DNA of 64,000 nucleotides from the NCBI GenBank assembly GCA_016177845.1, contig JACOUO010000011.1, positions 440,326 through 504,325 of the forward strand, in the 5' to 3' direction. A program made the translations under genes and the position numbers. Positions 1-64,000 of this stretch are shown here, in pieces (the first letter of the stretch is position 1; each line of letters opens with the position of its first letter). Under the pieces are notes generated by a model. It had not been told where the DNA came from. It ran no database searches and was given only the letters and a program-made list of their open reading frames with translations. The stretch is from Deltaproteobacteria bacterium (GTDB lineage Bacteria; Desulfobacterota; GWC2-55-46).

Positions 1-804
1 ATAAGCTGCGGGGCAGCGCTCTTTAACTTAAGGCTTGCGCTCAGAAGGTTCGGCTACACAAGCGCTGTTGACTTATTTCCTAATCCCGGTGTGCCTGACC
101 TGCTCGCCAGAGTAAGGATCGGCGAAAATGTAGTCGAAGCAGAAGACGAGCACTACCTTCTCTTTGAAGCCATCACAAAACGCCATACCAACAGGATGCC
201 TTTTGAGAAAAAAAAAGTGCCGGAGGAAGTCCTCTCTGAGCTGCGGGCGATGGCAGCGGTAGAAGGCTGCTGGCTGAATATCGTTGAGGGAGAGGACTAC
301 AGGAACGCCCTTGCCGACTTGATAGCGGAAGGAGACCATATACAGGGCGCGAACAGGCAGTTCAGGAGAGAGCTTGCCGCATGGGTGCATCCCAACAGGA
401 CACGGAGCCATGACGGCATGCCCGGCTACTCCCTTGGAATGGGCGATATCGCCTCATACGCAGGCCCTCTCATCATCAGGACATTTGACTGGGGAAAAGG
501 ACAGGCTGCAAAAGACAGGCAGCTTGCCGCGGGCTCCCCTGTGCTTGCCGTGCTCGGGTCTGACGCCGAAACTCCGGCTGCATGGCTCAAGACAGGGCAA
601 GCCCTTGAACGGGTGCTGTTAAGGGCGCAGGCGGCAAATGTATCCGCGTCATACCTTAACCAGCCTATTGAAGTGCCTGACCTCAGGACAAGGGTACATG
701 ACCTCCTTAAAAGAAACGGGTATCCTCAGTTGATACTCAGGATGGGATATGGACATGAGCCCAAGCCCACGCCGAGAAGGCCGGTAAGCGAGGTGCTTTT
801 ATGA
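1..804 (+). CDS. Acg-family FMN-dependent nitroreductase-like protein (5' truncated by window edge)
   Basis: Frame stays open upstream of the track GTG at 91 to base 1 (ISCGAALFNLRLALRRFGYTSAVDLFPNPGVPDLLARVRIGEN...); CGAALFNLRLAL and RHTNRMPF are typical of Acg-type nitroreductases. Confidence 0.7.
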   Translation: MSCGAALFNLRLALRRFGYTSAVDLFPNPGVPDLLARVRIGENVVEAEDEHYLLFEAITKRHTNRMPFEKKKVPEEVLSELRAMAAVEGCWLNIVEGEDYRNALADLIAEGDHIQGANRQFRRELAAWVHPNRTRSHDGMPGYSLGMGDIASYAGPLIIRTFDWGKGQAAKDRQLAAGSPVLAVLGSDAETPAAWLKTGQALERVLLRAQAANVSASYLNQPIEVPDLRTRVHDLLKRNGYPQLILRMGYGHEPKPTPRRPVSEVLL

Positions 805-832
805 TAAACAGGATTCATTAAGCAATTAAAGC

Positions 833-1612
833 TTATGCTTTCTCTCCCTTGACCATTATCTCAAAGCCGAACCTGTATGAGAAGTAATCATCAAAATGCC
901 TGTCAATGAGCTTTTGGAGATTATCCGTAAGCCTGCCCATGAGGTCATACCTGCCGTTTTCAGGCCCTGAGAGACGGTAGAACCCGTGGGCAGGATAAAA
1001 CGCGCCTATCCTGAGATTACCAAGTCCGAGCTTTAAAAAGACCTCCGCAAGCTCAGAGTGCCTGAATGATTTTTCGTAATCGTATTTGAAGCTCTTATTG
1101 CGTTTCTTTAGCATCCATTTATAGAGCGTATGGGGGAAGTTGAACCAGTTAGGCACGCCTGCCAGTATGGTGCCGCCCCTTTTTGCCACCCTTATCATCT
1201 CTTTCAAAGCATCCTCGTATGTCGGGCTGCATTCAATTCCGTAATGCTCTATTACCCCTTCGTTGAATACGAAGTCAAATGAATCATCCCTGAAAGGCAT
1301 ATTGAACATATCGCAGAGGACGAATGAGGCGTTGCTCAATCCGAGATGTTTTTTAAGGCGGTTTGACATCCTTATTGAATTTTCTGAGATGTCGATGCCA
1401 ATGACTTCAGACCGTCCAAATTCCCTCGCGAGGAGATTTGAAAGCCTTCCAGTGCCGCAGCCTGCCTCAAGCATGAGCCTGTCCTTAAAAGTGACAGAAC
1501 CTGCTATCAGGCGATACGCCTCACGGGTGAAACGGGAGTTGATAAGCTTTTCCACATCAGTATCAGCTTCCCAGTTCTTGTCCCATAGTGTTTTCTGGCT
1601 CAGTGTCTTCAT
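833..1612 (-). CDS. class I SAM-dependent methyltransferase
   Basis: LEAGCGTGRLSNLLAREFG motif I, FDFVFNEGVIEHY. Confidence 0.8.
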   Translation of the reverse strand: MKTLSQKTLWDKNWEADTDVEKLINSRFTREAYRLIAGSVTFKDRLMLEAGCGTGRLSNLLAREFGRSEVIGIDISENSIRMSNRLKKHLGLSNASFVLCDMFNMPFRDDSFDFVFNEGVIEHYGIECSPTYEDALKEMIRVAKRGGTILAGVPNWFNFPHTLYKWMLKKRNKSFKYDYEKSFRHSELAEVFLKLGLGNLRIGAFYPAHGFYRLSGPENGRYDLMGRLTDNLQKLIDRHFDDYFSYRFGFEIMVKGEKA

Positions 1613-1766
1613 TATGTATCCCTTTCAAGGAAAAAAGAAAACCGCATACGAAGGGCTCTCCCTCCCCCGCTTAAGTTTGATTTATAATTGAGCGTGAAAT
1701 ACAGGTAGACTGAGGATTGTGAAAGTTAAAGTAAGACAATCTTTTCAGGCGGTCTTTGATGTGCGC

Positions 1767-2108
1767 CTATTCTTTTATCCTGCCCTTTCCGCGCCCTTTC
1801 GTCTGGCCGACATATTCTTTTCCGCTTCTTACATCCTGCTTGCTCTCCCTTCTCTTCTCCGTTCCCCCTCCGTTGAGTGTCGCGCCTTCGGCCTTAAGGT
1901 TCTCTATAATGGTTTCAGAGAAACCTGGTATATCTTTAAGCTCTTCCCATTTTTTAAAGTCACCGTGGTTTTTCCTGAAATCTATTATGTGCTGGGCAGC
2001 ATCCTGACCAAGACCGCGTATCTGCAGCAGTTCATTAAGCTGCGCCGCATTTATGTTTATATGTTTTTCAGGCATATAACCCTCCTTTCCATAAAGGGGC
2101 GGAACCAT
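1767..2108 (-). CDS. helix-hairpin-helix (ComEA-like) protein
   Basis: INAAQLNELLQIRGLGQDAAQHIIDFRKNHGDFKKWEELKDIPGFSETIIENLK tandem HhH. Confidence 0.75.
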   Translation of the reverse strand: MVPPLYGKEGYMPEKHININAAQLNELLQIRGLGQDAAQHIIDFRKNHGDFKKWEELKDIPGFSETIIENLKAEGATLNGGGTEKRRESKQDVRSGKEYVGQTKGRGKGRIKE

Positions 2109-2146
2109 CCTTCCCGCCCCTTGGGTTTTCCAGTATTACTAATCTG

Positions 2147-2386
2147 TTAAGCTGATTTTTTTCCTCTCGGCCTCTGTTCCTCACTGTCGAGGCTTGCCCC
2201 GCCCTCTCTCAGATCATTTACCATGCCCTGAGAAAAACCGGGTATATTGTTCAGGTCATCCCAACTCCTGAAAGGGCCGTGCTCATTACGGTATTTTATT
2301 ATCAGTTCAGCCCTTCTCCTGCCCACCATCGGAAGGTTTGAAAGCTCGTCAACACCGATTGTATTAAGGTTGAAATGCTGTGCCAT
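2147..2386 (-). CDS. helix-hairpin-helix (ComEA-like) protein
   Basis: LNTIGVDELSNLPMVGRRRAELIIKYRNEHGPFRSWDDLNNIPGFSQGMVNDL; similar to the upstream neighbour. Confidence 0.75.
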   Translation of the reverse strand: MAQHFNLNTIGVDELSNLPMVGRRRAELIIKYRNEHGPFRSWDDLNNIPGFSQGMVNDLREGGASLDSEEQRPRGKKSA

Positions 2387-2561
2387 TTAAAAAACCTCCA
2401 TGGATTGATTTATGAGGCCTGCATTAAGTTCAGGAACTTTTCGGGAAGTCAAAAGAGGTTGAGGGGGAATGGATTAGCGCAGGCTTGAAAGAGTTCTAAT
2501 TTGAATATAAAACCAAATAAGGGGATGTCAAGAACCTGCCGAAAGTCACGAAAATACATAT

Positions 2562-2598
2562 AAAAAAAGCCGCTGCCTATTTTACGGGCAGCGGCTTT
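2562..2598 (-). terminator. Rho-independent terminator after the rhodanese gene
   Basis: Minus strand AAAGCCGCTGCC-CGTAAAATA-GGCAGCGGCTTTTTTT: perfect stem and U tract, directly after the second stop at 2604. Confidence 0.85.
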
Positions 2599-2603
2599 AG
2601 CTT

Positions 2604-2936
2604 TCACTTGCTTACAACAGGCATTCCTGATTTGACCCACTCATTGAATCCTCCAAGGAGCGCGCTTGCCGCCTTAAATCCTCGATTCAGAAGTATCTGC
2701 GCCGCACGGGCGCTTGAGTGTTCCTCAGTTCAGGTACAGTAAGCGACTACCTCCTTGTTTTTATCAAGCTCCTTGAATCTTATCTCAAGTTCATTCAAAG
2801 GAATCCTGACCGAACCCTGAATCTTTATATTGCTGTTGGCGTAATCTGTCGGGTTTCTCACATCAAGGAGTGTGAAATCTTCTTTGCTGTCCATCTTTTT
2901 TTTAAGCTCTTCTTTTTTTATCCTCGGAGCTTCCAT
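2604..2936 (-). CDS. rhodanese-like sulfurtransferase, candidate selenoprotein (in-frame UGA at 2730-2732 read as Sec)
   Basis: Track ORF 2730..2936 ends ...KEVVAYCT*; same frame continues (U)TEEHSSARAAQILLNRGFKAASALLGGFNEWVKSGMPVVSK* with typical rhodanese C-terminal motifs. Confidence 0.75.
2698..2712 (-). promoter_or_regulatory. candidate bacterial SECIS apical hairpin
   Basis: 16 nt after the UGA: GCGCC-CGUGC-GGCGC, perfect 5-bp stem with GU in the loop. Confidence 0.5.
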
Positions 2937-3537
2937 AACCGCCTCCTTTTAGCTCTCCCTCAATCCTCGCTATAGTTGTCTCTAAAGCCCCTGCCGCTTT
3001 CATCCGCTTCATCGCCCTCTCTGAATCCCCAATATTCAGATCCACTCCTTTTACAGCATCGGTAAGCACTGTTATGCCAATGCCATTTTTTGCCGCGTCC
3101 AACGCGGTCTGAAGCACGCAGTAATCCGTTGCGAGCCCTCCTATATATATATGCCCGATTCCCTTCTCTTTTAAGACCTGAAGAAGCGCCCTGCCTTTAT
3201 CATCCCTGCCGTCAAATCCTGAATAGCTGTCCTCATCAGGGCTCGTGCCTTTGGACATCACTATTGTATCAGGCGGAAGCTTGAGGTCAGGATGAAACTC
3301 CGATCCTTTTGTGCCCTGAACGCAGTGGGGCGGCCATGTGCCGCCGTAAGCCTTGAAATGAACGGTCTTGGCAGGGTGCCAATCCCGTGTGGCTATTACA
3401 GGCAGACCGGCTCTCTTAAACAACTCGATATATCTGTTAAGCACAGGTACGACCTTATCCCCTCCTTTTACGGCAAGCGCCCCGTCCGGGCAGAAATCAT
3501 TCTGCACATCTACTACCAAAAGCACCTTACGCTCCAT
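2902..3537 (-). CDS. pncA: nicotinamidase / isochorismatase-family hydrolase
   Basis: MERKVLLVVDVQNDFCPDGALAVKGGDKVVPVLN...TRDWHP...VQGTKGSEFHP...GGLATDYCVLQTALDA; track start at 3720 is too long. Confidence 0.8.
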   Translation of the reverse strand: MERKVLLVVDVQNDFCPDGALAVKGGDKVVPVLNRYIELFKRAGLPVIATRDWHPAKTVHFKAYGGTWPPHCVQGTKGSEFHPDLKLPPDTIVMSKGTSPDEDSYSGFDGRDDKGRALLQVLKEKGIGHIYIGGLATDYCVLQTALDAAKNGIGITVLTDAVKGVDLNIGDSERAMKRMKAAGALETTIARIEGELKGGGYGSSEDKKRRA

Positions 3538-3628
3538 AAGAACCTCCAATTTGAGGATAGCATTTATTGAAAATGTGTCAAGATTACCTAAATACCTGTA
3601 AAAAAATAGGAAAAAGCCTAAACCCGCC

Positions 3629-3657
3629 TTGAAAACAGGCTTGTTTTGGTCTATTCT
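3629..3657 (+). promoter_or_regulatory. sigma-70-like promoter for the M16 protease gene
   Basis: TTGAAA-N17-TATTCT; ribosome site CGGAGG ahead of the ATG at 3696. Confidence 0.45.
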
Positions 3658-3695
3658 ATACAATTGTATTAAATCAAGTACGGAGGTTTGCATAG

Positions 3696-6359
3696 ATGAT
3701 CCTTTATCACAGGAAAGCAATCGTTTCTTTCTTCATCGCTTTTCTATTCATTCTCAACAGCCTTGCCTTTGCCGAACCCGGAGAAGTATTTAAGACAAAG
3801 CTCGAAAACGGGCTTACGGTGATTATTGAAGAGGAACACTCCGCCCCTGTCGTATCAGTCCAGATGTGGGTCAAGGTAGGCAGCGCGGATGAGCAGGACA
3901 AATACGCAGGAATCTCCCATGTCTTTGAGCATATGCTCTTCAAGGGAACTGAAAAGAGAAAAGTCGGGCAGATTGCGAATATTATAGAATCGGTCGGAGG
4001 CGACATAAACGCCTATACATCATTTGACAACACTGTTTACCACTTGACTGTGCCGAGCAGGTATTTCGGGACAGGACTTGATATCATCAGCGATGCCATA
4101 CAGCACTCGACATTCGACGCAGAAGAATTAAAAAAAGAACTTGACGTGGTTCTCGAAGAAATAAGGATGAACGAGGACAACCCAGGAAGGAACCTTTACA
4201 AATCCATTCTCGGGACTGCCTTCACCACCCATACTTACAGAAGGCCGGTAATAGGCACCATGGAGACTGTAAAGACATTTACAAGGGAAGACATGGTGCG
4301 CACCTTCAAAAAATGGTACATCCCCAACAACATGACTCTTGTCATAGTCGGGGATGTAGATAAGGATCAAGCGCTTGCGGCTATCAAAAAAGAGTTCAAA
4401 AATTTCGAGAAAAAGCCTGACCCGCACACGAAAAGGCCGTTAGAGCCTGTACAGAAAGAACTCAGGACAGAGCAGCTTACCCAGCAGATAAAAGAAGCGC
4501 ATCTCGGGATGGCCTTCCACATACCTGACATAAAAAACAATGATACTTACGCAATAGATGTCCTTGAGGTAATCTTAAGCGGCGGTGAAAGCTCAAGGAT
4601 ATATAAGAAACTTAAGATAGAGGACCAGATCGTTAACAGTATCGGCGCTTACGGCATGTCTCTCAGGGACCCCGGCCTGTTCTTCGTGACAGCCACTCTT
4701 GATACAGAAAATACAGATAAGACCATCACCGGAGTTCTCAATGAGATAAACAGGCTTGAATTCGAAGGGCCTAATCCGGAAGAACTCCAGAAGGCGAAGT
4801 TCAACCTTGAGAGCGACTTCATCTTCTCAAGGGAGACAATGGACGGCCTTGCCGGAAAGCTCGGCTATTACGAGACGATACTCGGTGATGTTAACTACGA
4901 AAAGAAATATCTCGAAGGCATCAGAAAGGTAACACCCGAAGATATAAAAAGGGTGCTTAAAAAATATTTCGTTCCGTCAAACATGACCGTAACCACGCTC
5001 GTGCCTAAGGAAGAAGCCGCACTTGTAGAAAAAGCAACGGTAACAAACGCGGTAGCCAAAGCCGAAGAAAAGGCAAAGGCAGAGTTTGTCGAGGTAAAGG
5101 AAGCACAGGAAAAGATTACACAGGTAAGGCTTGAGAACGGAATAGACCTTATCGTCAAAGAGGTACACGCAAACCCGACCGTTGCGTTCTACGCGACCTT
5201 CCCCGGCGGCCTCAGGTTTGAAGAGGCCTCAAGGAACGGTGTCGGGAACTTTACCGCGAGCATGCTCACAAGGGGCACCGCAAAAAGGACAAGGGAAGAG
5301 CTTGCCAGGGAAGTCGAAGAGATGGCAGGCGGGGTCAGCGGATTTTCAGGCTGGAACTCTACGGGCGTCTCAGGCAAGTTTCTGGCGTCATTCTTTGACA
5401 AAGGGCTGAGTATCCTTGCCGATACCATAATGAACCCGGTATTCCCGGATGATGAGATAGGCAAGCTAAAGACAGATGTCATAGCCGCCATAAACAGGCA
5501 GGAGGATTATCTGCCGGGCTACACCTTCAAGCTCTTATACAGGGAGCTGTACCGTGAGCACCCGTACGGGATGCCCGTAATCGGAACTGAAGAGACAATC
5601 TCCGCGCTCACAAGGCAGGACCTCATAGACCATCACGAGAAGTTCTTTGCGCCGCAGAGAATGGTCTTAACAGTTGTAGGAGATATAAACACACCGTATG
5701 CGATTGAAAAGGTAAAGGCCGCATTCAAGGACTTTACAAAAACAGGAGCGGAGCTTACGCAGCCCCCTGTTGAAGAACACCAGACCGATATACGCATCAC
5801 AGGCGACATAAAAGAAAAGGAGCAGACCCACATAGGAGTAGGATTCCTCGGCACTACCATTGGAAGCGAGGACAGCTATCCCTTAAGGGTCATGAATGAG
5901 GTCCTTTCAGGGCAAGGCGGAAGGCTCTTCCTTGAGCTCAGGGATAAAAAAGGGCTTGCCTATAATGTAAGCGCCTCTTCAAGAGAGGCGATGGATAAAG
6001 GCTCCATCTCGCTCTACATAGCTACTTCCCCGGATAAAAAGGAAGAGGCTGTAGAAGGGCTTATGAATGAGCTTAAAAAGATAATCGCTGAGAAGGTCAC
6101 AAACGAAGAGCTGACAAGGGCAAAACGCTCGCTCATCGGAAGCTATGAGATAGGGCTTCAGGAAGTCTCAAACCAGTCAACCGACATGGCTAATAACGAG
6201 CTTTACGGCCTTGGTTATGATTTCTTCAAAAAGTATCCTGATAAGATAGAGGCGGTTACGGCGGATGATGTCTTGAGGGTAGCGAAAAAATACCTTACGC
6301 TTGAGGCTTACACCATCTCGGTTGTAGGGCCGAACGGTAACGGAGGAGAAGGCAAATAG
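3696..6359 (+). CDS. M16 (insulinase/pitrilysin) zinc protease, two fused M16 halves
   Basis: HVFEHMLFKGTEKR (HxxEH) and a second M16 half (VRLENGIDLIVKEVHANPTVAFYATFPGG); signal peptide. Confidence 0.85.
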   Translation: MILYHRKAIVSFFIAFLFILNSLAFAEPGEVFKTKLENGLTVIIEEEHSAPVVSVQMWVKVGSADEQDKYAGISHVFEHMLFKGTEKRKVGQIANIIESVGGDINAYTSFDNTVYHLTVPSRYFGTGLDIISDAIQHSTFDAEELKKELDVVLEEIRMNEDNPGRNLYKSILGTAFTTHTYRRPVIGTMETVKTFTREDMVRTFKKWYIPNNMTLVIVGDVDKDQALAAIKKEFKNFEKKPDPHTKRPLEPVQKELRTEQLTQQIKEAHLGMAFHIPDIKNNDTYAIDVLEVILSGGESSRIYKKLKIEDQIVNSIGAYGMSLRDPGLFFVTATLDTENTDKTITGVLNEINRLEFEGPNPEELQKAKFNLESDFIFSRETMDGLAGKLGYYETILGDVNYEKKYLEGIRKVTPEDIKRVLKKYFVPSNMTVTTLVPKEEAALVEKATVTNAVAKAEEKAKAEFVEVKEAQEKITQVRLENGIDLIVKEVHANPTVAFYATFPGGLRFEEASRNGVGNFTASMLTRGTAKRTREELAREVEEMAGGVSGFSGWNSTGVSGKFLASFFDKGLSILADTIMNPVFPDDEIGKLKTDVIAAINRQEDYLPGYTFKLLYRELYREHPYGMPVIGTEETISALTRQDLIDHHEKFFAPQRMVLTVVGDINTPYAIEKVKAAFKDFTKTGAELTQPPVEEHQTDIRITGDIKEKEQTHIGVGFLGTTIGSEDSYPLRVMNEVLSGQGGRLFLELRDKKGLAYNVSASSREAMDKGSISLYIATSPDKKEEAVEGLMNELKKIIAEKVTNEELTRAKRSLIGSYEIGLQEVSNQSTDMANNELYGLGYDFFKKYPDKIEAVTADDVLRVAKKYLTLEAYTISVVGPNGNGGEGK

Positions 6360-6380
6360 CCTTTCCTTTGAACTTTATAT

Positions 6381-6415
6381 AAAAAAGCCCGTCCCTTTAG
6401 GGGGCGGGCTTTTTT
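6381..6415. terminator. bidirectional Rho-independent terminator
   Basis: AAAAAAGCCCGTCCCTTTAGGGGGCGGGCTTTTTT between convergent genes. Confidence 0.8.
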
Positions 6416-6419
6416 ATTT

Positions 6420-8180
6420 TTATTTCAAAGCATAAACTGAGAACCCGTTTGAGGTGTAAAGCTTTGAGGTATTCGTATTGAAGAAGTTTACGATGACCTT
6501 TAATTCCTGCTCTTTAAAATTGTTGTTGGCAAACCTCTCGACAATGGAATCGTTCATTACTATATGGGAAATTCCCATTGACCTGAAGCCTTTTTTAAGG
6601 GCCTCTTCATCCCCTGTCCTCTTTACTAAATCCTTAAAGAACACCCCTGTCCTGTCCCAATACACATAGTCCCTTTCCCAGTAATAGCCCCTGTCGCCGG
6701 CAAATAGAAGCAGCACCTTTGCATTTTCAGGCAAGTTTTGGTTTGAGAAATTTACGGCATTATAATCAGGAAGCTTCACAGATAGATACTCATCACGGGA
6801 GGCTTCTCCACCTATATACAGGAAGGGAGATTCTTTGGCATGCAGCCCAGAGATATAGTTGATGCTGAATACAAACAGGGCTGAGATGAGCGCAAGGAAA
6901 AAGAGCTTTAACTTCTTTGTATCGGCAAGGTTATTTATGCCTGCCACAACCAGGATGACAAACGCTGGCAATATCGGAAGCAGGTATCTTGTGGCCATAT
7001 CAACTGTCAAAAAGGCCATGACGAAGAAAAGGGCGCAGTAGAGCCCAAGCCAGCCGATATCCTTAAAATTCTTCCGTACCAAAAGGAATGGCAGGAATGC
7101 CAGCAGGAAGGGATTGAGCACTCCGTCAAACCTCTCTATCGAATTATCGGCCCCCTGAAAAAATATGCGCACTGGAAGCAATATCAGGTCAAGCGTAGAT
7201 TCATTATAAAGGAGATACCTCTTCCCTATCGGGGACATCTCGCTTGTTATGTGCAGTCCCTCTCCCCGCACCGCGGCATGCCCCGCGCTCTCCCATATCG
7301 GGTAAAGCGGGCTGCCTGTCCAGATATAGTTCCTGATGAGCCACGGCGAAAGCACTGCGGCAGTTATCACGAAATAAATGACCCCGAACTTAAGCGCCTT
7401 TACAGGCTTGCCCATCTTCTTAAGATATATGTAGGATACAAAGGCATTCAGAAGCGCGAAGCTCAGGAGATTATTAAATTTGGCGCCAAGGGCAAAGCCC
7501 ATTGAAACAGCCGAGAAAATAAGCCACTTGGCAGGAAAGCCGCTGTCCTTCCATTTAAGTATCGCTATCAGGGAAAGAGTAGAGTAGAACGCCGCGCCGT
7601 GGTCAGCATAGGCAACCCTTGAAAGATTGACCGCAAGCGGGGTGGAAAGATATATGAGCATCCCCAAAAGTCCGTACTGGCGGTTCAGCTTCCCGGAAAG
7701 ATAGAAATAGATGAGCGAGCCTGTAAGGATTGCAAAACCGAAGTGAATGAGCCTTGGGGCAATATCATCGCCAAAGGCCATGGGCACTAAATAGAGAAGG
7801 TCTATATTCTGAGGCAGATACGAAAAACCCATCATGGGGATTTCAAATATCTTAGCCTTGGCAAGATAGAGCTTTGGGATTGCAAGGTGCTGGATAAGCT
7901 CATCCCTGACCGACGGAGGCGTGAGGGCAAGCGGCAATACGGAAAGTAAGAGTATCCCTATTGAAACAAGCAGGAACTTCTCAGTAGAGGTGAACCGGGT
8001 CTTGCCTGTCCTATCCTCAGAAAGATTCTTTTTTAAATAAGAGAACAGGAACAGCGAGGCAATGACAGCGGCGGCTACAAAATTCGGGGTCAATAACCCC
8101 AAATGCCCAAGCAGAAAGACAATCAGGCTTAAACTCCCAAGCGTAAAGCCTGTTACATAGATAAGCTCAATAGTAAACAT
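6420..8180 (-). CDS. multi-pass membrane glycosyltransferase (GT39/ArnT-like)
   Basis: Many hydrophobic helices; ALTPPSVRDELIQHLAIPKLYL...AYADHGAAFYS...FALGAKFNNL pattern of GT-C enzymes. Confidence 0.6.
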   Translation of the reverse strand: MFTIELIYVTGFTLGSLSLIVFLLGHLGLLTPNFVAAAVIASLFLFSYLKKNLSEDRTGKTRFTSTEKFLLVSIGILLLSVLPLALTPPSVRDELIQHLAIPKLYLAKAKIFEIPMMGFSYLPQNIDLLYLVPMAFGDDIAPRLIHFGFAILTGSLIYFYLSGKLNRQYGLLGMLIYLSTPLAVNLSRVAYADHGAAFYSTLSLIAILKWKDSGFPAKWLIFSAVSMGFALGAKFNNLLSFALLNAFVSYIYLKKMGKPVKALKFGVIYFVITAAVLSPWLIRNYIWTGSPLYPIWESAGHAAVRGEGLHITSEMSPIGKRYLLYNESTLDLILLPVRIFFQGADNSIERFDGVLNPFLLAFLPFLLVRKNFKDIGWLGLYCALFFVMAFLTVDMATRYLLPILPAFVILVVAGINNLADTKKLKLFFLALISALFVFSINYISGLHAKESPFLYIGGEASRDEYLSVKLPDYNAVNFSNQNLPENAKVLLLFAGDRGYYWERDYVYWDRTGVFFKDLVKRTGDEEALKKGFRSMGISHIVMNDSIVERFANNNFKEQELKVIVNFFNTNTSKLYTSNGFSVYALK

Positions 8181-8209
8181 CAGTAGGCTTAAAGCCGTAT
8201 TCCTTTCCT

Positions 8210-9163
8210 TTAAGGCATCCAGAGATACATGAAGCTCAGGCCCGGTTTTCTGAAACCTGTGTCGATATTGATGAGGTTAATCTCAGCAGGAGGCTGCTCC
8301 ATCATTGAATAGATATTATTTTTGTAAGCCCTCGGAGCCGTATAAGTGATTACGCGAGCCTCTTTGATGCCGGCCTTTTCCTTTGCGGCCTCTATCGCGT
8401 CATCCAAGTAGCCTATTGAATCTACAAGCTTTAAATCCTTTGCCTGTGAGGCTGTATATATCCTTCCGTCAGCTATCTTTCTAAGCTCTTCCCTTGAGAA
8501 GCTCTTATTCCTGCCCTCAAGTATCACATCGAGGAACCTGTCGTACATGCCATTTATTATTGACTGGAGTATCTGCCTCTCATCCTCTGTCATGGGCCTT
8601 AACGGAGTGCCGATATCCTTCTTGTCGCCTGATTTGATGGACTGGTTTGTAAGGCCGAGCTTATCCATGAGGCCTGAGGCGTTTACATTAAACGCAATAA
8701 CGCCTATGCTGCCTGTAACAGTTGTCGGGTGCGCCACTATCACATCAGCGGCTGAGGCAATGTAGTAGCCGCCTGATGCCGCTACATCCATGAACTCGGC
8801 AACTACTGGGATGTTCCTTTTCTTTTTTAAATTCTGTATCTCATGGCGGATTATGTCGCAGGTAGTAACGGAGCCGCCCGGGGTATTTATCCTTAAGATA
8901 ACCGCCTTTACATCCTCATCCTCTGAGGCGCGGCTTACCTCTTCCTTGACCCTTGCGGTTATCTTCTGCTTTGTCTGGACGCCAAAGACATTTGAATCTT
9001 CGTTCTCGGTTATGATGCCCGAGATATCGATGAGGAGTATCTTATCCTTACCCTCTCCCGCAATGGACTTCTCCTTCAGGGGCTCTACGCCGGGAAGGGC
9101 TATCATCACGCAGCCGCTAAGAAAAAAAGCAAGCACAACAGCAAGTTTGAGAATATTTTTCAT
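8210..9163 (-). CDS. sppA: signal peptide peptidase SppA (S49)
   Basis: Lipobox-like N-terminus; VKAVILRINTPGGSVTTCDIIRHEI, MDVAASGGYYIASAADVIVAHPTTVTGSIGV. Confidence 0.85.
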   Translation of the reverse strand: MKNILKLAVVLAFFLSGCVMIALPGVEPLKEKSIAGEGKDKILLIDISGIITENEDSNVFGVQTKQKITARVKEEVSRASEDEDVKAVILRINTPGGSVTTCDIIRHEIQNLKKKRNIPVVAEFMDVAASGGYYIASAADVIVAHPTTVTGSIGVIAFNVNASGLMDKLGLTNQSIKSGDKKDIGTPLRPMTEDERQILQSIINGMYDRFLDVILEGRNKSFSREELRKIADGRIYTASQAKDLKLVDSIGYLDDAIEAAKEKAGIKEARVITYTAPRAYKNNIYSMMEQPPAEINLINIDTGFRKPGLSFMYLWMP

Positions 9164-9193
9164 ATTTCTCCTGATTTCAATATGCCTTTTTCT

Positions 9194-10267
9194 TTATGCC
9201 TCTTTTATAATCCTTCTTATTCTTTCCTGGCTCTGCCCGACTGTCTCTACACCGGTATTTAATATATGGCAAGTGGCTGATTCAAATAACTGGCTGAAAA
9301 ATCTCCGTTGAAGCTCATTCCTCTTCATAAGGAGATAAGGGTTATAGAAAGACTCGTACTTGAACTCTCCGATATTATCCCCTGCCCCCGCAAGCACCTG
9401 ATACCTGCCCTCTTCAAGGATGTTTACCGCATCGTCGGAACTTAATTCGACCTCTGCGGGAGATTCATTGTCACGCCTTAAAAGTATAACAGACTTTACA
9501 ACAGCCCTTTCCACAAATTTATCAGGCCCGCCTATCCATTCAGGGTCAAGGATGGCCCTTGAATTGGCGAATGAGGAAAAATCATCATTCTCGACATTTT
9601 CGCATTTGCACCTGTCGAACAAGGGGGCGATATTCGCAAAGCTCTTTACCATATCCGTCCTGATATAGAATTTGCGTTCTGAGATATCAGCCATCGCCAG
9701 CCCCTTTTTATATTGGAGGAATACCCAATCATCGGAATGAATTTTCCCGTCCGGCAGCTGCATAAGTCCCCATGTATGGGTGCTTTTGCCAGTGCCTGTA
9801 GGGGCGATGAGCAAAATTCCCTTGCCGTTTACAACAGCGCATGAGCCGTGGATGGAGTGGATATTGTGCTGTGTCTCAAGGATGTCAGCTGCAATGCCAA
9901 GCGCCCAGCTCTTGCACTGCCCGTAATATTCAGTATTTATGAATATTGCTGTCCTTGTCTCGTGGTTGTAATAGGCTGAAGGCTCGTGGCCGTCAATACC
10001 GCTTACTGCGTAGATGAGCCCGTGAGGGAGCACGGCAGGGGCTCGTGGGGCCGAGAACCAGTTCTCCACCCAAAAATCATAGAGGTGGAAAGAATTGGTA
10101 TGGAGCCTTATCATTATGCCGTGAATATTGGCATTCCAATGATATCTCTCAAAGTCCTCGGAAAGTTTTGCCTCGGCAAGCTCTACAAGCCTGTCCCTTT
10201 CTTCAAGGCTGATATCCTTGTTGGAATTCACCCGCCCTCTGACGCGGGTCATGTAATTGGAACGCAT
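9194..10267 (-). CDS. HPr kinase / PEP carboxykinase-like P-loop protein
   Basis: GKGILLIAPTGTGKSTHTWGLMQ and GKIHSDDWVFL. Confidence 0.55.
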   Translation of the reverse strand: MRSNYMTRVRGRVNSNKDISLEERDRLVELAEAKLSEDFERYHWNANIHGIMIRLHTNSFHLYDFWVENWFSAPRAPAVLPHGLIYAVSGIDGHEPSAYYNHETRTAIFINTEYYGQCKSWALGIAADILETQHNIHSIHGSCAVVNGKGILLIAPTGTGKSTHTWGLMQLPDGKIHSDDWVFLQYKKGLAMADISERKFYIRTDMVKSFANIAPLFDRCKCENVENDDFSSFANSRAILDPEWIGGPDKFVERAVVKSVILLRRDNESPAEVELSSDDAVNILEEGRYQVLAGAGDNIGEFKYESFYNPYLLMKRNELQRRFFSQLFESATCHILNTGVETVGQSQERIRRIIKEA

Positions 10268-10389
10268 AAAAAGGTACTCCTGTCATGATTTAAACAGGCA
10301 AGAGATGAAGGAAAATTTAATTTAAAATGATCTGCAAGCAGTTGCGCGCAATACTTGGTTCAAGGTGTGAAATAAAGCTGAAGTTGTTC

Positions 10390-10605
10390 CTATGTTATCT
10401 TGCCCATTTTGTTTAAAAAATCGCCGACGGCAACCCTTACCATGGCGCTTAAGTCCCAGTCCTGCCCGAGCATTTTTTTGTACTCACCGGCAAGCTCTTG
10501 AAGCTTTTCAACCTGATCTTTCTCAAGCTGGACTGATAGCTCTTCGTACTCCTCTTCGTGGTCATGCCCGCCGTGGCCGTGATTGTGGTCGTGGTCGCAT
10601 CCCAT
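10390..10605 (-). CDS. small His-rich protein with ribbon-helix-helix-like core
   Basis: MGCDHDHNHGHGGHDHEEEYEELSVQLEKDQVEKLQELA...LSAMVRVAVGDFLNKMG. Confidence 0.6.
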   Translation of the reverse strand: MGCDHDHNHGHGGHDHEEEYEELSVQLEKDQVEKLQELAGEYKKMLGQDWDLSAMVRVAVGDFLNKMGKIT

Positions 10606-10618
10606 ATTATTCTACCTC

Positions 10619-11335
10619 TCAAGGCACAATTTTTTTGTTTTTTATTTTTGTAAGTCCCTCTTCCTTCTTCAGCGGCTCGGTGCTTTTTATAAGCTTCATC
10701 TTCCTTGCCATGTGCTTGTTGATGATATCAAGCACCTCTTTTGGGTCATCGGTCATGTCGATAAAGTCCAAATCCTCAGGGGATATTGTCTTATATTTGA
10801 CCATATTTTTCTTCATGAACTCCATAAGAGGGCTCCAGTATTCGCTGCCGAAAAGGATAAGAGGAAAAGGATATATCTTATGGGTCTGAATAAGGGTCAA
10901 GGCTTCGAAGAATTCATCAAGCGTGCCGAAGCCGCCTGGCATACACACGTAGCCAATGGCGTACTTGACGAACATGACCTTCCTTGCAAAAAAGTACCTG
11001 AAGTGAAGCGACCTGTTCTGGTATTTGTTGGGCTTCTGCTCTTTCGGTAGAGTGATATTGAGCCCTATTGAGACGCCTCCGTTCATTGAAGCGCCCTTAT
11101 TGGCAGCTTCCATTATGCCCGGGCCGCCCCCTGTTATCACGGTATAGCCGTTCTTGGAAAGCAGGCTTGAGACCTCAATGCACTTTTTATAATATTTATT
11201 GTTCTTGTTCAGGCGCGCTGAGCCGAAGATGGAAACAGCCGGCCCGATATCCGAAAGCTCGTCAAAGCCCTCGATAAACTCGCTCATTATGCGGAAAAGC
11301 CGCCATGTTTCCTTACCCTTGAGGTCCTCAACCAT
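10619..11335 (-). CDS. LOG-family (TIGR00730-like) Rossmann-fold protein
   Basis: VITGGGPGIMEAANKGA and MPGGFGTLDEFFEALTLIQTHK. Confidence 0.85.
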   Translation of the reverse strand: MVEDLKGKETWRLFRIMSEFIEGFDELSDIGPAVSIFGSARLNKNNKYYKKCIEVSSLLSKNGYTVITGGGPGIMEAANKGASMNGGVSIGLNITLPKEQKPNKYQNRSLHFRYFFARKVMFVKYAIGYVCMPGGFGTLDEFFEALTLIQTHKIYPFPLILFGSEYWSPLMEFMKKNMVKYKTISPEDLDFIDMTDDPKEVLDIINKHMARKMKLIKSTEPLKKEEGLTKIKNKKIVP

Positions 11336-11340
11336 TCAAA

Positions 11341-12885
11341 TCACTCCCATTCTATAGTGGCTGGCGGTTTTGAACTGATATCATACACTACCCTGTTGAC
11401 TCCCCTGACCTCGTTTATAACCCTTCTGGATATATTCTCCATCACATCATACGGGAGCTTGACCCAATCGGCTGTCATGCCGTCGATGCTGTCAACAGCC
11501 CTTAAAGCGATAGTGTTCTCGTATGTCCTCTCATCACCCATTACGCCGACTGTCTTAATAGGCAGGAGCACCGCGAATGACTGCCAGAGCTTCTTGTAAA
11601 GCCCTGCCTTTTTTATCTCTTCAAGCACTATGGCGTCAGCCTCTCTTAAGATGGAACACCTCTTCTCGTTTACCTCACCGATTATCCTTATGGCAAGGCC
11701 GGGGCCCGGGAACGGCTGCCTGTCGATTATCTCATCAGGCATTCCCATCTCCCTGCCAAGGGCCCTTACTTCATCTTTAAACAGCTCCCTTAAAGGCTCT
11801 ACCAGCTTAAGCTTCATCTTCTTTAAAAGCCCGCCAACATTATGGTGGCTCTTAATCGTTGCCGAAGGCCCTTTAAAGGACACACTTTCTATAACGTCAG
11901 GATAGAGCGTACCTTGAGCGAGGAATTTCACATTTTTTATCTGTTTTGCCTCTTCCTCAAATACCCTTACGAACTCCCCTCCGATTATCTTTCTCTTCTT
12001 CTCAGGGTCTTCTATCTTCCTAAGCTTTTTAAGGAACCTTTCAGAGGCATCGACACGGCGGATATTCATATGGAAGCTCTTCTTTAAAGTAGCCTCCACC
12101 TTATCAGCCTCGCCCTTCCTTAAGACTCCGTTATCCACGAATATGCAGGTAAGATTATTGCCGATTGCCTTGTGTACGATAAGGGCAGCAACGGCTGAGT
12201 CAACTCCTCCGCTTATGCCGCATACTACCTTGTCATTGCCGACCTTCTCCCTGATTTCAGCTATGGCGGTATCAATAAAGGACTTCATCGTCCATATGGG
12301 CTTGCAGCCGCATACCTTCATTACAAAGTTCTTTAATATCTTATCGCCTTTCGGCGTGTGAACGACCTCAGGGTGGAACTGTACTCCAAAAACAAGGCCG
12401 GATTCGTCCCTCATTGCGCAGATGCTTGAGTTATCGCTATGGCTGATGGCCTTAAAACCCTTGGGCAAACCAATGACCTTATCGCCGTGGCTCATCCATA
12501 CCTTGGCTTTTGCCCCAATACCGCTTAAAAGGTCCCCTGCCTCGTCAATAAGGAGGTCAGCCCCGCCGTATTCCCTCTTTTTCGACCTTTCTACTTTGCC
12601 ACCCAAAAGCTTGGCCGTCAACTGCATGCCGTAGCATATCCCAAGTACAGGCACACCGAGGTTAAAGATGGATTTATTTATTGTCGGCGCTTCCTTGTCA
12701 TAGACGCTTGAAGGGCCGCCTGAGAGGATGATGCCTTTAGGGCTAAACTCTCTTATAAAATCCTCGCCGCAGTTAAACGGGTGAATCTCGCAGTAAACCT
12801 TCTGCTCGCGTATCCTTCTGGCTATAAGCTGGGTGTACTGTGAGCCGAAATCAAGTATAAGTATTTTTTGTGAATGGATATCCAT
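11341..12885 (-). CDS. guaA: GMP synthase (glutamine-hydrolysing)
   Basis: [66 protein letters not shown]. Confidence 0.97.
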
Positions 12886-12913
12886 AGTATGCCTTCCGCA
12901 GTAGAAAACGGAA

Positions 12914-14377
12914 TTATGCCTCCTGTTTATAATTAGGCGCTTCTTTTGTTATCGTAACATCATGGACATGGCTTTCCCTCAGGCCCGAAGACGTAATCTT
13001 TATGAAACTCGCCTTCTGATGGAGCTCCGGGATGTTCTTTGCGCCGCAGTAGCCCATGCCTGCCCTTAAGCCGCCTATAAGCTGGAAGATGGTAGCGGCA
13101 ATGGGGCCCTTGTGGGGGACCCTGCCCTCGATGCCTTCGGGCACAAGCTTAAGGTCGCTCTCCACATCTTCCTGGAAGTACCTGTCTTTACTGCCTTTTT
13201 TCATTGCTTCAATGGAGCCCATGCCCCTGTAGAGCTTAAATGTCCTGCCCTGATAAAGTATTGTCTCACCCGGGCTTTCATCTGTGCCCGCAAAGAGGCC
13301 GCCTATCATTATTGAGTCCGCGCCTGCGGCAAGCGCCTTTGTGATATCGCCTGAGAATTTGATGCCTCCGTCAGCGATTACAGGTATGTTCTTTTTACGG
13401 GCGACATTTACGCAGTCCGCAACTGCGGTTATCTGCGGCACTCCGATGCCTGTGACTATCCTTGTTGTGCAAATCGAGCCAGGGCCAACGCCTACCTTTA
13501 TGGCATCTACACCGGCCTTAATGAGCGCCTCTGCTGCTGCGGCGGTAGCGACATTGCCTGCGATAAGCTGGCAGTTAAAACTCTTTTTCGTGGACTTTAC
13601 TGCCTCAAGTACGCCCTTGCTGTGACCGTGCGCGGTATCTACGATAATGCAGTCCGCACCTGCCTTAAGAAGCGCCTCTATGCGGGCTTCCCTGTCATAG
13701 GAAACACCCACGGCAGCGCCTACCCTGAGCCTTCCGAAGGTATCTTTGCATGAATTGGGGTACTTCTCCCTCTTCTCGATGTCAGTTACCGTTATAAGGC
13801 CCTTAAGCTGGTTTTTCTTATCTACTACAGGAAGTTTTTCAATCCTGTGCTTATGAAGTATCTCTTTTGCCTTCTCTATTGAAATACCTACAGGCGCGGT
13901 GATGACCTCCTTGGTCATTATCTCGGAAATCTTTCTCATCGGGTTTGTCTCAAACCTTAAATCCCTGTTTGTAAGTATTCCGACAAGCACTCCGTCTTTA
14001 ACAATGGGAAAGCCTGATATCTGCTCGGTCTTCATTATATCAAGGGCATCAGCCAGCTTCTGCTCAGGGCTTAATGTCCTCGGTTTTGTGATAACGACCG
14101 ATTCATATTTTTTGACCTTATCGACCATTGCGGCCTGCTCTTCAATCGTAAGGTTCTTATGTATTATGCCTATGCCGCCTGCCTGCGCTATGGCTATCGC
14201 CATTCTGGATTCGGTTACCGTATCCATTGCCGCGCTGAGGAGCGGGATATTAAGCCTTATCTCATTGGTAAGCCTTGTGGATACATCAACATCCCTTGGA
14301 AGCACCTGCGAAAAAGCCGGCTCCAACAGTACATCATCAAAAGTCAGTGCATTGCGTGTTTTCAGATTATCTGCCAT
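12914..14377 (-). CDS. guaB: inosine-5'-monophosphate dehydrogenase
   Basis: [20 protein letters not shown] pair, [20 protein letters not shown]. Confidence 0.97.
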
Positions 14378-14397
14378 ATATTAAAAACCCTCCCGTT

Positions 14398-15357
14398 TTA
14401 GACTGTTTTGATTCTGTCAATCCTGTTTAAAATAATACCTTCAAGCAGGCCAGCGTCGCTGACCTTTATCTCGTCAAACCCGAATGAATCCATGACAAAA
14501 AGAGTAATGGCAGAGCCCGGAATAATAAGGTCTTCCCTGCCTTTTTCAAGCGTCAATACCTCTGAGCGTTCTTTTATCGTAAGGCTTACAAGGTATTCGT
14601 ATATTTCCTGAATCCTCTTTTTTGAAAGCCTGTAATTATTTATCCTGTCCCTGTCATAGACCTCTAAATTCTGGTCCATTGCCGCAAGGGTGGTGATGGT
14701 GCCGGCAGTGCCTATAAAAGTAGCGCCTCTCCTTGAAGAGTAATCTTCAGGATAGATGCCGCCCCTTAGCATCAGCCCCTTAAGTTCAGAGATGACCCTT
14801 TCTATCTCTTTTTCAAGGGCTTGAAGTTCTGTCTTTTTCGGAGGGTCGCTCTTTAAATGATTCTCGGTAAGGTGCACTACACCCATCTCCATGCTCCACG
14901 CCCCATGCATCTCAAGGCCTGTTGTGAAGATGAACTCGGTGCTGCCCCCTCCGATATCTATTACGACCTGCTTTTCACTCTTATCTTCTATTACGGAGAG
15001 AACGCCGAGAAGCGAAAGACGGGCTTCCTCATCACCGGAGATAACCGATATTTCAATGCCTGCCTTTTTCTTTACTTCATCAAGGAACCACTGCCTGTTG
15101 GCAGCCCTCCTTACTACACTTGTGGCAACGGCGGTAACTTCCGTTATTTTATTTTCAGAGATTATCTTTTTAAAATCAACAAGCGCGTCAACCGTTCTTT
15201 TGGCTGAGAGCTTATCAATGCCGCCCTCTTCCGTATAACTTCCGCCAAGCCTTGTTATAGCCCTTTTATAGATAAGCGGCTTTAGCTTTGCGCCGTCGGG
15301 CTCGGCTATCAGGAGCCTTAAGGTATTTGTGCCTATATCAATGGATGCGTATTTCAA
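14398..15357 (-). CDS. Ppx/GppA exopolyphosphatase family
   Basis: SIDIGTNTLRLLIAE, VIDIGGGSTEFIF, FIGTAGTITTLAAMDQNL. Confidence 0.9.
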   Translation of the reverse strand: MKYASIDIGTNTLRLLIAEPDGAKLKPLIYKRAITRLGGSYTEEGGIDKLSAKRTVDALVDFKKIISENKITEVTAVATSVVRRAANRQWFLDEVKKKAGIEISVISGDEEARLSLLGVLSVIEDKSEKQVVIDIGGGSTEFIFTTGLEMHGAWSMEMGVVHLTENHLKSDPPKKTELQALEKEIERVISELKGLMLRGGIYPEDYSSRRGATFIGTAGTITTLAAMDQNLEVYDRDRINNYRLSKKRIQEIYEYLVSLTIKERSEVLTLEKGREDLIIPGSAITLFVMDSFGFDEIKVSDAGLLEGIILNRIDRIKTV

Positions 15358-15769
15358 TTATCTCCCATGCTCGGTTGCGATGGACAGTTTTTCCGCGCCT
15401 GCGGCTTTTGCGGTATCGAGCACTTTTACTATAATATTGTGGCGTGTCGCGCCGTCAGCCTTTATCACTACTGTTTTGTCGAGGCCTGAGCCAAAACCCT
15501 GCCTGAGTTTCCCGTAAAGCTCTTCCTGCCTGACATCTTTTCCGTTGAGGCTTATAAGCCCGCTTTCGTTTATTGCTATTACCGCGCCCTTGCCCGGCTC
15601 AGCGTCAGAGGTTACTGCCTTCGGCAGTTTTACCTTGAATGAATCAGTCATGATAAGGGGGGTGGTCACCATGAAAATGACGAGCAGGACCAGCATCACA
15701 TCCGTTAAGGGAGTGATATTTATCTCTGACATTGTCTTTTCGTGATTACCTCTTATCTTCCAACCCACC
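15358..15769 (-). CDS. biopolymer transport protein ExbD/TolR family
   Basis: MSEINITPLTDVMLVLLVIFMVTTPLI; start uncertain (GTG near 15769 or ATG near 15732; track uses 15819). Confidence 0.85.
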
Positions 15770-16393
15770 TGAATTACCCTTGCCCAGCGCCTCAGTGAAC
15801 TCAGAGGCGAGCGTTTCAAGCTCCAGGGCGTGCCTTGAAGCTGACCTTATGAAATAGTTATATGCCATTACGGCAGGTATTGCTACGAAAAGACCAGCAG
15901 CGGTTGCCACAAGCGCCTCAGCTATGCCATCGGCAACAGCTGCAGGGCTCGCGCCCTGCGAAATGGCGAGATCGCTGAATGCCCTTATTATGCCAAGTAC
16001 CGTACCAAAAAGACCGATAAACGGCGCGGTGCTTCCGATTGTGCCCAATACCCCTAAAAGCCTGTCAAGCCTGGCAAGCTCTGACCTTGCGCTCAGCTCC
16101 ATCGCGTCGGAGACCTCTGCCTTGCCTTTGCCCGCTTTCCTGTGGCCTGCAAGGAAAACAGCTGCAAGAGCAGACTGATTCGAGAGGCAGACCTTTGCCG
16201 CGCTCTCTACTCCGCTCTGTTTTATCACTGAATCGAGCGCAGGGAAAAAATCCCTCATCCCTTTTCTGAATTTGCTGAAAGACCATGCCCTCTCAAGCAT
16301 GATGGCAATGGAGATAACTGAGAGCAGGCCCAGCACTACTACGCTGATGCCGCCTTTTTGGAGGAGTTCTATAAATGACAGGTTTTCAAACAT
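15746..16393 (-). CDS. MotA/TolQ/ExbB proton channel family
   Basis: LLGVLGTIGSTAPFIGLFGTVLGIIRAF...IAEALVATAAGLFVAIPAVMAYN. Confidence 0.9.
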   Translation of the reverse strand: MFENLSFIELLQKGGISVVVLGLLSVISIAIMLERAWSFSKFRKGMRDFFPALDSVIKQSGVESAAKVCLSNQSALAAVFLAGHRKAGKGKAEVSDAMELSARSELARLDRLLGVLGTIGSTAPFIGLFGTVLGIIRAFSDLAISQGASPAAVADGIAEALVATAAGLFVAIPAVMAYNYFIRSASRHALELETLASEFTEALGKGNSGGLEDKR

Positions 16394-16399
16394 TCTATA

Positions 16400-16930
16400 T
16401 TAATCTTCTACCGTGACCACGCGATAGTTCTTCGCGTACTCGATATAATTTTGGGCCGACCTTTTAATGCGGGCCTTTTCTTCAGGGGTTATTTCCCTTA
16501 CGACTTTACCCGGCAGCCCCACTACAAGGCTTCCCGGAGGCACCTTCATGCCCTCTTTTATAAGCGCGCCTGCGCCGATTATGCAGTCCTCACCTATCTC
16601 GGCGTTATCAAGGACGATTGCCCCCATGCCTATGAGGCACCTGTCCTTTATGGTGCAGCCGTGGAGTATCACATTATGGCCTATTGTTATATCATCTCCA
16701 ATGATAAGCGGGTATGTATCCTTTGTGACATGGAGGGTGCAATTATCCTGAACATTGGTCCTGCTGCCTATCCTGATATAATGCACATCTCCGCGCACTA
16801 CGGCGTTGAACCAGATAGTAGAGTTCTCACCTATTTCAACATCGCCTATGATGCGGGCGCTTTCTTCGGCAAATACGGTCTCATGGAGCTTGGGCCAGAT
16901 ACCCTTATAGGCTAAAAGCATATTTTTCAC
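16400..16930 (-). CDS. gamma carbonic anhydrase-like hexapeptide-repeat protein
   Basis: IWFNAVVRGDVHYIRIGSRTNVQDNCTLHV...IGHNVILHGCTI...GMGAIVLDNAEIG. Confidence 0.85.
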   Translation of the reverse strand: MKNMLLAYKGIWPKLHETVFAEESARIIGDVEIGENSTIWFNAVVRGDVHYIRIGSRTNVQDNCTLHVTKDTYPLIIGDDITIGHNVILHGCTIKDRCLIGMGAIVLDNAEIGEDCIIGAGALIKEGMKVPPGSLVVGLPGKVVREITPEEKARIKRSAQNYIEYAKNYRVVTVED

Positions 16931-16999
16931 CCCGCTCAGTTCGATTTTCTAAAACTTAAAATATATCAAAATACTCAAAAAATCACAAACAAAATGTAT

Positions 17000-18406
17000 T
17001 TAGCTTCTGCCAGCCTGACTGCCGTTGTTTCTCAGCTCTATCTTAAGCGCCCTCTTCGTATTCTCAGTCACCTTAAACAGGTCGGACTGCCTGACCCCTG
17101 CTGCCCAGATGATGACCTCACCTGCCGCAAGTACCGGAATTGAGAGCCTCTGACACTTCGGAATCTTTTTTTCAATAAAGATATCTTTCAGCTTTTTACT
17201 GCCTTTCATCCCAAAAGGAACTATCCTGTCCCCCGGCTGCATGGGCCTTACCGTTATGGGGAGCGCAAGGTCATCATAATCAAAAAAGGCGATATCGCCC
17301 TCTTTCCCGAAGCTTTCGGGGATTTTGGTGAGGACAGTCGTTTTCAGGCTAAATGGGCTGTCTTTTAATAATGTAGTACCGGGGACTTTCAGGACTGCGC
17401 TGAAAGGCAGCCCCGTTTTAGGCGCTTCGGCTGAGATAATAACCTTGTCATATTCCCTTGCTACGGAAAGCCCACTCGGGAGATTGACCGAGATATTCGG
17501 CCTCCTGCTCTCAAGTATATTGAGGAATGATTTTATATGAAAGCTGTAGATATCTATCGGAAGCTTCAGTTCCTCAACAGCCTTTATCAGCAGCCGTGAT
17601 AATATTGCCTTATGCAGGGACAAAAGCCCTAACCTGTCAAATGAGACGGATAAACCTTTTCTCTCCAGAATACATTTTTTGTAAGCTTCCTCTGCCTGCA
17701 TGTTTATAAAATCATCATCCGGACTTAAGATCGAAGATGTTCTTGCCAGAGTCTCAGTAATGTTCGGGTTATAATTTTCCTTAAGGAACGGAATCAGATT
17801 AAGCCTGATATCATTTCTTAAGTATTTGTCCGTAAGGTTCGAAGAATCCTGCACAAATTCGAGCCCGTTTTCATCAGAGTATTTCTCTATTTCCTGCCTT
17901 GAGGTCTCAATCAACGGGCGGATATAAGGCCCCCTTACAGGGGGGATTCCGCACAGGCCGCTAAGGCTTGCGCCCTTCAAAAGCCTCATTAGAACAGTTT
18001 CAGCCTGGTCATCGAGCGTATGGCCAAGGGCTATTCTGTTAGCCCCGTGCTTTTTAGCCGCCTTTTCAAAGAACTCATACCTCTTTTTCCTGGCAAGCGC
18101 CTGTAACGATTCGCCGTCTCCCTCAAGCACACCTGCCTTGAGTTTCCTGCCTTCAAACTCAAGCCCCAATTCCAATGCGGTCTTTTTTACAAAGTTAAAG
18201 TCTCTCTCAGACTCCTTGCCCCTTAGATTATGGTTGAGATGGCAGACAACGAGGCTAAAGGACAGCTCCTGTCTGAGCCTGCCCAGGATATCTAAAAGGG
18301 TGATTGAGTCAATACCGCCGGAGACCGCGGCCATGACCACATCCCCTGTCTCTATCATCCTGTTTTTAGAGATAGTTTTCTTTATGTTTTTAATGGTTGA
18401 ATTCAT
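17000..18406 (-). CDS. tilS: tRNA(Ile)-lysidine synthase
   Basis: VMAAVSGGIDSITLLDIL PP-loop, GHTLDDQAETVLMRLLKGASLSGLCGIPP. Confidence 0.92.
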   Translation of the reverse strand: MNSTIKNIKKTISKNRMIETGDVVMAAVSGGIDSITLLDILGRLRQELSFSLVVCHLNHNLRGKESERDFNFVKKTALELGLEFEGRKLKAGVLEGDGESLQALARKKRYEFFEKAAKKHGANRIALGHTLDDQAETVLMRLLKGASLSGLCGIPPVRGPYIRPLIETSRQEIEKYSDENGLEFVQDSSNLTDKYLRNDIRLNLIPFLKENYNPNITETLARTSSILSPDDDFINMQAEEAYKKCILERKGLSVSFDRLGLLSLHKAILSRLLIKAVEELKLPIDIYSFHIKSFLNILESRRPNISVNLPSGLSVAREYDKVIISAEAPKTGLPFSAVLKVPGTTLLKDSPFSLKTTVLTKIPESFGKEGDIAFFDYDDLALPITVRPMQPGDRIVPFGMKGSKKLKDIFIEKKIPKCQRLSIPVLAAGEVIIWAAGVRQSDLFKVTENTKRALKIELRNNGSQAGRS

Positions 18407-18545
18407 TTTGATAAGAAAATGGGAATACGCGCCTCAATAAAAGCCTTTTAGAAGGGCTTAATAAGGCGCATATGGATTTAATTTAAATTATATTAGTTTA
18501 GTGAGGGTAAAACAAGATAAACCGAAGGTGAACGAATGGAGCTGA

Positions 18546-19085
18546 TTATTTTTCTTTACTTTCTGTCCTTAAGAGCTTTCTCTGCTTTGCGAAGATATAC
18601 CTGATTATCTTATCCCTTGTCGTCTCATCCATATCAACATATTTTACCGCTATTTCATACCCGCCCTGATTCCTCGGCTCGCATCTTACTATCTCGCATT
18701 TTATCTTTATCACATGGGCATAGGTTGGCAGGAAAGTCTTTAGAATAAGCCTGTCCCCTATCTTGAACTGGTCGTTGCAGAAAAACCTCAGGCCGCCTCC
18801 GCTTATATTTACCTCTCTGGCCTCGGGGATATTGAAGCCATTCCTCTCGGACATATGGTTTATAAGCATATTAAGCTTCTGGTTGATGTCAAAGAGAAGC
18901 TCGTAAAGCTTCGGGTTCTCCTCAGGTGACGGCTCTATGTCATCAAACATCAACTCCCAGTCAGTAGAGCCTCTGGAGGCATTAAGATCGTTTAGGGTCT
19001 CGTAATAGACAGGTATCTTGTCATCCGTCCTTACATACTCCCTCTGGGCGTCAAATGCGTCGTCTGTTCCTTTTATATCAGCCAT
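18546..19085 (-). CDS. PilZ-domain protein
   Basis: EVNISGGGLRFFCNDQFKIGDRLILKTFLP...KYVDMDETTRDKIIRYIFAKQR. Confidence 0.75.
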   Translation of the reverse strand: MADIKGTDDAFDAQREYVRTDDKIPVYYETLNDLNASRGSTDWELMFDDIEPSPEENPKLYELLFDINQKLNMLINHMSERNGFNIPEAREVNISGGGLRFFCNDQFKIGDRLILKTFLPTYAHVIKIKCEIVRCEPRNQGGYEIAVKYVDMDETTRDKIIRYIFAKQRKLLRTESKEK

Positions 19086-20628
19086 TATCTTTTCCTTTCA
19101 GAATATCGCATTCCAGAAAAGCGTCAACCACTATCGGGTCAAACTGCGTTCCCCTGCATCTGTGTATTTCGTCCCTTGCGACATCAAAGCTTAAGGCTTG
19201 CCTGTAGGGCCTTGAAGAGGTCATGGCGTCAAAGGTATCAGCTACGCTGAATATCCTCGCGACCTCCGGTATGTCTGTCCCCGCAAGCCCGTTTGGATAG
19301 CCCTGCCCGTCCCATCTTTCATGATGATAAAGGACAACGGCCTTTTCTGATGTCAGGAGATTCAGAGGCCTCAATATCTCCTCTCCCCGTACCACATGGG
19401 ACTTCATTATCTCTCTTTCATCAATGGTAAAGCTGCCTTTTTTAAGGAGTATTTCATCCCTGACCCCTATTTTGCCGATGTCGTGAAGCGGCCCGGCAAA
19501 ACTTATGCTGTCAATCACATCCTGCCTGCAGTTGAGGCTCTTCGCAATATGAAGCGCATACTGCGTGACCCTGTTGGAATGGTCCTTTGTATAAGTGTCC
19601 CTTGCGTCAAGGGCGTTAATGAGCGAATTCAGAGCCCCTATGATACTTGAAAAGATGTTCTCTGATAAAGCAATATTTTCAAGCTTCAGGGATGCCTTGG
19701 CAGTAAGGTTGAGCAGAAGCGTAAGCGCGTCATTGGTAAGCTCTGCCCCGCCCTCTTTTCCGGCAAGGCCGAGCAGCACCACTACCTCCCGGTTTATCAC
19801 CATCGGGGCAAGCAGAAGAGGTTTTCTTTTATTCGGGCCGCCTGTTGAGATAAGTTCGCCTACATGGTCATTTTCGACAAGGGAATACGAATAACACCTG
19901 TTCTTTATGACGCTTTGAAACGGCTCTTGATCGAGCAGAAATCTTTTTCCGAGCACTGAGTTGCCTTCATAGCCGGAAGCCGCCTGTATTACAAGCTCTT
20001 TATTGCTGCCCTCGACCACCATGATGAAAGACTTATCCGAATCAGCGATTATCTGGGCTATATCCATAGTCTTTCTGAATATATCCTCTTTCTCATTTAC
20101 TTCATCAAGGGATTCGCTGATGGTATGCAGTATTGAAAGCTCTTTTATCTTATCCTCAAGCCTTCTCCTTGCTATCTCCGGCAGGTTGCCGATTGCCCTT
20201 ATCTTTGCGCCTGCGGCTGTCCTGTTGGCGTTTGCCACCTTTGACTCTGACACAGCTTTCCTGACAGTCACTTCAAGTTCCTCTGCCTTGAAAGGCTTGG
20301 CAAGGAAATCAACAGCGCCTATCTTCATTGCTTCAACGGCAAGATCAATCGAAGGATATCCGGTTATGATTATAAAAGGGACTTCCGGGGCGTTCTCCTT
20401 GGCCTGCTGGAGAAAGTCCATGCCGCTGAGCCCGGGCATATTAATATCGGCAAGCACGACATCGTAAAACCCGTTCCTCAGGGCCTCAACACCTTTCTCG
20501 GCGTTATCAAAGGCATCTACATCCCACCCGCGCCTGGAAAGTATCTCGGCTACTGCCTCTCTTACGGAATCATCATCGTCCACAAGCATTATCTTGATTC
20601 TGTCAATCGAAGTAGCTGCAGCCTGCAA
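19078..20628 (-). CDS. response regulator with GAF-like and HD-GYP domains
   Basis: REC domain (MLVDDDDSVREAV); HSNRVTQYALHIA...GPLHDIGKIGVRDEIL...YHHERWDGQGYPNGLAG. Confidence 0.9.
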   Translation of the reverse strand: MQAAATSIDRIKIMLVDDDDSVREAVAEILSRRGWDVDAFDNAEKGVEALRNGFYDVVLADINMPGLSGMDFLQQAKENAPEVPFIIITGYPSIDLAVEAMKIGAVDFLAKPFKAEELEVTVRKAVSESKVANANRTAAGAKIRAIGNLPEIARRRLEDKIKELSILHTISESLDEVNEKEDIFRKTMDIAQIIADSDKSFIMVVEGSNKELVIQAASGYEGNSVLGKRFLLDQEPFQSVIKNRCYSYSLVENDHVGELISTGGPNKRKPLLLAPMVINREVVVLLGLAGKEGGAELTNDALTLLLNLTAKASLKLENIALSENIFSSIIGALNSLINALDARDTYTKDHSNRVTQYALHIAKSLNCRQDVIDSISFAGPLHDIGKIGVRDEILLKKGSFTIDEREIMKSHVVRGEEILRPLNLLTSEKAVVLYHHERWDGQGYPNGLAGTDIPEVARIFSVADTFDAMTSSRPYRQALSFDVARDEIHRCRGTQFDPIVVDAFLECDILKGKDNG

Positions 20629-20664
20629 TGTAATTCTCCTGTATTATAAAAGGTTAGTGACAGA

Positions 20665-21285
20665 TCAGGATTTGGGGGTGATCTTATCCCTTGAAAACCT
20701 GTCGGCTTCTTTCAGGTATTCCTGTTTCTTCAACGGGTTGGGCGTATCTTTTTCAATGTATTCCAAGCCGCTCGTGCCGTTGGCGTTCTCAACCCCTGCT
20801 ATTATTCCAGGGCCTGTTGACTGGGCAAGCATGTCCTTTAAAGCCGCAATTTCACCGTACGCCGCCCTAAGCTCATCGAGCAGGGCCTTGTTCTGTGATG
20901 TAAGCCTGAGCCGCTCGCATGCGTTCTTAATGACTACCATGAGTTCATCAAGCCTGAAGGGCTTTGCTATGTAATCATAAGCCCCCGCCTCGATTGCCTT
21001 GACAGCGGTCTCAATGGTCGCGTATCCGGTGATAATTATAACGAGTATCTCCTTATCAAGTTCCTTTATCTTCTGGAGGAGCGAAAGCCCGTCCATGCCC
21101 GGCATCATCAGGTCAGTGATGACGATATCGTACCTGTCCATCCTGAGCTTTCTGAGCGCCTCATCCCCTTCCTTTGCCACCGAGACAAAGTACCCCCAGT
21201 TCCTTACAGCTTCTGTCAGAAGCTCCCTAAGGTCCATATCATCATCGGTTATAAGAATCCTGAAATTCTCCGGCATGACACGCAA
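20665..21285 (-). CDS. response regulator (REC) protein
   Basis: RILITDDDMDLRELL...DIVITDLMMPGMDGLSLL...YIAKPFRLDEL. Confidence 0.85.
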   Translation of the reverse strand: MRVMPENFRILITDDDMDLRELLTEAVRNWGYFVSVAKEGDEALRKLRMDRYDIVITDLMMPGMDGLSLLQKIKELDKEILVIIITGYATIETAVKAIEAGAYDYIAKPFRLDELMVVIKNACERLRLTSQNKALLDELRAAYGEIAALKDMLAQSTGPGIIAGVENANGTSGLEYIEKDTPNPLKKQEYLKEADRFSRDKITPKS

Positions 21286-21362
21286 GCCTCACAAATTCAA
21301 AATAAGAAGAAATTATTCTAATATCATTATAGGAACATCATACAATTGCGGGAATACGGCTG

Positions 21363-21563
21363 TCAATAAGGCTTTTTAGAAACATTCCGTTCAGAAATGC
21401 TTGCCATTACCTGGCCCAGAATGTGTCTTTTTTTGCCCTCATCGGATATGCTGACCATATCGTTGCCACAGCTGCCCTTCTCCATCCCCAAACTTCCCAC
21501 CCTCTTTACCGTCCTGTCAGATGCTGCGAAATTCTGCGCGATAACCGGATTAATCTTGACCAT
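21363..21563 (-). CDS. small flagellar-regulon protein, FlgM-like motif
   Basis: 66 aa, DMVSISDEGKKRHILGQVMASI resembles FlgM DxVxIS-; preceded by sigma-28-like promoter. Confidence 0.45.
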   Translation of the reverse strand: MVKINPVIAQNFAASDRTVKRVGSLGMEKGSCGNDMVSISDEGKKRHILGQVMASISERNVSKKPY

Positions 21564-21602
21564 GGCTCTGACCTCCGATTTTTTTATTATCCGACATCTT
21601 AT

Positions 21603-21630
21603 TTATCGTCATTTTTCTTCTGTGACTTTA
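21603..21630 (-). promoter_or_regulatory. candidate sigma-28 promoter
   Basis: TAAAGTCA-N12-GACGATAA upstream of the 66-aa ORF. Confidence 0.5.
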
Positions 21631-21742
21631 GTCTTTTTTCGGGCTTGGGTGAAGTTTTTTTAAGATGCCGGCTGCCGCGGCGAAGGGATGAAAAATAAGC
21701 GGAAATTGAAGGACAATTTATACTGTAAAAACGGAAAAACAG

Positions 21743-22057
21743 CTATTTTGCGCTGTATGCCTTTATAGCCCTGCCATTATCCTTTACCTGCCTCAGTTTA
21801 TGCTTTATGCCGCACATCCGGCCCTGAAGCGCATCGGACATGGCGTTATCCCTTTCTATGATCTCATTTACTATCTCTTTTACCGAGTCGTCTTTTACAT
21901 CGCTGTTTAAGGACTTCAACTCATCGAAAAGGCCATCCCGTTCAGCCTGGCACCTCAGGACATCTTCCAGCATGTTCTCCTCGATAAAGCCCGCCTGAAG
22001 CTTTGATATCTCAAGGACTCTCCTGAGTATTTCCGTCTGTCTTGTCTCAGATCCCAT
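21743..22057 (-). CDS. FliT/FlgN-like flagellar chaperone (putative)
   Basis: Small helical protein directly after fliS. Confidence 0.45.
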   Translation of the reverse strand: MGSETRQTEILRRVLEISKLQAGFIEENMLEDVLRCQAERDGLFDELKSLNSDVKDDSVKEIVNEIIERDNAMSDALQGRMCGIKHKLRQVKDNGRAIKAYSAK

Positions 22058-22457
22058 AGCTCACGCTCTTTGCCGGGTGCTCGCTGTTTGAGGCCCTTTC
22101 AGTCGCGATGGCTTCCCAGCCTGATTTAAGTTCCGCGATAACCTTAGACACCGAATCTATCAAAGCAGGTTCATTCCTGAGATTGGCAAGCGTAAGCTGC
22201 TGAGTGGAAAAGTCATAGAGCCTCGCAAGGTTCCGTGCGACTTCCCCGCCCTGCTCCATATTCAGGGATGTGCTTAATTCAGTGATTATCGCAAGCGACT
22301 TGTTGATATTGGTGTTCCTGCCGCTTATATCACTTCCTGACATGGCCAGCTGGGCGCATTTATTGAACCTTAATATCCCGTCATAGAGCATTATTATCAG
22401 GCGCACTCCATCGGCTGTCATTACCTGTATTTTCTGATACTGATTGACCCTGTTCAT
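22047..22457 (-). CDS. fliS: flagellar export chaperone FliS
   Basis: YQKIQVMTADGVRLIIMLYDGILRFNKCA; adjacent to fliD. Confidence 0.9.
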   Translation of the reverse strand: MNRVNQYQKIQVMTADGVRLIIMLYDGILRFNKCAQLAMSGSDISGRNTNINKSLAIITELSTSLNMEQGGEVARNLARLYDFSTQQLTLANLRNEPALIDSVSKVIAELKSGWEAIATERASNSEHPAKSVSYGI

Positions 22458-22467
22458 TTATCCGCTC

Positions 22468-23808
22468 CTATAATCCCATAAGGAAATTGCTCTGGCTTTT
22501 AATTGTCGCGAGCATTGTCTCCAGCCCCATGAACTGAGACCTAAGCTGTTCTTCATAAGCGCTTATCGCGGTCTCTTTATTCAGGACATCCTCGTCAATC
22601 CTGTCTATGTTCTTATTTAGGCCGTCCTGCCTGCTCTTTATCCTGCCGTCCACAGCATCATCTATGCTGTTGGCCATGTCGGAGATAAGCCCGCCAAAAC
22701 CCTTTATTCCGCCGGTAGCGGTATTATCCGCGAAAAGATTTACCACAGCATCAAAATTATTAGTCAGCGCTTCGGTAAGCTTTGTGGAATCAACCGTAAA
22801 GTTGCCGTCCGAATCGCTTGTGACGCCTGCATGCAAAAGCCTGTTCATCGTGTCAGGCAGGCCTGACACCGCAGAGGTCATTGTCCTTCTCAGGTCGTCA
22901 TTTATGCTCCTTGCGACTGAATCGCCGAATAAAGCACCCGCGACCTTGAGGTCAGTATCATACCTGTTATTGGTCTTTATGTGGGTTAAGATACCATTAT
23001 ACTTTTCGGTCAAAGCCGTGATCTTGTTTGTTATCTCGGCAGTATCCCTGTCAACCGAAAGGGTAAAAGTTTTTGTGTTGTCCGCGCTCTTAAGGTCAAG
23101 CGTGACTCCGGTCAGTATGTCTGATACGCTATTGGATGACCTTGTATATGTCATTCCGTCAACCGTAAGCGAAGCGTCCTGCGCTGCCTGCAGCGTAGTT
23201 GAGAATGCAAGGCTCGTGTCATTCTGAGTGATTGCCACAGAGTTCGCCGTGCCTGTTGAATCGCTCTTTAAGATAAGCCTGTACGGGTTTGGCCCGGAGC
23301 CGTCATTTGCGATTGTCGCGGTCACGCCTGCCTTCAGGGCGTTTATCGAGTCCTTAAGGCCTGTAAGAGTGGTTGTAGCGTCAACGCTTACGGTCTGCAC
23401 TGCGCCTGTGCCAAGCTGAAAACTGAAAGAGCCAGGACCAGCCGCAATCGTGGATGTATCCAAAGCGACACCGTCAGCCGCTATCTGGTGTGATTTTGCC
23501 AGCGCGCTTATTTTTATGTCGTACTTGCCCGTTGTTGCGGTTGAGGTAGTGGTGGCGCCCATCATGGCGCTGTCGCTTACGGAAGACTTGAATACTTTAA
23601 AGCTGGAGGCGGTTTTGAGGTCCTCAGCCGCGGTCTTAAGGTCCTGCACCCTTGTGCTTAAGCTGCTGTAGACGGAATTGGCCCTCTCCAAGGTGCTCTT
23701 CTCAGTGTTTAGCTGGTTAATGGACTGCCTTCTTGCGCCCACAAGCTGCGATATAAGGGTCTGGTAGTCGATATTGCTGACAACGCCTGAAGTAGCTGAA
23801 ATGCTCAT
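22468..23808 (-). CDS. fliD: flagellar filament cap FliD
   Basis: GVVSNIDYQTLISQLVGARRQSINQLN... and C-terminal YEEQLRSQFMGLETMLATIKSQSNFL. Confidence 0.93.
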   Translation of the reverse strand: MSISATSGVVSNIDYQTLISQLVGARRQSINQLNTEKSTLERANSVYSSLSTRVQDLKTAAEDLKTASSFKVFKSSVSDSAMMGATTTSTATTGKYDIKISALAKSHQIAADGVALDTSTIAAGPGSFSFQLGTGAVQTVSVDATTTLTGLKDSINALKAGVTATIANDGSGPNPYRLILKSDSTGTANSVAITQNDTSLAFSTTLQAAQDASLTVDGMTYTRSSNSVSDILTGVTLDLKSADNTKTFTLSVDRDTAEITNKITALTEKYNGILTHIKTNNRYDTDLKVAGALFGDSVARSINDDLRRTMTSAVSGLPDTMNRLLHAGVTSDSDGNFTVDSTKLTEALTNNFDAVVNLFADNTATGGIKGFGGLISDMANSIDDAVDGRIKSRQDGLNKNIDRIDEDVLNKETAISAYEEQLRSQFMGLETMLATIKSQSNFLMGL

Positions 23809-23854
23809 GGCAGACTCTCCTTAATTCTAAAAAACGCCTTCTTTATAAGTAATG

Positions 23855-24217
23855 TTATGTTTCCGCATCGTAGAGCACTCCGATAAGCTCTTTCATCCTT
23901 GACCTTATCGCCAGAAGCTCTTCGGAAGGTATCTGTCTTATTATTTCCTTTGTTTCCGGGTCAATAATCTTTATTACAAGGTCTTTGGTGTCTTTATCTA
24001 CCTCGAACCTCAGTTCCGTATTAAGCCTCTTAAGCTGTATCTGCACTTCTGAGGCAACCCCTTCAATATCTTTTGGCGTTTCGTCCTTTTTCTCTTCCCC
24101 GCTATCCTTAAAAAAATTTACCCGCTCCTCGACTTCCTTATGCCCCTGTCTGGTATTGGAATTTTCAGGGAAAGCTGTCGCAGTGCGGGTTGTATCATGT
24201 ACAATTTCGATGCTCAT
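23855..24217 (-). CDS. flaG: FlaG family protein
   Basis: LNTELRFEVDKDTKDLVIKIIDPETKEIIRQIPSEELLAIRSRMKE. Confidence 0.9.
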   Translation of the reverse strand: MSIEIVHDTTRTATAFPENSNTRQGHKEVEERVNFFKDSGEEKKDETPKDIEGVASEVQIQLKRLNTELRFEVDKDTKDLVIKIIDPETKEIIRQIPSEELLAIRSRMKELIGVLYDAET

Positions 24218-24234
24218 AAAGCCTCCATGGATTC

Positions 24235-24258
24235 GGCGGGGAGAGCTTTCTCCCCGCC
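24235..24258 (-). other. stable hairpin between fliC and flaG
   Basis: Perfect 10-bp inverted repeat GGCGGGGAGA-N4-TCTCCCCGCC; no U tract. Confidence 0.6.
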
Positions 24259-24287
24259 TTCTCCTTTAAGCCCAAAATTACCTGAAA

Positions 24288-25118
24288 CTACCTGAGTAAT
24301 GAAAGCGCGTTCTGGGGCAGTGTGTTTGCCTGTGCAAGGACAGATGTACCGGCCTGTACCATTATCTGGTTCTTTGTGTACTGGGCTGTTTCATATGCGA
24401 AGTCCGCATCCCTGATCCTTGATTCCGCTGCCTGGTAGTTTGTAAATGTTACCTGGAGGTTGCTGAGAGCCGATGAAAGCCTGTTTGTTGAAGCGCCGTA
24501 GATAGCTCTTGCGTCATTGATTGTCTTTAAAGCTGAGCTGATTGAATCAAGTGCGCTCAGGGCGCCATCCTGTGTTGCAAGTATGCCTGCTGAGAGATTG
24601 AGTCCATTGGAGCCGGTTGTGAGGACCTTAAGTGTTACCGCAAGCTGGTCATTGCTGGTGTTTTTGAACCCGATGTACATTGTAAGGGTTGCAGTGTCAC
24701 CGTTGTTGAGTTTGTAACCGCCGAATTCTGTCGTATTGGAGATCCTGTCGATTTCGTTCTTCAGCTTGTCAAACTCATCGCTGTAATATGACCTGTTTGT
24801 GGAGTCAAGTGTGCCCTGTGCGGAGCTGGCTGCCAACTCGCCCATTCTTGTTACGATGTTTGTGATCTGCTCTGCGGCCTTGTCGCTGATCTCCATTGCT
24901 GAAATGCCGTCGTTGATGTTCCTCATTGAAGCCTGGATCATCCTTGACTGGCCCTTAAGCTGGTCTGCCCTGCCGAGGCCTGCGGCATCGTCAGCTGAGC
25001 TGTTTACCCTGTAGCCTGATGAAAGTCTCTGTACGCTGGTCTTAAGGTTGCTGTTTGATGTTGAAAGATTCTGCTGTGCGACCAATGAAGCGATATTTGT
25101 GTTGATTGTTGATGACAT
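24288..25118 (-). CDS. fliC: flagellin (276 aa from MSSTINTN)
   Basis: INTNIASLVAQQNLSTSNSNLKTSVQRLSSGYRVNSSADDAAGL and C-terminal LAQANTLPQNALSLLR; GGAGGG RBS supports the 25118 start, not track 25151. Confidence 0.95.
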   Translation of the reverse strand: MSSTINTNIASLVAQQNLSTSNSNLKTSVQRLSSGYRVNSSADDAAGLGRADQLKGQSRMIQASMRNINDGISAMEISDKAAEQITNIVTRMGELAASSAQGTLDSTNRSYYSDEFDKLKNEIDRISNTTEFGGYKLNNGDTATLTMYIGFKNTSNDQLAVTLKVLTTGSNGLNLSAGILATQDGALSALDSISSALKTINDARAIYGASTNRLSSALSNLQVTFTNYQAAESRIRDADFAYETAQYTKNQIMVQAGTSVLAQANTLPQNALSLLR

Positions 25119-25125
25119 GTGTGTA

Positions 25126-25159
25126 CCCTCCGTAGTGTTTTTATTCGGCATCCTTGCCG
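25126..25159 (-). promoter_or_regulatory. candidate CsrA-binding leader of fliC
   Basis: Hairpin CGGCA-AGGA-TGCCG (25146-25159) with GGA in the loop, plus GGA in the Shine-Dalgarno CGGAGGG (25126-25132). Confidence 0.55.
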
Positions 25160-25239
25160 TTTTTTTTGAAGCATTCGGAAGCGGCCTTCGAGTGTCCTAC
25201 CTCCTTTTCGGCCCGATTAACCTCAGCCTCTTAATTTAT

Positions 25240-25266
25240 TTATCGGTAAGCGTTTTAGAAACTTTA
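25240..25266 (-). promoter_or_regulatory. sigma-28 promoter of fliC
   Basis: TAAAGTTT-N11-ACCGATAA, near-perfect FliA consensus. Confidence 0.85.
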
Positions 25267-25274
25267 ATAAAATT

Positions 25275-25871
25275 TCAAACCCCCTTGTGAAATACTTTTT
25301 CCTCAATCTCCTCTATAAGTGGATGGAGCTCATATTCGAGGATATCGGCGGCAAGGACAGCGTCCCCTGAATCCTTTGCGTTCTTTAAAGCCTCCATGTT
25401 CTTTAGAAGCGGCTGATAGAATACACCCGGATTTTCCTTAAACAGATCAATGCCATACCTTCCGCCTCCCTGTGTCAGGGCGTCAAGGGTCTTTACAACC
25501 TCTATCAGACCCTCAAATATCGGGGAAAGCTCTGTGTCTCCAATGTTGCCTATTCTTAAATCCCTTACGCAAACTGTAATGTTACTTTTAATGACCCTTA
25601 GATATTCCTGAACAATATCAATGCCTTCAAGGGCAATTGCGTCAACTGAGGCGGTATTGAGCTTGAAATCTCCATGGCTTGAGACCGGTTTTTTCAAAAA
25701 CAGGCTTTCCCTCCAGTTATCAAGCTTCTCTCCGTCAACCCATAGCTCGAGCACAAACCTTCTATGCCGGATAAGCTCGCTTTCGAGTGATACAATAAGC
25801 TCGCCTATGGTCAAGTTCTTTCCTGAATCCTCGAAATCGATCTTTGAGCCGTCAAGATATACTTCAGGCAT
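25275..25871 (-). CDS. hypothetical protein between maf and fliC
   Basis: Intact 198-aa ORF in a flagellar operon context. Confidence 0.6.
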   Translation of the reverse strand: MPEVYLDGSKIDFEDSGKNLTIGELIVSLESELIRHRRFVLELWVDGEKLDNWRESLFLKKPVSSHGDFKLNTASVDAIALEGIDIVQEYLRVIKSNITVCVRDLRIGNIGDTELSPIFEGLIEVVKTLDALTQGGGRYGIDLFKENPGVFYQPLLKNMEALKNAKDSGDAVLAADILEYELHPLIEEIEEKVFHKGV

Positions 25872-25900
25872 AAAATTCTCCTTATTATTTTAATTCATAG

Positions 25901-27838
25901 CTACTGAATTGCAGGCGTCCACGCGATGTCAAACTTCTTCTCAACCGATGAGCATGTCTTTTCAAGATGACTATCGAGCATGCTCAAGATGTTATCAAGT
26001 ATCGGTATAAACCTTCTGCACATCTCATCCATGCGCGTATAAGACGCCTCTATTGAGCCAAGTTCCCTGCCGAACCTCTCAGTCGAATCACAGGCTTGCT
26101 CCTCACGATGGAATTCCTTAAGCTCGCTTGTGGTGGCTATAAGAGTCTCCCAAAGAAAAGAGGCTCCCTGCGCCTCTTCGAGAAGGCTTTCCACCATACG
26201 GCCTATCCTTCCGACACTTTTTACAAGTATTGGAGTATTGCCGTTTTTATTGAATTCCCTTTTCGCCTCTTTTACCTCTTTTAATATCCTTATCGCTGTC
26301 TTATCAATGCCCTTTAGAGAGACCAGCATCCTTGAGAACGAATCATATAGAGCCCTGTAGTCAACAGGCTGCCTGCTTTTTACAGCCTCTTCCATTATCT
26401 CATCAATATTGAACTCGCCCCTGAAATCCCTGGCAATGGCCTCTTTGAGAGTTATATGCTCCATGCCTTCTATGTAAGCGCCGCCCTCTGTAGCGTTTAT
26501 CACGCTTATCGGCAACCCTGTCTTTTTCAGGAACACCATGTAGTTCTCAAACCACTGATGGAATGTGGCCCAGTCGAATTTACTCGGCACGAGACCGCCG
26601 TTTAGGCCCTTGAGCCATTGCAGGTTAAACCTGCTCCTGGCCTTATCCTTAAGCGTTACATAATCCTCTTCAATGATTACCTCGCCCTTCTCCTTGTCTA
26701 TCCTTACATTCTGCGCGATATAGACGCCTCCCGGAGCATGGGTCTCATTCTCCCCAAAGCACAGGTCCTGCCCGATGAATACTATCGGGCTGCATCCGAA
26801 CATCACTCCCATGTCAAGGGCAGCAGTCGTAACGCTTCCGCCTATTGCCGGGAAGTAGTTACTACCCCAGTGTTTTCCATGCTCAAGGCTTAAGTTTATA
26901 TACGGATTAAAGAAGATGAATTTATCTTTGACTTCCCTTGTAAACATGCCGGGGTGGGATATCTCGGCCAGGATAAGCCTTGTGTTCTTATCCTCTTCGC
27001 CGTATGTAAAATACTCAGGCAGGTCAACCTTTTCGGAGGCGATTATAAAATCAGGCACAACACCGTACTTAAGAAGAGGCTTGTAAGCAGTGATTGCAGC
27101 AACTATAACGGCCTTGCCCTTAAGGTCTTTAAGCAGATGCGCGTTCTTCTTTAACGAAGGGCCCGCGCCTGCGATTATCATGGGCTTGCCCTTGAATTTA
27201 TCTTTCAATGTATCAACAGGCGAATACTGCGGAAAATAATTGAGGTTCTCAAAATAATTCTCTATCCATTTAAGCCTTGAATCGATATCTGTCTTAAGAC
27301 CGACCTTGTTTGTCATGTGCGCGTTATTGACCCTGTTGTTGAAATCCTGCAATTGCTGCGCGAACGCAACTTTATAAGGAGCAGGGCTATAACAAAGCAG
27401 GTTCTCCATCGGGTCTATCCCGCACCTGATGATATCTATAGCAGATGCTATCGAATCAAACAGATAGACCTTCTCACGGGAAAGGATATCCGACAGATCG
27501 ATTTTCTCAAGCACCCCTCTCAGTATCTCTATCGAAGGCTCGTAAACTATTGCACTATCCTTTTTTCCGCAGGCCAACGCCCTTAAAATATATCCGCACC
27601 CAAGGCCGAAAAGGATGACCCAGTCTGATTTTCTTGAAAGTATCTCTTCTGCCTGCACCTTTGCTTCCTTAATGGGGTCATAGCGGCTGTGGAAGTACTT
27701 ATCATCAATCTTAAAGGTCCAATCCCCTGACCTGGTCTCTTCAAGATGAACAGGCACTGTGCTGAATGCGAGCAGCCTTTCAGCAAGTTCCTTGTTCTTA
27801 AGGCTCAGCGCTTTGCAATTTCTCTCAAGAATATTCAT
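25901..27838 (-). CDS. maf: motility accessory factor (Maf, DUF115/MptE-like) glycosyltransferase
   Basis: KPMIIAGAGPSLKKNAHLLKDLKGKAVIVAAITAYKPLLKYGVVPDFIIASEK...FIGQDLCF. Confidence 0.85.
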   Translation of the reverse strand: MNILERNCKALSLKNKELAERLLAFSTVPVHLEETRSGDWTFKIDDKYFHSRYDPIKEAKVQAEEILSRKSDWVILFGLGCGYILRALACGKKDSAIVYEPSIEILRGVLEKIDLSDILSREKVYLFDSIASAIDIIRCGIDPMENLLCYSPAPYKVAFAQQLQDFNNRVNNAHMTNKVGLKTDIDSRLKWIENYFENLNYFPQYSPVDTLKDKFKGKPMIIAGAGPSLKKNAHLLKDLKGKAVIVAAITAYKPLLKYGVVPDFIIASEKVDLPEYFTYGEEDKNTRLILAEISHPGMFTREVKDKFIFFNPYINLSLEHGKHWGSNYFPAIGGSVTTAALDMGVMFGCSPIVFIGQDLCFGENETHAPGGVYIAQNVRIDKEKGEVIIEEDYVTLKDKARSRFNLQWLKGLNGGLVPSKFDWATFHQWFENYMVFLKKTGLPISVINATEGGAYIEGMEHITLKEAIARDFRGEFNIDEIMEEAVKSRQPVDYRALYDSFSRMLVSLKGIDKTAIRILKEVKEAKREFNKNGNTPILVKSVGRIGRMVESLLEEAQGASFLWETLIATTSELKEFHREEQACDSTERFGRELGSIEASYTRMDEMCRRFIPILDNILSMLDSHLEKTCSSVEKKFDIAWTPAIQ

Positions 27839-27842
27839 GCCC

Positions 27843-29858
27843 TCAGTCCTTATTCCTTTTTGCGGTTATTGTAAACTCCGCTTCATTATATCCGCGCCAC
27901 ACCCACCAGGCAGTATCATCAACTTCTCCTAAGGTGTGGTAAAGCCTTAAAAAGAAGGTGTCTTCCTGTTCCAGTTCGTGAAAATTAATCATTGGTACGG
28001 AAAAGAGTTTTGATTTATCCGTAGATATCTCTATGGTCTTCTCAGCGTCCCCTATCCTTACCCAGCCCTCGGTTGCCCCAAGGCAGCTTGTGGCAGATAC
28101 ACTCTGGCTTACGGGCTCGTGGTGGTTGAGGTCATGGCCCTTAAGGTAGAACTTCTCGGGGCTGAAACCGCCGTTCACTGTTTCTATCCAAAGGCTTCTG
28201 CGGTCAAACGCGGACGGCAGAAAGGTAAATATCCCTGCCCTTAATGACGATGCGAGAAGGCCGTTTACCTTAAGTTTGTAAGATGCGGTAATTGCGGGCT
28301 CTGTCCTTGAAATTGAGTATTTTTTCCATAAAGTACCAATCTCAAGCGGGGTCTTTAAAGTCACATTTACTGAACCATTATCTTCATCGATTTCTACTTC
28401 CGAGTTTTTTAAATCAGTCGTCTTCCTGCCGTCCTTTGAAGTGTGTATGAGATGGCCGCTAAAGAAATCAGCTCCAAGCCTTATATCTTCAAAGTGACCA
28501 TGCGAGAGTGTGCCGATTACAGGTTTTTTTGAAATAGCGGGGAACGCGAGGGATTTAATCGCTGAACCTTTGCCTTTCAGGAATTCGACCTCAACGCTCT
28601 CTGTTAAGACCTTTATAGTATTCTCAGTTGTGGTAATTGTGGCTTTTTGTTTTGCGGACTTATTAATCATTGGAACAGCAATATGTTCTAAACCTGCGGC
28701 GCCTGCCATTGCTGGCTGGGCTGCAGGTGTTTTAATGATATTTTTTTCTGTTTCGAGTTTAAGCCAGCCAAGCCTGTTCTGAAAATACTGGAACTTCCCG
28801 TCTACGGTATTTGTCCTGAAATCGCTTCCCCAGAGGTCGCACAGGGTCTCCCTGTAATCATCTAAAGTTCTTTCATCGATGTTGCCCTGCCCTATCAGAG
28901 TCTTGATGTTATTGTAGACCTTATAGCACTCAGTGTTTATGTGTACGCTGTCGCGGCCTGCTACAGCCCACCTCAGAGGATTATATTTCTCCTGCTTTTT
29001 GCAAACAACCGGTGTTTCCGCTGATTCGAGCTGTATAATATTAAAAGCACTTCTGCTCTTTTTAAACTTATTGATGATGCCTGTCGGGGTGAGGAAATCG
29101 GCTTTTCCGCTTGCGGCTATTTTTTTAAGTATCTCGCCCATCCTCTTATATTCGCCGTTTGCTACAGCCTCATGCCCTGGGCGGTAATCAAAAACCTCTG
29201 CGTCATTTGTATAAAGGGCAAACGCCCTGTCCTCATTTTCATTATCATTTGAGAAGAGCCAGTCCATATATTCTTCTATGCTAAGCTCTCCATGAACGCA
29301 TCTCTGAAACTTCTGGAAGGCAATAGAGTGGCTCCAGAGCACATTTATATCGCCCTTTATGCCTGCGGCCCTCTGGGGAGAATAGAGATATTCCTTCGGG
29401 TAGCGGTTATACTGGAAGCTGTTGTTCCAGTCCATTATTATCGCCTCATACCCAGTGTCCCTGTAAATATCGACAATCCCTCTTGAATAGGTCTGCTCGT
29501 TCACAAGCGCTATTGCCGGCCTCTTTCCAAGCAGTTCCTTATAATACTTATCTCCTATCTCAAGGTTCCACTTATTTACATCAGCGGGTATAAGCGGGAA
29601 TATTGCCTGTGAAAAACCAGAACCAATAAACTCACACCTGCCCTCTTTCAATAAATGGCTCAACTTTGATATAAATGCTGGGTCAATTTTTTCGACCTCT
29701 TTTAATGTCCATGCAGGCATTTCGATCGCGAGAGGAAAACCCTGCTCACAAAGCTCTAAGATAGGCCAATAGCACTTCTCCACTACATCAGGGAAGTGCT
29801 CCCTTGGGATGGATGAGAAGGCAAGATTGCAATGAAAGACAGTGTAAAGACTAAGCAC
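27843..29858 (-). CDS. GH57-like glycoside hydrolase/polysaccharide enzyme
   Basis: FHCNLAFSSIP..., ALVNEQTYSRGIVDIYRDTGY, ALYTNDAEVFDYRPG (GH57 TxDxE-like motif). Confidence 0.6.
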   Translation of the reverse strand: MLSLYTVFHCNLAFSSIPREHFPDVVEKCYWPILELCEQGFPLAIEMPAWTLKEVEKIDPAFISKLSHLLKEGRCEFIGSGFSQAIFPLIPADVNKWNLEIGDKYYKELLGKRPAIALVNEQTYSRGIVDIYRDTGYEAIIMDWNNSFQYNRYPKEYLYSPQRAAGIKGDINVLWSHSIAFQKFQRCVHGELSIEEYMDWLFSNDNENEDRAFALYTNDAEVFDYRPGHEAVANGEYKRMGEILKKIAASGKADFLTPTGIINKFKKSRSAFNIIQLESAETPVVCKKQEKYNPLRWAVAGRDSVHINTECYKVYNNIKTLIGQGNIDERTLDDYRETLCDLWGSDFRTNTVDGKFQYFQNRLGWLKLETEKNIIKTPAAQPAMAGAAGLEHIAVPMINKSAKQKATITTTENTIKVLTESVEVEFLKGKGSAIKSLAFPAISKKPVIGTLSHGHFEDIRLGADFFSGHLIHTSKDGRKTTDLKNSEVEIDEDNGSVNVTLKTPLEIGTLWKKYSISRTEPAITASYKLKVNGLLASSLRAGIFTFLPSAFDRRSLWIETVNGGFSPEKFYLKGHDLNHHEPVSQSVSATSCLGATEGWVRIGDAEKTIEISTDKSKLFSVPMINFHELEQEDTFFLRLYHTLGEVDDTAWWVWRGYNEAEFTITAKRNKD

Positions 29859-29861
29859 TGA

Positions 29862-30653
29862 TTACTCCTCTAACCACTTATAGTTCGGGTCTGTATTCGG
29901 CATAAGGGTTCTTCCCTCGCCTGCAAGGAACCATAGATAATACAGGCTGTAGCCCGGCATGACAGATACCGGATGATAGCCCCAGGGTATCGCCACCGCG
30001 TCGTAGTCTTCTATCTTGAATGAAAAATTGTTCTTGTCATTATAGATGGTCTGAGTGCCGAAGCCTTCAGGCTTATCTATCCTGAAGAGATAAATCTCTT
30101 CCATTTTAGCTTCTTTGCCGGGGATAATGGTATCGTGCTTATGAGGGGGGAAACTGGACCAGCCGCCCGGCTGGTTGAATGTCTCGCCAAGGATTATCCT
30201 TGAAGCACCTACTTTTGAATCAATGATATCTACTACCTTTCTCTCCCAGATGCCCTTGCCGACCGTCTTTTCCTTAACGCCTGCCTTGGGGATATAAATG
30301 ACCTCTCCGTCAACATCTGTCTTTGCCTTGCAGATTGCAAGCTCCGCAGAAAGAGATGATGAAAATCTCACTTTCGTATTCCTTGGTATAAGGAGCGCGC
30401 TTGCGCTCTCAGTAAAGATATCTTTCCTTTCAAGTCTGAATATCTCTCCATTGACCTCTATATCAGCGCAACCGCTGAAAGGGATAATCGCGGCCTCACA
30501 TTCAGTAGTATTAAACTCAAATTTATCATTCAGGCCCAATCTGAGGAGATCAAGCGAGAGATAGTCCATCGCCCCGTTTGTTACGGTATTTAACCCATTA
30601 TGCCTCGGAGCCTTTACTTTAAAGGGCAACAGCATCAGCCAGCTCCTCTTCAC
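29862..30653 (-). CDS. IolB/KduI-like cupin isomerase
   Basis: GETFNQPGGWSSFPPHKHD...EEIYLFRIDKPEGFGTQTIY...VAIPWGYHPVSVMPGYSLYYLWFLAG. Confidence 0.7.
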   Translation of the reverse strand: MKRSWLMLLPFKVKAPRHNGLNTVTNGAMDYLSLDLLRLGLNDKFEFNTTECEAAIIPFSGCADIEVNGEIFRLERKDIFTESASALLIPRNTKVRFSSSLSAELAICKAKTDVDGEVIYIPKAGVKEKTVGKGIWERKVVDIIDSKVGASRIILGETFNQPGGWSSFPPHKHDTIIPGKEAKMEEIYLFRIDKPEGFGTQTIYNDKNNFSFKIEDYDAVAIPWGYHPVSVMPGYSLYYLWFLAGEGRTLMPNTDPNYKWLEE

Positions 30654-31866
30654 GGATTGTCTCTATTTTTACGGTATTGCCTGCACTCGCCCAGTTCTCC
30701 TCTGCCTCATTAAAATCAGAGCCGGTCGCGATTATATAACAGACCCTGTGGGCGCAGTTTTTGTACTCCTCTATTATGTCGCCGGGTTTTACCATCAAAA
30801 ATATTTCATTTACGCCTTTGAGTGTTTTCGCCTCGTCAACTCCGCTAATGCTTACTACTCTGCCCGGTGCTGGGAATACGGCCTTGCACACAGTGACCTT
30901 GCTGTGAGTCTGTGTTATCGCCTGTTCCGGGATATTCATGCCGACTGCAAGCGCGAGCGCAGCCTTCTGCGGTTCAAGCCCCGTTGCAAGGGGTGTCGTG
31001 TACTGTGAATGAAATCCGCCTGAGAGCCTTGCGGGCAATTCAAGTATCATCGGCCCTTTTTTTGTAAGGATGGTGTCGGCCTTGTAAGGGCCGAACTCGA
31101 TTCCAAGGGATGCTGCCGCTTTGACCACAAGAGAATAAAGCTCTTCCTGAATTTCCTTTGACAGCTTTGACGGGTTTGTGTGCCCCACCTCAATCGGAAA
31201 GGGCTCAAAACCGAAATGCCTGTCAACAATGCCGAACCTGTGGTGAGTTCCGTTATGAACTACAAATTCCACACTCTGTTCATTGCCTTCAACAAACTCT
31301 TCTATGAGAGCTGTCTTTGTGGTGGAATGGTTCTTTGCGTCAATGAGCGCCGCCTCAAGCTCAGCTTCGGAATCAATCCTTCTTGACCCCCTTGAGGCTG
31401 CGTTATCTATAGCCTTTACCATGCATGGGAGCCCTACTTTTTTTACTGCGATCCTTGCTTCACCAAGGGTTGAGACCTCCTCTGCATACGGGGTAGCAAT
31501 GCCGTCAGAAAGCCACTTCTGCTTCATGAGCCACTTGTTGTTGCTCCTCTCGGCTACTTCAACAGGGATACCCGGAAGGCCTAAAGCCACGGCTATCTTT
31601 GCGGCTGTTATCGCCACATCCGCGCCTGCAAGGACGCCTGAGATGTTAAACATTTCCTTATTTGCCTTTGCGAACTCGACATGGCCTGAGGCATTTTTAA
31701 TATCAAGCGTCAGCGCGTAATCAGCGTACCTGAAACCGGGCGCATTCGGGCTTTTATCAGAGGCAATTACGAAAAGGCCCAACTCCTTTGCCTTCAGAAT
31801 GGCGGGTATCTGCATTACTCCCGCGCCGAGTATTATAATGCCCTTTTTATCCGTTATATTCCCCAT
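30619..31866 (-). CDS. ATP-grasp domain protein (CarB-like)
   Basis: IPVEVAERSNNKWLMKQKWLSDGIATP...CMVKAIDNAASRGSRRI...ILELPARLSGGFHS. Confidence 0.8.
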   Translation of the reverse strand: MGNITDKKGIIILGAGVMQIPAILKAKELGLFVIASDKSPNAPGFRYADYALTLDIKNASGHVEFAKANKEMFNISGVLAGADVAITAAKIAVALGLPGIPVEVAERSNNKWLMKQKWLSDGIATPYAEEVSTLGEARIAVKKVGLPCMVKAIDNAASRGSRRIDSEAELEAALIDAKNHSTTKTALIEEFVEGNEQSVEFVVHNGTHHRFGIVDRHFGFEPFPIEVGHTNPSKLSKEIQEELYSLVVKAAASLGIEFGPYKADTILTKKGPMILELPARLSGGFHSQYTTPLATGLEPQKAALALAVGMNIPEQAITQTHSKVTVCKAVFPAPGRVVSISGVDEAKTLKGVNEIFLMVKPGDIIEEYKNCAHRVCYIIATGSDFNEAEENWASAGNTVKIETIREEELADAVAL

Positions 31867-32615
31867 GCGAGGAAGCCTCCGTCAACATTGATTATGGAAC
31901 CTGTTACAAAATCAGAAGCCTTTGAAGCAAGATAGATTGCCGTGCCGGAAATTTCTTCGACCTTGCCAAGCCTCTTCATCGGAGTGTTATTTATAATCCT
32001 CTCAAGCCTCGGGCCGTTAAGCACTTTTTCATTCAAGGCTGTCTTAAAGACTCCCGGTGCGATGGCGTTGACCTGAATGTTGTGAGGCGCAAGCTCAACC
32101 GCAAGATTTTTTGTCAAAAGCATAATCCCTGCCTTTGACGCTGAATATGCCGCCGCGTCAGTGAGCGCAGCAAAAGACCCAAGCGAAGCGATATTGATTA
32201 TCTTGCCGCTTTTTGCCTCTACCATCTTTTTACCGACTGCCCTGCAGACACGGAAAGACCCTGTGAGGTTGGTATCTATAACATCGGTCCATTCCTTGTC
32301 AGTCACTTCAAGAGTGCTTTTTTTCAGATGTATGCCTGCTGAATTTACAAGGATATCGATGCGGCCGAACTTTTTTAAGGCCAGCTCAATTGCTTCATCG
32401 ACACTCTTCTTATCAAGAATGTCCATCTCGATTTCTGATGCCTTTTTGCCTGCGCCTTTTATTTTTCCGACAGTCTCCTGCAGTTTTTCCTTGTTCCTGC
32501 CGGACACAATGACATTGGCGCCTGCATCTGCGAGCCCCTCTGCTATTGCCTGCCCAAGCCCGCTGCCGCCGCCAACGACCAATGCAACTTTATTTTCAAG
32601 ACTGAACAGATCCAT
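31854..32615 (-). CDS. short-chain dehydrogenase/reductase
   Basis: VALVVGGGSGLGQAIAEGLADAGANV, ILVNSAGIH, YSASKAGI. Confidence 0.9.
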   Translation of the reverse strand: MDLFSLENKVALVVGGGSGLGQAIAEGLADAGANVIVSGRNKEKLQETVGKIKGAGKKASEIEMDILDKKSVDEAIELALKKFGRIDILVNSAGIHLKKSTLEVTDKEWTDVIDTNLTGSFRVCRAVGKKMVEAKSGKIINIASLGSFAALTDAAAYSASKAGIMLLTKNLAVELAPHNIQVNAIAPGVFKTALNEKVLNGPRLERIINNTPMKRLGKVEEISGTAIYLASKASDFVTGSIINVDGGFLAWGI

Positions 32616-33439
32616 TAATTATCTATCCTCCTTGCCCTTACGACAATCGTATCCCCTATGCCCATGCGCTTTACGATTGTGTCTATCGCGCGCTTATTTG
32701 TATCAGGTATTGTGCCTTTGGGGTTGCAGCTTCCAAACCTCACCCAGCTTACAATGGAAAAACCTGTGTCACGAAGCAGGCTGAACAACGCCTCCTGTGA
32801 GAATAGATGGATATGCTGAACAGGCAGGTAATAGAGCCACTTCTCGGCAAAGAGCTCTGATACCATGCCGGTGCACGGTGTCTGTATGACCACCTCACCG
32901 CCTTTGGCGAGAAGCGCCCTTGTCTTTTCAAGCACATCCTTCGGGCTTAAAACATGCTCTACCACATCCCAGAATGTGATGACATCGTATTCGCCCTGCA
33001 TTTCAAAAAAGTCTTTTACTGAGCAGTTAAGGCCGTTTTTTTTGCCTGCCTCTACCATCTCACTTGATATGTCAATGCCTTCGGAGGCAATGCCGAACCT
33101 GTTGGTATATTCAAGGAACTGCCCGTTTGCGCAGCCTACATCAAGCAGCCTCTTCCCCGTATAATTCGAAAGGTCCATTCTCAGGTCTGAAAATGTAAGG
33201 TCCTTCTCGCCAAAATAGGTCTGCCTGTATTCAGGCGTGAAATGTATGTGGTGGCCGAGGTTATTGAACTGCTTCACCATGTAGTCAGACTCGTAAAATT
33301 TTGTTATCTCGTCAAATGAGGGATATGAGCCCATGCGTTCTACCCCGCAGTTTGCGCACCTTACATAATTATGCCCTTCCACATTTACAACGAGCCTTGA
33401 TTCAGAACCGCCGCATATTTTACAGATATTTTCGCTCAT
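32615..33439 (-). CDS. class I methyltransferase with N-terminal Cys4 motif
   Basis: CKICGG...CANCG, LLDVGCANGQFLEY, WDVVEHVLSPKDVL. Confidence 0.85.
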   Translation of the reverse strand: MSENICKICGGSESRLVVNVEGHNYVRCANCGVERMGSYPSFDEITKFYESDYMVKQFNNLGHHIHFTPEYRQTYFGEKDLTFSDLRMDLSNYTGKRLLDVGCANGQFLEYTNRFGIASEGIDISSEMVEAGKKNGLNCSVKDFFEMQGEYDVITFWDVVEHVLSPKDVLEKTRALLAKGGEVVIQTPCTGMVSELFAEKWLYYLPVQHIHLFSQEALFSLLRDTGFSIVSWVRFGSCNPKGTIPDTNKRAIDTIVKRMGIGDTIVVRARRIDN

Positions 33440-34329
33440 CTCTTCACCCCGTATATGACCATTTCCCTGCCTATTCCGTGCTTAGCCATTACTTCGTACA
33501 TTTCCTTTTTAAAATCCTTTAGCTCGGGTTCATTGAGCATTATGTCCAGCCTCTTTCTCCTTGCGTGGCTGGCCCTTCCAAGCTCGTCATTGCCTATGTA
33601 GTTGTCTCCCATGAGGAGGAAGAAATCTATCGGGAACATCGAAGTCTCCCCAACTACCTGAAAACCGCTCTTCTCAAGAAGAGAACTTAAAGAATCAAAA
33701 CTGAAATAATTTATATGGTGCGGAGGGGCAAGCCAGTAAGGCTTATAATTAAGCTTCTCCTTCAGCACCTTCTGCACCGGGCTGTAATCATTAGGCACAA
33801 CACAGCAGATTAAGCCGCCTTCTTTTAAAAGGCTGTTTGCCCTTTTGAGGACATCCGCCGGGTCTGGCACATGCTCAAGCACCTCTGACAGATGGACAAC
33901 ATCAAATTGCTTATTCAAGCCTGCAGCGGTTGAATTATCAAAAAATGCATTCACGACTTCAACGCCGAGTTCCCTTGCATGGGTTGAGGCCTGTTTGGAA
34001 GGCTCTATCCCAAGGCAATCCCATCCCCTGTCCATGCCTCTTTTTAGGAAATAACCGGGGCCGCATCCAATATCAAGTATAGAGCGACTTTCATCGGAAA
34101 GCTTTGATTCAAAAAAGTCGTAACGGTCATCATAGACAGCCTCCCACCACCTGAGGTCCTCCAGCACTCTTTCGATGAATTGAGGTTTTTCCTCGGTGTA
34201 ATATTCCTGGCTGTAGACCTTATCCAGTTCTTCCTTTGAAGGTATCGGATCAATGTGTATGAATCCGCACTCCTTGCATTCGAGTATGCCGTAGCCGCTT
34301 GCCTTATCAATCGTATTCCCGATGTGCAT
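33436..34329 (-). CDS. class I SAM-dependent methyltransferase
   Basis: ILDIGCGPGYFLKRGMDRGWDCLGIEPS, HLSEVLEHVPDPADVL. Confidence 0.85.
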   Translation of the reverse strand: MHIGNTIDKASGYGILECKECGFIHIDPIPSKEELDKVYSQEYYTEEKPQFIERVLEDLRWWEAVYDDRYDFFESKLSDESRSILDIGCGPGYFLKRGMDRGWDCLGIEPSKQASTHARELGVEVVNAFFDNSTAAGLNKQFDVVHLSEVLEHVPDPADVLKRANSLLKEGGLICCVVPNDYSPVQKVLKEKLNYKPYWLAPPHHINYFSFDSLSSLLEKSGFQVVGETSMFPIDFFLLMGDNYIGNDELGRASHARRKRLDIMLNEPELKDFKKEMYEVMAKHGIGREMVIYGVKR

Positions 34330-34341
34330 ATTCCGCCCTCT

Positions 34342-35364
34342 TTATATATTCACTGCGTGTATTTGGTTGGCACTTGAGTCCATGATCATGGACTCAAGAA
34401 GACTTGCTATCCTGATGGCGCCGTTCCCGTCGGTTAGGTTCTGCGCCCTGTGGGACATTGACTCCCAAAGGAACCTGCTCTGCTTGAACCTTTCAACTGA
34501 GGCGATGATATCTTCTTTTTTGACTTCCTTGTGGAAACCGAGGCTTAAGGATATGCCAAGCTTCTCAAGTTCTTTTAAATCCGATGCGTCCTGCTCGTAA
34601 TTGGATATCAGCACCGAAGGTATTCCCATATAGGCAAGCTCGTAAACAGTAGTGCCGACAGCAGTAAAAGCAATATGGGATGAGGCAATAACAGGTGCCA
34701 TGTCAGTAACGCCTGTGAGAAATTCAAATTTTACGCTGCCCCTGTCAATAAAATTACGGAGCTTAGTGGATGGCTTCATCGCAGGGCCGAGCACGACTGT
34801 TACATCGATATCAGCCACTCCCTTAAGCGCATTCACGACATCTTCAGTAATGTTGTTCGGGTCAGCCCCGCCCATTGTCACAAGGACTTTTAAGGGGAGC
34901 GAATACCTTAAATGATTGTTCGCCTTTTTATGCCTGCGGAAATTTTCCCCTATTATCAGGTACTGGCTTCCTGTATTGAAATTTTCGTTTTCAACCGGGC
35001 CGTTGTAGAATGCCGATGGCATTACAACACCGTCAGCCTCTGCCTGCGCAGTCGTGTTGTCAATAAGGATGACTGTTTTGCCTGCTTTCTTGAGCAGTGA
35101 GACATGCTTTGATACATCTTTTTTTGTGTCAATGACAACGATGTCGTTTGTGAGCTTGGCCCCGTTCGTCCTGTCAATCGGATAGACGATATGATTTATC
35201 CCTGAAGACTCAAGTCTTTGAAGCACGGCAGAATCCTTGTTCACAAGGAAGTGAAAAGGAATATTAAATGACCTGAGCGACTTTGCTATATTGATGCACC
35301 TTACGATGTGCCCCATGCCTATTGCGCTTCCGCCCTCTGTCCAAAAAGTTACGCCGTTCTGCAT
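34342..35364 (-). CDS. pseG: PseG-like UDP-sugar hydrolase
   Basis: GSAIGMGHIVRCINIAKSLRS...VLVTMGGADPNNIT...FTAVGTTVYELAYMGIPSV. Confidence 0.8.
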   Translation of the reverse strand: MQNGVTFWTEGGSAIGMGHIVRCINIAKSLRSFNIPFHFLVNKDSAVLQRLESSGINHIVYPIDRTNGAKLTNDIVVIDTKKDVSKHVSLLKKAGKTVILIDNTTAQAEADGVVMPSAFYNGPVENENFNTGSQYLIIGENFRRHKKANNHLRYSLPLKVLVTMGGADPNNITEDVVNALKGVADIDVTVVLGPAMKPSTKLRNFIDRGSVKFEFLTGVTDMAPVIASSHIAFTAVGTTVYELAYMGIPSVLISNYEQDASDLKELEKLGISLSLGFHKEVKKEDIIASVERFKQSRFLWESMSHRAQNLTDGNGAIRIASLLESMIMDSSANQIHAVNI

Positions 35365-36362
35365 ATCTTACTCTCCTGTGTCCTTACGCCTGTTTCCTTT
35401 ACATCTAAAGCAAGCTTCAGGGTCTTGTATCCTTCTTTCAGATCGATAGAAGGCTGTGTCCTGTTGATAATGCACTCAAGGAAATGCTCCATCTCCTCAA
35501 GGTACATCTTGTTGATATCAAATGTGAGTTTCCCGGTATTCCATGTTTTTTTATAATTGGTAAGGTATGTCTCGATTACGCCTTCGACAAAGTCGCATCT
35601 GATGGTGCCTGCCTCGCCTGTTATTACCATCCTGTGCTGGTTCGCCCTCTGGAGAAAATCATTCTGCCAGTTGACATATATTCCGTTCTCAAGCCTGAAT
35701 ATGGCTGTAGCGATATCCTCCGCGTCCATTTCAAGAGAGCTGACCTTATCGACAAACGCATGCGCCTCAGAGACCTCTCCGAAAAGCCACCTGATGTTAT
35801 CAAGGCTGTGGATGCTTGTTAAAATGACTCCGCCTCCAAGACGCTTCTGAGAGGCGTATTCATTCCTGTAATCGGCATACGGATGCCAGTCAGGCAGATA
35901 ATGACCGCCGTAATAATTGACATGGAAGATCTTCCCGATTATCTCCGAGTCAACAAGGTTTTTTATATGCAGGAACACGGGATGGAACCTGTAGCACATG
36001 GCCAGCATCGCTACCAAATCCTTTTCCATGACCAGTTCCTCAAGCTCGCTGCATCCTTCAAGGCTGTGCGAAAGCGGTTTTTCAATAAGGAGGTCAACCC
36101 CTCTCTTTGCAAGTTCAAGGCTCATCTCAAGATGCATTGAAGAAGGCGTGCATATAACTGCCGCATCAGGGCATCTAAGGACCGCATCTTTAAAATTTGT
36201 CGTCAAGACAGGGTTTTCAAGCCCTGTGGCGACTTTTTCCAGAAGTTCCTTATTCGTGTCGCAGAGTATGAACTTTTTGACGCCAAGGGCCTTAAGATTG
36301 GCAAGGTGCCGTCTTCCTATTGAGCCGCATCCGACTATCAAAACCTTTAATTGAGATCTCAT
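35349..36362 (-). CDS. Gfo/Idh/MocA family oxidoreductase
   Basis: VLIVGCGSIGRRHLANLKALG...IEKPLSHSLEG. Confidence 0.88.
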   Translation of the reverse strand: MRSQLKVLIVGCGSIGRRHLANLKALGVKKFILCDTNKELLEKVATGLENPVLTTNFKDAVLRCPDAAVICTPSSMHLEMSLELAKRGVDLLIEKPLSHSLEGCSELEELVMEKDLVAMLAMCYRFHPVFLHIKNLVDSEIIGKIFHVNYYGGHYLPDWHPYADYRNEYASQKRLGGGVILTSIHSLDNIRWLFGEVSEAHAFVDKVSSLEMDAEDIATAIFRLENGIYVNWQNDFLQRANQHRMVITGEAGTIRCDFVEGVIETYLTNYKKTWNTGKLTFDINKMYLEEMEHFLECIINRTQPSIDLKEGYKTLKLALDVKETGVRTQESKICRTA

Positions 36363-36387
36363 GAGTTAAGTAAGTCCCTTCGCTGAA

Positions 36388-37698
36388 TTAATTCCTCTGC
36401 CTGAAAACTACTCCGACAGGCTCTCCTTCAAGAACGCCTGCGGGGTCTCCGCTTTCGATTGCGCCCTTCAATACTTCAATGGCTTCACATGATGCCTTTA
36501 TCGTTTTTTCAATGTCTTCAAGGCTGTGCGAATAATTTATAAATACCGGGCCTCCGTAGAGTATTCCCCTCTTGACTGTCTCCTGCATGAATACGCTCTT
36601 TAAAAGAAGGTCGTCTTCGCCTTTTGCGTTCTTTACTGATATGCCGCCGCGCGGAGGTTTGCCGAATATCTTAAAGTTGACTCCCTCGCTCGTTGCAAAA
36701 TCATTTATCCCTTTATGGAGTTTTTCTCCCATCTCCCATATATGCTCGATAACAGGCTTATTCAGGAGTTCTTCAATTGTCGCTTTTGCGGCTGCAAGCC
36801 CTACGGTATCTCCTGAGTATGTCATCGAAAAGAAGACCTCATTGAGCTCATTCATGAACTCTCTTTTGCCTACAATCGCAGATATCGCAAACCCGTTAGA
36901 CATGCCTTTTCCGAAACATGCCAGGTCAGGCGTTACATTATAATACTGCTGAGCGCCTCCGATTGAGTAACGGAACCCTGTGACTATCTCATCAAGGACA
37001 AAAACGGCTCCGTTCTTATGCGCGATATCCTTAACAAGCTGAAGGAAGTTTTTCCCTGTAGCCGGGTCGATAGCAGGGTCAGTGCCGGGCACTTCCATAA
37101 TGACGCAGGCAATCTTCCCCGGATTTTCTGCGAATACTTTTTCGAGCGACTCTATCCTGTTATATTCAAACGGGTGCATGTAATCTTTAAACGCTTTTGG
37201 AATACCTTTATTTCTCGGTGTTGTTACAGCGTACCAGTCCTGGCAGCCATGATAGCCGCAGTACGCTATATGCTCCCTGCCGGTATATGCCCTTGCGACT
37301 TTGACAGCCGCGCTTGTGACATCAGCGCCGTTCTTTCCGAACCTGACCATCTCGGCACAGGGAATTATCGAAGCAAGAAGCTCCGCGACCTCTACCTCAA
37401 GCGGATGCATGAGGGTAAATGTAGTACCCTCTTTTATCTGTTTGACTACGGCCTCTGTGACAGGGGCGTAATCATAGCCGAGAAGAATGGGGCCGAGCGC
37501 GAGCGGGTAATCTATGTATTCATTTCCGTCTACATCCCAGACATGGGAGCCCGCTCCCCTTTTCAGGTACTTAGGGGTAATGCCCCTTACGAACTGGTCA
37601 GGGCCTTTGCTTAATGTCTGTGTGCCTGCGGGGATGAGCCTCTGAGCCTTCTCCCACAGTTGTTCTGATACCGGAAATGCCTTTTCCAATAATTTCAT
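36388..37698 (-). CDS. class III aminotransferase (glutamate-1-semialdehyde aminomutase-like)
   Basis: IPAGTQTLSKGPDQF, VWDVDGNEYIDYPLALGPILLGY, FVLDEIVTGFR, CFGKGMSNGFAISAIVGKRE. Confidence 0.88.
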   Translation of the reverse strand: MKLLEKAFPVSEQLWEKAQRLIPAGTQTLSKGPDQFVRGITPKYLKRGAGSHVWDVDGNEYIDYPLALGPILLGYDYAPVTEAVVKQIKEGTTFTLMHPLEVEVAELLASIIPCAEMVRFGKNGADVTSAAVKVARAYTGREHIAYCGYHGCQDWYAVTTPRNKGIPKAFKDYMHPFEYNRIESLEKVFAENPGKIACVIMEVPGTDPAIDPATGKNFLQLVKDIAHKNGAVFVLDEIVTGFRYSIGGAQQYYNVTPDLACFGKGMSNGFAISAIVGKREFMNELNEVFFSMTYSGDTVGLAAAKATIEELLNKPVIEHIWEMGEKLHKGINDFATSEGVNFKIFGKPPRGGISVKNAKGEDDLLLKSVFMQETVKRGILYGGPVFINYSHSLEDIEKTIKASCEAIEVLKGAIESGDPAGVLEGEPVGVVFRQRN

Positions 37699-37710
37699 CT
37701 CTATTCTCCT

Positions 37711-38496
37711 CTACAGGCCTTCAACTATCCTGTCTTCTTTAAGTGATTTAGCGTAGCCTTCGTTTCGCATTGTCATCGAATTGATCTCAAGGAGCTGCGG
37801 GTTATTGTGCAGGAACCTGACTATCGTGCTCATTGGGAAGACAAAGCCTTCATCCTTAAGCCCCTCGTATATCTCCGTGACAAGCCTGAAATCCTTCTCG
37901 TCATCAACTGTCCAGCGCATTCCAGAGAGATCAAGAGGGCTTTTTACGCCGGAGAGCCTGAATATCTGCGGGTTCTTCCAGATGTACGGTGTCACATGCT
38001 CACGCTCTGAGGCAAGTTTGGCGTTGAGGTGTGCTTCTTCAAGCGCTTCAAACGGAAACACTTCAGCGTCAAGCCCGTCAGGAAATGAGTTTGAATCAAC
38101 GCTTACATGATCGTAGCCGCCAAGCGAGAACTTCTTGATTATCGAATCCACAAGCGAAGGGTCTAACAACGGGCAATCCGCTGTTATCCTTACGATTGTG
38201 CTGGCGTTAAACTTCCTTGCCGCCTCGTAGTATCTTTCAAGCACATCATTGAGACTGCCCCTGTGGCAGAAGACATTATTGTCATTGCACCAGTTCTCTA
38301 TCACATTATCTGAGGCTTCGGTTGTAGTTGCTATGACGATATCATCGACCAATTTGGCTGATTTTAAACGGTTGACCACATGCCAGAGGATGGGTTTTCC
38401 GCATATCTCTTTCATGACCTTGCCGGGAAGCCTTGTTGAGCTCATCCGTGCCTGTACTATGGCAATAACCGGTTTTATCCTGTTATTTATAAGCAT
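37711..38496 (-). CDS. cytidylyltransferase (SpsF-like)
   Basis: IAIVQARMSSTRLPGKVMKEICGKPILWHVVNRLK...RITADCPLLDP. Confidence 0.88.
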   Translation of the reverse strand: MLINNRIKPVIAIVQARMSSTRLPGKVMKEICGKPILWHVVNRLKSAKLVDDIVIATTTEASDNVIENWCNDNNVFCHRGSLNDVLERYYEAARKFNASTIVRITADCPLLDPSLVDSIIKKFSLGGYDHVSVDSNSFPDGLDAEVFPFEALEEAHLNAKLASEREHVTPYIWKNPQIFRLSGVKSPLDLSGMRWTVDDEKDFRLVTEIYEGLKDEGFVFPMSTIVRFLHNNPQLLEINSMTMRNEGYAKSLKEDRIVEGL

Positions 38497-39530
38497 ATGT
38501 CATCTCTCCTGACAGGCATATTCATGCTGACTCTTTTCAATGCCTTTTTGCCGATGACAAGACTTAAATCCTTTGGCTCAAGGCCGTACGCATGGCGTAC
38601 AAGCTTTACCATCTCAGGGGATATTACCGCGCCCTCATTGATGTCTACCTTTGCGTAGATAGACCTGCGCGCCCCTACCCTTTCACCCATCTCGTTCCTT
38701 GACGGCCTTTTTACGCCGTCCCCGAGAGCTGACTCAAGATTCCGTATCTCGGATACCATGGCCTTGAACTCATGGACTTCCATTGCGTATGGGTGGTCAG
38801 GCCCTTTAAGGCCCCTGTCAAATGTAATGTGCTTTTCAATGATAGACGCCCCAAGGGCAACCGCAGCTACAGGTATTGTGCTCCCCGGCGTATGGTCTGA
38901 AAAACCGACCGGGCACCTGAATACTTCCTTAAGCGTTGCCATGCTCCTTATATTCACATCCTCGTATGATGGCGGATACAACGAAGCGCAGTGAAGAAGA
39001 GCAATCTCAAAGTTGCCTTCTCTTTTTATGATATCAACAGCCCTTTTTACCTCTTCGAGGTAAGCGGCGCCTGTTGAAAGGATCACAGGCTTTTTAAATC
39101 CGGCAATCTGTTTCAGTAACGGTTCATTTGTTATCTCGCCTGAAGCAAGCTTGAAGGCTTCCATTCCAAGCTCATTAAGAAGCTCTGCCCTGCCTGCCTC
39201 AAAAGGCGCTGAAAGGAATGTGACGCCTATCTTATTGCAGAACTCCATCAGCTCCGCGTGCCACTGCTCAGGCACTGTAAGCTTCTCAAGGATCGGGAAG
39301 GCAGGATGGTCTACCCATGCACCGCTCTCATCAGGCCTCAGGTTATTTATAAGCCCCTCAGCAGTAAATGACTGAAGCTTAATCGCATCAGCGCCTGCGT
39401 CCTTTGCGGCCTTTATAAGCTCCATCGCCCTCTTTATGTCAGAGTCGTGATTTGAGCCGATCTCAGCTATGATATAGGTGGGTCTTCCACTTCCGATCTC
39501 ACGGTTTCCTATCCTGATGACACTCTTCAT
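38487..39530 (-). CDS. pseI: pseudaminic acid synthase (NeuB family)
   Basis: YIIAEIGSNHDSDIKRAMELIKAAKDAGADAIKLQSFTA...FSDHTPGSTIPVAAVALGASIIEKHITFDR; C-terminal SAF. Confidence 0.88.
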   Translation of the reverse strand: MKSVIRIGNREIGSGRPTYIIAEIGSNHDSDIKRAMELIKAAKDAGADAIKLQSFTAEGLINNLRPDESGAWVDHPAFPILEKLTVPEQWHAELMEFCNKIGVTFLSAPFEAGRAELLNELGMEAFKLASGEITNEPLLKQIAGFKKPVILSTGAAYLEEVKRAVDIIKREGNFEIALLHCASLYPPSYEDVNIRSMATLKEVFRCPVGFSDHTPGSTIPVAAVALGASIIEKHITFDRGLKGPDHPYAMEVHEFKAMVSEIRNLESALGDGVKRPSRNEMGERVGARRSIYAKVDINEGAVISPEMVKLVRHAYGLEPKDLSLVIGKKALKRVSMNMPVRRDDICL

Positions 39531-39531
39531 C

Positions 39532-40590
39532 CTATCTGCTCCTTACCTTGATTTTACTTTCCAAAGGCAGATACACTTTACTTCCGTCCTGCCTTGCTGA
39601 TTCGTGTATCGCAAGGGCCATCTCAAGGGCCTCTATGCCTTCCTGCGCTCCGTCTATGCTCTTATCACTGCCGTCAACGCAATCCAATAGATGCGTCAAA
39701 GCCTCTGTCCAGATATTTTTGTTCTCGAATGACGGAAATTGTTCCGGCAATAATTCCTTAAGCCCCGTATAATGTGTGCTGTCTTTCGGCAGATAATATT
39801 CAAGGAGACCGTTATTGCCTATCCTTATCCTTCCGTGGCTCCCGATGATGTCAAACTCAAAGAAAAAATAACCTTTTGATTCAGCGTGCACTGTAGCGTA
39901 AACGCCGTTTTTAAATTTTATGAAAGCCCTTCCGCCGATATCTTCAATATTATCCCAGGGGAGCTCGCCGCTGCCGTTTTCAAGTTCTCCCTGTACCCAC
40001 TGAACAGGCCCTCCGAACCAGCCCAGGATGTCAAATGCGTGCGTGCCTGTGTGAATGAGGCTGCCGCTGAAGTGGCATACGATTGACTGAAGTTCTCCGA
40101 TACTGCCGTTCTCGATTATCTCTTTTGTCTTTCTGTAATCTCCGCTCCACCTTCTCAGGTGAGAGACTATGAGGCTTACTCCGTTCTTCTCAAGAGCCTC
40201 TTTCATCATGCGGCCTTCTTCAAGGGTTGTCGCGAAGGCCTTTTCGCACCAGATGCCTTTTACGCCTGCATCGATTGAATCCATCAGCATCGTAAATCTT
40301 TCAGGGGCATAGGCGCATATGCTGAGTATCTCCGGCCTTTCTTTCTCAAGCATCTCTTTGTAATCTTTATATAGAGAGCTTACGCCAAACCTGTGTCCGA
40401 ACGCCTCAAGCCTCTTCCCGTTCAGGTCAGCCGCCGCAACGACTTCAACCCTGCCAATATCAAAGCTTACTTTCCTGTATGCTCCCATATGGGTGCACGG
40501 TTTTATCTCAAGCGGATCGTCCTCAAGCATCCATGCGACCCTGCCGCAGCCTATTATCGCTGCCCTGTATTTTTTAAGCTGCTGTGCCAT
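39532..40590 (-). CDS. Gfo/Idh/MocA family oxidoreductase
   Basis: AAIIGCGRVAWMLED...GIWCEKAFATTLEEGRMM. Confidence 0.85.
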   Translation of the reverse strand: MAQQLKKYRAAIIGCGRVAWMLEDDPLEIKPCTHMGAYRKVSFDIGRVEVVAAADLNGKRLEAFGHRFGVSSLYKDYKEMLEKERPEILSICAYAPERFTMLMDSIDAGVKGIWCEKAFATTLEEGRMMKEALEKNGVSLIVSHLRRWSGDYRKTKEIIENGSIGELQSIVCHFSGSLIHTGTHAFDILGWFGGPVQWVQGELENGSGELPWDNIEDIGGRAFIKFKNGVYATVHAESKGYFFFEFDIIGSHGRIRIGNNGLLEYYLPKDSTHYTGLKELLPEQFPSFENKNIWTEALTHLLDCVDGSDKSIDGAQEGIEALEMALAIHESARQDGSKVYLPLESKIKVRSR

Positions 40591-40744
40591 TTATTATCAG
40601 AGTCTCTTTAGACTCTCTTTTTTTCTCTTCTATCTCTCCGCCTTCGCAATCAGGGCATACCTTGCTTCCTGCCTTATGCTGGTAGTAGACTCCCCAACCG
40701 TAAAACTCGTGATTGCATTTTTTACAGACATATTTTGGCATCAT
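40574..40744 (-). CDS. 56-aa zinc-ribbon protein (absent from ORF track)
   Basis: MMPKYVCKKCNHEFYGWGVYYQHKAGSKVCPDCEGGEIEEKKRESKETLIINGTAA, CxxC...CxxC; overlaps start of the next gene. Confidence 0.6.
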   Translation of the reverse strand: MMPKYVCKKCNHEFYGWGVYYQHKAGSKVCPDCEGGEIEEKKRESKETLIINGTAA

Positions 40745-40771
40745 GTTTTTCTTTCTCCGTTCCTTTTTTTA

Positions 40772-41983
40772 TTAGGCCCTTGCGGCTTTTAACGAGCCTG
40801 CGGCTATGTAGGCTATTGTTGATATCAACGCTTCTGATACTGCGCCTGCTTCTTCGTCTGATAATAACGGGTATATGGGCAGGCTTACCGCATTTTTATA
40901 AAATCTCTCCGCCTTCGGGTAGTCCCCTTCCCTGTAGCCCATTGCCTTTTTGTAATAAGGCTGTAAGTGCACCGGGATATAATGGACCTGAAGGTGTATG
41001 CCTATTGCTTTCAATGATTCAAAAAGTTCTTTTTTGGATATCCCAAGCTCATCAAAACATATCTGGACAGGATAGAGGTGATGAGCGCTCCTGACTTTCT
41101 CCCCTGTTGCCGGTGTTTTGATAAATGGGTATTTGGAGAGCATATTTGAGTAGAGGCACGCAAGCTCAGACCTTCTGATGACGAACTTATCAAGCTTTTT
41201 AAGCTGGCTTGTGCCAAGCGCGCACTGGATATCGTTAAGCCTGTAATTAAAACCCAGCTCATGCATCTCGTAATACCAGGGTGCGTCCTCGCCGTTTACG
41301 AATGCCTTGGCGCTCCTTGTGATGCCGTGGCTCCTTAATGATTTAAGCCTCTCATAAAGAGCCTTGCTGTTTGTCGTGATTGCCCCGCCCTCGCCTGTGG
41401 TTATGGACTTCACAGGATGGAAACTGAAGACTGTCATGTCCGAGTGTGTTGACGAGCCGACCTTGTGCCAATTGCCTTCTGAATCTTCCCACATTGCGCC
41501 AAGCGCGTGGCAGCCGTCTTCGATTACTATCAGATTATTTTTGAGGGCAATCTTTGATATCCTCTCCATGTCGCAGGGAAATCCGGCGTAATGGACAGGC
41601 ACTATCGCCTTGACTGAAGGGTTATACTTTATCTTATCCTCTATCCCGACAGGGTCGATATTGCCGGTATCAGGGTCGATATCAGCAAAGACCGGCAGAG
41701 CGCCTACATACATTGCCGCGTTTGCCGTTGCGGTGAAGGTGACCGGAGAAGTGATTATGGAATCACCCTTGCCGATATTTGCCGCAAGATAAGCCAGGTG
41801 GAGCGCCGCGGTGCCGCTTGAGCAGCATACTGCGTATTTCGCGCCTGTGTAATTTTTAAGGGCCTCCTCGAATTCTTCTACCTTTGGGCCCTGTGTAAGC
41901 ATGTCTGACTTAAGGACATCAACTACAGAGTTGATATCGTCCTGATCAATTGTTTGCCGCCCGTAAGAGATTGCTTTCCTCAC
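40772..41983 (-). CDS. pseC: UDP-4-amino-4,6-dideoxy-N-acetyl-beta-L-altrosamine transaminase
   Basis: YGRQTIDQDDINSVVDVLKSDMLTQGPKVEEFEEAL...CCSSGTAALHLAYLA...TVFSFHPVKSITTGEGG. Confidence 0.92.
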   Translation of the reverse strand: MRKAISYGRQTIDQDDINSVVDVLKSDMLTQGPKVEEFEEALKNYTGAKYAVCCSSGTAALHLAYLAANIGKGDSIITSPVTFTATANAAMYVGALPVFADIDPDTGNIDPVGIEDKIKYNPSVKAIVPVHYAGFPCDMERISKIALKNNLIVIEDGCHALGAMWEDSEGNWHKVGSSTHSDMTVFSFHPVKSITTGEGGAITTNSKALYERLKSLRSHGITRSAKAFVNGEDAPWYYEMHELGFNYRLNDIQCALGTSQLKKLDKFVIRRSELACLYSNMLSKYPFIKTPATGEKVRSAHHLYPVQICFDELGISKKELFESLKAIGIHLQVHYIPVHLQPYYKKAMGYREGDYPKAERFYKNAVSLPIYPLLSDEEAGAVSEALISTIAYIAAGSLKAARA

Positions 41984-42959
41984 CGTCGCAGAACTCCTTT
42001 ATGATATTTTTAATCTGCATGATGCTCAGGACTTCTTTATTATTGTCGCTTGAATAGCTGAAGCCTTCGGGAACCGGCCTTCCTCCATTCTTTCTCTCTT
42101 CTCCCCACCATGTGAACTGGGGCTGTATTACATAATAATTGTCATATTCAAGCGTTAGCCTTCCGTCATCTTCCGAGATAAGCGTCTCATGGAGCTTTTC
42201 TCCCGGACGGATGCCTACTATCTTTGTCTCGCATTGCGGGGCCACCGCCTTTGCCACATCCATCATTGTGGCGCTCGGTATCTTGGGCACGAAGATCTCT
42301 CCGCCCTTCATCCTATCAAGAGAGGTAAGTACAAGGTCAGCGCCCTGGTTCATTGTTATCCAGAACCTTGTCATCCTTGAGTCGGTTATGGGAAGAACCC
42401 CTGTCTCCCTCATCTTCAGAAAAAGCGGGATTACGCTTCCGCGGCTGCCTACGACATTGCCGTATCTCACAACTGAGAACCTTGTGGGTTTGCTTCCAGC
42501 GTATGAATTGCCTGCGATAAAAAGCTTATCTGAGCAGAGCTTTGTAGCTCCGTAGAGGTTAATTGGGTTTGCGGCCTTATCCGTGCTCAGGGCAACTACT
42601 TTTTTGACGCCGAGGTCAACAGAAACATCTATTACATTCTGAGCGCCGAGGATGTTTGTCTTTATAGCCTCAAACGGATTGTACTCAGCCGCAGGCACCT
42701 GCTTTAAAGCCGCTGCGTGAACAACATAATCAACCCCGTCAAACGCCCTGTAGAGCCTGTCCTTTTCCCTTACATCCCCGATAAAGAACCTCAGGCACGG
42801 ATCTGAAAATGAACGCATCATCTCGGACTGCTTAAGCTCATCACGGCTCAGTATTATCAATTTCTTGGGCCTAAAGTTTGAAAGTATCTTTGCTGTCAGC
42901 TTCTTACCCAGTGAGCCTGTGCCGCCGGTTATCAGTATTGTTTTGCCGTTAAGGTCCAT
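41946..42959 (-). CDS. pseB: UDP-N-acetylglucosamine 4,6-dehydratase (inverting)
   Basis: MDLNGKTILITGGTGSLGKKLTAKIL...LSTDKAANPINLYGATKL; start 42959 preferred from RBS and promoter spacing. Confidence 0.92.
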   Translation of the reverse strand: MDLNGKTILITGGTGSLGKKLTAKILSNFRPKKLIILSRDELKQSEMMRSFSDPCLRFFIGDVREKDRLYRAFDGVDYVVHAAALKQVPAAEYNPFEAIKTNILGAQNVIDVSVDLGVKKVVALSTDKAANPINLYGATKLCSDKLFIAGNSYAGSKPTRFSVVRYGNVVGSRGSVIPLFLKMRETGVLPITDSRMTRFWITMNQGADLVLTSLDRMKGGEIFVPKIPSATMMDVAKAVAPQCETKIVGIRPGEKLHETLISEDDGRLTLEYDNYYVIQPQFTWWGEERKNGGRPVPEGFSYSSDNNKEVLSIMQIKNIIKEFCDGEESNLLRAANN

Positions 42960-42991
42960 AAAAAACTCCTCAGATGTTTGCATGAAACAAA

Positions 42992-43007
42992 TGCAACATG
43001 CGTGCCA
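42992..43007 (-). promoter_or_regulatory. sigma-54 promoter of pseB
   Basis: TGGCACGCATGTTGCA exactly fits TGGCACGNNNNTTGCW. Confidence 0.85.
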
Positions 43008-43179
43008 TCAAACAATCCAATCCTAACTATCTGTTTTTTAAGGTTTTATTTGGGCTAAAGGTTTTTTGGAAAGCTGTGCAGTCAAATATCTGACAAGGGC
43101 CTTTGATTAATTTGACAAAAAAATGCCGAGGGTCAGGAATTTTTTGCCTTATGGGGGAATATACGGGTGTAATAAGGTT

Positions 43180-43205
43180 CCGGCGGGCTTTTTTAAGCCC
43201 GCCGG
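43180..43205. other. perfect hairpin downstream of fliW
   Basis: CCGGCGGGCTT-TTTT-AAGCCCGCCGG, 11-bp stem. Confidence 0.7.
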
Positions 43206-43293
43206 CAGTTTGGAAGATTTTCAATTACCCTGCCGTAAATTGGCGGAGTATCATAAAGGCGCTTTTCTGTTATCAGGCTCGGCTTAGGTCCGA

Positions 43294-43743
43294 TTAAACT
43301 GCTATCGCATAATGGGTCAGGTAGTCTTCCCTGTCGATTATGAACTGCATTGCCTTCATATTATCCGAATTGAAGAGCACCGGGCCTTTGAGGTTCAGGC
43401 TCATCTCGTTATCAGAAGATATGCAGACCATGACAAGGGTAACAAGTGCGCTTGCGCTCCTGATGCCAAGCGTTTCAATGTCAATTTTGCGGATAGGCAC
43501 CATATAATCCGGCTTGTATGAGTTCGGATTAGTCAGGAGGAAAGCCACAGTCGGGTCATCAACTGCCTGCAGCCATTTGAAGATCCCTTCAGCATCGTGG
43601 TCTATGAGTATGAATCTCCTGAGCCTCTGAAAACCGGGCATACCTTGCACAAAGTTTATTATCTTGTCTTCTGTTATCGCAAGCGGACCGAAGCGGCTTG
43701 TGATGATATTGATTACCTGGCTACTTGTTTGGGTTGCTATCAT
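43294..43743 (-). CDS. fliW: flagellar assembly factor FliW
   Basis: [28 protein letters not shown]...FLLTNP; next to csrA. Confidence 0.93.
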
Positions 43744-43966
43744 TTTTCTTTATCCTTTTCAAAATATCCGCTACTTCAGATGTGAGGCCGGCGGCTTTTA
43801 TATTCTCTTCCTGTATCTTTAAGTAAATCTCTTCCCTGTGTACGGTATATTTGTGCGGCGCCTCTATTCCGAGCCTTATCTGGTTGTCCTTCACCTCAAG
43901 CACGACTATTTTTATGTCGTCCCCGATCCTTATCGCTTCACCTGACTTCCTTGTCAAAACTAACAT
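43721..43966 (-). CDS. csrA: carbon storage regulator CsrA
   Basis: [37 protein letters not shown]. Confidence 0.97.
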
Positions 43967-44124
43967 TTCGCCCTCCCTGGCATTTTATTTAATTGTAAGG
44001 TCAGAAAAATCTTATACGGCTTTCTTTATTTTATCAACAAGCGAATAAAGCTCCTTGTCTTACCTTCTTATTCTGCTGTCTGAAGCTTTCGATGGATGGC
44101 ATTTCACTCTCCTTTTAATAAATT

Positions 44125-45006
44125 TTAAAGGTAATCGAAGATATTGATGGAAAACACCTTGCCTGCCGAGCTCATCGCGGCCTCAAGGGCAACCTGGCTG
44201 AGCTTAAGGTCTGACATGACCTGGATAATATCGGCATCCTCCAAAACAGATATTTGACTTTTGAGTTCAAGCTTTGAACTGCTGAAATCATCCTTGGCCG
44301 TTGTAAGCCTTGATACCCTGCCGCCAATATCAGCAACTGCCCCGGATATCTGGTCGAATGAGGCCTCAAGCGTTCCGATGGAGGCCTGAATGCCTGCCGC
44401 GTCATTCGTCTCAAGCGCAGTCTTAAGGTCGGCTACCCCCTGCATTATGTCAACGCCTCCGGCAGTGCCTTTAAATATTTCTCCGCCGTTAAGCCCGAGG
44501 TTCATGGTGCTGTTGGTATTTATCCTTATCTGCTGCTTATTCGCATCGCCCTGGTATGCGCCTGTCGATGTAAAGGCCTGCGTGCCTGTCTTAAAGCCTG
44601 AAAAAACATATTTGTTGTCGACTGTAGTATTGCCTACGCTTACAAGCTGGTCATAAAGATTGCTAACCACATTTGCCGCGTTAAGCCGCGCGCTTGCCTC
44701 AGAAGTGCCTGTGGCATGGTTGACAGCTATTTCCTGTATCTGGCTAAGGACATCCTTGGCTGTATCCAGCGCGCCTTCAGCGGTGCTTAGATATGACAGG
44801 CCTGAATCGATATTCCTTTCATACTGTTCAAAGTTTTTTAAAATCCCCTTTGCGGAGATTATCTCCTTTGCCTTTACAGGGTCGTCAGAGGGCGCATTCA
44901 CTCTTTTGCTCGTGGAGATCTGTTTATTCAGATCATAGACATTCTCCTGCCGGCGCATGATGTCGTTAATGAAAGTATTATAGGAGATATTCTGTGTTAT
45001 TCTCAT
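44125..45006 (-). CDS. flgL: flagellar hook-filament junction protein FlgL
   Basis: MRITQNISYNTFINDIMRRQENVYDLNKQISTSKRVNAPSDDPVKA. Confidence 0.93.
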   Translation of the reverse strand: MRITQNISYNTFINDIMRRQENVYDLNKQISTSKRVNAPSDDPVKAKEIISAKGILKNFEQYERNIDSGLSYLSTAEGALDTAKDVLSQIQEIAVNHATGTSEASARLNAANVVSNLYDQLVSVGNTTVDNKYVFSGFKTGTQAFTSTGAYQGDANKQQIRINTNSTMNLGLNGGEIFKGTAGGVDIMQGVADLKTALETNDAAGIQASIGTLEASFDQISGAVADIGGRVSRLTTAKDDFSSSKLELKSQISVLEDADIIQVMSDLKLSQVALEAAMSSAGKVFSINIFDYL

Positions 45007-45031
45007 AATTTGAGCCTTTTTTAAAAAAACC

Positions 45032-46666
45032 TTATCTAAGGTTAATGACCGCTTCCATCATCTTATCAACCGTTGTCAATACCTTTGCCGCAGCTTCGTA
45101 AGCCCTTTGAAGCTTTACAAGGTTTATGGCTTCTTCTTCGATCGAGACGCCCGAAGTCGATTCCTTCGCGCTCTGAAGCTCTTCAACGAACTTGGTCTGG
45201 GCATCGGAATTGTTTGTGGACTCCTTCATGACAACTCCTACATCGCTTACCAGGCTGTTATAGTACTGGCTGTATGAAGTACCTTCAATTGTCTGCGTGT
45301 TCCTCAGGTCTGCCAATGCCAGGGCATTGATGTTATCTCCGGGAAGCCCTGCGGCTGTTGAAGAGGCCGCGACCTTATTGGCATCAGTGACGCTCAAAGA
45401 GAAGAACTGGGCCGCGTACTTTGTGGAGCTGATTGAAAATGTATCGCCTGCAGCCGGAGACCCGGTATTGTCGGATATCTTAAAACTGATTCCCTCTACC
45501 GTAACGAGGCTTCCTGATACATATGCTCCGCCAGTCACTATAGAGCCAGAGTTTTTATTTATCACATTATAATTGGATGGCCCCGAAAACCGCACCTCGT
45601 AATCGTCAAGAGTTAGAAGGCTTATGTCTGATATCGCGCCCGCCGTGATAACCGCGCCCCCTGAATTAGAGGTGCCTGGCTCTGTGGTAATTGACTGGGG
45701 CGCAAAGAAATTGACGCCGGTTGAGCCGTCAAGGCCAAAGCCCTGCTTATGAAGGGTGTTGACCTCTTTTATAAGAGATGCCGCCATCCTGTTGAGCTTG
45801 TTTTGAGAGTCCTGGTAATAGGCTGTAGCGTCAAGGACCCCTCTTAAGCTTCCGCCGGATATCCTGTCGTTTATGACGCTTCCGTGGCTCTGTATATAAT
45901 AGGTATCGCCATTGTTTGCGGCAACTTCAAGCGGGGCCGCGTTCTTGCCGGAGACGAGAAAAGACCCGCCTGCGACATATACATCGACCTGCCCTGTCTT
46001 GTCCTCCATGGTCGTAAAATCAACCATCTCCGAGAGATTATCAAGGAGCAAATCCCTTTTATCCCTCAGGTCATTTGCGGTCAAACCAGCCACTTCGATA
46101 GTGCCTATCTGGCCGTTAATGTCCGCTATCTGGGCCGCAATGCTGTTGATCTGTCCGACCTGTGACTCTATGTCGTTATTGATGTTATCGATACCCTGCC
46201 TGATAGTTGAGTCAATGCTGTTGAATTTATCCGTAAGCACTGTGGCATTTGAAAGCAGTGTCGATCTCTCGGCATATGATGAAGGATTATTGGAAATATC
46301 TTCAAAGGAGTTGAAGAAATTGTTTAATGGCACGCTAAGGCCCGCGTCATTGAAATCATTTACAGCGGCCTCAAGAGAGGTAAGCCTCTCTCCGAATGAC
46401 TTGTAGCTGTTAAGAGTGGAAGTAGCCCCTCTGAGCTGAACTCCCTGAAAGTTATCGTATATCCTCTCTACATTGGCAACCTTTACGCCAGTTCCATAGA
46501 ACAGCCCGCCGAAGTTGACGGGGTCCATTGATTCCACCACCGCCTTCTGCCTTGTATAACCCGGAGTATTGGCGTTTGAAATATTATGGGAAGTGACATT
46601 GATTGCCTTCTGGTTTGCAAGAAGAGAGGTCTTCGCTATGTTGAGGACAGAACTCAGGGTTGACAT
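45032..46666 (-). CDS. flgK: flagellar hook-associated protein FlgK
   Basis: LLANQKAINVTSHNISNANTPGYTRQKAV...INLVKLQRAYEAAAKVLTTVDKMMEAVINLR. Confidence 0.95.
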   Translation of the reverse strand: MSTLSSVLNIAKTSLLANQKAINVTSHNISNANTPGYTRQKAVVESMDPVNFGGLFYGTGVKVANVERIYDNFQGVQLRGATSTLNSYKSFGERLTSLEAAVNDFNDAGLSVPLNNFFNSFEDISNNPSSYAERSTLLSNATVLTDKFNSIDSTIRQGIDNINNDIESQVGQINSIAAQIADINGQIGTIEVAGLTANDLRDKRDLLLDNLSEMVDFTTMEDKTGQVDVYVAGGSFLVSGKNAAPLEVAANNGDTYYIQSHGSVINDRISGGSLRGVLDATAYYQDSQNKLNRMAASLIKEVNTLHKQGFGLDGSTGVNFFAPQSITTEPGTSNSGGAVITAGAISDISLLTLDDYEVRFSGPSNYNVINKNSGSIVTGGAYVSGSLVTVEGISFKISDNTGSPAAGDTFSISSTKYAAQFFSLSVTDANKVAASSTAAGLPGDNINALALADLRNTQTIEGTSYSQYYNSLVSDVGVVMKESTNNSDAQTKFVEELQSAKESTSGVSIEEEAINLVKLQRAYEAAAKVLTTVDKMMEAVINLR

Positions 46667-46669
46667 GGT

Positions 46670-47158
46670 TTAAGCACCTTCGTTTAAACGGGAACCTTTA
46701 ATGGCAAAACCCTCAAACGCGCCGCTTGCCTTGTAGTTGCTGTTAGGCAGGAAATTTCCGAGAAAACCAAGCGTCTTGCTGATATTTTCAAGCGAGCCCT
46801 TGATGACCTTGCTGTTTAAATCATTGAGTTCCTTTACGCTCTCAGCGAGCGAATAAATTGTGTCCCTGCAATTTTTAAGCTCCTCTGTGCGGCTTCCGCC
46901 GGTCTTATCAATAATAGAAGTTAAGTTCTGCTCGCCTGTAATTCCAAGCCCGTTGGCGCAGTCGCTTATAAGCTTCTGGCGTATCTTACCCATGGAGCCG
47001 ATCCTGACCAGAAGGTGCTCTTTGCGGCTTATGGTCTCATAGAGCCCTTTATAATCCCTGCTGACAAGGTCTTCCGTCTCAATCTGAAGTATCGTGACAA
47101 GCTCCTTGAAAAGGGCTATCTCCTTTACGAGATGATCTATTATGAGCTGAATTTCCAT
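46670..47158 (-). CDS. flgN: flagellar chaperone FlgN
   Basis: Helical protein directly upstream of flgK; LLVRIGSMGKIRQKLI. Confidence 0.8.
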   Translation of the reverse strand: MEIQLIIDHLVKEIALFKELVTILQIETEDLVSRDYKGLYETISRKEHLLVRIGSMGKIRQKLISDCANGLGITGEQNLTSIIDKTGGSRTEELKNCRDTIYSLAESVKELNDLNSKVIKGSLENISKTLGFLGNFLPNSNYKASGAFEGFAIKGSRLNEGA

Positions 47159-47291
47159 AGTTTTATATTCCGGTAAAAAACACTGGCTTTCAAGCTCCCC
47201 GAATGAATGATCGCCTTGCCGATTTTATCCGGCACGCAAAGGCATTCCCGTATAGAAATATCCCCCAAGGGCTTTTAAAAACCCTTTCAGG

Positions 47292-47609
47292 TCATTTCTT
47301 CGAGTAGATTGAATCCCTTATAGCCCTTTCTATCATCTTTTCAGCCACCTTGCCGGCATCCACATTGTAATTGCCGAGCGCGATGTCTGTCTTAAGCTTC
47401 ACTACCATCTCCCCCCTTACATCAGGGACAGAGTCAAGCATCGCCTTTGCCCTGTTCAAGTCCCTTCCTTTAAGGGAGATATCCACGCTATCCCCGGATG
47501 AAGCCCTGCCGCCTGACTCGGACTTCTTTGCCTGGGATTTGTCTCCTGTACCTTTTACATAAGTGTCTGTTCCAACACCGCCTGTTTTTTTGCCGCCGCC
47601 GATCTTCAT
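47292..47609 (-). CDS. flgM: anti-sigma-28 factor FlgM
   Basis: GDSVDISLKGRDLNRAKAMLDSVPDVRGEMVVKLKTDIALGNYNVDAGKVAEKMI. Confidence 0.9.
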   Translation of the reverse strand: MKIGGGKKTGGVGTDTYVKGTGDKSQAKKSESGGRASSGDSVDISLKGRDLNRAKAMLDSVPDVRGEMVVKLKTDIALGNYNVDAGKVAEKMIERAIRDSIYSKK

Positions 47610-47651
47610 AATGCCCTCCGTTACCTTGAATTGCTGTAGCTCTTACCTTCA

Positions 47652-47679
47652 ATATCGGATGGCACCTGAAAAAACTTTA
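47652..47679 (-). promoter_or_regulatory. weak candidate sigma-28 promoter of flgM
   Basis: TAAAGTTT-N13-CCGATA, one base longer than the fliC spacing. Confidence 0.35.
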
Positions 47680-47745
47680 AATATATAGCGCGGCCTCAGG
47701 CAGCAGGATGCATTATAAAATTATCATGATTCCAAACTTTACTTT

Positions 47746-48525
47746 TTAGCCATATACTTCCAATGGATTAACCCTGCTGCCGTCCTTGATAACCTCGAAA
47801 TGAACATGAGGGCCTGTAGACCTGCCTGTTGACCCAACATATGCTATAGGGTCTGAGATATTTACCCTATCACCTTGTTTTACAATATTTTTTGAGTTAT
47901 GGCCGTACTTGGTGATAACTCCGTTATCATGGAGAACCTCCACCATATTGCCATATCCTCCTTTAACTCCGCTGAATATTACGGTCCCGCCCGCAGCAGG
48001 ATAAATGGGGCTGCCTTCATTTGCCGCTATGTCAATACCGTGATGGAATTTGGCGTCCCCGGTAAAAGGGTCTTTTCTTAAACCGAAGTTTGAGCTCACC
48101 CTGCCCTTTATCGGAAACCTCGTCTCATTGTCATCCTCAGCAGCCGTTGTATCAGGCCTTATGTGCGCCTCAGGGCTCAGTTCTGCCCTACCCGGGGTGT
48201 TAGTTTCTTTAAGAGGCGCTTCAGACTGGTCAACAATATTGAATTCGCCTGTAAGCTGTTTTATCATCATCTTCTCAAGGCCTATTCCACCGCCCTGCGC
48301 CATCACCTTTGAGAGTTCCGCGTCATAAAGAGAGGTGTAGATATCCTCGCCGCTTCCTCCGTGAAAGAGGTCGCTTTTTATGACAGATTCCCTCATGGTC
48401 TTAAGCATCTGGTTTATAAAAAGGGCCTCAAATTCCGTAAGGGCTTTTTTAAGCTCAGCCGGAGTATCCTTTTTATTGGGCGCTGTCGTTAAGCCCTGAG
48501 CGCTGATTGAACCGATGTCGTTCAT
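47746..48525 (-). CDS. flgJ: FlgJ-type rod-binding domain fused to M23 (LytM) peptidase
   Basis: FEALFINQMLKTMRESV...GSGEDIYTSLYDAELSKVMAQGGGIGL; HHGIDIAANEGSPIYPAAGGTV...GPHVHFEV. Confidence 0.85.
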   Translation of the reverse strand: MNDIGSISAQGLTTAPNKKDTPAELKKALTEFEALFINQMLKTMRESVIKSDLFHGGSGEDIYTSLYDAELSKVMAQGGGIGLEKMMIKQLTGEFNIVDQSEAPLKETNTPGRAELSPEAHIRPDTTAAEDDNETRFPIKGRVSSNFGLRKDPFTGDAKFHHGIDIAANEGSPIYPAAGGTVIFSGVKGGYGNMVEVLHDNGVITKYGHNSKNIVKQGDRVNISDPIAYVGSTGRSTGPHVHFEVIKDGSRVNPLEVYG

Positions 48526-48530
48526 GGCAG

Positions 48531-48743
48531 CTATAACCCGACCTTCTCAAGGTCTCCCGCTATGTGCATTATGTAGCCCTCGAGCTCATCGATTGCCTCA
48601 GGCTCCTCTTTAATCCTCATGGCAAGCCCGAGGATAGATACAAGCCCGTTCCTTACATGGTGTGATATATAGAGCTTGCACTCCTTTGGTATCTCACCGG
48701 CCCTCTTGATGGCGAGGTCCTCATTTAACATTGCCGCTCCCAT
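48531..48743 (-). CDS. 70-aa protein, HisKA-like helix, between flgI and flgJ
   Basis: ECKLYISHHVRNGLVSILGLAMRIKEEPEAIDELEGYIMHIAGDLEKVG. Confidence 0.5.
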   Translation of the reverse strand: MGAAMLNEDLAIKRAGEIPKECKLYISHHVRNGLVSILGLAMRIKEEPEAIDELEGYIMHIAGDLEKVGL

Positions 48744-48770
48744 AACCTTATCCTTTCCTGTTGCTTATTC

Positions 48771-49886
48771 TTAGATAATTTCAAGCTCTGCCTGAAGCGC
48801 GCCCGCTGCCTTTATTGCCTGAAGTATGGCAACGAGGTCCCTTGGCGTCACGCCCACAAGGTTTAACGCCCTTACCACCTCACCGAGTGTAACACTCTCC
48901 GGCAGTATGATAAGCCTTGATTTCTCTTCCTGTACGGTTGTCTCCTCAACAGGCTGCACCACTGTCTCGCCCTTTGGCGAAAATGCCGGAGGCTGAGAGA
49001 TATAATACTGTGTCTTTATCTCTATGCTTATGTCGCCGTGAGAGATGGCAACGGTAGAAAGCCTTACATTTTCACCCATTACGACTGTACCGGTACGCTC
49101 ATTCACAATGACTTTAGTGATATTATCGGGCCTTATCTCAAGGGTCTCTATCTTTGCAATGTATTCAACTATCCCTGTTTTAAATTCATAGGGCACGACA
49201 ACCCTTATCCTGCCTGCGTCCATTGGCTGTGCAACGGTATTATGCATGGACTCATTTATCGCGCTTGATATCCTCTCCGCTGTCGTAAAGTCCGGGTTCC
49301 GTAAAGAGAGATACAGGTCATCCCTGCCCGAGAGCATCACAGGCACGTCCCGCTCTATCAGCGCGCCGCTTGGGATCTTTCCCGCTGTCTGGTGGTTTTT
49401 TGTAACTGAATTCTTCTCTGAGCCCGCGCTGAAGCCCGCAAGAGCAACTGCGCCCTGCCCTACCGCATAGACCTGTCCGTCAGGGCCTTTAAGGGGAGTA
49501 GAGATAAGAGTGCCCCCCTGAAGGCTTGTAGAATCTCCAAGCGATGAAACAAGAACATCGATCTTGCTGCCCGGCCTGATGAATGCCGGAAGTTCGGCTG
49601 TAACAAGGACAGCGGCTGTGTTTTTCACCCTTATTGCCTTGGGGTCGAACTTCATGCCCATCCTGTTGAGCATATTGGCAATGGACTGGGTAGTATAAAT
49701 CGCGCTTGTCTTATCACCCGTGCCGTTAAGACCCACAACAAGCCCGTAGCCTACAAGCTGGTTGGGCCTCACGCCGTCGATAAAGGCTATGTCCTTTAAT
49801 CTGGCGGCAAAGGCATTGCCTGAGATAAGGAATGCCGCAAGAAAGAGAACGGCTGAGATTATTTTAGAACGGCCAAACATTATCAA
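48771..49886 (-). CDS. flgI: flagellar P-ring protein FlgI
   Basis: RLKDIAFIDGVRPNQLVGYGLVVGLNGTGD...TPRDLVAILQAIKAAGALQAELEII. Confidence 0.96.
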   Translation of the reverse strand: MIMFGRSKIISAVLFLAAFLISGNAFAARLKDIAFIDGVRPNQLVGYGLVVGLNGTGDKTSAIYTTQSIANMLNRMGMKFDPKAIRVKNTAAVLVTAELPAFIRPGSKIDVLVSSLGDSTSLQGGTLISTPLKGPDGQVYAVGQGAVALAGFSAGSEKNSVTKNHQTAGKIPSGALIERDVPVMLSGRDDLYLSLRNPDFTTAERISSAINESMHNTVAQPMDAGRIRVVVPYEFKTGIVEYIAKIETLEIRPDNITKVIVNERTGTVVMGENVRLSTVAISHGDISIEIKTQYYISQPPAFSPKGETVVQPVEETTVQEEKSRLIILPESVTLGEVVRALNLVGVTPRDLVAILQAIKAAGALQAELEII

Positions 49887-50553
49887 GCGTCCTCCTTAAC
49901 CAGCCCGGTCCCTGCTCATCGGCTATTACGCCCTTGCCTGAATATTCAATCCTTGCGTCTGATATCAACTGGGATGACACCGTATTGCCTTCGGTTATGT
50001 CCTCAGGCCTTACTATGCCGCTTAAGATGATATACTGAAGCTCATTGTTGACCACTGTGTCCTTTTTCCCTTCAAGCACGAGGTTGCCGTTAGGCAGGAT
50101 ATTAACTACCCTTGTAGCTATAACCGCGCTCAGTTCGCCTGACCTCTTGGTAGTGCCGGCGCCGTCAAATGAGGCATCATAGCTTGACTGGACCTCCGGG
50201 CTAAAGGGATTTCCCTGATTGAGGAAATTCCTCATGCCGAAGTTAAGGGGCAGTCCCAAAAACTTCTGAACGGCTATATCTGCTGAAGATGTCCGCGAGG
50301 TGGAAGTGGTCGCTTCCTTTATCGCGCTCGTCTTTTCAGAGACAATAATCGTGACTATATCCCCGAGGTTTCTCGCCCTCAGGTCCTGAAAGAGCGTATT
50401 CCTTGAGGTCTCTCCGGGCCAGAGCGACCCTGTTGTAGACGGAGCTGAACTGCCCTGAACAGGTATGCTTGAAATATCCACTTTTTTCGGCTGAGGCGTG
50501 GCGCAGCCTGTTATCACTAATATAGCTATTGACATAAAAATCTTATTTTTCAT
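49864..50553 (-). CDS. flgH: flagellar L-ring protein FlgH
   Basis: Lipobox VITGCATP; LFQDLRARNLGDIVTIIVSEKTSA, LEGKKDTVVNNELQYIILSGIVRPEDI. Confidence 0.95.
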   Translation of the reverse strand: MKNKIFMSIAILVITGCATPQPKKVDISSIPVQGSSAPSTTGSLWPGETSRNTLFQDLRARNLGDIVTIIVSEKTSAIKEATTSTSRTSSADIAVQKFLGLPLNFGMRNFLNQGNPFSPEVQSSYDASFDGAGTTKRSGELSAVIATRVVNILPNGNLVLEGKKDTVVNNELQYIILSGIVRPEDITEGNTVSSQLISDARIEYSGKGVIADEQGPGWLRRTLDNVWPF

Positions 50554-50570
50554 TAAAAAATACCTTTTTA

Positions 50571-51254
50571 TCAGAACTCAACGACAATCTCACCCGGCCC
50601 CGTAACTACGCCGTTTACAACCCTGCCTGAATTTGTCCGCGCAGCAATGAGACTGCCCTTTGAGCCGTCCTCTTTGGCAGTTGCGAACGACTTTATTCTC
50701 AACTTTTTACTTTCAACATTGAGGATTATCTTCTCGCCTTTTTTGATAATCACTTCTGGCTTGAGGTAATCCTTTTTTATTACGCTGCCAGCAGGTATCG
50801 GGCGTTTTACGGTCATTCCCGCGACATCATCTAAGAATTCGGCTATATCAGGCGTATCCCTTACTTCCATTCTGACAAGCTTTACATCATCTTTGGTTAT
50901 CTTCTGGTTCATCCTGAGCGCGTTCAAGGCAACGACAGCGTCCTTGTAGACCTTTATCCTTGCTGTTGCCCAATATGCCTTTGAGACTCCCTTTTCAGTA
51001 ACGGTAACGCGAAGCGATACCTTTCCGATATTTTTCATCCCCTTGGGAAGGGCTATATTCAATTCATCAAATGCCTCTAAAGACGGCTCATAACCTGAGA
51101 CCTGTATATCCTCTACCTCGACATCTCCGTTTTCCCATGGTGAGTTCTCCAGTACCTGCCTCTTTATTTCAGATGCGAGCCTGCCATCGGCAAACGCATC
51201 GAATGGGAATGTGAGGACGAATAGCAAAGCGATTATGACCCTGATTACCTTCAA
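50571..51254 (-). CDS. flgA: flagellar P-ring assembly chaperone FlgA
   Basis: SAF-type MTVKRPIPAGSVIKKDYLKPEVIIKKGEKIIL; position between flgH and flgG. Confidence 0.88.
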   Translation of the reverse strand: MKVIRVIIALLFVLTFPFDAFADGRLASEIKRQVLENSPWENGDVEVEDIQVSGYEPSLEAFDELNIALPKGMKNIGKVSLRVTVTEKGVSKAYWATARIKVYKDAVVALNALRMNQKITKDDVKLVRMEVRDTPDIAEFLDDVAGMTVKRPIPAGSVIKKDYLKPEVIIKKGEKIILNVESKKLRIKSFATAKEDGSKGSLIAARTNSGRVVNGVVTGPGEIVVEF

Positions 51255-51258
51255 AAGA

Positions 51259-52047
51259 TTACCTCTTCATCCCGTTTGCTGTCTGGAGCATCTCATCAGT
51301 AGTCTGAATGGACTTTGAATTTATCTCATACGCCCTCTGGGCAGCTATCATGCTGACCATCTCTTCAACTACGCTTACATTTGACATTTCAAGAAATGCC
51401 TGAGAGAGAGTGCCGAAGCCTTCTGAACCGGGAGTGCCTGTTGCTGCGTCCCCTGAAGCGGCTGTAGGCAGATAAAGATTTTTTCCCATCGGCTGGAGGC
51501 CTGAAGGGTTTATGAACCTTGCAATCTCGATATTTCCTACCTGAGTGGGAACAGCCATATTCGGCTGCGTCACTGAAACAATACCGTCAGCGCTTATCGT
51601 TATCGCAAGCGCGTCAGCCGGCAGTGAAACCTGCGGCTCAATAAGATAGCCGTCCGATGTCACAAGCCTGCCGTCGCTATCTACCTTAAATTCGCCTGTC
51701 CTTGTATATGCGACCTGTCCATCGGGCTTGGTGACCTGAAAAAAGCCCTCGCCTTCGATTGCCACATCGAGAGGGTTTTCAGTCTGCTTAAAATTTCCCT
51801 GAGTAAAAATCTTTTCTGTCGAGACTGTCCTTACGCCCTGGCCTACCTGAATGCCTGTAGGCACCATGGTGGATGAAGAGGACGAAGCGCCCGCTGATTT
51901 CATCTCCTGATATAAAAGGTCCTGATAATCAGCCCTGCTCTTCTTAAATCCGGTAGTGTTCACGTTTGCCAGATTGTGCGAGATTATATCTATGTTCAAC
52001 TGCTGAGCTTCCATTCCTGTTGAAGCTGTCCACAATGCTCTTATCAT
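51259..52047 (-). CDS. flgG: flagellar distal rod protein FlgG
   Basis: [47 protein letters not shown]. Confidence 0.97.
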
Positions 52048-52069
52048 CTTTAGGTACCCTCCTGCTTTA

Positions 52070-52771
52070 TTATCCTCTTCCGACTTCTTCTATTGCCTTC
52101 TTGGTCATGTCATCGAGTGTCTGTATCATCTTTGTGTGCGTCTCGTATGACCTCATCGCCTCTATCATTGTTGTCATCGCCCTTATGGGGTTGACATTTG
52201 AAACCTCTATGTAGCCCTGGTCAACGACTGTTCCCTTGCCTAAAGGCTGCTCTTTTGTCTCCATATCCGTAGCGAAAAAACTGCCTTCCCTGAACAGGCC
52301 CTCATTATTGAAGGAGACCAGCTTAAGCTTATCTACCACTACTCCCTTTTCCTGAACATTGCCCTGAGCGTCTATGACTACCTCAGGAGAGTTTAATTTA
52401 ATGGGGCCCTTTTCCCCTGCTACAGCGTAGCCTTCCCTTGTTACAAGAGTCCGGTCAGCGGATATGGAAAAACTCCCGTCCCTTGTATAACGGGGGCCGT
52501 TCGGCGCATTTACTACAAAAAACCCATCACCCCTGAGAGCTACATCAAGCCTTCTGTCAGTCTTCTCGGTCATGCCCTGAGACATATCAGTAACAAGCTC
52601 ATCCATTGATGCGAATGACCTTGGGCCAAAGCCGGGCATGGCTTCTTCAAATATTGGCTTCTGTTTTTTAAAGCCTGCGGTATTTACATTGGCGAGATTG
52701 TCGGTTAAGACCTCCAGCCTTTTTTCCTGAGACATTGCTCCTGAGAGCGCTACAAATATTCCTCTGTCCAT
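52070..52771 (-). CDS. flgF: flagellar proximal rod protein FlgF-like
   Basis: [44 protein letters not shown]; upstream of flgG. Confidence 0.9.
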
Positions 52772-52820
52772 GTGCTACCCTTTTTTCTCTGGTGCGTTTT
52801 CAATACAGCACTTTAATTAC

Positions 52821-52836
52821 GCAATACCTATGCCAA
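52821..52836 (-). promoter_or_regulatory. sigma-54 promoter of the flgF operon
   Basis: TTGGCATAGGTATTGC, GG-N10-GC spacing. Confidence 0.7.
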
Positions 52837-52896
52837 CTTGGAATATTCAAAAAACCAGTCGTTTTTACAAAAAGATTAACTTCCTTCTATTCTGAG

Positions 52897-52917
52897 AGTA
52901 GGAATAAAATTCCTACT
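52897..52917. promoter_or_regulatory. palindrome upstream of the flgF sigma-54 promoter
   Basis: AGTAGGAAT-AAA-ATTCCTACT, 9-bp arms, about 60-80 bp upstream of the -24 box. Confidence 0.5.
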
Positions 52918-53000
52918 TAAGCATTTTTTGCCTTCAAAAAAGCAGGTGCCGGCTGAGGAGGTATAGGCAGTTGGGGGCGTGGCCGGCTCACGCGGGTTAT

Positions 53001-53462
53001 TTATATTTTATAATTATTGATCGATGAGATAAGCTCAACCTCACCGTTAAGGAGCCCGAGGTTCCTTACAATCTCTTCCTTGGAAGTGCCTGACCTGAGC
53101 ATCTTTATTGCCTTGGAATAATTGTCATCTGACCTTTGGTCAGCATAGAGGAGTTCAAGATTCTTTGCCGAGGCTTCGGCATGCTTTATCACGGTCTCAA
53201 GTTTTCTGTTATTTGCCTTAAGGGTCTTTTCATAGTTCTCAAAATCCATCTGCTTTTTTTCAAGCTGCATGGCCAGCTTTTTTACAGAAGTGATGTCATT
53301 TTTGAGTTCGATGATAAGGGTGGAGGAATTTTTGGGATTTGCTTGTTCCTGAGGCTGGTTTTGAACTGTCTTGTATTTGCTTCTCCTGCTGATGAGGATA
53401 TAGAAGATCCCACCCATGAGAGCAAGGTCAACAGCAAAAAGTATTATAGCCCATACGATCAT
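53001..53462 (-). CDS. membrane-anchored coiled-coil protein (DUF2802-like)
   Basis: One N-terminal TM helix, coiled coil, C-terminal MLRSGTSKEEIVRNLGLLNGEVELI. Confidence 0.6.
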   Translation of the reverse strand: MIVWAIILFAVDLALMGGIFYILISRRSKYKTVQNQPQEQANPKNSSTLIIELKNDITSVKKLAMQLEKKQMDFENYEKTLKANNRKLETVIKHAEASAKNLELLYADQRSDDNYSKAIKMLRSGTSKEEIVRNLGLLNGEVELISSINNYKI

Positions 53463-53515
53463 AATCCACCTCTAAGATGCTCTCTTTTACAGAGCCATTT
53501 TTAGGTGGATTAGAT

Positions 53516-53531
53516 TGCAAGAGGCGTGCCT
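53516..53531 (-). promoter_or_regulatory. sigma-54 promoter upstream of 53001..53462
   Basis: AGGCACGCCTCTTGCA, GGCACG-N4-TTGCA with correct spacing. Confidence 0.75.
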
Positions 53532-53607
53532 AAATTATAATTTGGAGCTGGTAAAAGGGGTAAAAGGCTGGCACAAAACAAAAAAAGTGGCAAAGGGAGC
53601 TGTTTTA

Positions 53608-54462
53608 TTAATAAAGATCAACTCCCTGAGATAATGTTTCGCGTATTTTTTCAGTAAGGTCCTTCATTCCATCAGCATCAAGGCCCAAAGATTCGGGTAA
53701 ATTGCCAAAATCAACGGCATCTCCGCCCGGTGTTCTCCATCCCATGCCAAACTTTTGGCACATCTTGTCAGCCATTGTTATAATTATGACAAGATTAAAG
53801 AGATACCTCTCCTTTGAGATTACTTCCTGGTTATCAAAATGGCGCAGGAGGAGTTCGAGATTTTCAGGAAAGCCCCACTTCTTCACTACAGCCGCTCCTA
53901 CTCTCCTCTGCGGAAAATCAAACACCTCAAGTTCTGCAGCAGAATACGGGATTCCGTCATTATAGACCCTCTCCATAACCTTGGCAAAAGCGTCAGGATA
54001 CTCGTTATTGAGCACGACTTTTCCAATGTCATGGAGAAGACCACCGATAAAGGCATCTTCGGGGTCTGAGGTCTTAGTATATTTAGCTATTACATTAGAG
54101 GCAAGGGCTGAGCCGATGAGCTGCTCCCAAAGAAGTTTTTCAGCAAGGCCAAACCTCTTGTACACATTCTTCATGGAAGTGGCTATCACGATATTCCTTA
54201 CGGAATTGAGGCCGAGCCTTAATATGGCCTGCGAAAGGTTCTGAATATTCCTGCACCCGCCGTAAAAGGCAGAATTGGCAACAGTAAGTATCTTTGTCGC
54301 AAGTCCAGGGTCTGTGCTTATCAGCCTTTTTATCTTCTCGATAGAGACATCAGGGTCTGCCATCAGGGCAAGCACCCTCTGGCTTGTAATCGGCAGGACC
54401 GGCAGATCAATTACCTTTAATATCGCGTCATCAACCCTTGTCTTTTCAGCAGTCGCTAACAT
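53608..54462 (-). CDS. HDOD-domain protein
   Basis: LPVLPITSQRVLALMADPDVSIEKIKRLISTDPGLATKILTVANSAFYG...GGLLHDIGKVVL. Confidence 0.92.
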   Translation of the reverse strand: MLATAEKTRVDDAILKVIDLPVLPITSQRVLALMADPDVSIEKIKRLISTDPGLATKILTVANSAFYGGCRNIQNLSQAILRLGLNSVRNIVIATSMKNVYKRFGLAEKLLWEQLIGSALASNVIAKYTKTSDPEDAFIGGLLHDIGKVVLNNEYPDAFAKVMERVYNDGIPYSAAELEVFDFPQRRVGAAVVKKWGFPENLELLLRHFDNQEVISKERYLFNLVIIITMADKMCQKFGMGWRTPGGDAVDFGNLPESLGLDADGMKDLTEKIRETLSQGVDLY

Positions 54463-54548
54463 TTTACACTCCCATTTTAGAGATCATAAAAACCCGTTGT
54501 TCAACTGTTCGCCTCCATGAGGTGAACGGCATATCCGCCGCAGGCTAC

Positions 54549-55037
54549 TTAAGCCGCGGTCTGTACTGTGCCAAGCGCGTCTTTTTCAGTGTGCGTAAGT
54601 ATCTTGGCAACATCGAGGAGTATCAGAAGCCTTCCGTCGAGCTTGCCTACTCCCTTGATGTAATCTGATTCAGCCCCTGTCACTATGGCCGGCGGAGGCT
54701 CTACTGTATCAGCCGGAAGCCTTAAGACTTCGGAGACCGCATCAACTTTAAGGCCCACTGTAGTATTATCGATGTCAACTACAATAATCCTTGTCTCATT
54801 TGTCTTCTCATCTTCCTTAAGCCCGAACCTCTTCCTCAGGTCAAGGACCGGAATTACCCTGCCCCTTAAATTAATAACGCCGTCAACGAACTCCGGCGTC
54901 CTCGGTACCCTTGTCAAATCCATGTGCCTTATGATCTCCTGGACCTTGAGTATATCCAAAGAGAACTCCTCATTTCCAAGCCTGAATGTCACCAGCTGCA
55001 GAATCTCTCTTGAGTCAAAATCTTTTTTTATGTCCAT
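54549..55037 (-). CDS. cheW: chemotaxis adaptor CheW
   Basis: LQLVTFRLGNEEFSLDILKVQEIIRHMDLTRVPRTPEFVDGVINLRGRVIPVLDLRKRF. Confidence 0.95.
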   Translation of the reverse strand: MDIKKDFDSREILQLVTFRLGNEEFSLDILKVQEIIRHMDLTRVPRTPEFVDGVINLRGRVIPVLDLRKRFGLKEDEKTNETRIIVVDIDNTTVGLKVDAVSEVLRLPADTVEPPPAIVTGAESDYIKGVGKLDGRLLILLDVAKILTHTEKDALGTVQTAA

Positions 55038-55098
55038 TTTAAGCCTCCTCCCAAGGTAAGCGTTTTTTTAACAGATATGATTTACTCATATGGTATAT

Positions 55099-55125
55099 CT
55101 TTCGGCTGAATAGATAAGAACTTTA
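55099..55125 (-). promoter_or_regulatory. candidate sigma-28 promoter of cheW
   Basis: TAAAGTTC-N11-GCCGAAAG. Confidence 0.65.
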
Positions 55126-55134
55126 ATAAAAAAT

Positions 55135-55872
55135 TTAATACTGCTGTTTTGCTCCGATATCTATCGTATCCCCGTTAATGACAAGGATGTCAACTCTCCT
55201 GTTCTTCATCCTGCCTGAGGGCGTATCATTGCTGTCAATGGGCCTGAACTCTCCGTAGCCCAATGCAGCCATCCTTCTCGGATCGTATTTATGTGAATCG
55301 ACAAAATGCTTGAGTATCTTGATGGACCTTGCGCTTGAGAGGTCCCAGTTTGAAGGGAACCTGTCAGTGTTTATAGGGATATTGTCAGTATGTCCTTCGA
55401 TCCTGATATTGTTGGGCATGTCCTTGAGAGCTGCTGCTATTTCATCGAGCACCGGCATTGCTTCATCCAGAAGCTTGTCGCTTGAAGGCTCGAAAAGGGA
55501 GGTCTCGGTTACCCTTATTATGATGCGCTGGTCATCGATTATAAGGCTGAGCTTTTTGTCTTTTTCAAGGTCCCTGAGAGCTGCCTGTATCTTCTGTGAA
55601 TTGTTTGTAAAAAAATCCCTGAACTCTTCAGTCATGTGGGACCTCTGCTCCTTTACGAAGCGGGGGCCTTCCTGCATTTTTGTTGATGTATAAAGCGTAG
55701 GATTGAAAGCTATGGCGAGGGATTCGCTTAGTATCCTGAACTTACCTTCATTGACTGATGATATGGCGTACATACTGGTGAAGAACGCGAAGAGAAGGGT
55801 TATGAAGTCTGCGTACGACACAAGCCATCTTTCGTGATTTTCATGCTCTTCGTGTTTTTTCTTTCTGGACAT
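55135..55872 (-). CDS. motB: flagellar motor protein MotB
   Basis: WLVSYADFITLLFAFFTSMYAIS plug/TM; OmpA-like IRIEGHTDNIPI. Confidence 0.93.
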   Translation of the reverse strand: MSRKKKHEEHENHERWLVSYADFITLLFAFFTSMYAISSVNEGKFRILSESLAIAFNPTLYTSTKMQEGPRFVKEQRSHMTEEFRDFFTNNSQKIQAALRDLEKDKKLSLIIDDQRIIIRVTETSLFEPSSDKLLDEAMPVLDEIAAALKDMPNNIRIEGHTDNIPINTDRFPSNWDLSSARSIKILKHFVDSHKYDPRRMAALGYGEFRPIDSNDTPSGRMKNRRVDILVINGDTIDIGAKQQY

Positions 55873-55892
55873 TTGATCTCCAAAACTTCAGG

Positions 55893-56654
55893 TTACTTCT
55901 TGTTCTTTTCCGAATCCCTGAGGAATCCGATAAGCTTCTCCTCGACCCTCCTTGGGTTTTCACCTTCGGAGAGCGAAATAAGGCCTTCTATCATCATCTC
56001 TTTTGTAATTGCCTCTTCCCTGATCTTGAACTTGAGCTTTCCTGCTATAGGAAGATATATGAGGTTTGCCGTTGCGACGCCATAGACAGTAGCGACAAAG
56101 GCAACAGCTATACCGGCGCCGAGTTTTTGAGGGTCTGCAAGGTTTTCCATGACATGGATAAGGCCCATGACAGCTCCGAGGATGCCTATGGTAGGGGCAT
56201 AGCCTCCGGCTGATTCAAAGACCTTTGCAGAGGATAGATCGTACTCCTCTGAATAACTTATCTCAATTTCAAGGATCTCTCTTGTAAGCTTGGGCTCAGT
56301 GCCGTCAACTACAAGCTGAAGGCCTTTTTTCAGGAACGGATCATCTATCTTTTTTATTCTTGCTTCAAGAGCGAGAAGCCCGTCTTTCCGGGCAATCGCA
56401 GCAAGCTCTGAGATGAGCTTTATTTTTTTGACCGGGTCGTGTTTTTTATCAAAAAAAGCCATCTTGGCATTTTTAAGCGAGAGAAGGAAAGTTGACATGG
56501 GGTAGTTTACAAGCACTGCCCCTATTGTGCCGCCAAAAACTATTATGGCTGCAGTGAGCTGCATGATAGAGTGCATTGAGCCGCCCTCTAGCACCTGACC
56601 GCCTAAGATAGCTCCGAAACTAAGTACAAGGCCTATTATCGTTAATAAATCCAT
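55893..56654 (-). CDS. motA: flagellar motor protein MotA
   Basis: GYAPTIGILGAVMGLIHVMENLADPQKLGAGIAVAFVATVYGVATANLIYLPIAGKLK. Confidence 0.95.
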   Translation of the reverse strand: MDLLTIIGLVLSFGAILGGQVLEGGSMHSIMQLTAAIIVFGGTIGAVLVNYPMSTFLLSLKNAKMAFFDKKHDPVKKIKLISELAAIARKDGLLALEARIKKIDDPFLKKGLQLVVDGTEPKLTREILEIEISYSEEYDLSSAKVFESAGGYAPTIGILGAVMGLIHVMENLADPQKLGAGIAVAFVATVYGVATANLIYLPIAGKLKFKIREEAITKEMMIEGLISLSEGENPRRVEEKLIGFLRDSEKNKK

Positions 56655-56675
56655 TAGTAGAACTCCTGACTTCTG

Positions 56676-57719
56676 TTAAATCGTATTTACAATTTCAGCG
56701 GCTATCTTATCAAGCGGTACGATCTTGTCCGCAAGCCCCGCGTCCACAACAGCCTTAGGCATGCCGTAAACAGTGCAGGTCTCCTCATTCTGAGCCATTG
56801 TCTTACCGCCTTTTTCCCTGATAAGCCTCATGCCTTCCCTGCCGTCATGACCCATGCCCGTAAGTATCACGCCAAGCGCCCTGCCCGGATAGCATTCGGC
56901 AACAGATGTCATGGCTACATCTACCGAAGGCTTATAAATGGAGTTAGCGGGGTCATTGCTTATATCAATATAAAAATCAGTAAGCCCCCTTCTCTTAACC
57001 CTTGTCTGCACGCCCCCGGGTGTTAGAAAGACATGTCCCGGCGTAATCTTGTCACCGTTTTCAGCCTCTTTCACCGAAAGCTTGCAGAGGTCATTGAGCC
57101 TTTCGGCAAATGCGCCTGTAAATGCCTTGGGCATGTGCACTGCCACAAGAAAAGGCGTGGTAAGGTCTCCGGGCAGGTGCGAAAGGACTTCCTGTATCGC
57201 CCTTGGCCCGCCTGTTGATGCGCCGATGGCAACAAAGCCAATCTTCTGTGTGGCAAAGCTCTTTTTATGGACAACCAGCGGCTCCGGTTTTTTAAAAACC
57301 TTAAGGCCGGTAAGCCTGTTGGTCTTTCTTGTGACAGCCTTGATCTTGCCTATCAGCTCGTCCTGAATTTTCATCAGGTCAAAACCGGAGGTCACAAGAT
57401 TTTTGGAGATGTAATCAGCCGCGCCCTTATCAAGAGCCTCAAAAGTGGCTTTCGCGCCTTCCTTTGTAAGAGAGCTCAGCATAATTATCGGAGTCGGGGC
57501 CTTCTCCATCAACACTTCAGTTGCCTGCAGGCCGTCCATCCTCGGCATCTCAAGGTCCATTGTGATGACATCCGGGCGCAGCGAGAGTGCCATTTCCACT
57601 CCCTCCATACCATCCCTTGCCGTGCCGACCACCTCTATTTCATGGTCTGTCTCAACCATCTGCTTTATGACCCTGCGCATGAACGCAGAGTCATCGACTA
57701 TCAAAACCTTTGTCTTCAA
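56676..57719 (-). CDS. cheB: chemotaxis glutamate methylesterase CheB
   Basis: REC plus FVAIGASTGGPRAIQEVL and LGVILTGMGHDGREGM. Confidence 0.96.
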   Translation of the reverse strand: MKTKVLIVDDSAFMRRVIKQMVETDHEIEVVGTARDGMEGVEMALSLRPDVITMDLEMPRMDGLQATEVLMEKAPTPIIMLSSLTKEGAKATFEALDKGAADYISKNLVTSGFDLMKIQDELIGKIKAVTRKTNRLTGLKVFKKPEPLVVHKKSFATQKIGFVAIGASTGGPRAIQEVLSHLPGDLTTPFLVAVHMPKAFTGAFAERLNDLCKLSVKEAENGDKITPGHVFLTPGGVQTRVKRRGLTDFYIDISNDPANSIYKPSVDVAMTSVAECYPGRALGVILTGMGHDGREGMRLIREKGGKTMAQNEETCTVYGMPKAVVDAGLADKIVPLDKIAAEIVNTI

Positions 57720-57737
57720 TTCAAATCCCCTTTAGAC

Positions 57738-59432
57738 TTAGCAGTAGCACAGCTTATTTAATGACTCGAGCAGGCCGGACATATCAAGCACCAATATTAC
57801 ATTGCCGTCGCCGTTGATGCATGCCCCGGCGATGCCGACAGTGCCTTTAAGGTACTCGCCCATTGATTTCATCACTATTTCCTCCTGGCCGTGAAGCCTG
57901 TCTACGAGGAGCCCGAATTTCTTCTCGCCAATTCCTATGATAACAATATATTTCCATTCGCTTTCAGTGTCATTTGTACAACCCGAAACAAGCTGTCCAA
58001 GCCTCATGACAGGGTAAACATGATCTCTCATGCTTATGACTTCCTTGCCGTCAATTGTCTTTATCTCGGACGGAGTAACCCTTATATTCTCTATTACGGT
58101 GGCAAGCGGAATCCCGTATATTTCTCCGCCGGTCTCAACGGTAAGGGCCTGAATTATTGCCAGCGTAAGCGGCAGGCTGAATATTATTTTTGTTCCTTTT
58201 CCAATTTCAGAATCAATCGAAATGGAGCCGTTTATCTTTGTAATATTTGTTTTTACGACATCCATCCCTACTCCCCTTCCGGAGATGCTGCTGACTTCCT
58301 TCGCAGTTGAAAAACCGGGAATGAAAATAAGGTTGAAAGCTTCCTTATTAGACATCTTCTCAGCTTCATCGGCTGAGATAAGTCCCTTTTCCATGGCAGA
58401 TTTTTTAATGGCGTTGGGGTCAATGCCCTTGCCGTCGTCTGCAACTGAGACTATGATGTGACGGCCTTCCTGATAGGCTGAAAGAGAGACTGTGCCGCAC
58501 CTCGGTTTGCCTTTCGCTACCCTCTCCTCAGGTGTTTCCATCCCGTGGTCAACGGAGTTCCTGATGAGATGCACAAGAGGATCTCCAATTTCTTCGATTA
58601 CTGTTTTATCAAGCTCAGTCTCTTCGCCGCTTATCGCAAGCTCTATCTCTTTCTGGGTCTGTCTTGCGAGATCGCGCACCATCCTGGGAAATTTATTGAA
58701 TACCTTTGCTATGGGCTGCATGCGCATCTTCATGACAGCAAGCTGGAGGTCTGAAGTGACAAGGTCAAGCTGGGATATGGCTTCATTGAGATGCGAGCTC
58801 AGTTCACTCTCACTGTTGCTCTCAGTAAGTTTTGAGCCGAGCCTCATAAGCCTGTTCCTCGAAAGCACAAGCTCACCTGCAAGGTTCAAGACAGAGTCCA
58901 ACCTGTCTATATCAACCCTTATGGACTGTTCTTTTTCCTTTACGCCTGCAGTTTCATCAGGCTTTGCCTGCCTCGGCGCTTCCTGCTCCTGAGGCTTTAG
59001 CTCTGCAGATGGGGCCTGAGGGGCTGGCATCTCAGCTGAACCATTGAGCACATTTGCAAGGGCAGCTACGACATGGCTCGTGTCCTCTACCCTGTTATTC
59101 TTTTCCTTGATGTTGCGCAGAAGCACCTTTATCATGTCAACAGACTGCAGTATAGCGTCCATGATAACGGGATTGACTGCCATCTCGCTCTTTCTGAGCT
59201 TATTGAGCACATCTTCCGTGACATGGGTTACATCGACTGTCTGCTGGAAGCCAAGGAATCCTGCCGCTCCCTTTATGGTATGGACAGACCTGAAAATATC
59301 ATTCAGCAGAGTCAGATCACCCGGATTCTTTTCAAGCTCTATGAATTTCTGGTCAAGCTGCTCAAGGGCTTCGCCGGACTCCGCCAAAAAATCATTTATG
59401 ATATCGTCCATTTCATCTATGGGAAAAGACAT
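57738..59432 (-). CDS. cheA: chemotaxis histidine kinase CheA
   Basis: HTIKGAAGFLGF Hpt, LVHLIRNSVDHGMETPEER, GRGVGMDVVKTNI, CheW-like end; track start 59474, MSFPIDEM at 59432 preferred. Confidence 0.95.
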   Translation of the reverse strand: MSFPIDEMDDIINDFLAESGEALEQLDQKFIELEKNPGDLTLLNDIFRSVHTIKGAAGFLGFQQTVDVTHVTEDVLNKLRKSEMAVNPVIMDAILQSVDMIKVLLRNIKEKNNRVEDTSHVVAALANVLNGSAEMPAPQAPSAELKPQEQEAPRQAKPDETAGVKEKEQSIRVDIDRLDSVLNLAGELVLSRNRLMRLGSKLTESNSESELSSHLNEAISQLDLVTSDLQLAVMKMRMQPIAKVFNKFPRMVRDLARQTQKEIELAISGEETELDKTVIEEIGDPLVHLIRNSVDHGMETPEERVAKGKPRCGTVSLSAYQEGRHIIVSVADDGKGIDPNAIKKSAMEKGLISADEAEKMSNKEAFNLIFIPGFSTAKEVSSISGRGVGMDVVKTNITKINGSISIDSEIGKGTKIIFSLPLTLAIIQALTVETGGEIYGIPLATVIENIRVTPSEIKTIDGKEVISMRDHVYPVMRLGQLVSGCTNDTESEWKYIVIIGIGEKKFGLLVDRLHGQEEIVMKSMGEYLKGTVGIAGACINGDGNVILVLDMSGLLESLNKLCYC

Positions 59433-59463
59433 GGTGCCTCTCTTTAATTTTTTTTTGCCGTGC

Positions 59464-60069
59464 TCAAGCGCCAAGTTCTTTCATTATCTTATCTACGACA
59501 GACTGATCAATCGGCATCGGGTTTGACGGGCCCTGCAGGCTTGTCTCAAAGTGCGGCTCTGCATTTGCCTCACCAAGCGAATCACCCTTAAAACCAAAGG
59601 TAAGCGCGAGCTCAAGGAGCTTTGATTCCACAACTGCAAGGCTGCCGATGACCTTTTTCAATTTCTGGCCTGAAAGATCATGAAAGGACATATTCGTGAA
59701 TATATCCATCATCTCTTTTTTTGCCTTTTCATTTATAACGCCAAGCTCTTTTATAAAGCCCTGCCCTTTATCGGCATTGTTGCTGTCAAGCGTTGCCACC
59801 CAGCCGGAAAGTGAATTAAGGAGAGCGTTTGTCCTGTCCTGCTCTGCCATCAATCCTTCAAGGATGGTCATGATATTATCGGCGGCCTTCTCCAGATCTC
59901 CGGTTACGGCATTAAGCTGATTTGAGGCTTCCGGAAATTTCTCGGAGCCTACCTTTACTGTCAGTTCAAGATTGTCGATACCCTTTCTGGTATTATCGAC
60001 AAATTTTGCGAGGCTTGCCAACTCACCCCGTATCTTATTAAGCACGTCATTCCAATTGCCTTCGCTCAT
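59464..60069 (-). CDS. cheZ: chemotaxis phosphatase CheZ
   Basis: NMSFHDLSGQKLKKVIGSLAVVESKLLELALTFG; C-terminal DQSVVDKIMKELGA. Confidence 0.9.
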   Translation of the reverse strand: MSEGNWNDVLNKIRGELASLAKFVDNTRKGIDNLELTVKVGSEKFPEASNQLNAVTGDLEKAADNIMTILEGLMAEQDRTNALLNSLSGWVATLDSNNADKGQGFIKELGVINEKAKKEMMDIFTNMSFHDLSGQKLKKVIGSLAVVESKLLELALTFGFKGDSLGEANAEPHFETSLQGPSNPMPIDQSVVDKIMKELGA

Positions 60070-60112
60070 CTACCTGCTCTCCTTTCAGAAGGTCCATTTT
60101 GATTTTTAGGGT

Positions 60113-60505
60113 TTAATTGACAGCAGCCTTACCGAGGATAAGGTCGATCCTTTCCTTAAGAGCAGCGGCCGTGAACGGCTTTACTATGTAATTATTGACA
60201 CCAGCCTGCACCGCGGTTACGACATTCTCTTTAGCGGCTTCGGCGGTTACCATGAGAACAGGCGTCTCCTTCAATGACGGGTCCTGCCTGATAGCCTTTA
60301 AAAGCTCGATGCCTGGCATATTAGGCATGTTCCAATCCGTAACCACAAAATCAAACTTAGAGCCTTTGAGCTTCTCAAGAGCAGTTGTGCCGTCATCGGC
60401 TTCATCAACGTTGCTGTAGCCGATTTCCCTAAGGATATTTTTGATGATCCTTCTCATTGTTGAAAAATCATCTACAACAAGTATTTTCATATTCTGATCT
60501 AACAT
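60113..60505 (-). CDS. cheY: chemotaxis response regulator CheY
   Basis: MKILVVDDFSTMRRIIKNILREIGY...DFVVTDWNMPNMPGIELLKAIR...VKPFTAAALKE. Confidence 0.93.
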   Translation of the reverse strand: MLDQNMKILVVDDFSTMRRIIKNILREIGYSNVDEADDGTTALEKLKGSKFDFVVTDWNMPNMPGIELLKAIRQDPSLKETPVLMVTAEAAKENVVTAVQAGVNNYIVKPFTAAALKERIDLILGKAAVN

Positions 60506-60545
60506 CTATTCTCCTCCTCGCTAATGGTGAATTAATTTTTTTTCA

Positions 60546-60902
60546 TTACAGAAGCTTTTCAATTTCATACAGGAGTCTCTGCGGCGAGATGGGCTTTGTA
60601 AGATATGTGGAGACTCCGGATTCAATCCCCATTTTCTTATCCGCGTCGCTTGCCTCGGTAGTTATCATTATTATCGGCAGCTCCGAGTAAGAGTCCCTCA
60701 AGTTTCTTGAAAGCTCATATCCGTCCATCTGCGGCATATTAAGGTCCGTTACTACAAGGTCCACCGGATTAGCGGCGAGAATTTCAAGTGCCTCTATTCC
60801 GTTGCACGCTCCTACTATCTTGAATCCCCGCTCGCGGATTATATATGACAGAAGCTTGCGCGTAGTATCACAGTCATCCACTATCAAAATCTTTTTTTCC
60901 AT
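60546..60902 (-). CDS. CheY-like single-domain response regulator
   Basis: KILIVDDCDTTRKLLSYIIRERGFKIVGA...DLVVTDLNMPQMDGYEL...TKPISPQRLL. Confidence 0.9.
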   Translation of the reverse strand: MEKKILIVDDCDTTRKLLSYIIRERGFKIVGACNGIEALEILAANPVDLVVTDLNMPQMDGYELSRNLRDSYSELPIIMITTEASDADKKMGIESGVSTYLTKPISPQRLLYEIEKLL

Positions 60903-60912
60903 ATGCTGCCCC

Positions 60913-61770
60913 TTATACTTTCTGGTAAACTACTGATTTTTCAATGCTGACAGGCCTGAATAACCTGGTAATATTGTGAAGGGTCTCTGAAAACCCTACG
61001 AACAGATATCCTCCTTTGTTCAGGCTGTCGTAAAGGTGCGTTACAGCCTTTTTCTTGGAGGCATCATCAAAATATATAAGGACATTCCTGCAAAAGACAA
61101 CATCAACGCCTTTGATCTGCCTTGTCTCTAATGAATCAACGAGGTTGATTTTCCTGTACTTGACAACTTCCTTGACCTTTTTATTGATGGTATAGGTATC
61201 CCCGTTATTGATGAAATATTTCCTAAGGTACTGTTCAGGAGTATTTCTGAGAGAGTATTTTTCATAAGTAGCAGCTTCACATGCCCTAAGGACATTGTCG
61301 CTTATATCGCTGCCGACTATATCTATCGAGATCCCCTTTGCCTGCAGGCCATCCTCGAGAAGCATCATGGCCAGCGTATACGGCTCTTCTCCGGTCGAGG
61401 AAGCCGCGCTCCATACCTTGAAGGTCTTACCGATGCTCTTTGCCTTCTCCTCAAGGATTTTGGGAACAACGCCTTTTCTGAAAGCGTCAAGCTGCACATG
61501 GTCGCGGAAAAAACTTGTCTCATTGGTTACAATGCAGTTGATGACATGGAACATTTCCTTATCACGGGAGGAATCGTAAGTGAGGAAATAATAATAATCC
61601 TCAAAAGTCTTGAGGTTCTTTTCCTCAAGCCTCCTTACGAGCCTTGTTTCAAGGAGATATTTCTTTGTGTCGGCGAAGAAGATGCCGCACTTGGCGTAAA
61701 TGATATCTCTCAAAAGGCAGAAGGTCTCATATGAAAGCTTTGGCTTGCTGTTAAGTCCAAGTGTCAGCAT
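60913..61770 (-). CDS. cheR: chemotaxis methyltransferase CheR
   Basis: TNETSFFRDHVQLDAF...VWSAASSTGEEPYTLAMML...VVFCRNVLIYFD...GFSETL. Confidence 0.95.
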   Translation of the reverse strand: MLTLGLNSKPKLSYETFCLLRDIIYAKCGIFFADTKKYLLETRLVRRLEEKNLKTFEDYYYFLTYDSSRDKEMFHVINCIVTNETSFFRDHVQLDAFRKGVVPKILEEKAKSIGKTFKVWSAASSTGEEPYTLAMMLLEDGLQAKGISIDIVGSDISDNVLRACEAATYEKYSLRNTPEQYLRKYFINNGDTYTINKKVKEVVKYRKINLVDSLETRQIKGVDVVFCRNVLIYFDDASKKKAVTHLYDSLNKGGYLFVGFSETLHNITRLFRPVSIEKSVVYQKV

Positions 61771-63686
61771 CTGAGGGCACCTATCGCGTTTTCTACGGCA
61801 AGCCGCACACTCGGGTCAGGATGCTCGGCAAACTGCTCAAGCACTTCAAGCGCTTCAGATGAGCCCAGCCTTTCAAGAGCTTTTGCGGCTGCTGCTTTAA
61901 CGGGGGCTTCATCTTTTTTCAGGAGTTCAAGTATCAAGCCCTCTGCGTCAGGCTCGCCCATCTCGCCAAGGAGAAGGACGGCATGATACCTGATCCATAT
62001 GTTTTTATCTTTCAGGGCTGAAACAAGCGCGTCCTTTATAGCCGTGCCTGACCAGCCTCCGAGAGCTTTCATAACAGAGAGTTTCACTTCGTCATTATCA
62101 TCTTGAAGCCCTTTAATTATTACATCGGCTGCTTCAGGTATGCCAAGCCTTGCCATTGACTTGTAGGCTATTTTCCTGACATTAGGGCTTTCATCATTCG
62201 CTGCCTTGGCAAGGAACCTGAGTGAATTTTCGTCACCTATCGCTCCGAGACCTCTGGCGCCCATCTCACGCAAAGTTTCTGATTTGCTGCCGAGCAGATC
62301 GCAAAAACCATTTTTAACAGAATCAGACGGAATGAGTCCGATCACATCGGTGATCTCTTCCATTACATCGCGGAATTTTTCTACTGAGAGGGCTTCAAAG
62401 AGGCTGCCTGCGGCGCGTTCACCGGCAAGTGCGGCCAAAGCCCTCGCAGATATCTTTCTTGTATGGCCGTCAGAGCTTTTAAGCGATTGGAACAGGACTT
62501 CAACTGAATCCATTGAACCGATTGCCTCGAGGGCTGAGACCACTTCCCTCAACTCGTGCTTGGCAACTCCCCTGTGCATCAGGCCTTCGAGTAAAGGCAC
62601 GGCCTCTTCCGAGCGCATCTCGCCGAATGCCCTTACAATTATCTTTAAGCTCTTCGAGCCCTTTTTAAGTTCCTCTTTCAGTATTTCAGGAAGCTGCCCG
62701 AGCCCCGTAATGGAGACGACCGCGTTTACAAGCAGCGCCTCAAGGTCTTCATCGATTTCCTTGCGTGAATTCGTAAACTCAAATACCTTCTCAAGGGCAG
62801 CATGCATTTTAAGCAGTCCGAAACCCTTCAGGGCTGTGACCTGAGTAGAACGGTCAGACTCTTCAATGGCATCAGAAAAGAACTTGAAGTATATTGCCTT
62901 GAACTCTTTTCCCGGCTTGAACCTTGAACCCGGAGAAACTGCCTTTTCAAGAAGCTCGACAATTGCGGAAACATTAAAGATGCGGCCCTTCTTTATCAAG
63001 GGCTCAAGTTTCTCAAGTATCTGAGCCGCATCTGCGGGTGAGCCAATTTTGCTGAGCGCTTCGATTGCGGCCTCTTTAATCAGGCCTGAGTCCCGTTCGA
63101 TAATGCCGAAAAGAGGGATAAGGGCCCTGTTGTCACGCAAAAGCCCCAGCCCTTCTATAGCGGAAAACCTGACCCAGTCCTCGCTGTCGTGCAAAGACCT
63201 CAGTAATAGCGGCACTGAAGCGGCAGCCTTTATCCTTCCAAGGCATACCGCAACCGATGCCCTTACATTTGGATTTTTGTGCTCTATGAGAGGCGAAAGC
63301 ATGCTTACCGCCCTCTCCTCTTTAATATTGGCGAGTATGTCAACTCCGAATTTCACCACATCATCGTCAGGATCATTGAGAAGAGTCTCTATTACGGAGA
63401 AAGCCTCACTTCCCACTATTTCAAGTATTTCTATCCCGATATTCCTCAGGGCCGCGTCCTCAAGCCTCAGAAGCGAGACAATGGCCGCAGCAACTTCTTC
63501 TCCCCCTATGGAAGTTAGCGCGTTGACAGCCGCTTCCCTCACTCCGGGGTGTTCGTCCCTAAGCGCGCCTACAAGATCGTTTATAAATCTTTTATCTCTG
63601 GCCTCTGCTATTGCTTCGCAGGCATCCCTTCGGAGGTAAGAGTCCTCGTCAGTAAGCATTTTTTTAATATCTTCGTAAATGTACAT
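61764..63686 (-). CDS. HEAT-repeat protein heading the che operon
   Basis: Repeating HEAT units (DPDDDVVKFGVDIL, NPNVRASVAVCLGRI, DEAPVKAAAAKALERLG, DPSVRLAVENAIGAL). Confidence 0.85.
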   Translation of the reverse strand: MYIYEDIKKMLTDEDSYLRRDACEAIAEARDKRFINDLVGALRDEHPGVREAAVNALTSIGGEEVAAAIVSLLRLEDAALRNIGIEILEIVGSEAFSVIETLLNDPDDDVVKFGVDILANIKEERAVSMLSPLIEHKNPNVRASVAVCLGRIKAAASVPLLLRSLHDSEDWVRFSAIEGLGLLRDNRALIPLFGIIERDSGLIKEAAIEALSKIGSPADAAQILEKLEPLIKKGRIFNVSAIVELLEKAVSPGSRFKPGKEFKAIYFKFFSDAIEESDRSTQVTALKGFGLLKMHAALEKVFEFTNSRKEIDEDLEALLVNAVVSITGLGQLPEILKEELKKGSKSLKIIVRAFGEMRSEEAVPLLEGLMHRGVAKHELREVVSALEAIGSMDSVEVLFQSLKSSDGHTRKISARALAALAGERAAGSLFEALSVEKFRDVMEEITDVIGLIPSDSVKNGFCDLLGSKSETLREMGARGLGAIGDENSLRFLAKAANDESPNVRKIAYKSMARLGIPEAADVIIKGLQDDNDEVKLSVMKALGGWSGTAIKDALVSALKDKNIWIRYHAVLLLGEMGEPDAEGLILELLKKDEAPVKAAAAKALERLGSSEALEVLEQFAEHPDPSVRLAVENAIGALRC

Positions 63687-63703
63687 ATTCTCCCCTTATT
63701 TAC

Positions 63704-63730
63704 TTATCGGGTCAGCAGCGGAATGCTTTA
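63704..63730 (-). promoter_or_regulatory. sigma-28 promoter of the HEAT-cheR-cheA operon
   Basis: TAAAGCAT-N11-CCCGATAA. Confidence 0.75.
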
Positions 63731-63739
63731 ATTAAATTT

Positions 63740-63768
63740 AAAAAAAGCGCCGCTAAACCGCGGCTGCG
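63740..63768 (-). terminator. Rho-independent terminator after fliA
   Basis: Minus strand AGCCGCGGTTTAGCGGCGCTTTTTTT, short GC stem plus U tract. Confidence 0.6.
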
Positions 63769-63771
63769 AGC

Positions 63772-64000
63772 CTATTCAACGCACTTTTTTAATTTTGTCT
63801 TGAGCCTTAACATTGTCTGGCTGTGTAGCTGGCATACTCTTGATTCGGTGATATCGAGAACTTTACCGATTTCCTTGAGCGTTAGCTCATCATAATAATA
63901 AAGCGAGATTATGAGCTTTTCCTTTTCAGGAAGCGCTTCAACAGCTTCAGCGATCATTTTTTTAAGTTCATTGAATTTGACTATTGTCATCGGATCTTTG
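63772..64000 (-). CDS. fliA: flagellar sigma factor FliA (sigma-28), C-terminal part, truncated by window edge
   Basis: ALPEKEKLIISLYYYDELTLKEIGKVLDITESRVCQLHSQTMLRLKTKL, region 4; frame open to base 64000. Confidence 0.9.
   Translation of the reverse strand, partial: KDPMTIVKFNELKKMIAEAVEALPEKEKLIISLYYYDELTLKEIGKVLDITESRVCQLHSQTMLRLKTKLKKCVE

Follow-up and report, generated by a model that had tools for sequence, protein, structure and literature searches.

A predicted cytoplasmic rhodanese whose conserved in-frame UGA codon is very probably read as selenocysteine

A minus-strand open reading frame at positions 2730..2936 of the window (the whole 64,000-nucleotide stretch of DNA that was analysed) terminates in ...NKEVVAYCT*, and readthrough of its UGA codon (2730-2732) yields MEAPRI...VVAYCT-U-TEEHSSARAAQILLNRGFKAASALLGGFNEWVKSGMPVVSK before the next stop, TGA 2604-2606. 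Sequence and comparative evidence indicate, with very little room for doubt, that this UGA is decoded as selenocysteine (Sec) by SelB with Sec-tRNA under the guidance of a downstream hairpin, which would make the gene a rhodanese selenoprotein. The 110-residue product (68 codons, Sec69 and 41 further codons) is predicted to be a cytoplasmic rhodanese-domain selenoprotein, whose function we infer below. A first-pass annotation had made the selenoprotein call from the raw sequence; the call is settled here by comparative evidence, and the coordinates given for the reading frame, UGA, hairpin, second stop and terminator were all confirmed on the sequence (Table 1).

The UGA sits within a complete single-domain rhodanese. 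The readthrough protein matches Pfam Rhodanese (PF00581) with 59.3 bits over residues 9-102 (gathering cut-off 22.2), a gain of 20 bits over the 39.2 bits of the truncated form, and the earlier claim that readthrough restores a complete rhodanese C-terminus is thereby upheld. The terminator hairpin begins five bases after the second stop. At the other end of the gene, the 3' end of a nicotinamidase gene (182.9 bits to NF008623, cut-off 174) overlaps the rhodanese start by 35 nt, and a nicotinamidase is the upstream neighbour in 14 of the 19 members of the cytoplasmic rhodanese clade. Two small neighbouring minus-strand ORFs (window positions 1767-2108 and 2147-2386) resemble helix-hairpin-helix (ComEA-like) proteins.

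Table 1. Features of the rhodanese locus (window positions) and of the paralogue in the same genome
Feature	Position	Strand	Basis or remark
Full rhodanese gene, predicted to contain Sec	2604..2936	-	sequence, Pfam, orthologues
In-frame UGA, predicted Sec69, CxU motif (YCTU)	2730..2732	-	TGA in 31/31 homologues
Cys67 codon TGT, two residues before Sec	2736..2738	-	invariant column C67
Predicted bacterial SECIS hairpin GCGCC-CGUGC-GGCGC, 16 nt 3' of UGA	2699..2713	-	constraint and covariation
Shine-Dalgarno AGGAGG, 5 nt before ATG	2942..2947	-	sequence
Intrinsic terminator, 12-bp stem and T-run	2562..2598	-	sequence
Nicotinamidase gene, 211 aa, directly upstream of rhodanese	2902..3537	-	NF008623 match
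Paralogue L068	1453-1869 of L068 (G000:C3:186775-187143)		signal-peptide-like N-terminus, two UGAs (YUTU)

Evidence for selenocysteine at the UGA codon

The hairpin downstream of the UGA was compared with published limits for bacterial SECIS (bSECIS) elements, which are a loop of 3-9 nt with G in the first two positions, a stem of 4-16 bp, a UGA-to-loop distance of 16-37 nt and a minimum free energy <= -7.5 kcal/mol (PMC13188914). It lies within them, with a 5-nt loop (CGUGC) that carries GU, a 5-bp stem, distances of 21 nt from UGA to loop and 16 nt from UGA to stem, and -7.9 kcal/mol for the hairpin alone. When a constraint set close to that of PMC13188914 was applied to the 34 candidate TGAs in the window (those preceded by at least 60 open codons and followed by at least 30), only UGA 2730-2732 passed. 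Neither an Rfam scan of the window nor one of the UGA region at a low threshold matched a SECIS family; bacterial SECIS elements are too variable for such a result to weigh against one here.

Codons +6 to +10 (SARAA or SAGAA), which the hairpin overlaps, are under strong synonymous constraint. Their synonymous entropy is 0-17 bits vs 50-73 bits expected, and it returns towards expectation on either side. Codon +8 ends in T in all 31 homologues read in detail, such that Arg and Gly are always CGT and GGT in the class, codons with a usage of 0.10 and 0.13. The region also folds more strongly than synonymous shuffles (mean z -2.5; since the rows are related, the combined value treats them as more independent than they are). 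Covariation of the stem pairs is visible within the class and clearer in 65 sequences across the phylum, in which 98.5% of stem cells are paired and four of the five stem pairs have changed on both sides. Columns 21-33 exchange C-G and U-A with a split of 30 to 32, pairing is destroyed when the partner is slid by one to three columns, and none of 500 shuffles reached the observed stem covariation. These limits, the synonymous constraint and the covariation all bear out the SECIS-like hairpin that the first-pass annotation had proposed.

Among UGA genes, 65 of 68 carry the complete 5-bp stem, and a complete GC-rich stem is seen in none of the 10 genes whose Sec site holds Cys, Ser or Ala. No other single line of evidence argues as strongly as this tie between stem and UGA that the hairpin is there for the UGA rather than for the protein sequence. 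The small Cys, Ser and Ala clades without the hairpin (L106, L107, L109-L112, L114 and L115) represent a natural Sec-loss series. With Cys, Sec, Ser or Ala at one loop position and the SECIS kept or lost alongside, the family offers a natural experiment on Sec retention.

The selenocysteine machinery, whose presence had been named as a check on the call, is complete in this genome of 3.0 Mb. It encodes tRNA-Sec (selC; 65.2 bits, anticodon UCA), selA (584 bits), selB (342 bits) and selD (370 bits), with the protein genes over their cut-offs. The selD gene (L051, G000:C16:133544-134464) has an in-frame UGA of its own in the motif ASCAGUAAK and corresponds to a Sec-containing selenophosphate synthetase; the organism therefore appears to need UGA decoding even for making selenophosphate. 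Among related genomes, the UGA-containing rhodanese occurs in 31 of the 40 with selA vs 4 of the 19 without it (Fisher P = 5.5e-5). The four genomes that carry the UGA gene and gave no selA match (G019, G028, G030 and G038) are fragmented assemblies, two of them rated 97-98% complete, and these absences are probably assembly gaps.

These findings also bear on the possibility that the UGA is read through by some other route, such as a suppressor tRNA or a code in which UGA is sense, and that the hairpin is a by-product of coding SSARAA. Some pairing is indeed expected from the overlap with conserved SARAA codons, and synonymous shuffles of the region average about -5 kcal/mol. However, codon choice there is far from usage and covaries, the Cys, Ser and Ala counterparts lack the full GC-rich hairpin, and both tRNA-Sec and SelB are present. 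Nor is UGA reassigned, because TGA is the real stop of 7 of the 31 homologues (the others end in 13 TAA and 11 TAG). We consider this explanation very improbable.

Homologues with the same UGA were found in 35 of 59 related genomes. An alignment of homologues had been suggested to see which codon occupies the site. In 31 genes that were examined closely (the paralogue L068 and 30 from the 59-genome search), it is TGA throughout, at identities down to ~42% and with each gene otherwise open. The accompanying remark that rhodaneses of this kind often carry YCxC here needs correction: UGA greatly predominates at the site in this family, Cys is found only in a minority, and Cys, Ser and Ala occur in small groups. 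When the single protein was searched against named contigs, two of the matches were close orthologues and most of the others ordinary rhodaneses, and the nearest named records are metagenome-assembled genomes labelled Deltaproteobacteria.

The first-pass annotation had regarded a nonsense mutation or a sequencing error as the main alternative, and the conserved UGA in relatives excludes this. A pseudogene, whether a rhodanese in decay or one working as a 68-residue stub, might draw on the 39 bits that the truncated ORF alone still scores to Pfam Rhodanese; it is nevertheless at odds with the same TGA in all 31 homologues and in 35 genomes of the class, with the frame and conserved residues kept past the UGA, and with the constraint and covariation of the hairpin, and is less credible still than another route of readthrough. 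A sequencing or assembly error at 2730-2732 is the least credible of all; no observation speaks for it, and the same codon is present in independent assemblies of other species.

A form with two UGA codons

The paralogue L068, which lies elsewhere in the same genome, carries the motif LYUTUPDEYTSARAA, in which both U residues are encoded by TGA; its hairpin stem and loop are identical to those of the window gene. Within the class, the UxU pattern is confined to this genome, and the first impression was of an isolated mutation; this was overturned by 11 further genes of the YUxU form among 395 genomes of the phylum, all of which have the hairpin. The pattern suggests that in the YUxU form Sec may replace the Cys too. 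On the tree, eight changes of the UxU label are needed, at least four of them forced by well-supported branches. The CxU rhodaneses thus seem likely to form an evolutionary series in which Sec has repeatedly taken over the whole redox pair, with CxU as the usual form and UxU served by one hairpin.

If both UGAs are decoded, a sulfurtransferase fold would hold an active site with two Sec residues. The UxU form would also provide a case for studying how a single SECIS can serve two UGAs separated by just one codon. We found no description of a UxU rhodanese selenoprotein in the open-access papers searched, which is weak evidence that the form is new. CxU or UxU domains also occur in frames of ~540-640 codons (G102:C368, G137:C239, G323:C6, G336:C42 and G063:C250), which are probably fusions.

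Active site and proposed mechanism

The structure model of the protein is a single rhodanese domain (pLDDT 88, pTM 0.78) whose best fold matches are solved rhodaneses. In this model, Cys67 directly follows the strand formed by residues 62-66, Sec69 lies in the active-site loop, and a helix begins at residue 73. Profile alignments to two solved structures place different residues over the catalytic Cys: a gap-free alignment to 6mxv places Sec69 there and not Cys67, and the alignment to 6pfz places Cys67 there. Cys67 is preferred as the persulfide-forming nucleophile because the CxS and CxA clades keep Cys67 and lose Sec69. From this pattern we infer, at about even confidence, that Cys67 forms the persulfide and that Sec69 is its redox partner.

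Under this assignment, Cys67 would accept sulfane sulfur and hold it as a persulfide, in the manner of other rhodaneses, and the selenolate of Sec69 would attack or resolve the Cys67 persulfide via a Cys-Sec selenenylsulfide. The sulfur could then be released as sulfide or handed to an acceptor, and the enzyme might be reset by thioredoxin or a low-molecular thiol. The predicted role would be that of a redox-assisted sulfurtransferase or a persulfide reductase.

A distinctly less probable arrangement is a selenoprotein in which Sec69 and not Cys67 attacks, and which may handle selenium or an oxidant rather than sulfane sulfur. The gap-free alignment with the catalytic Cys of 6mxv is consistent with this, as is the indication that Sec can also occupy position 67. 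Against it, some clades that retain Cys67 have Ser or Ala at position 69, and the model has Cys67 directly after the strand. Cys67 as the nucleophile with Sec69 as its partner is therefore the assignment we favour.

Relation to known rhodanese selenoproteins

That rhodanese-related selenoproteins have precedent, as the first-pass annotation had stated, is correct: the CxU form appears in reviews, as COG0607 form 2 (PMC9312934) and rhodanese form 3 (PMC13188914), and in NCBIfam as NF041203. The locus is one of this widespread CxU rhodanese family, a known kind of protein in a new clade. NF041203 (rhodanese_LYCAU, 'rhodanese-related (seleno)protein') is its best NCBIfam match (1.1e-31), at 109.1 bits vs a cut-off of 115. 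Sisters in the cytoplasmic clade score 102.7-119.9, and five of six exported relatives tested from the same class pass the cut-off. In the tree, the cytoplasmic genes form a clade of 19 (support 96) within a class-level branch (support 99), separate from the main LYCAU group. Because of the sub-cut-off score and the separate clade, the window protein is classed as a sister variant and not as a strict NF041203 member.

The window protein shares with NF041203 the rhodanese domain, a CxU motif with Sec second, the same hairpin position and a covarying stem. In contrast to that group, it lacks an N-terminal signal segment, its match to the profile is limited to positions 19-126, it carries TEEHSS where the others have P.E.TS, and its clade is separate, supported and usually located downstream of a nicotinamidase gene. 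Most of the sister clade lies beyond the reach of the curated NF041203 model, and there is a risk that its genes will be recorded in annotations as stubs of 68 residues.

The rhodanese/DsbD fusion-like double selenoprotein TsoB (NF045694) is also a rhodanese with Sec. However, its model is that of a fusion of 572 positions with a UxxxxU motif and a cut-off of 805, to which the window protein scores 29.7 bits. E. coli GlpE and other single-domain thiosulfate sulfurtransferases are not known to contain Sec. They share the fold (TM 0.79 to 1gmx) and domain size with the window protein, but the active-site loop of GlpE-type proteins is shorter and lacks the CxU pair. Rhodanese selenoprotein forms 1, 2 and 4 likewise combine a rhodanese with Sec, in UxxS or UxxG motifs (PMC13188914), whereas the predicted Sec of the window protein instead lies two residues after a retained Cys.
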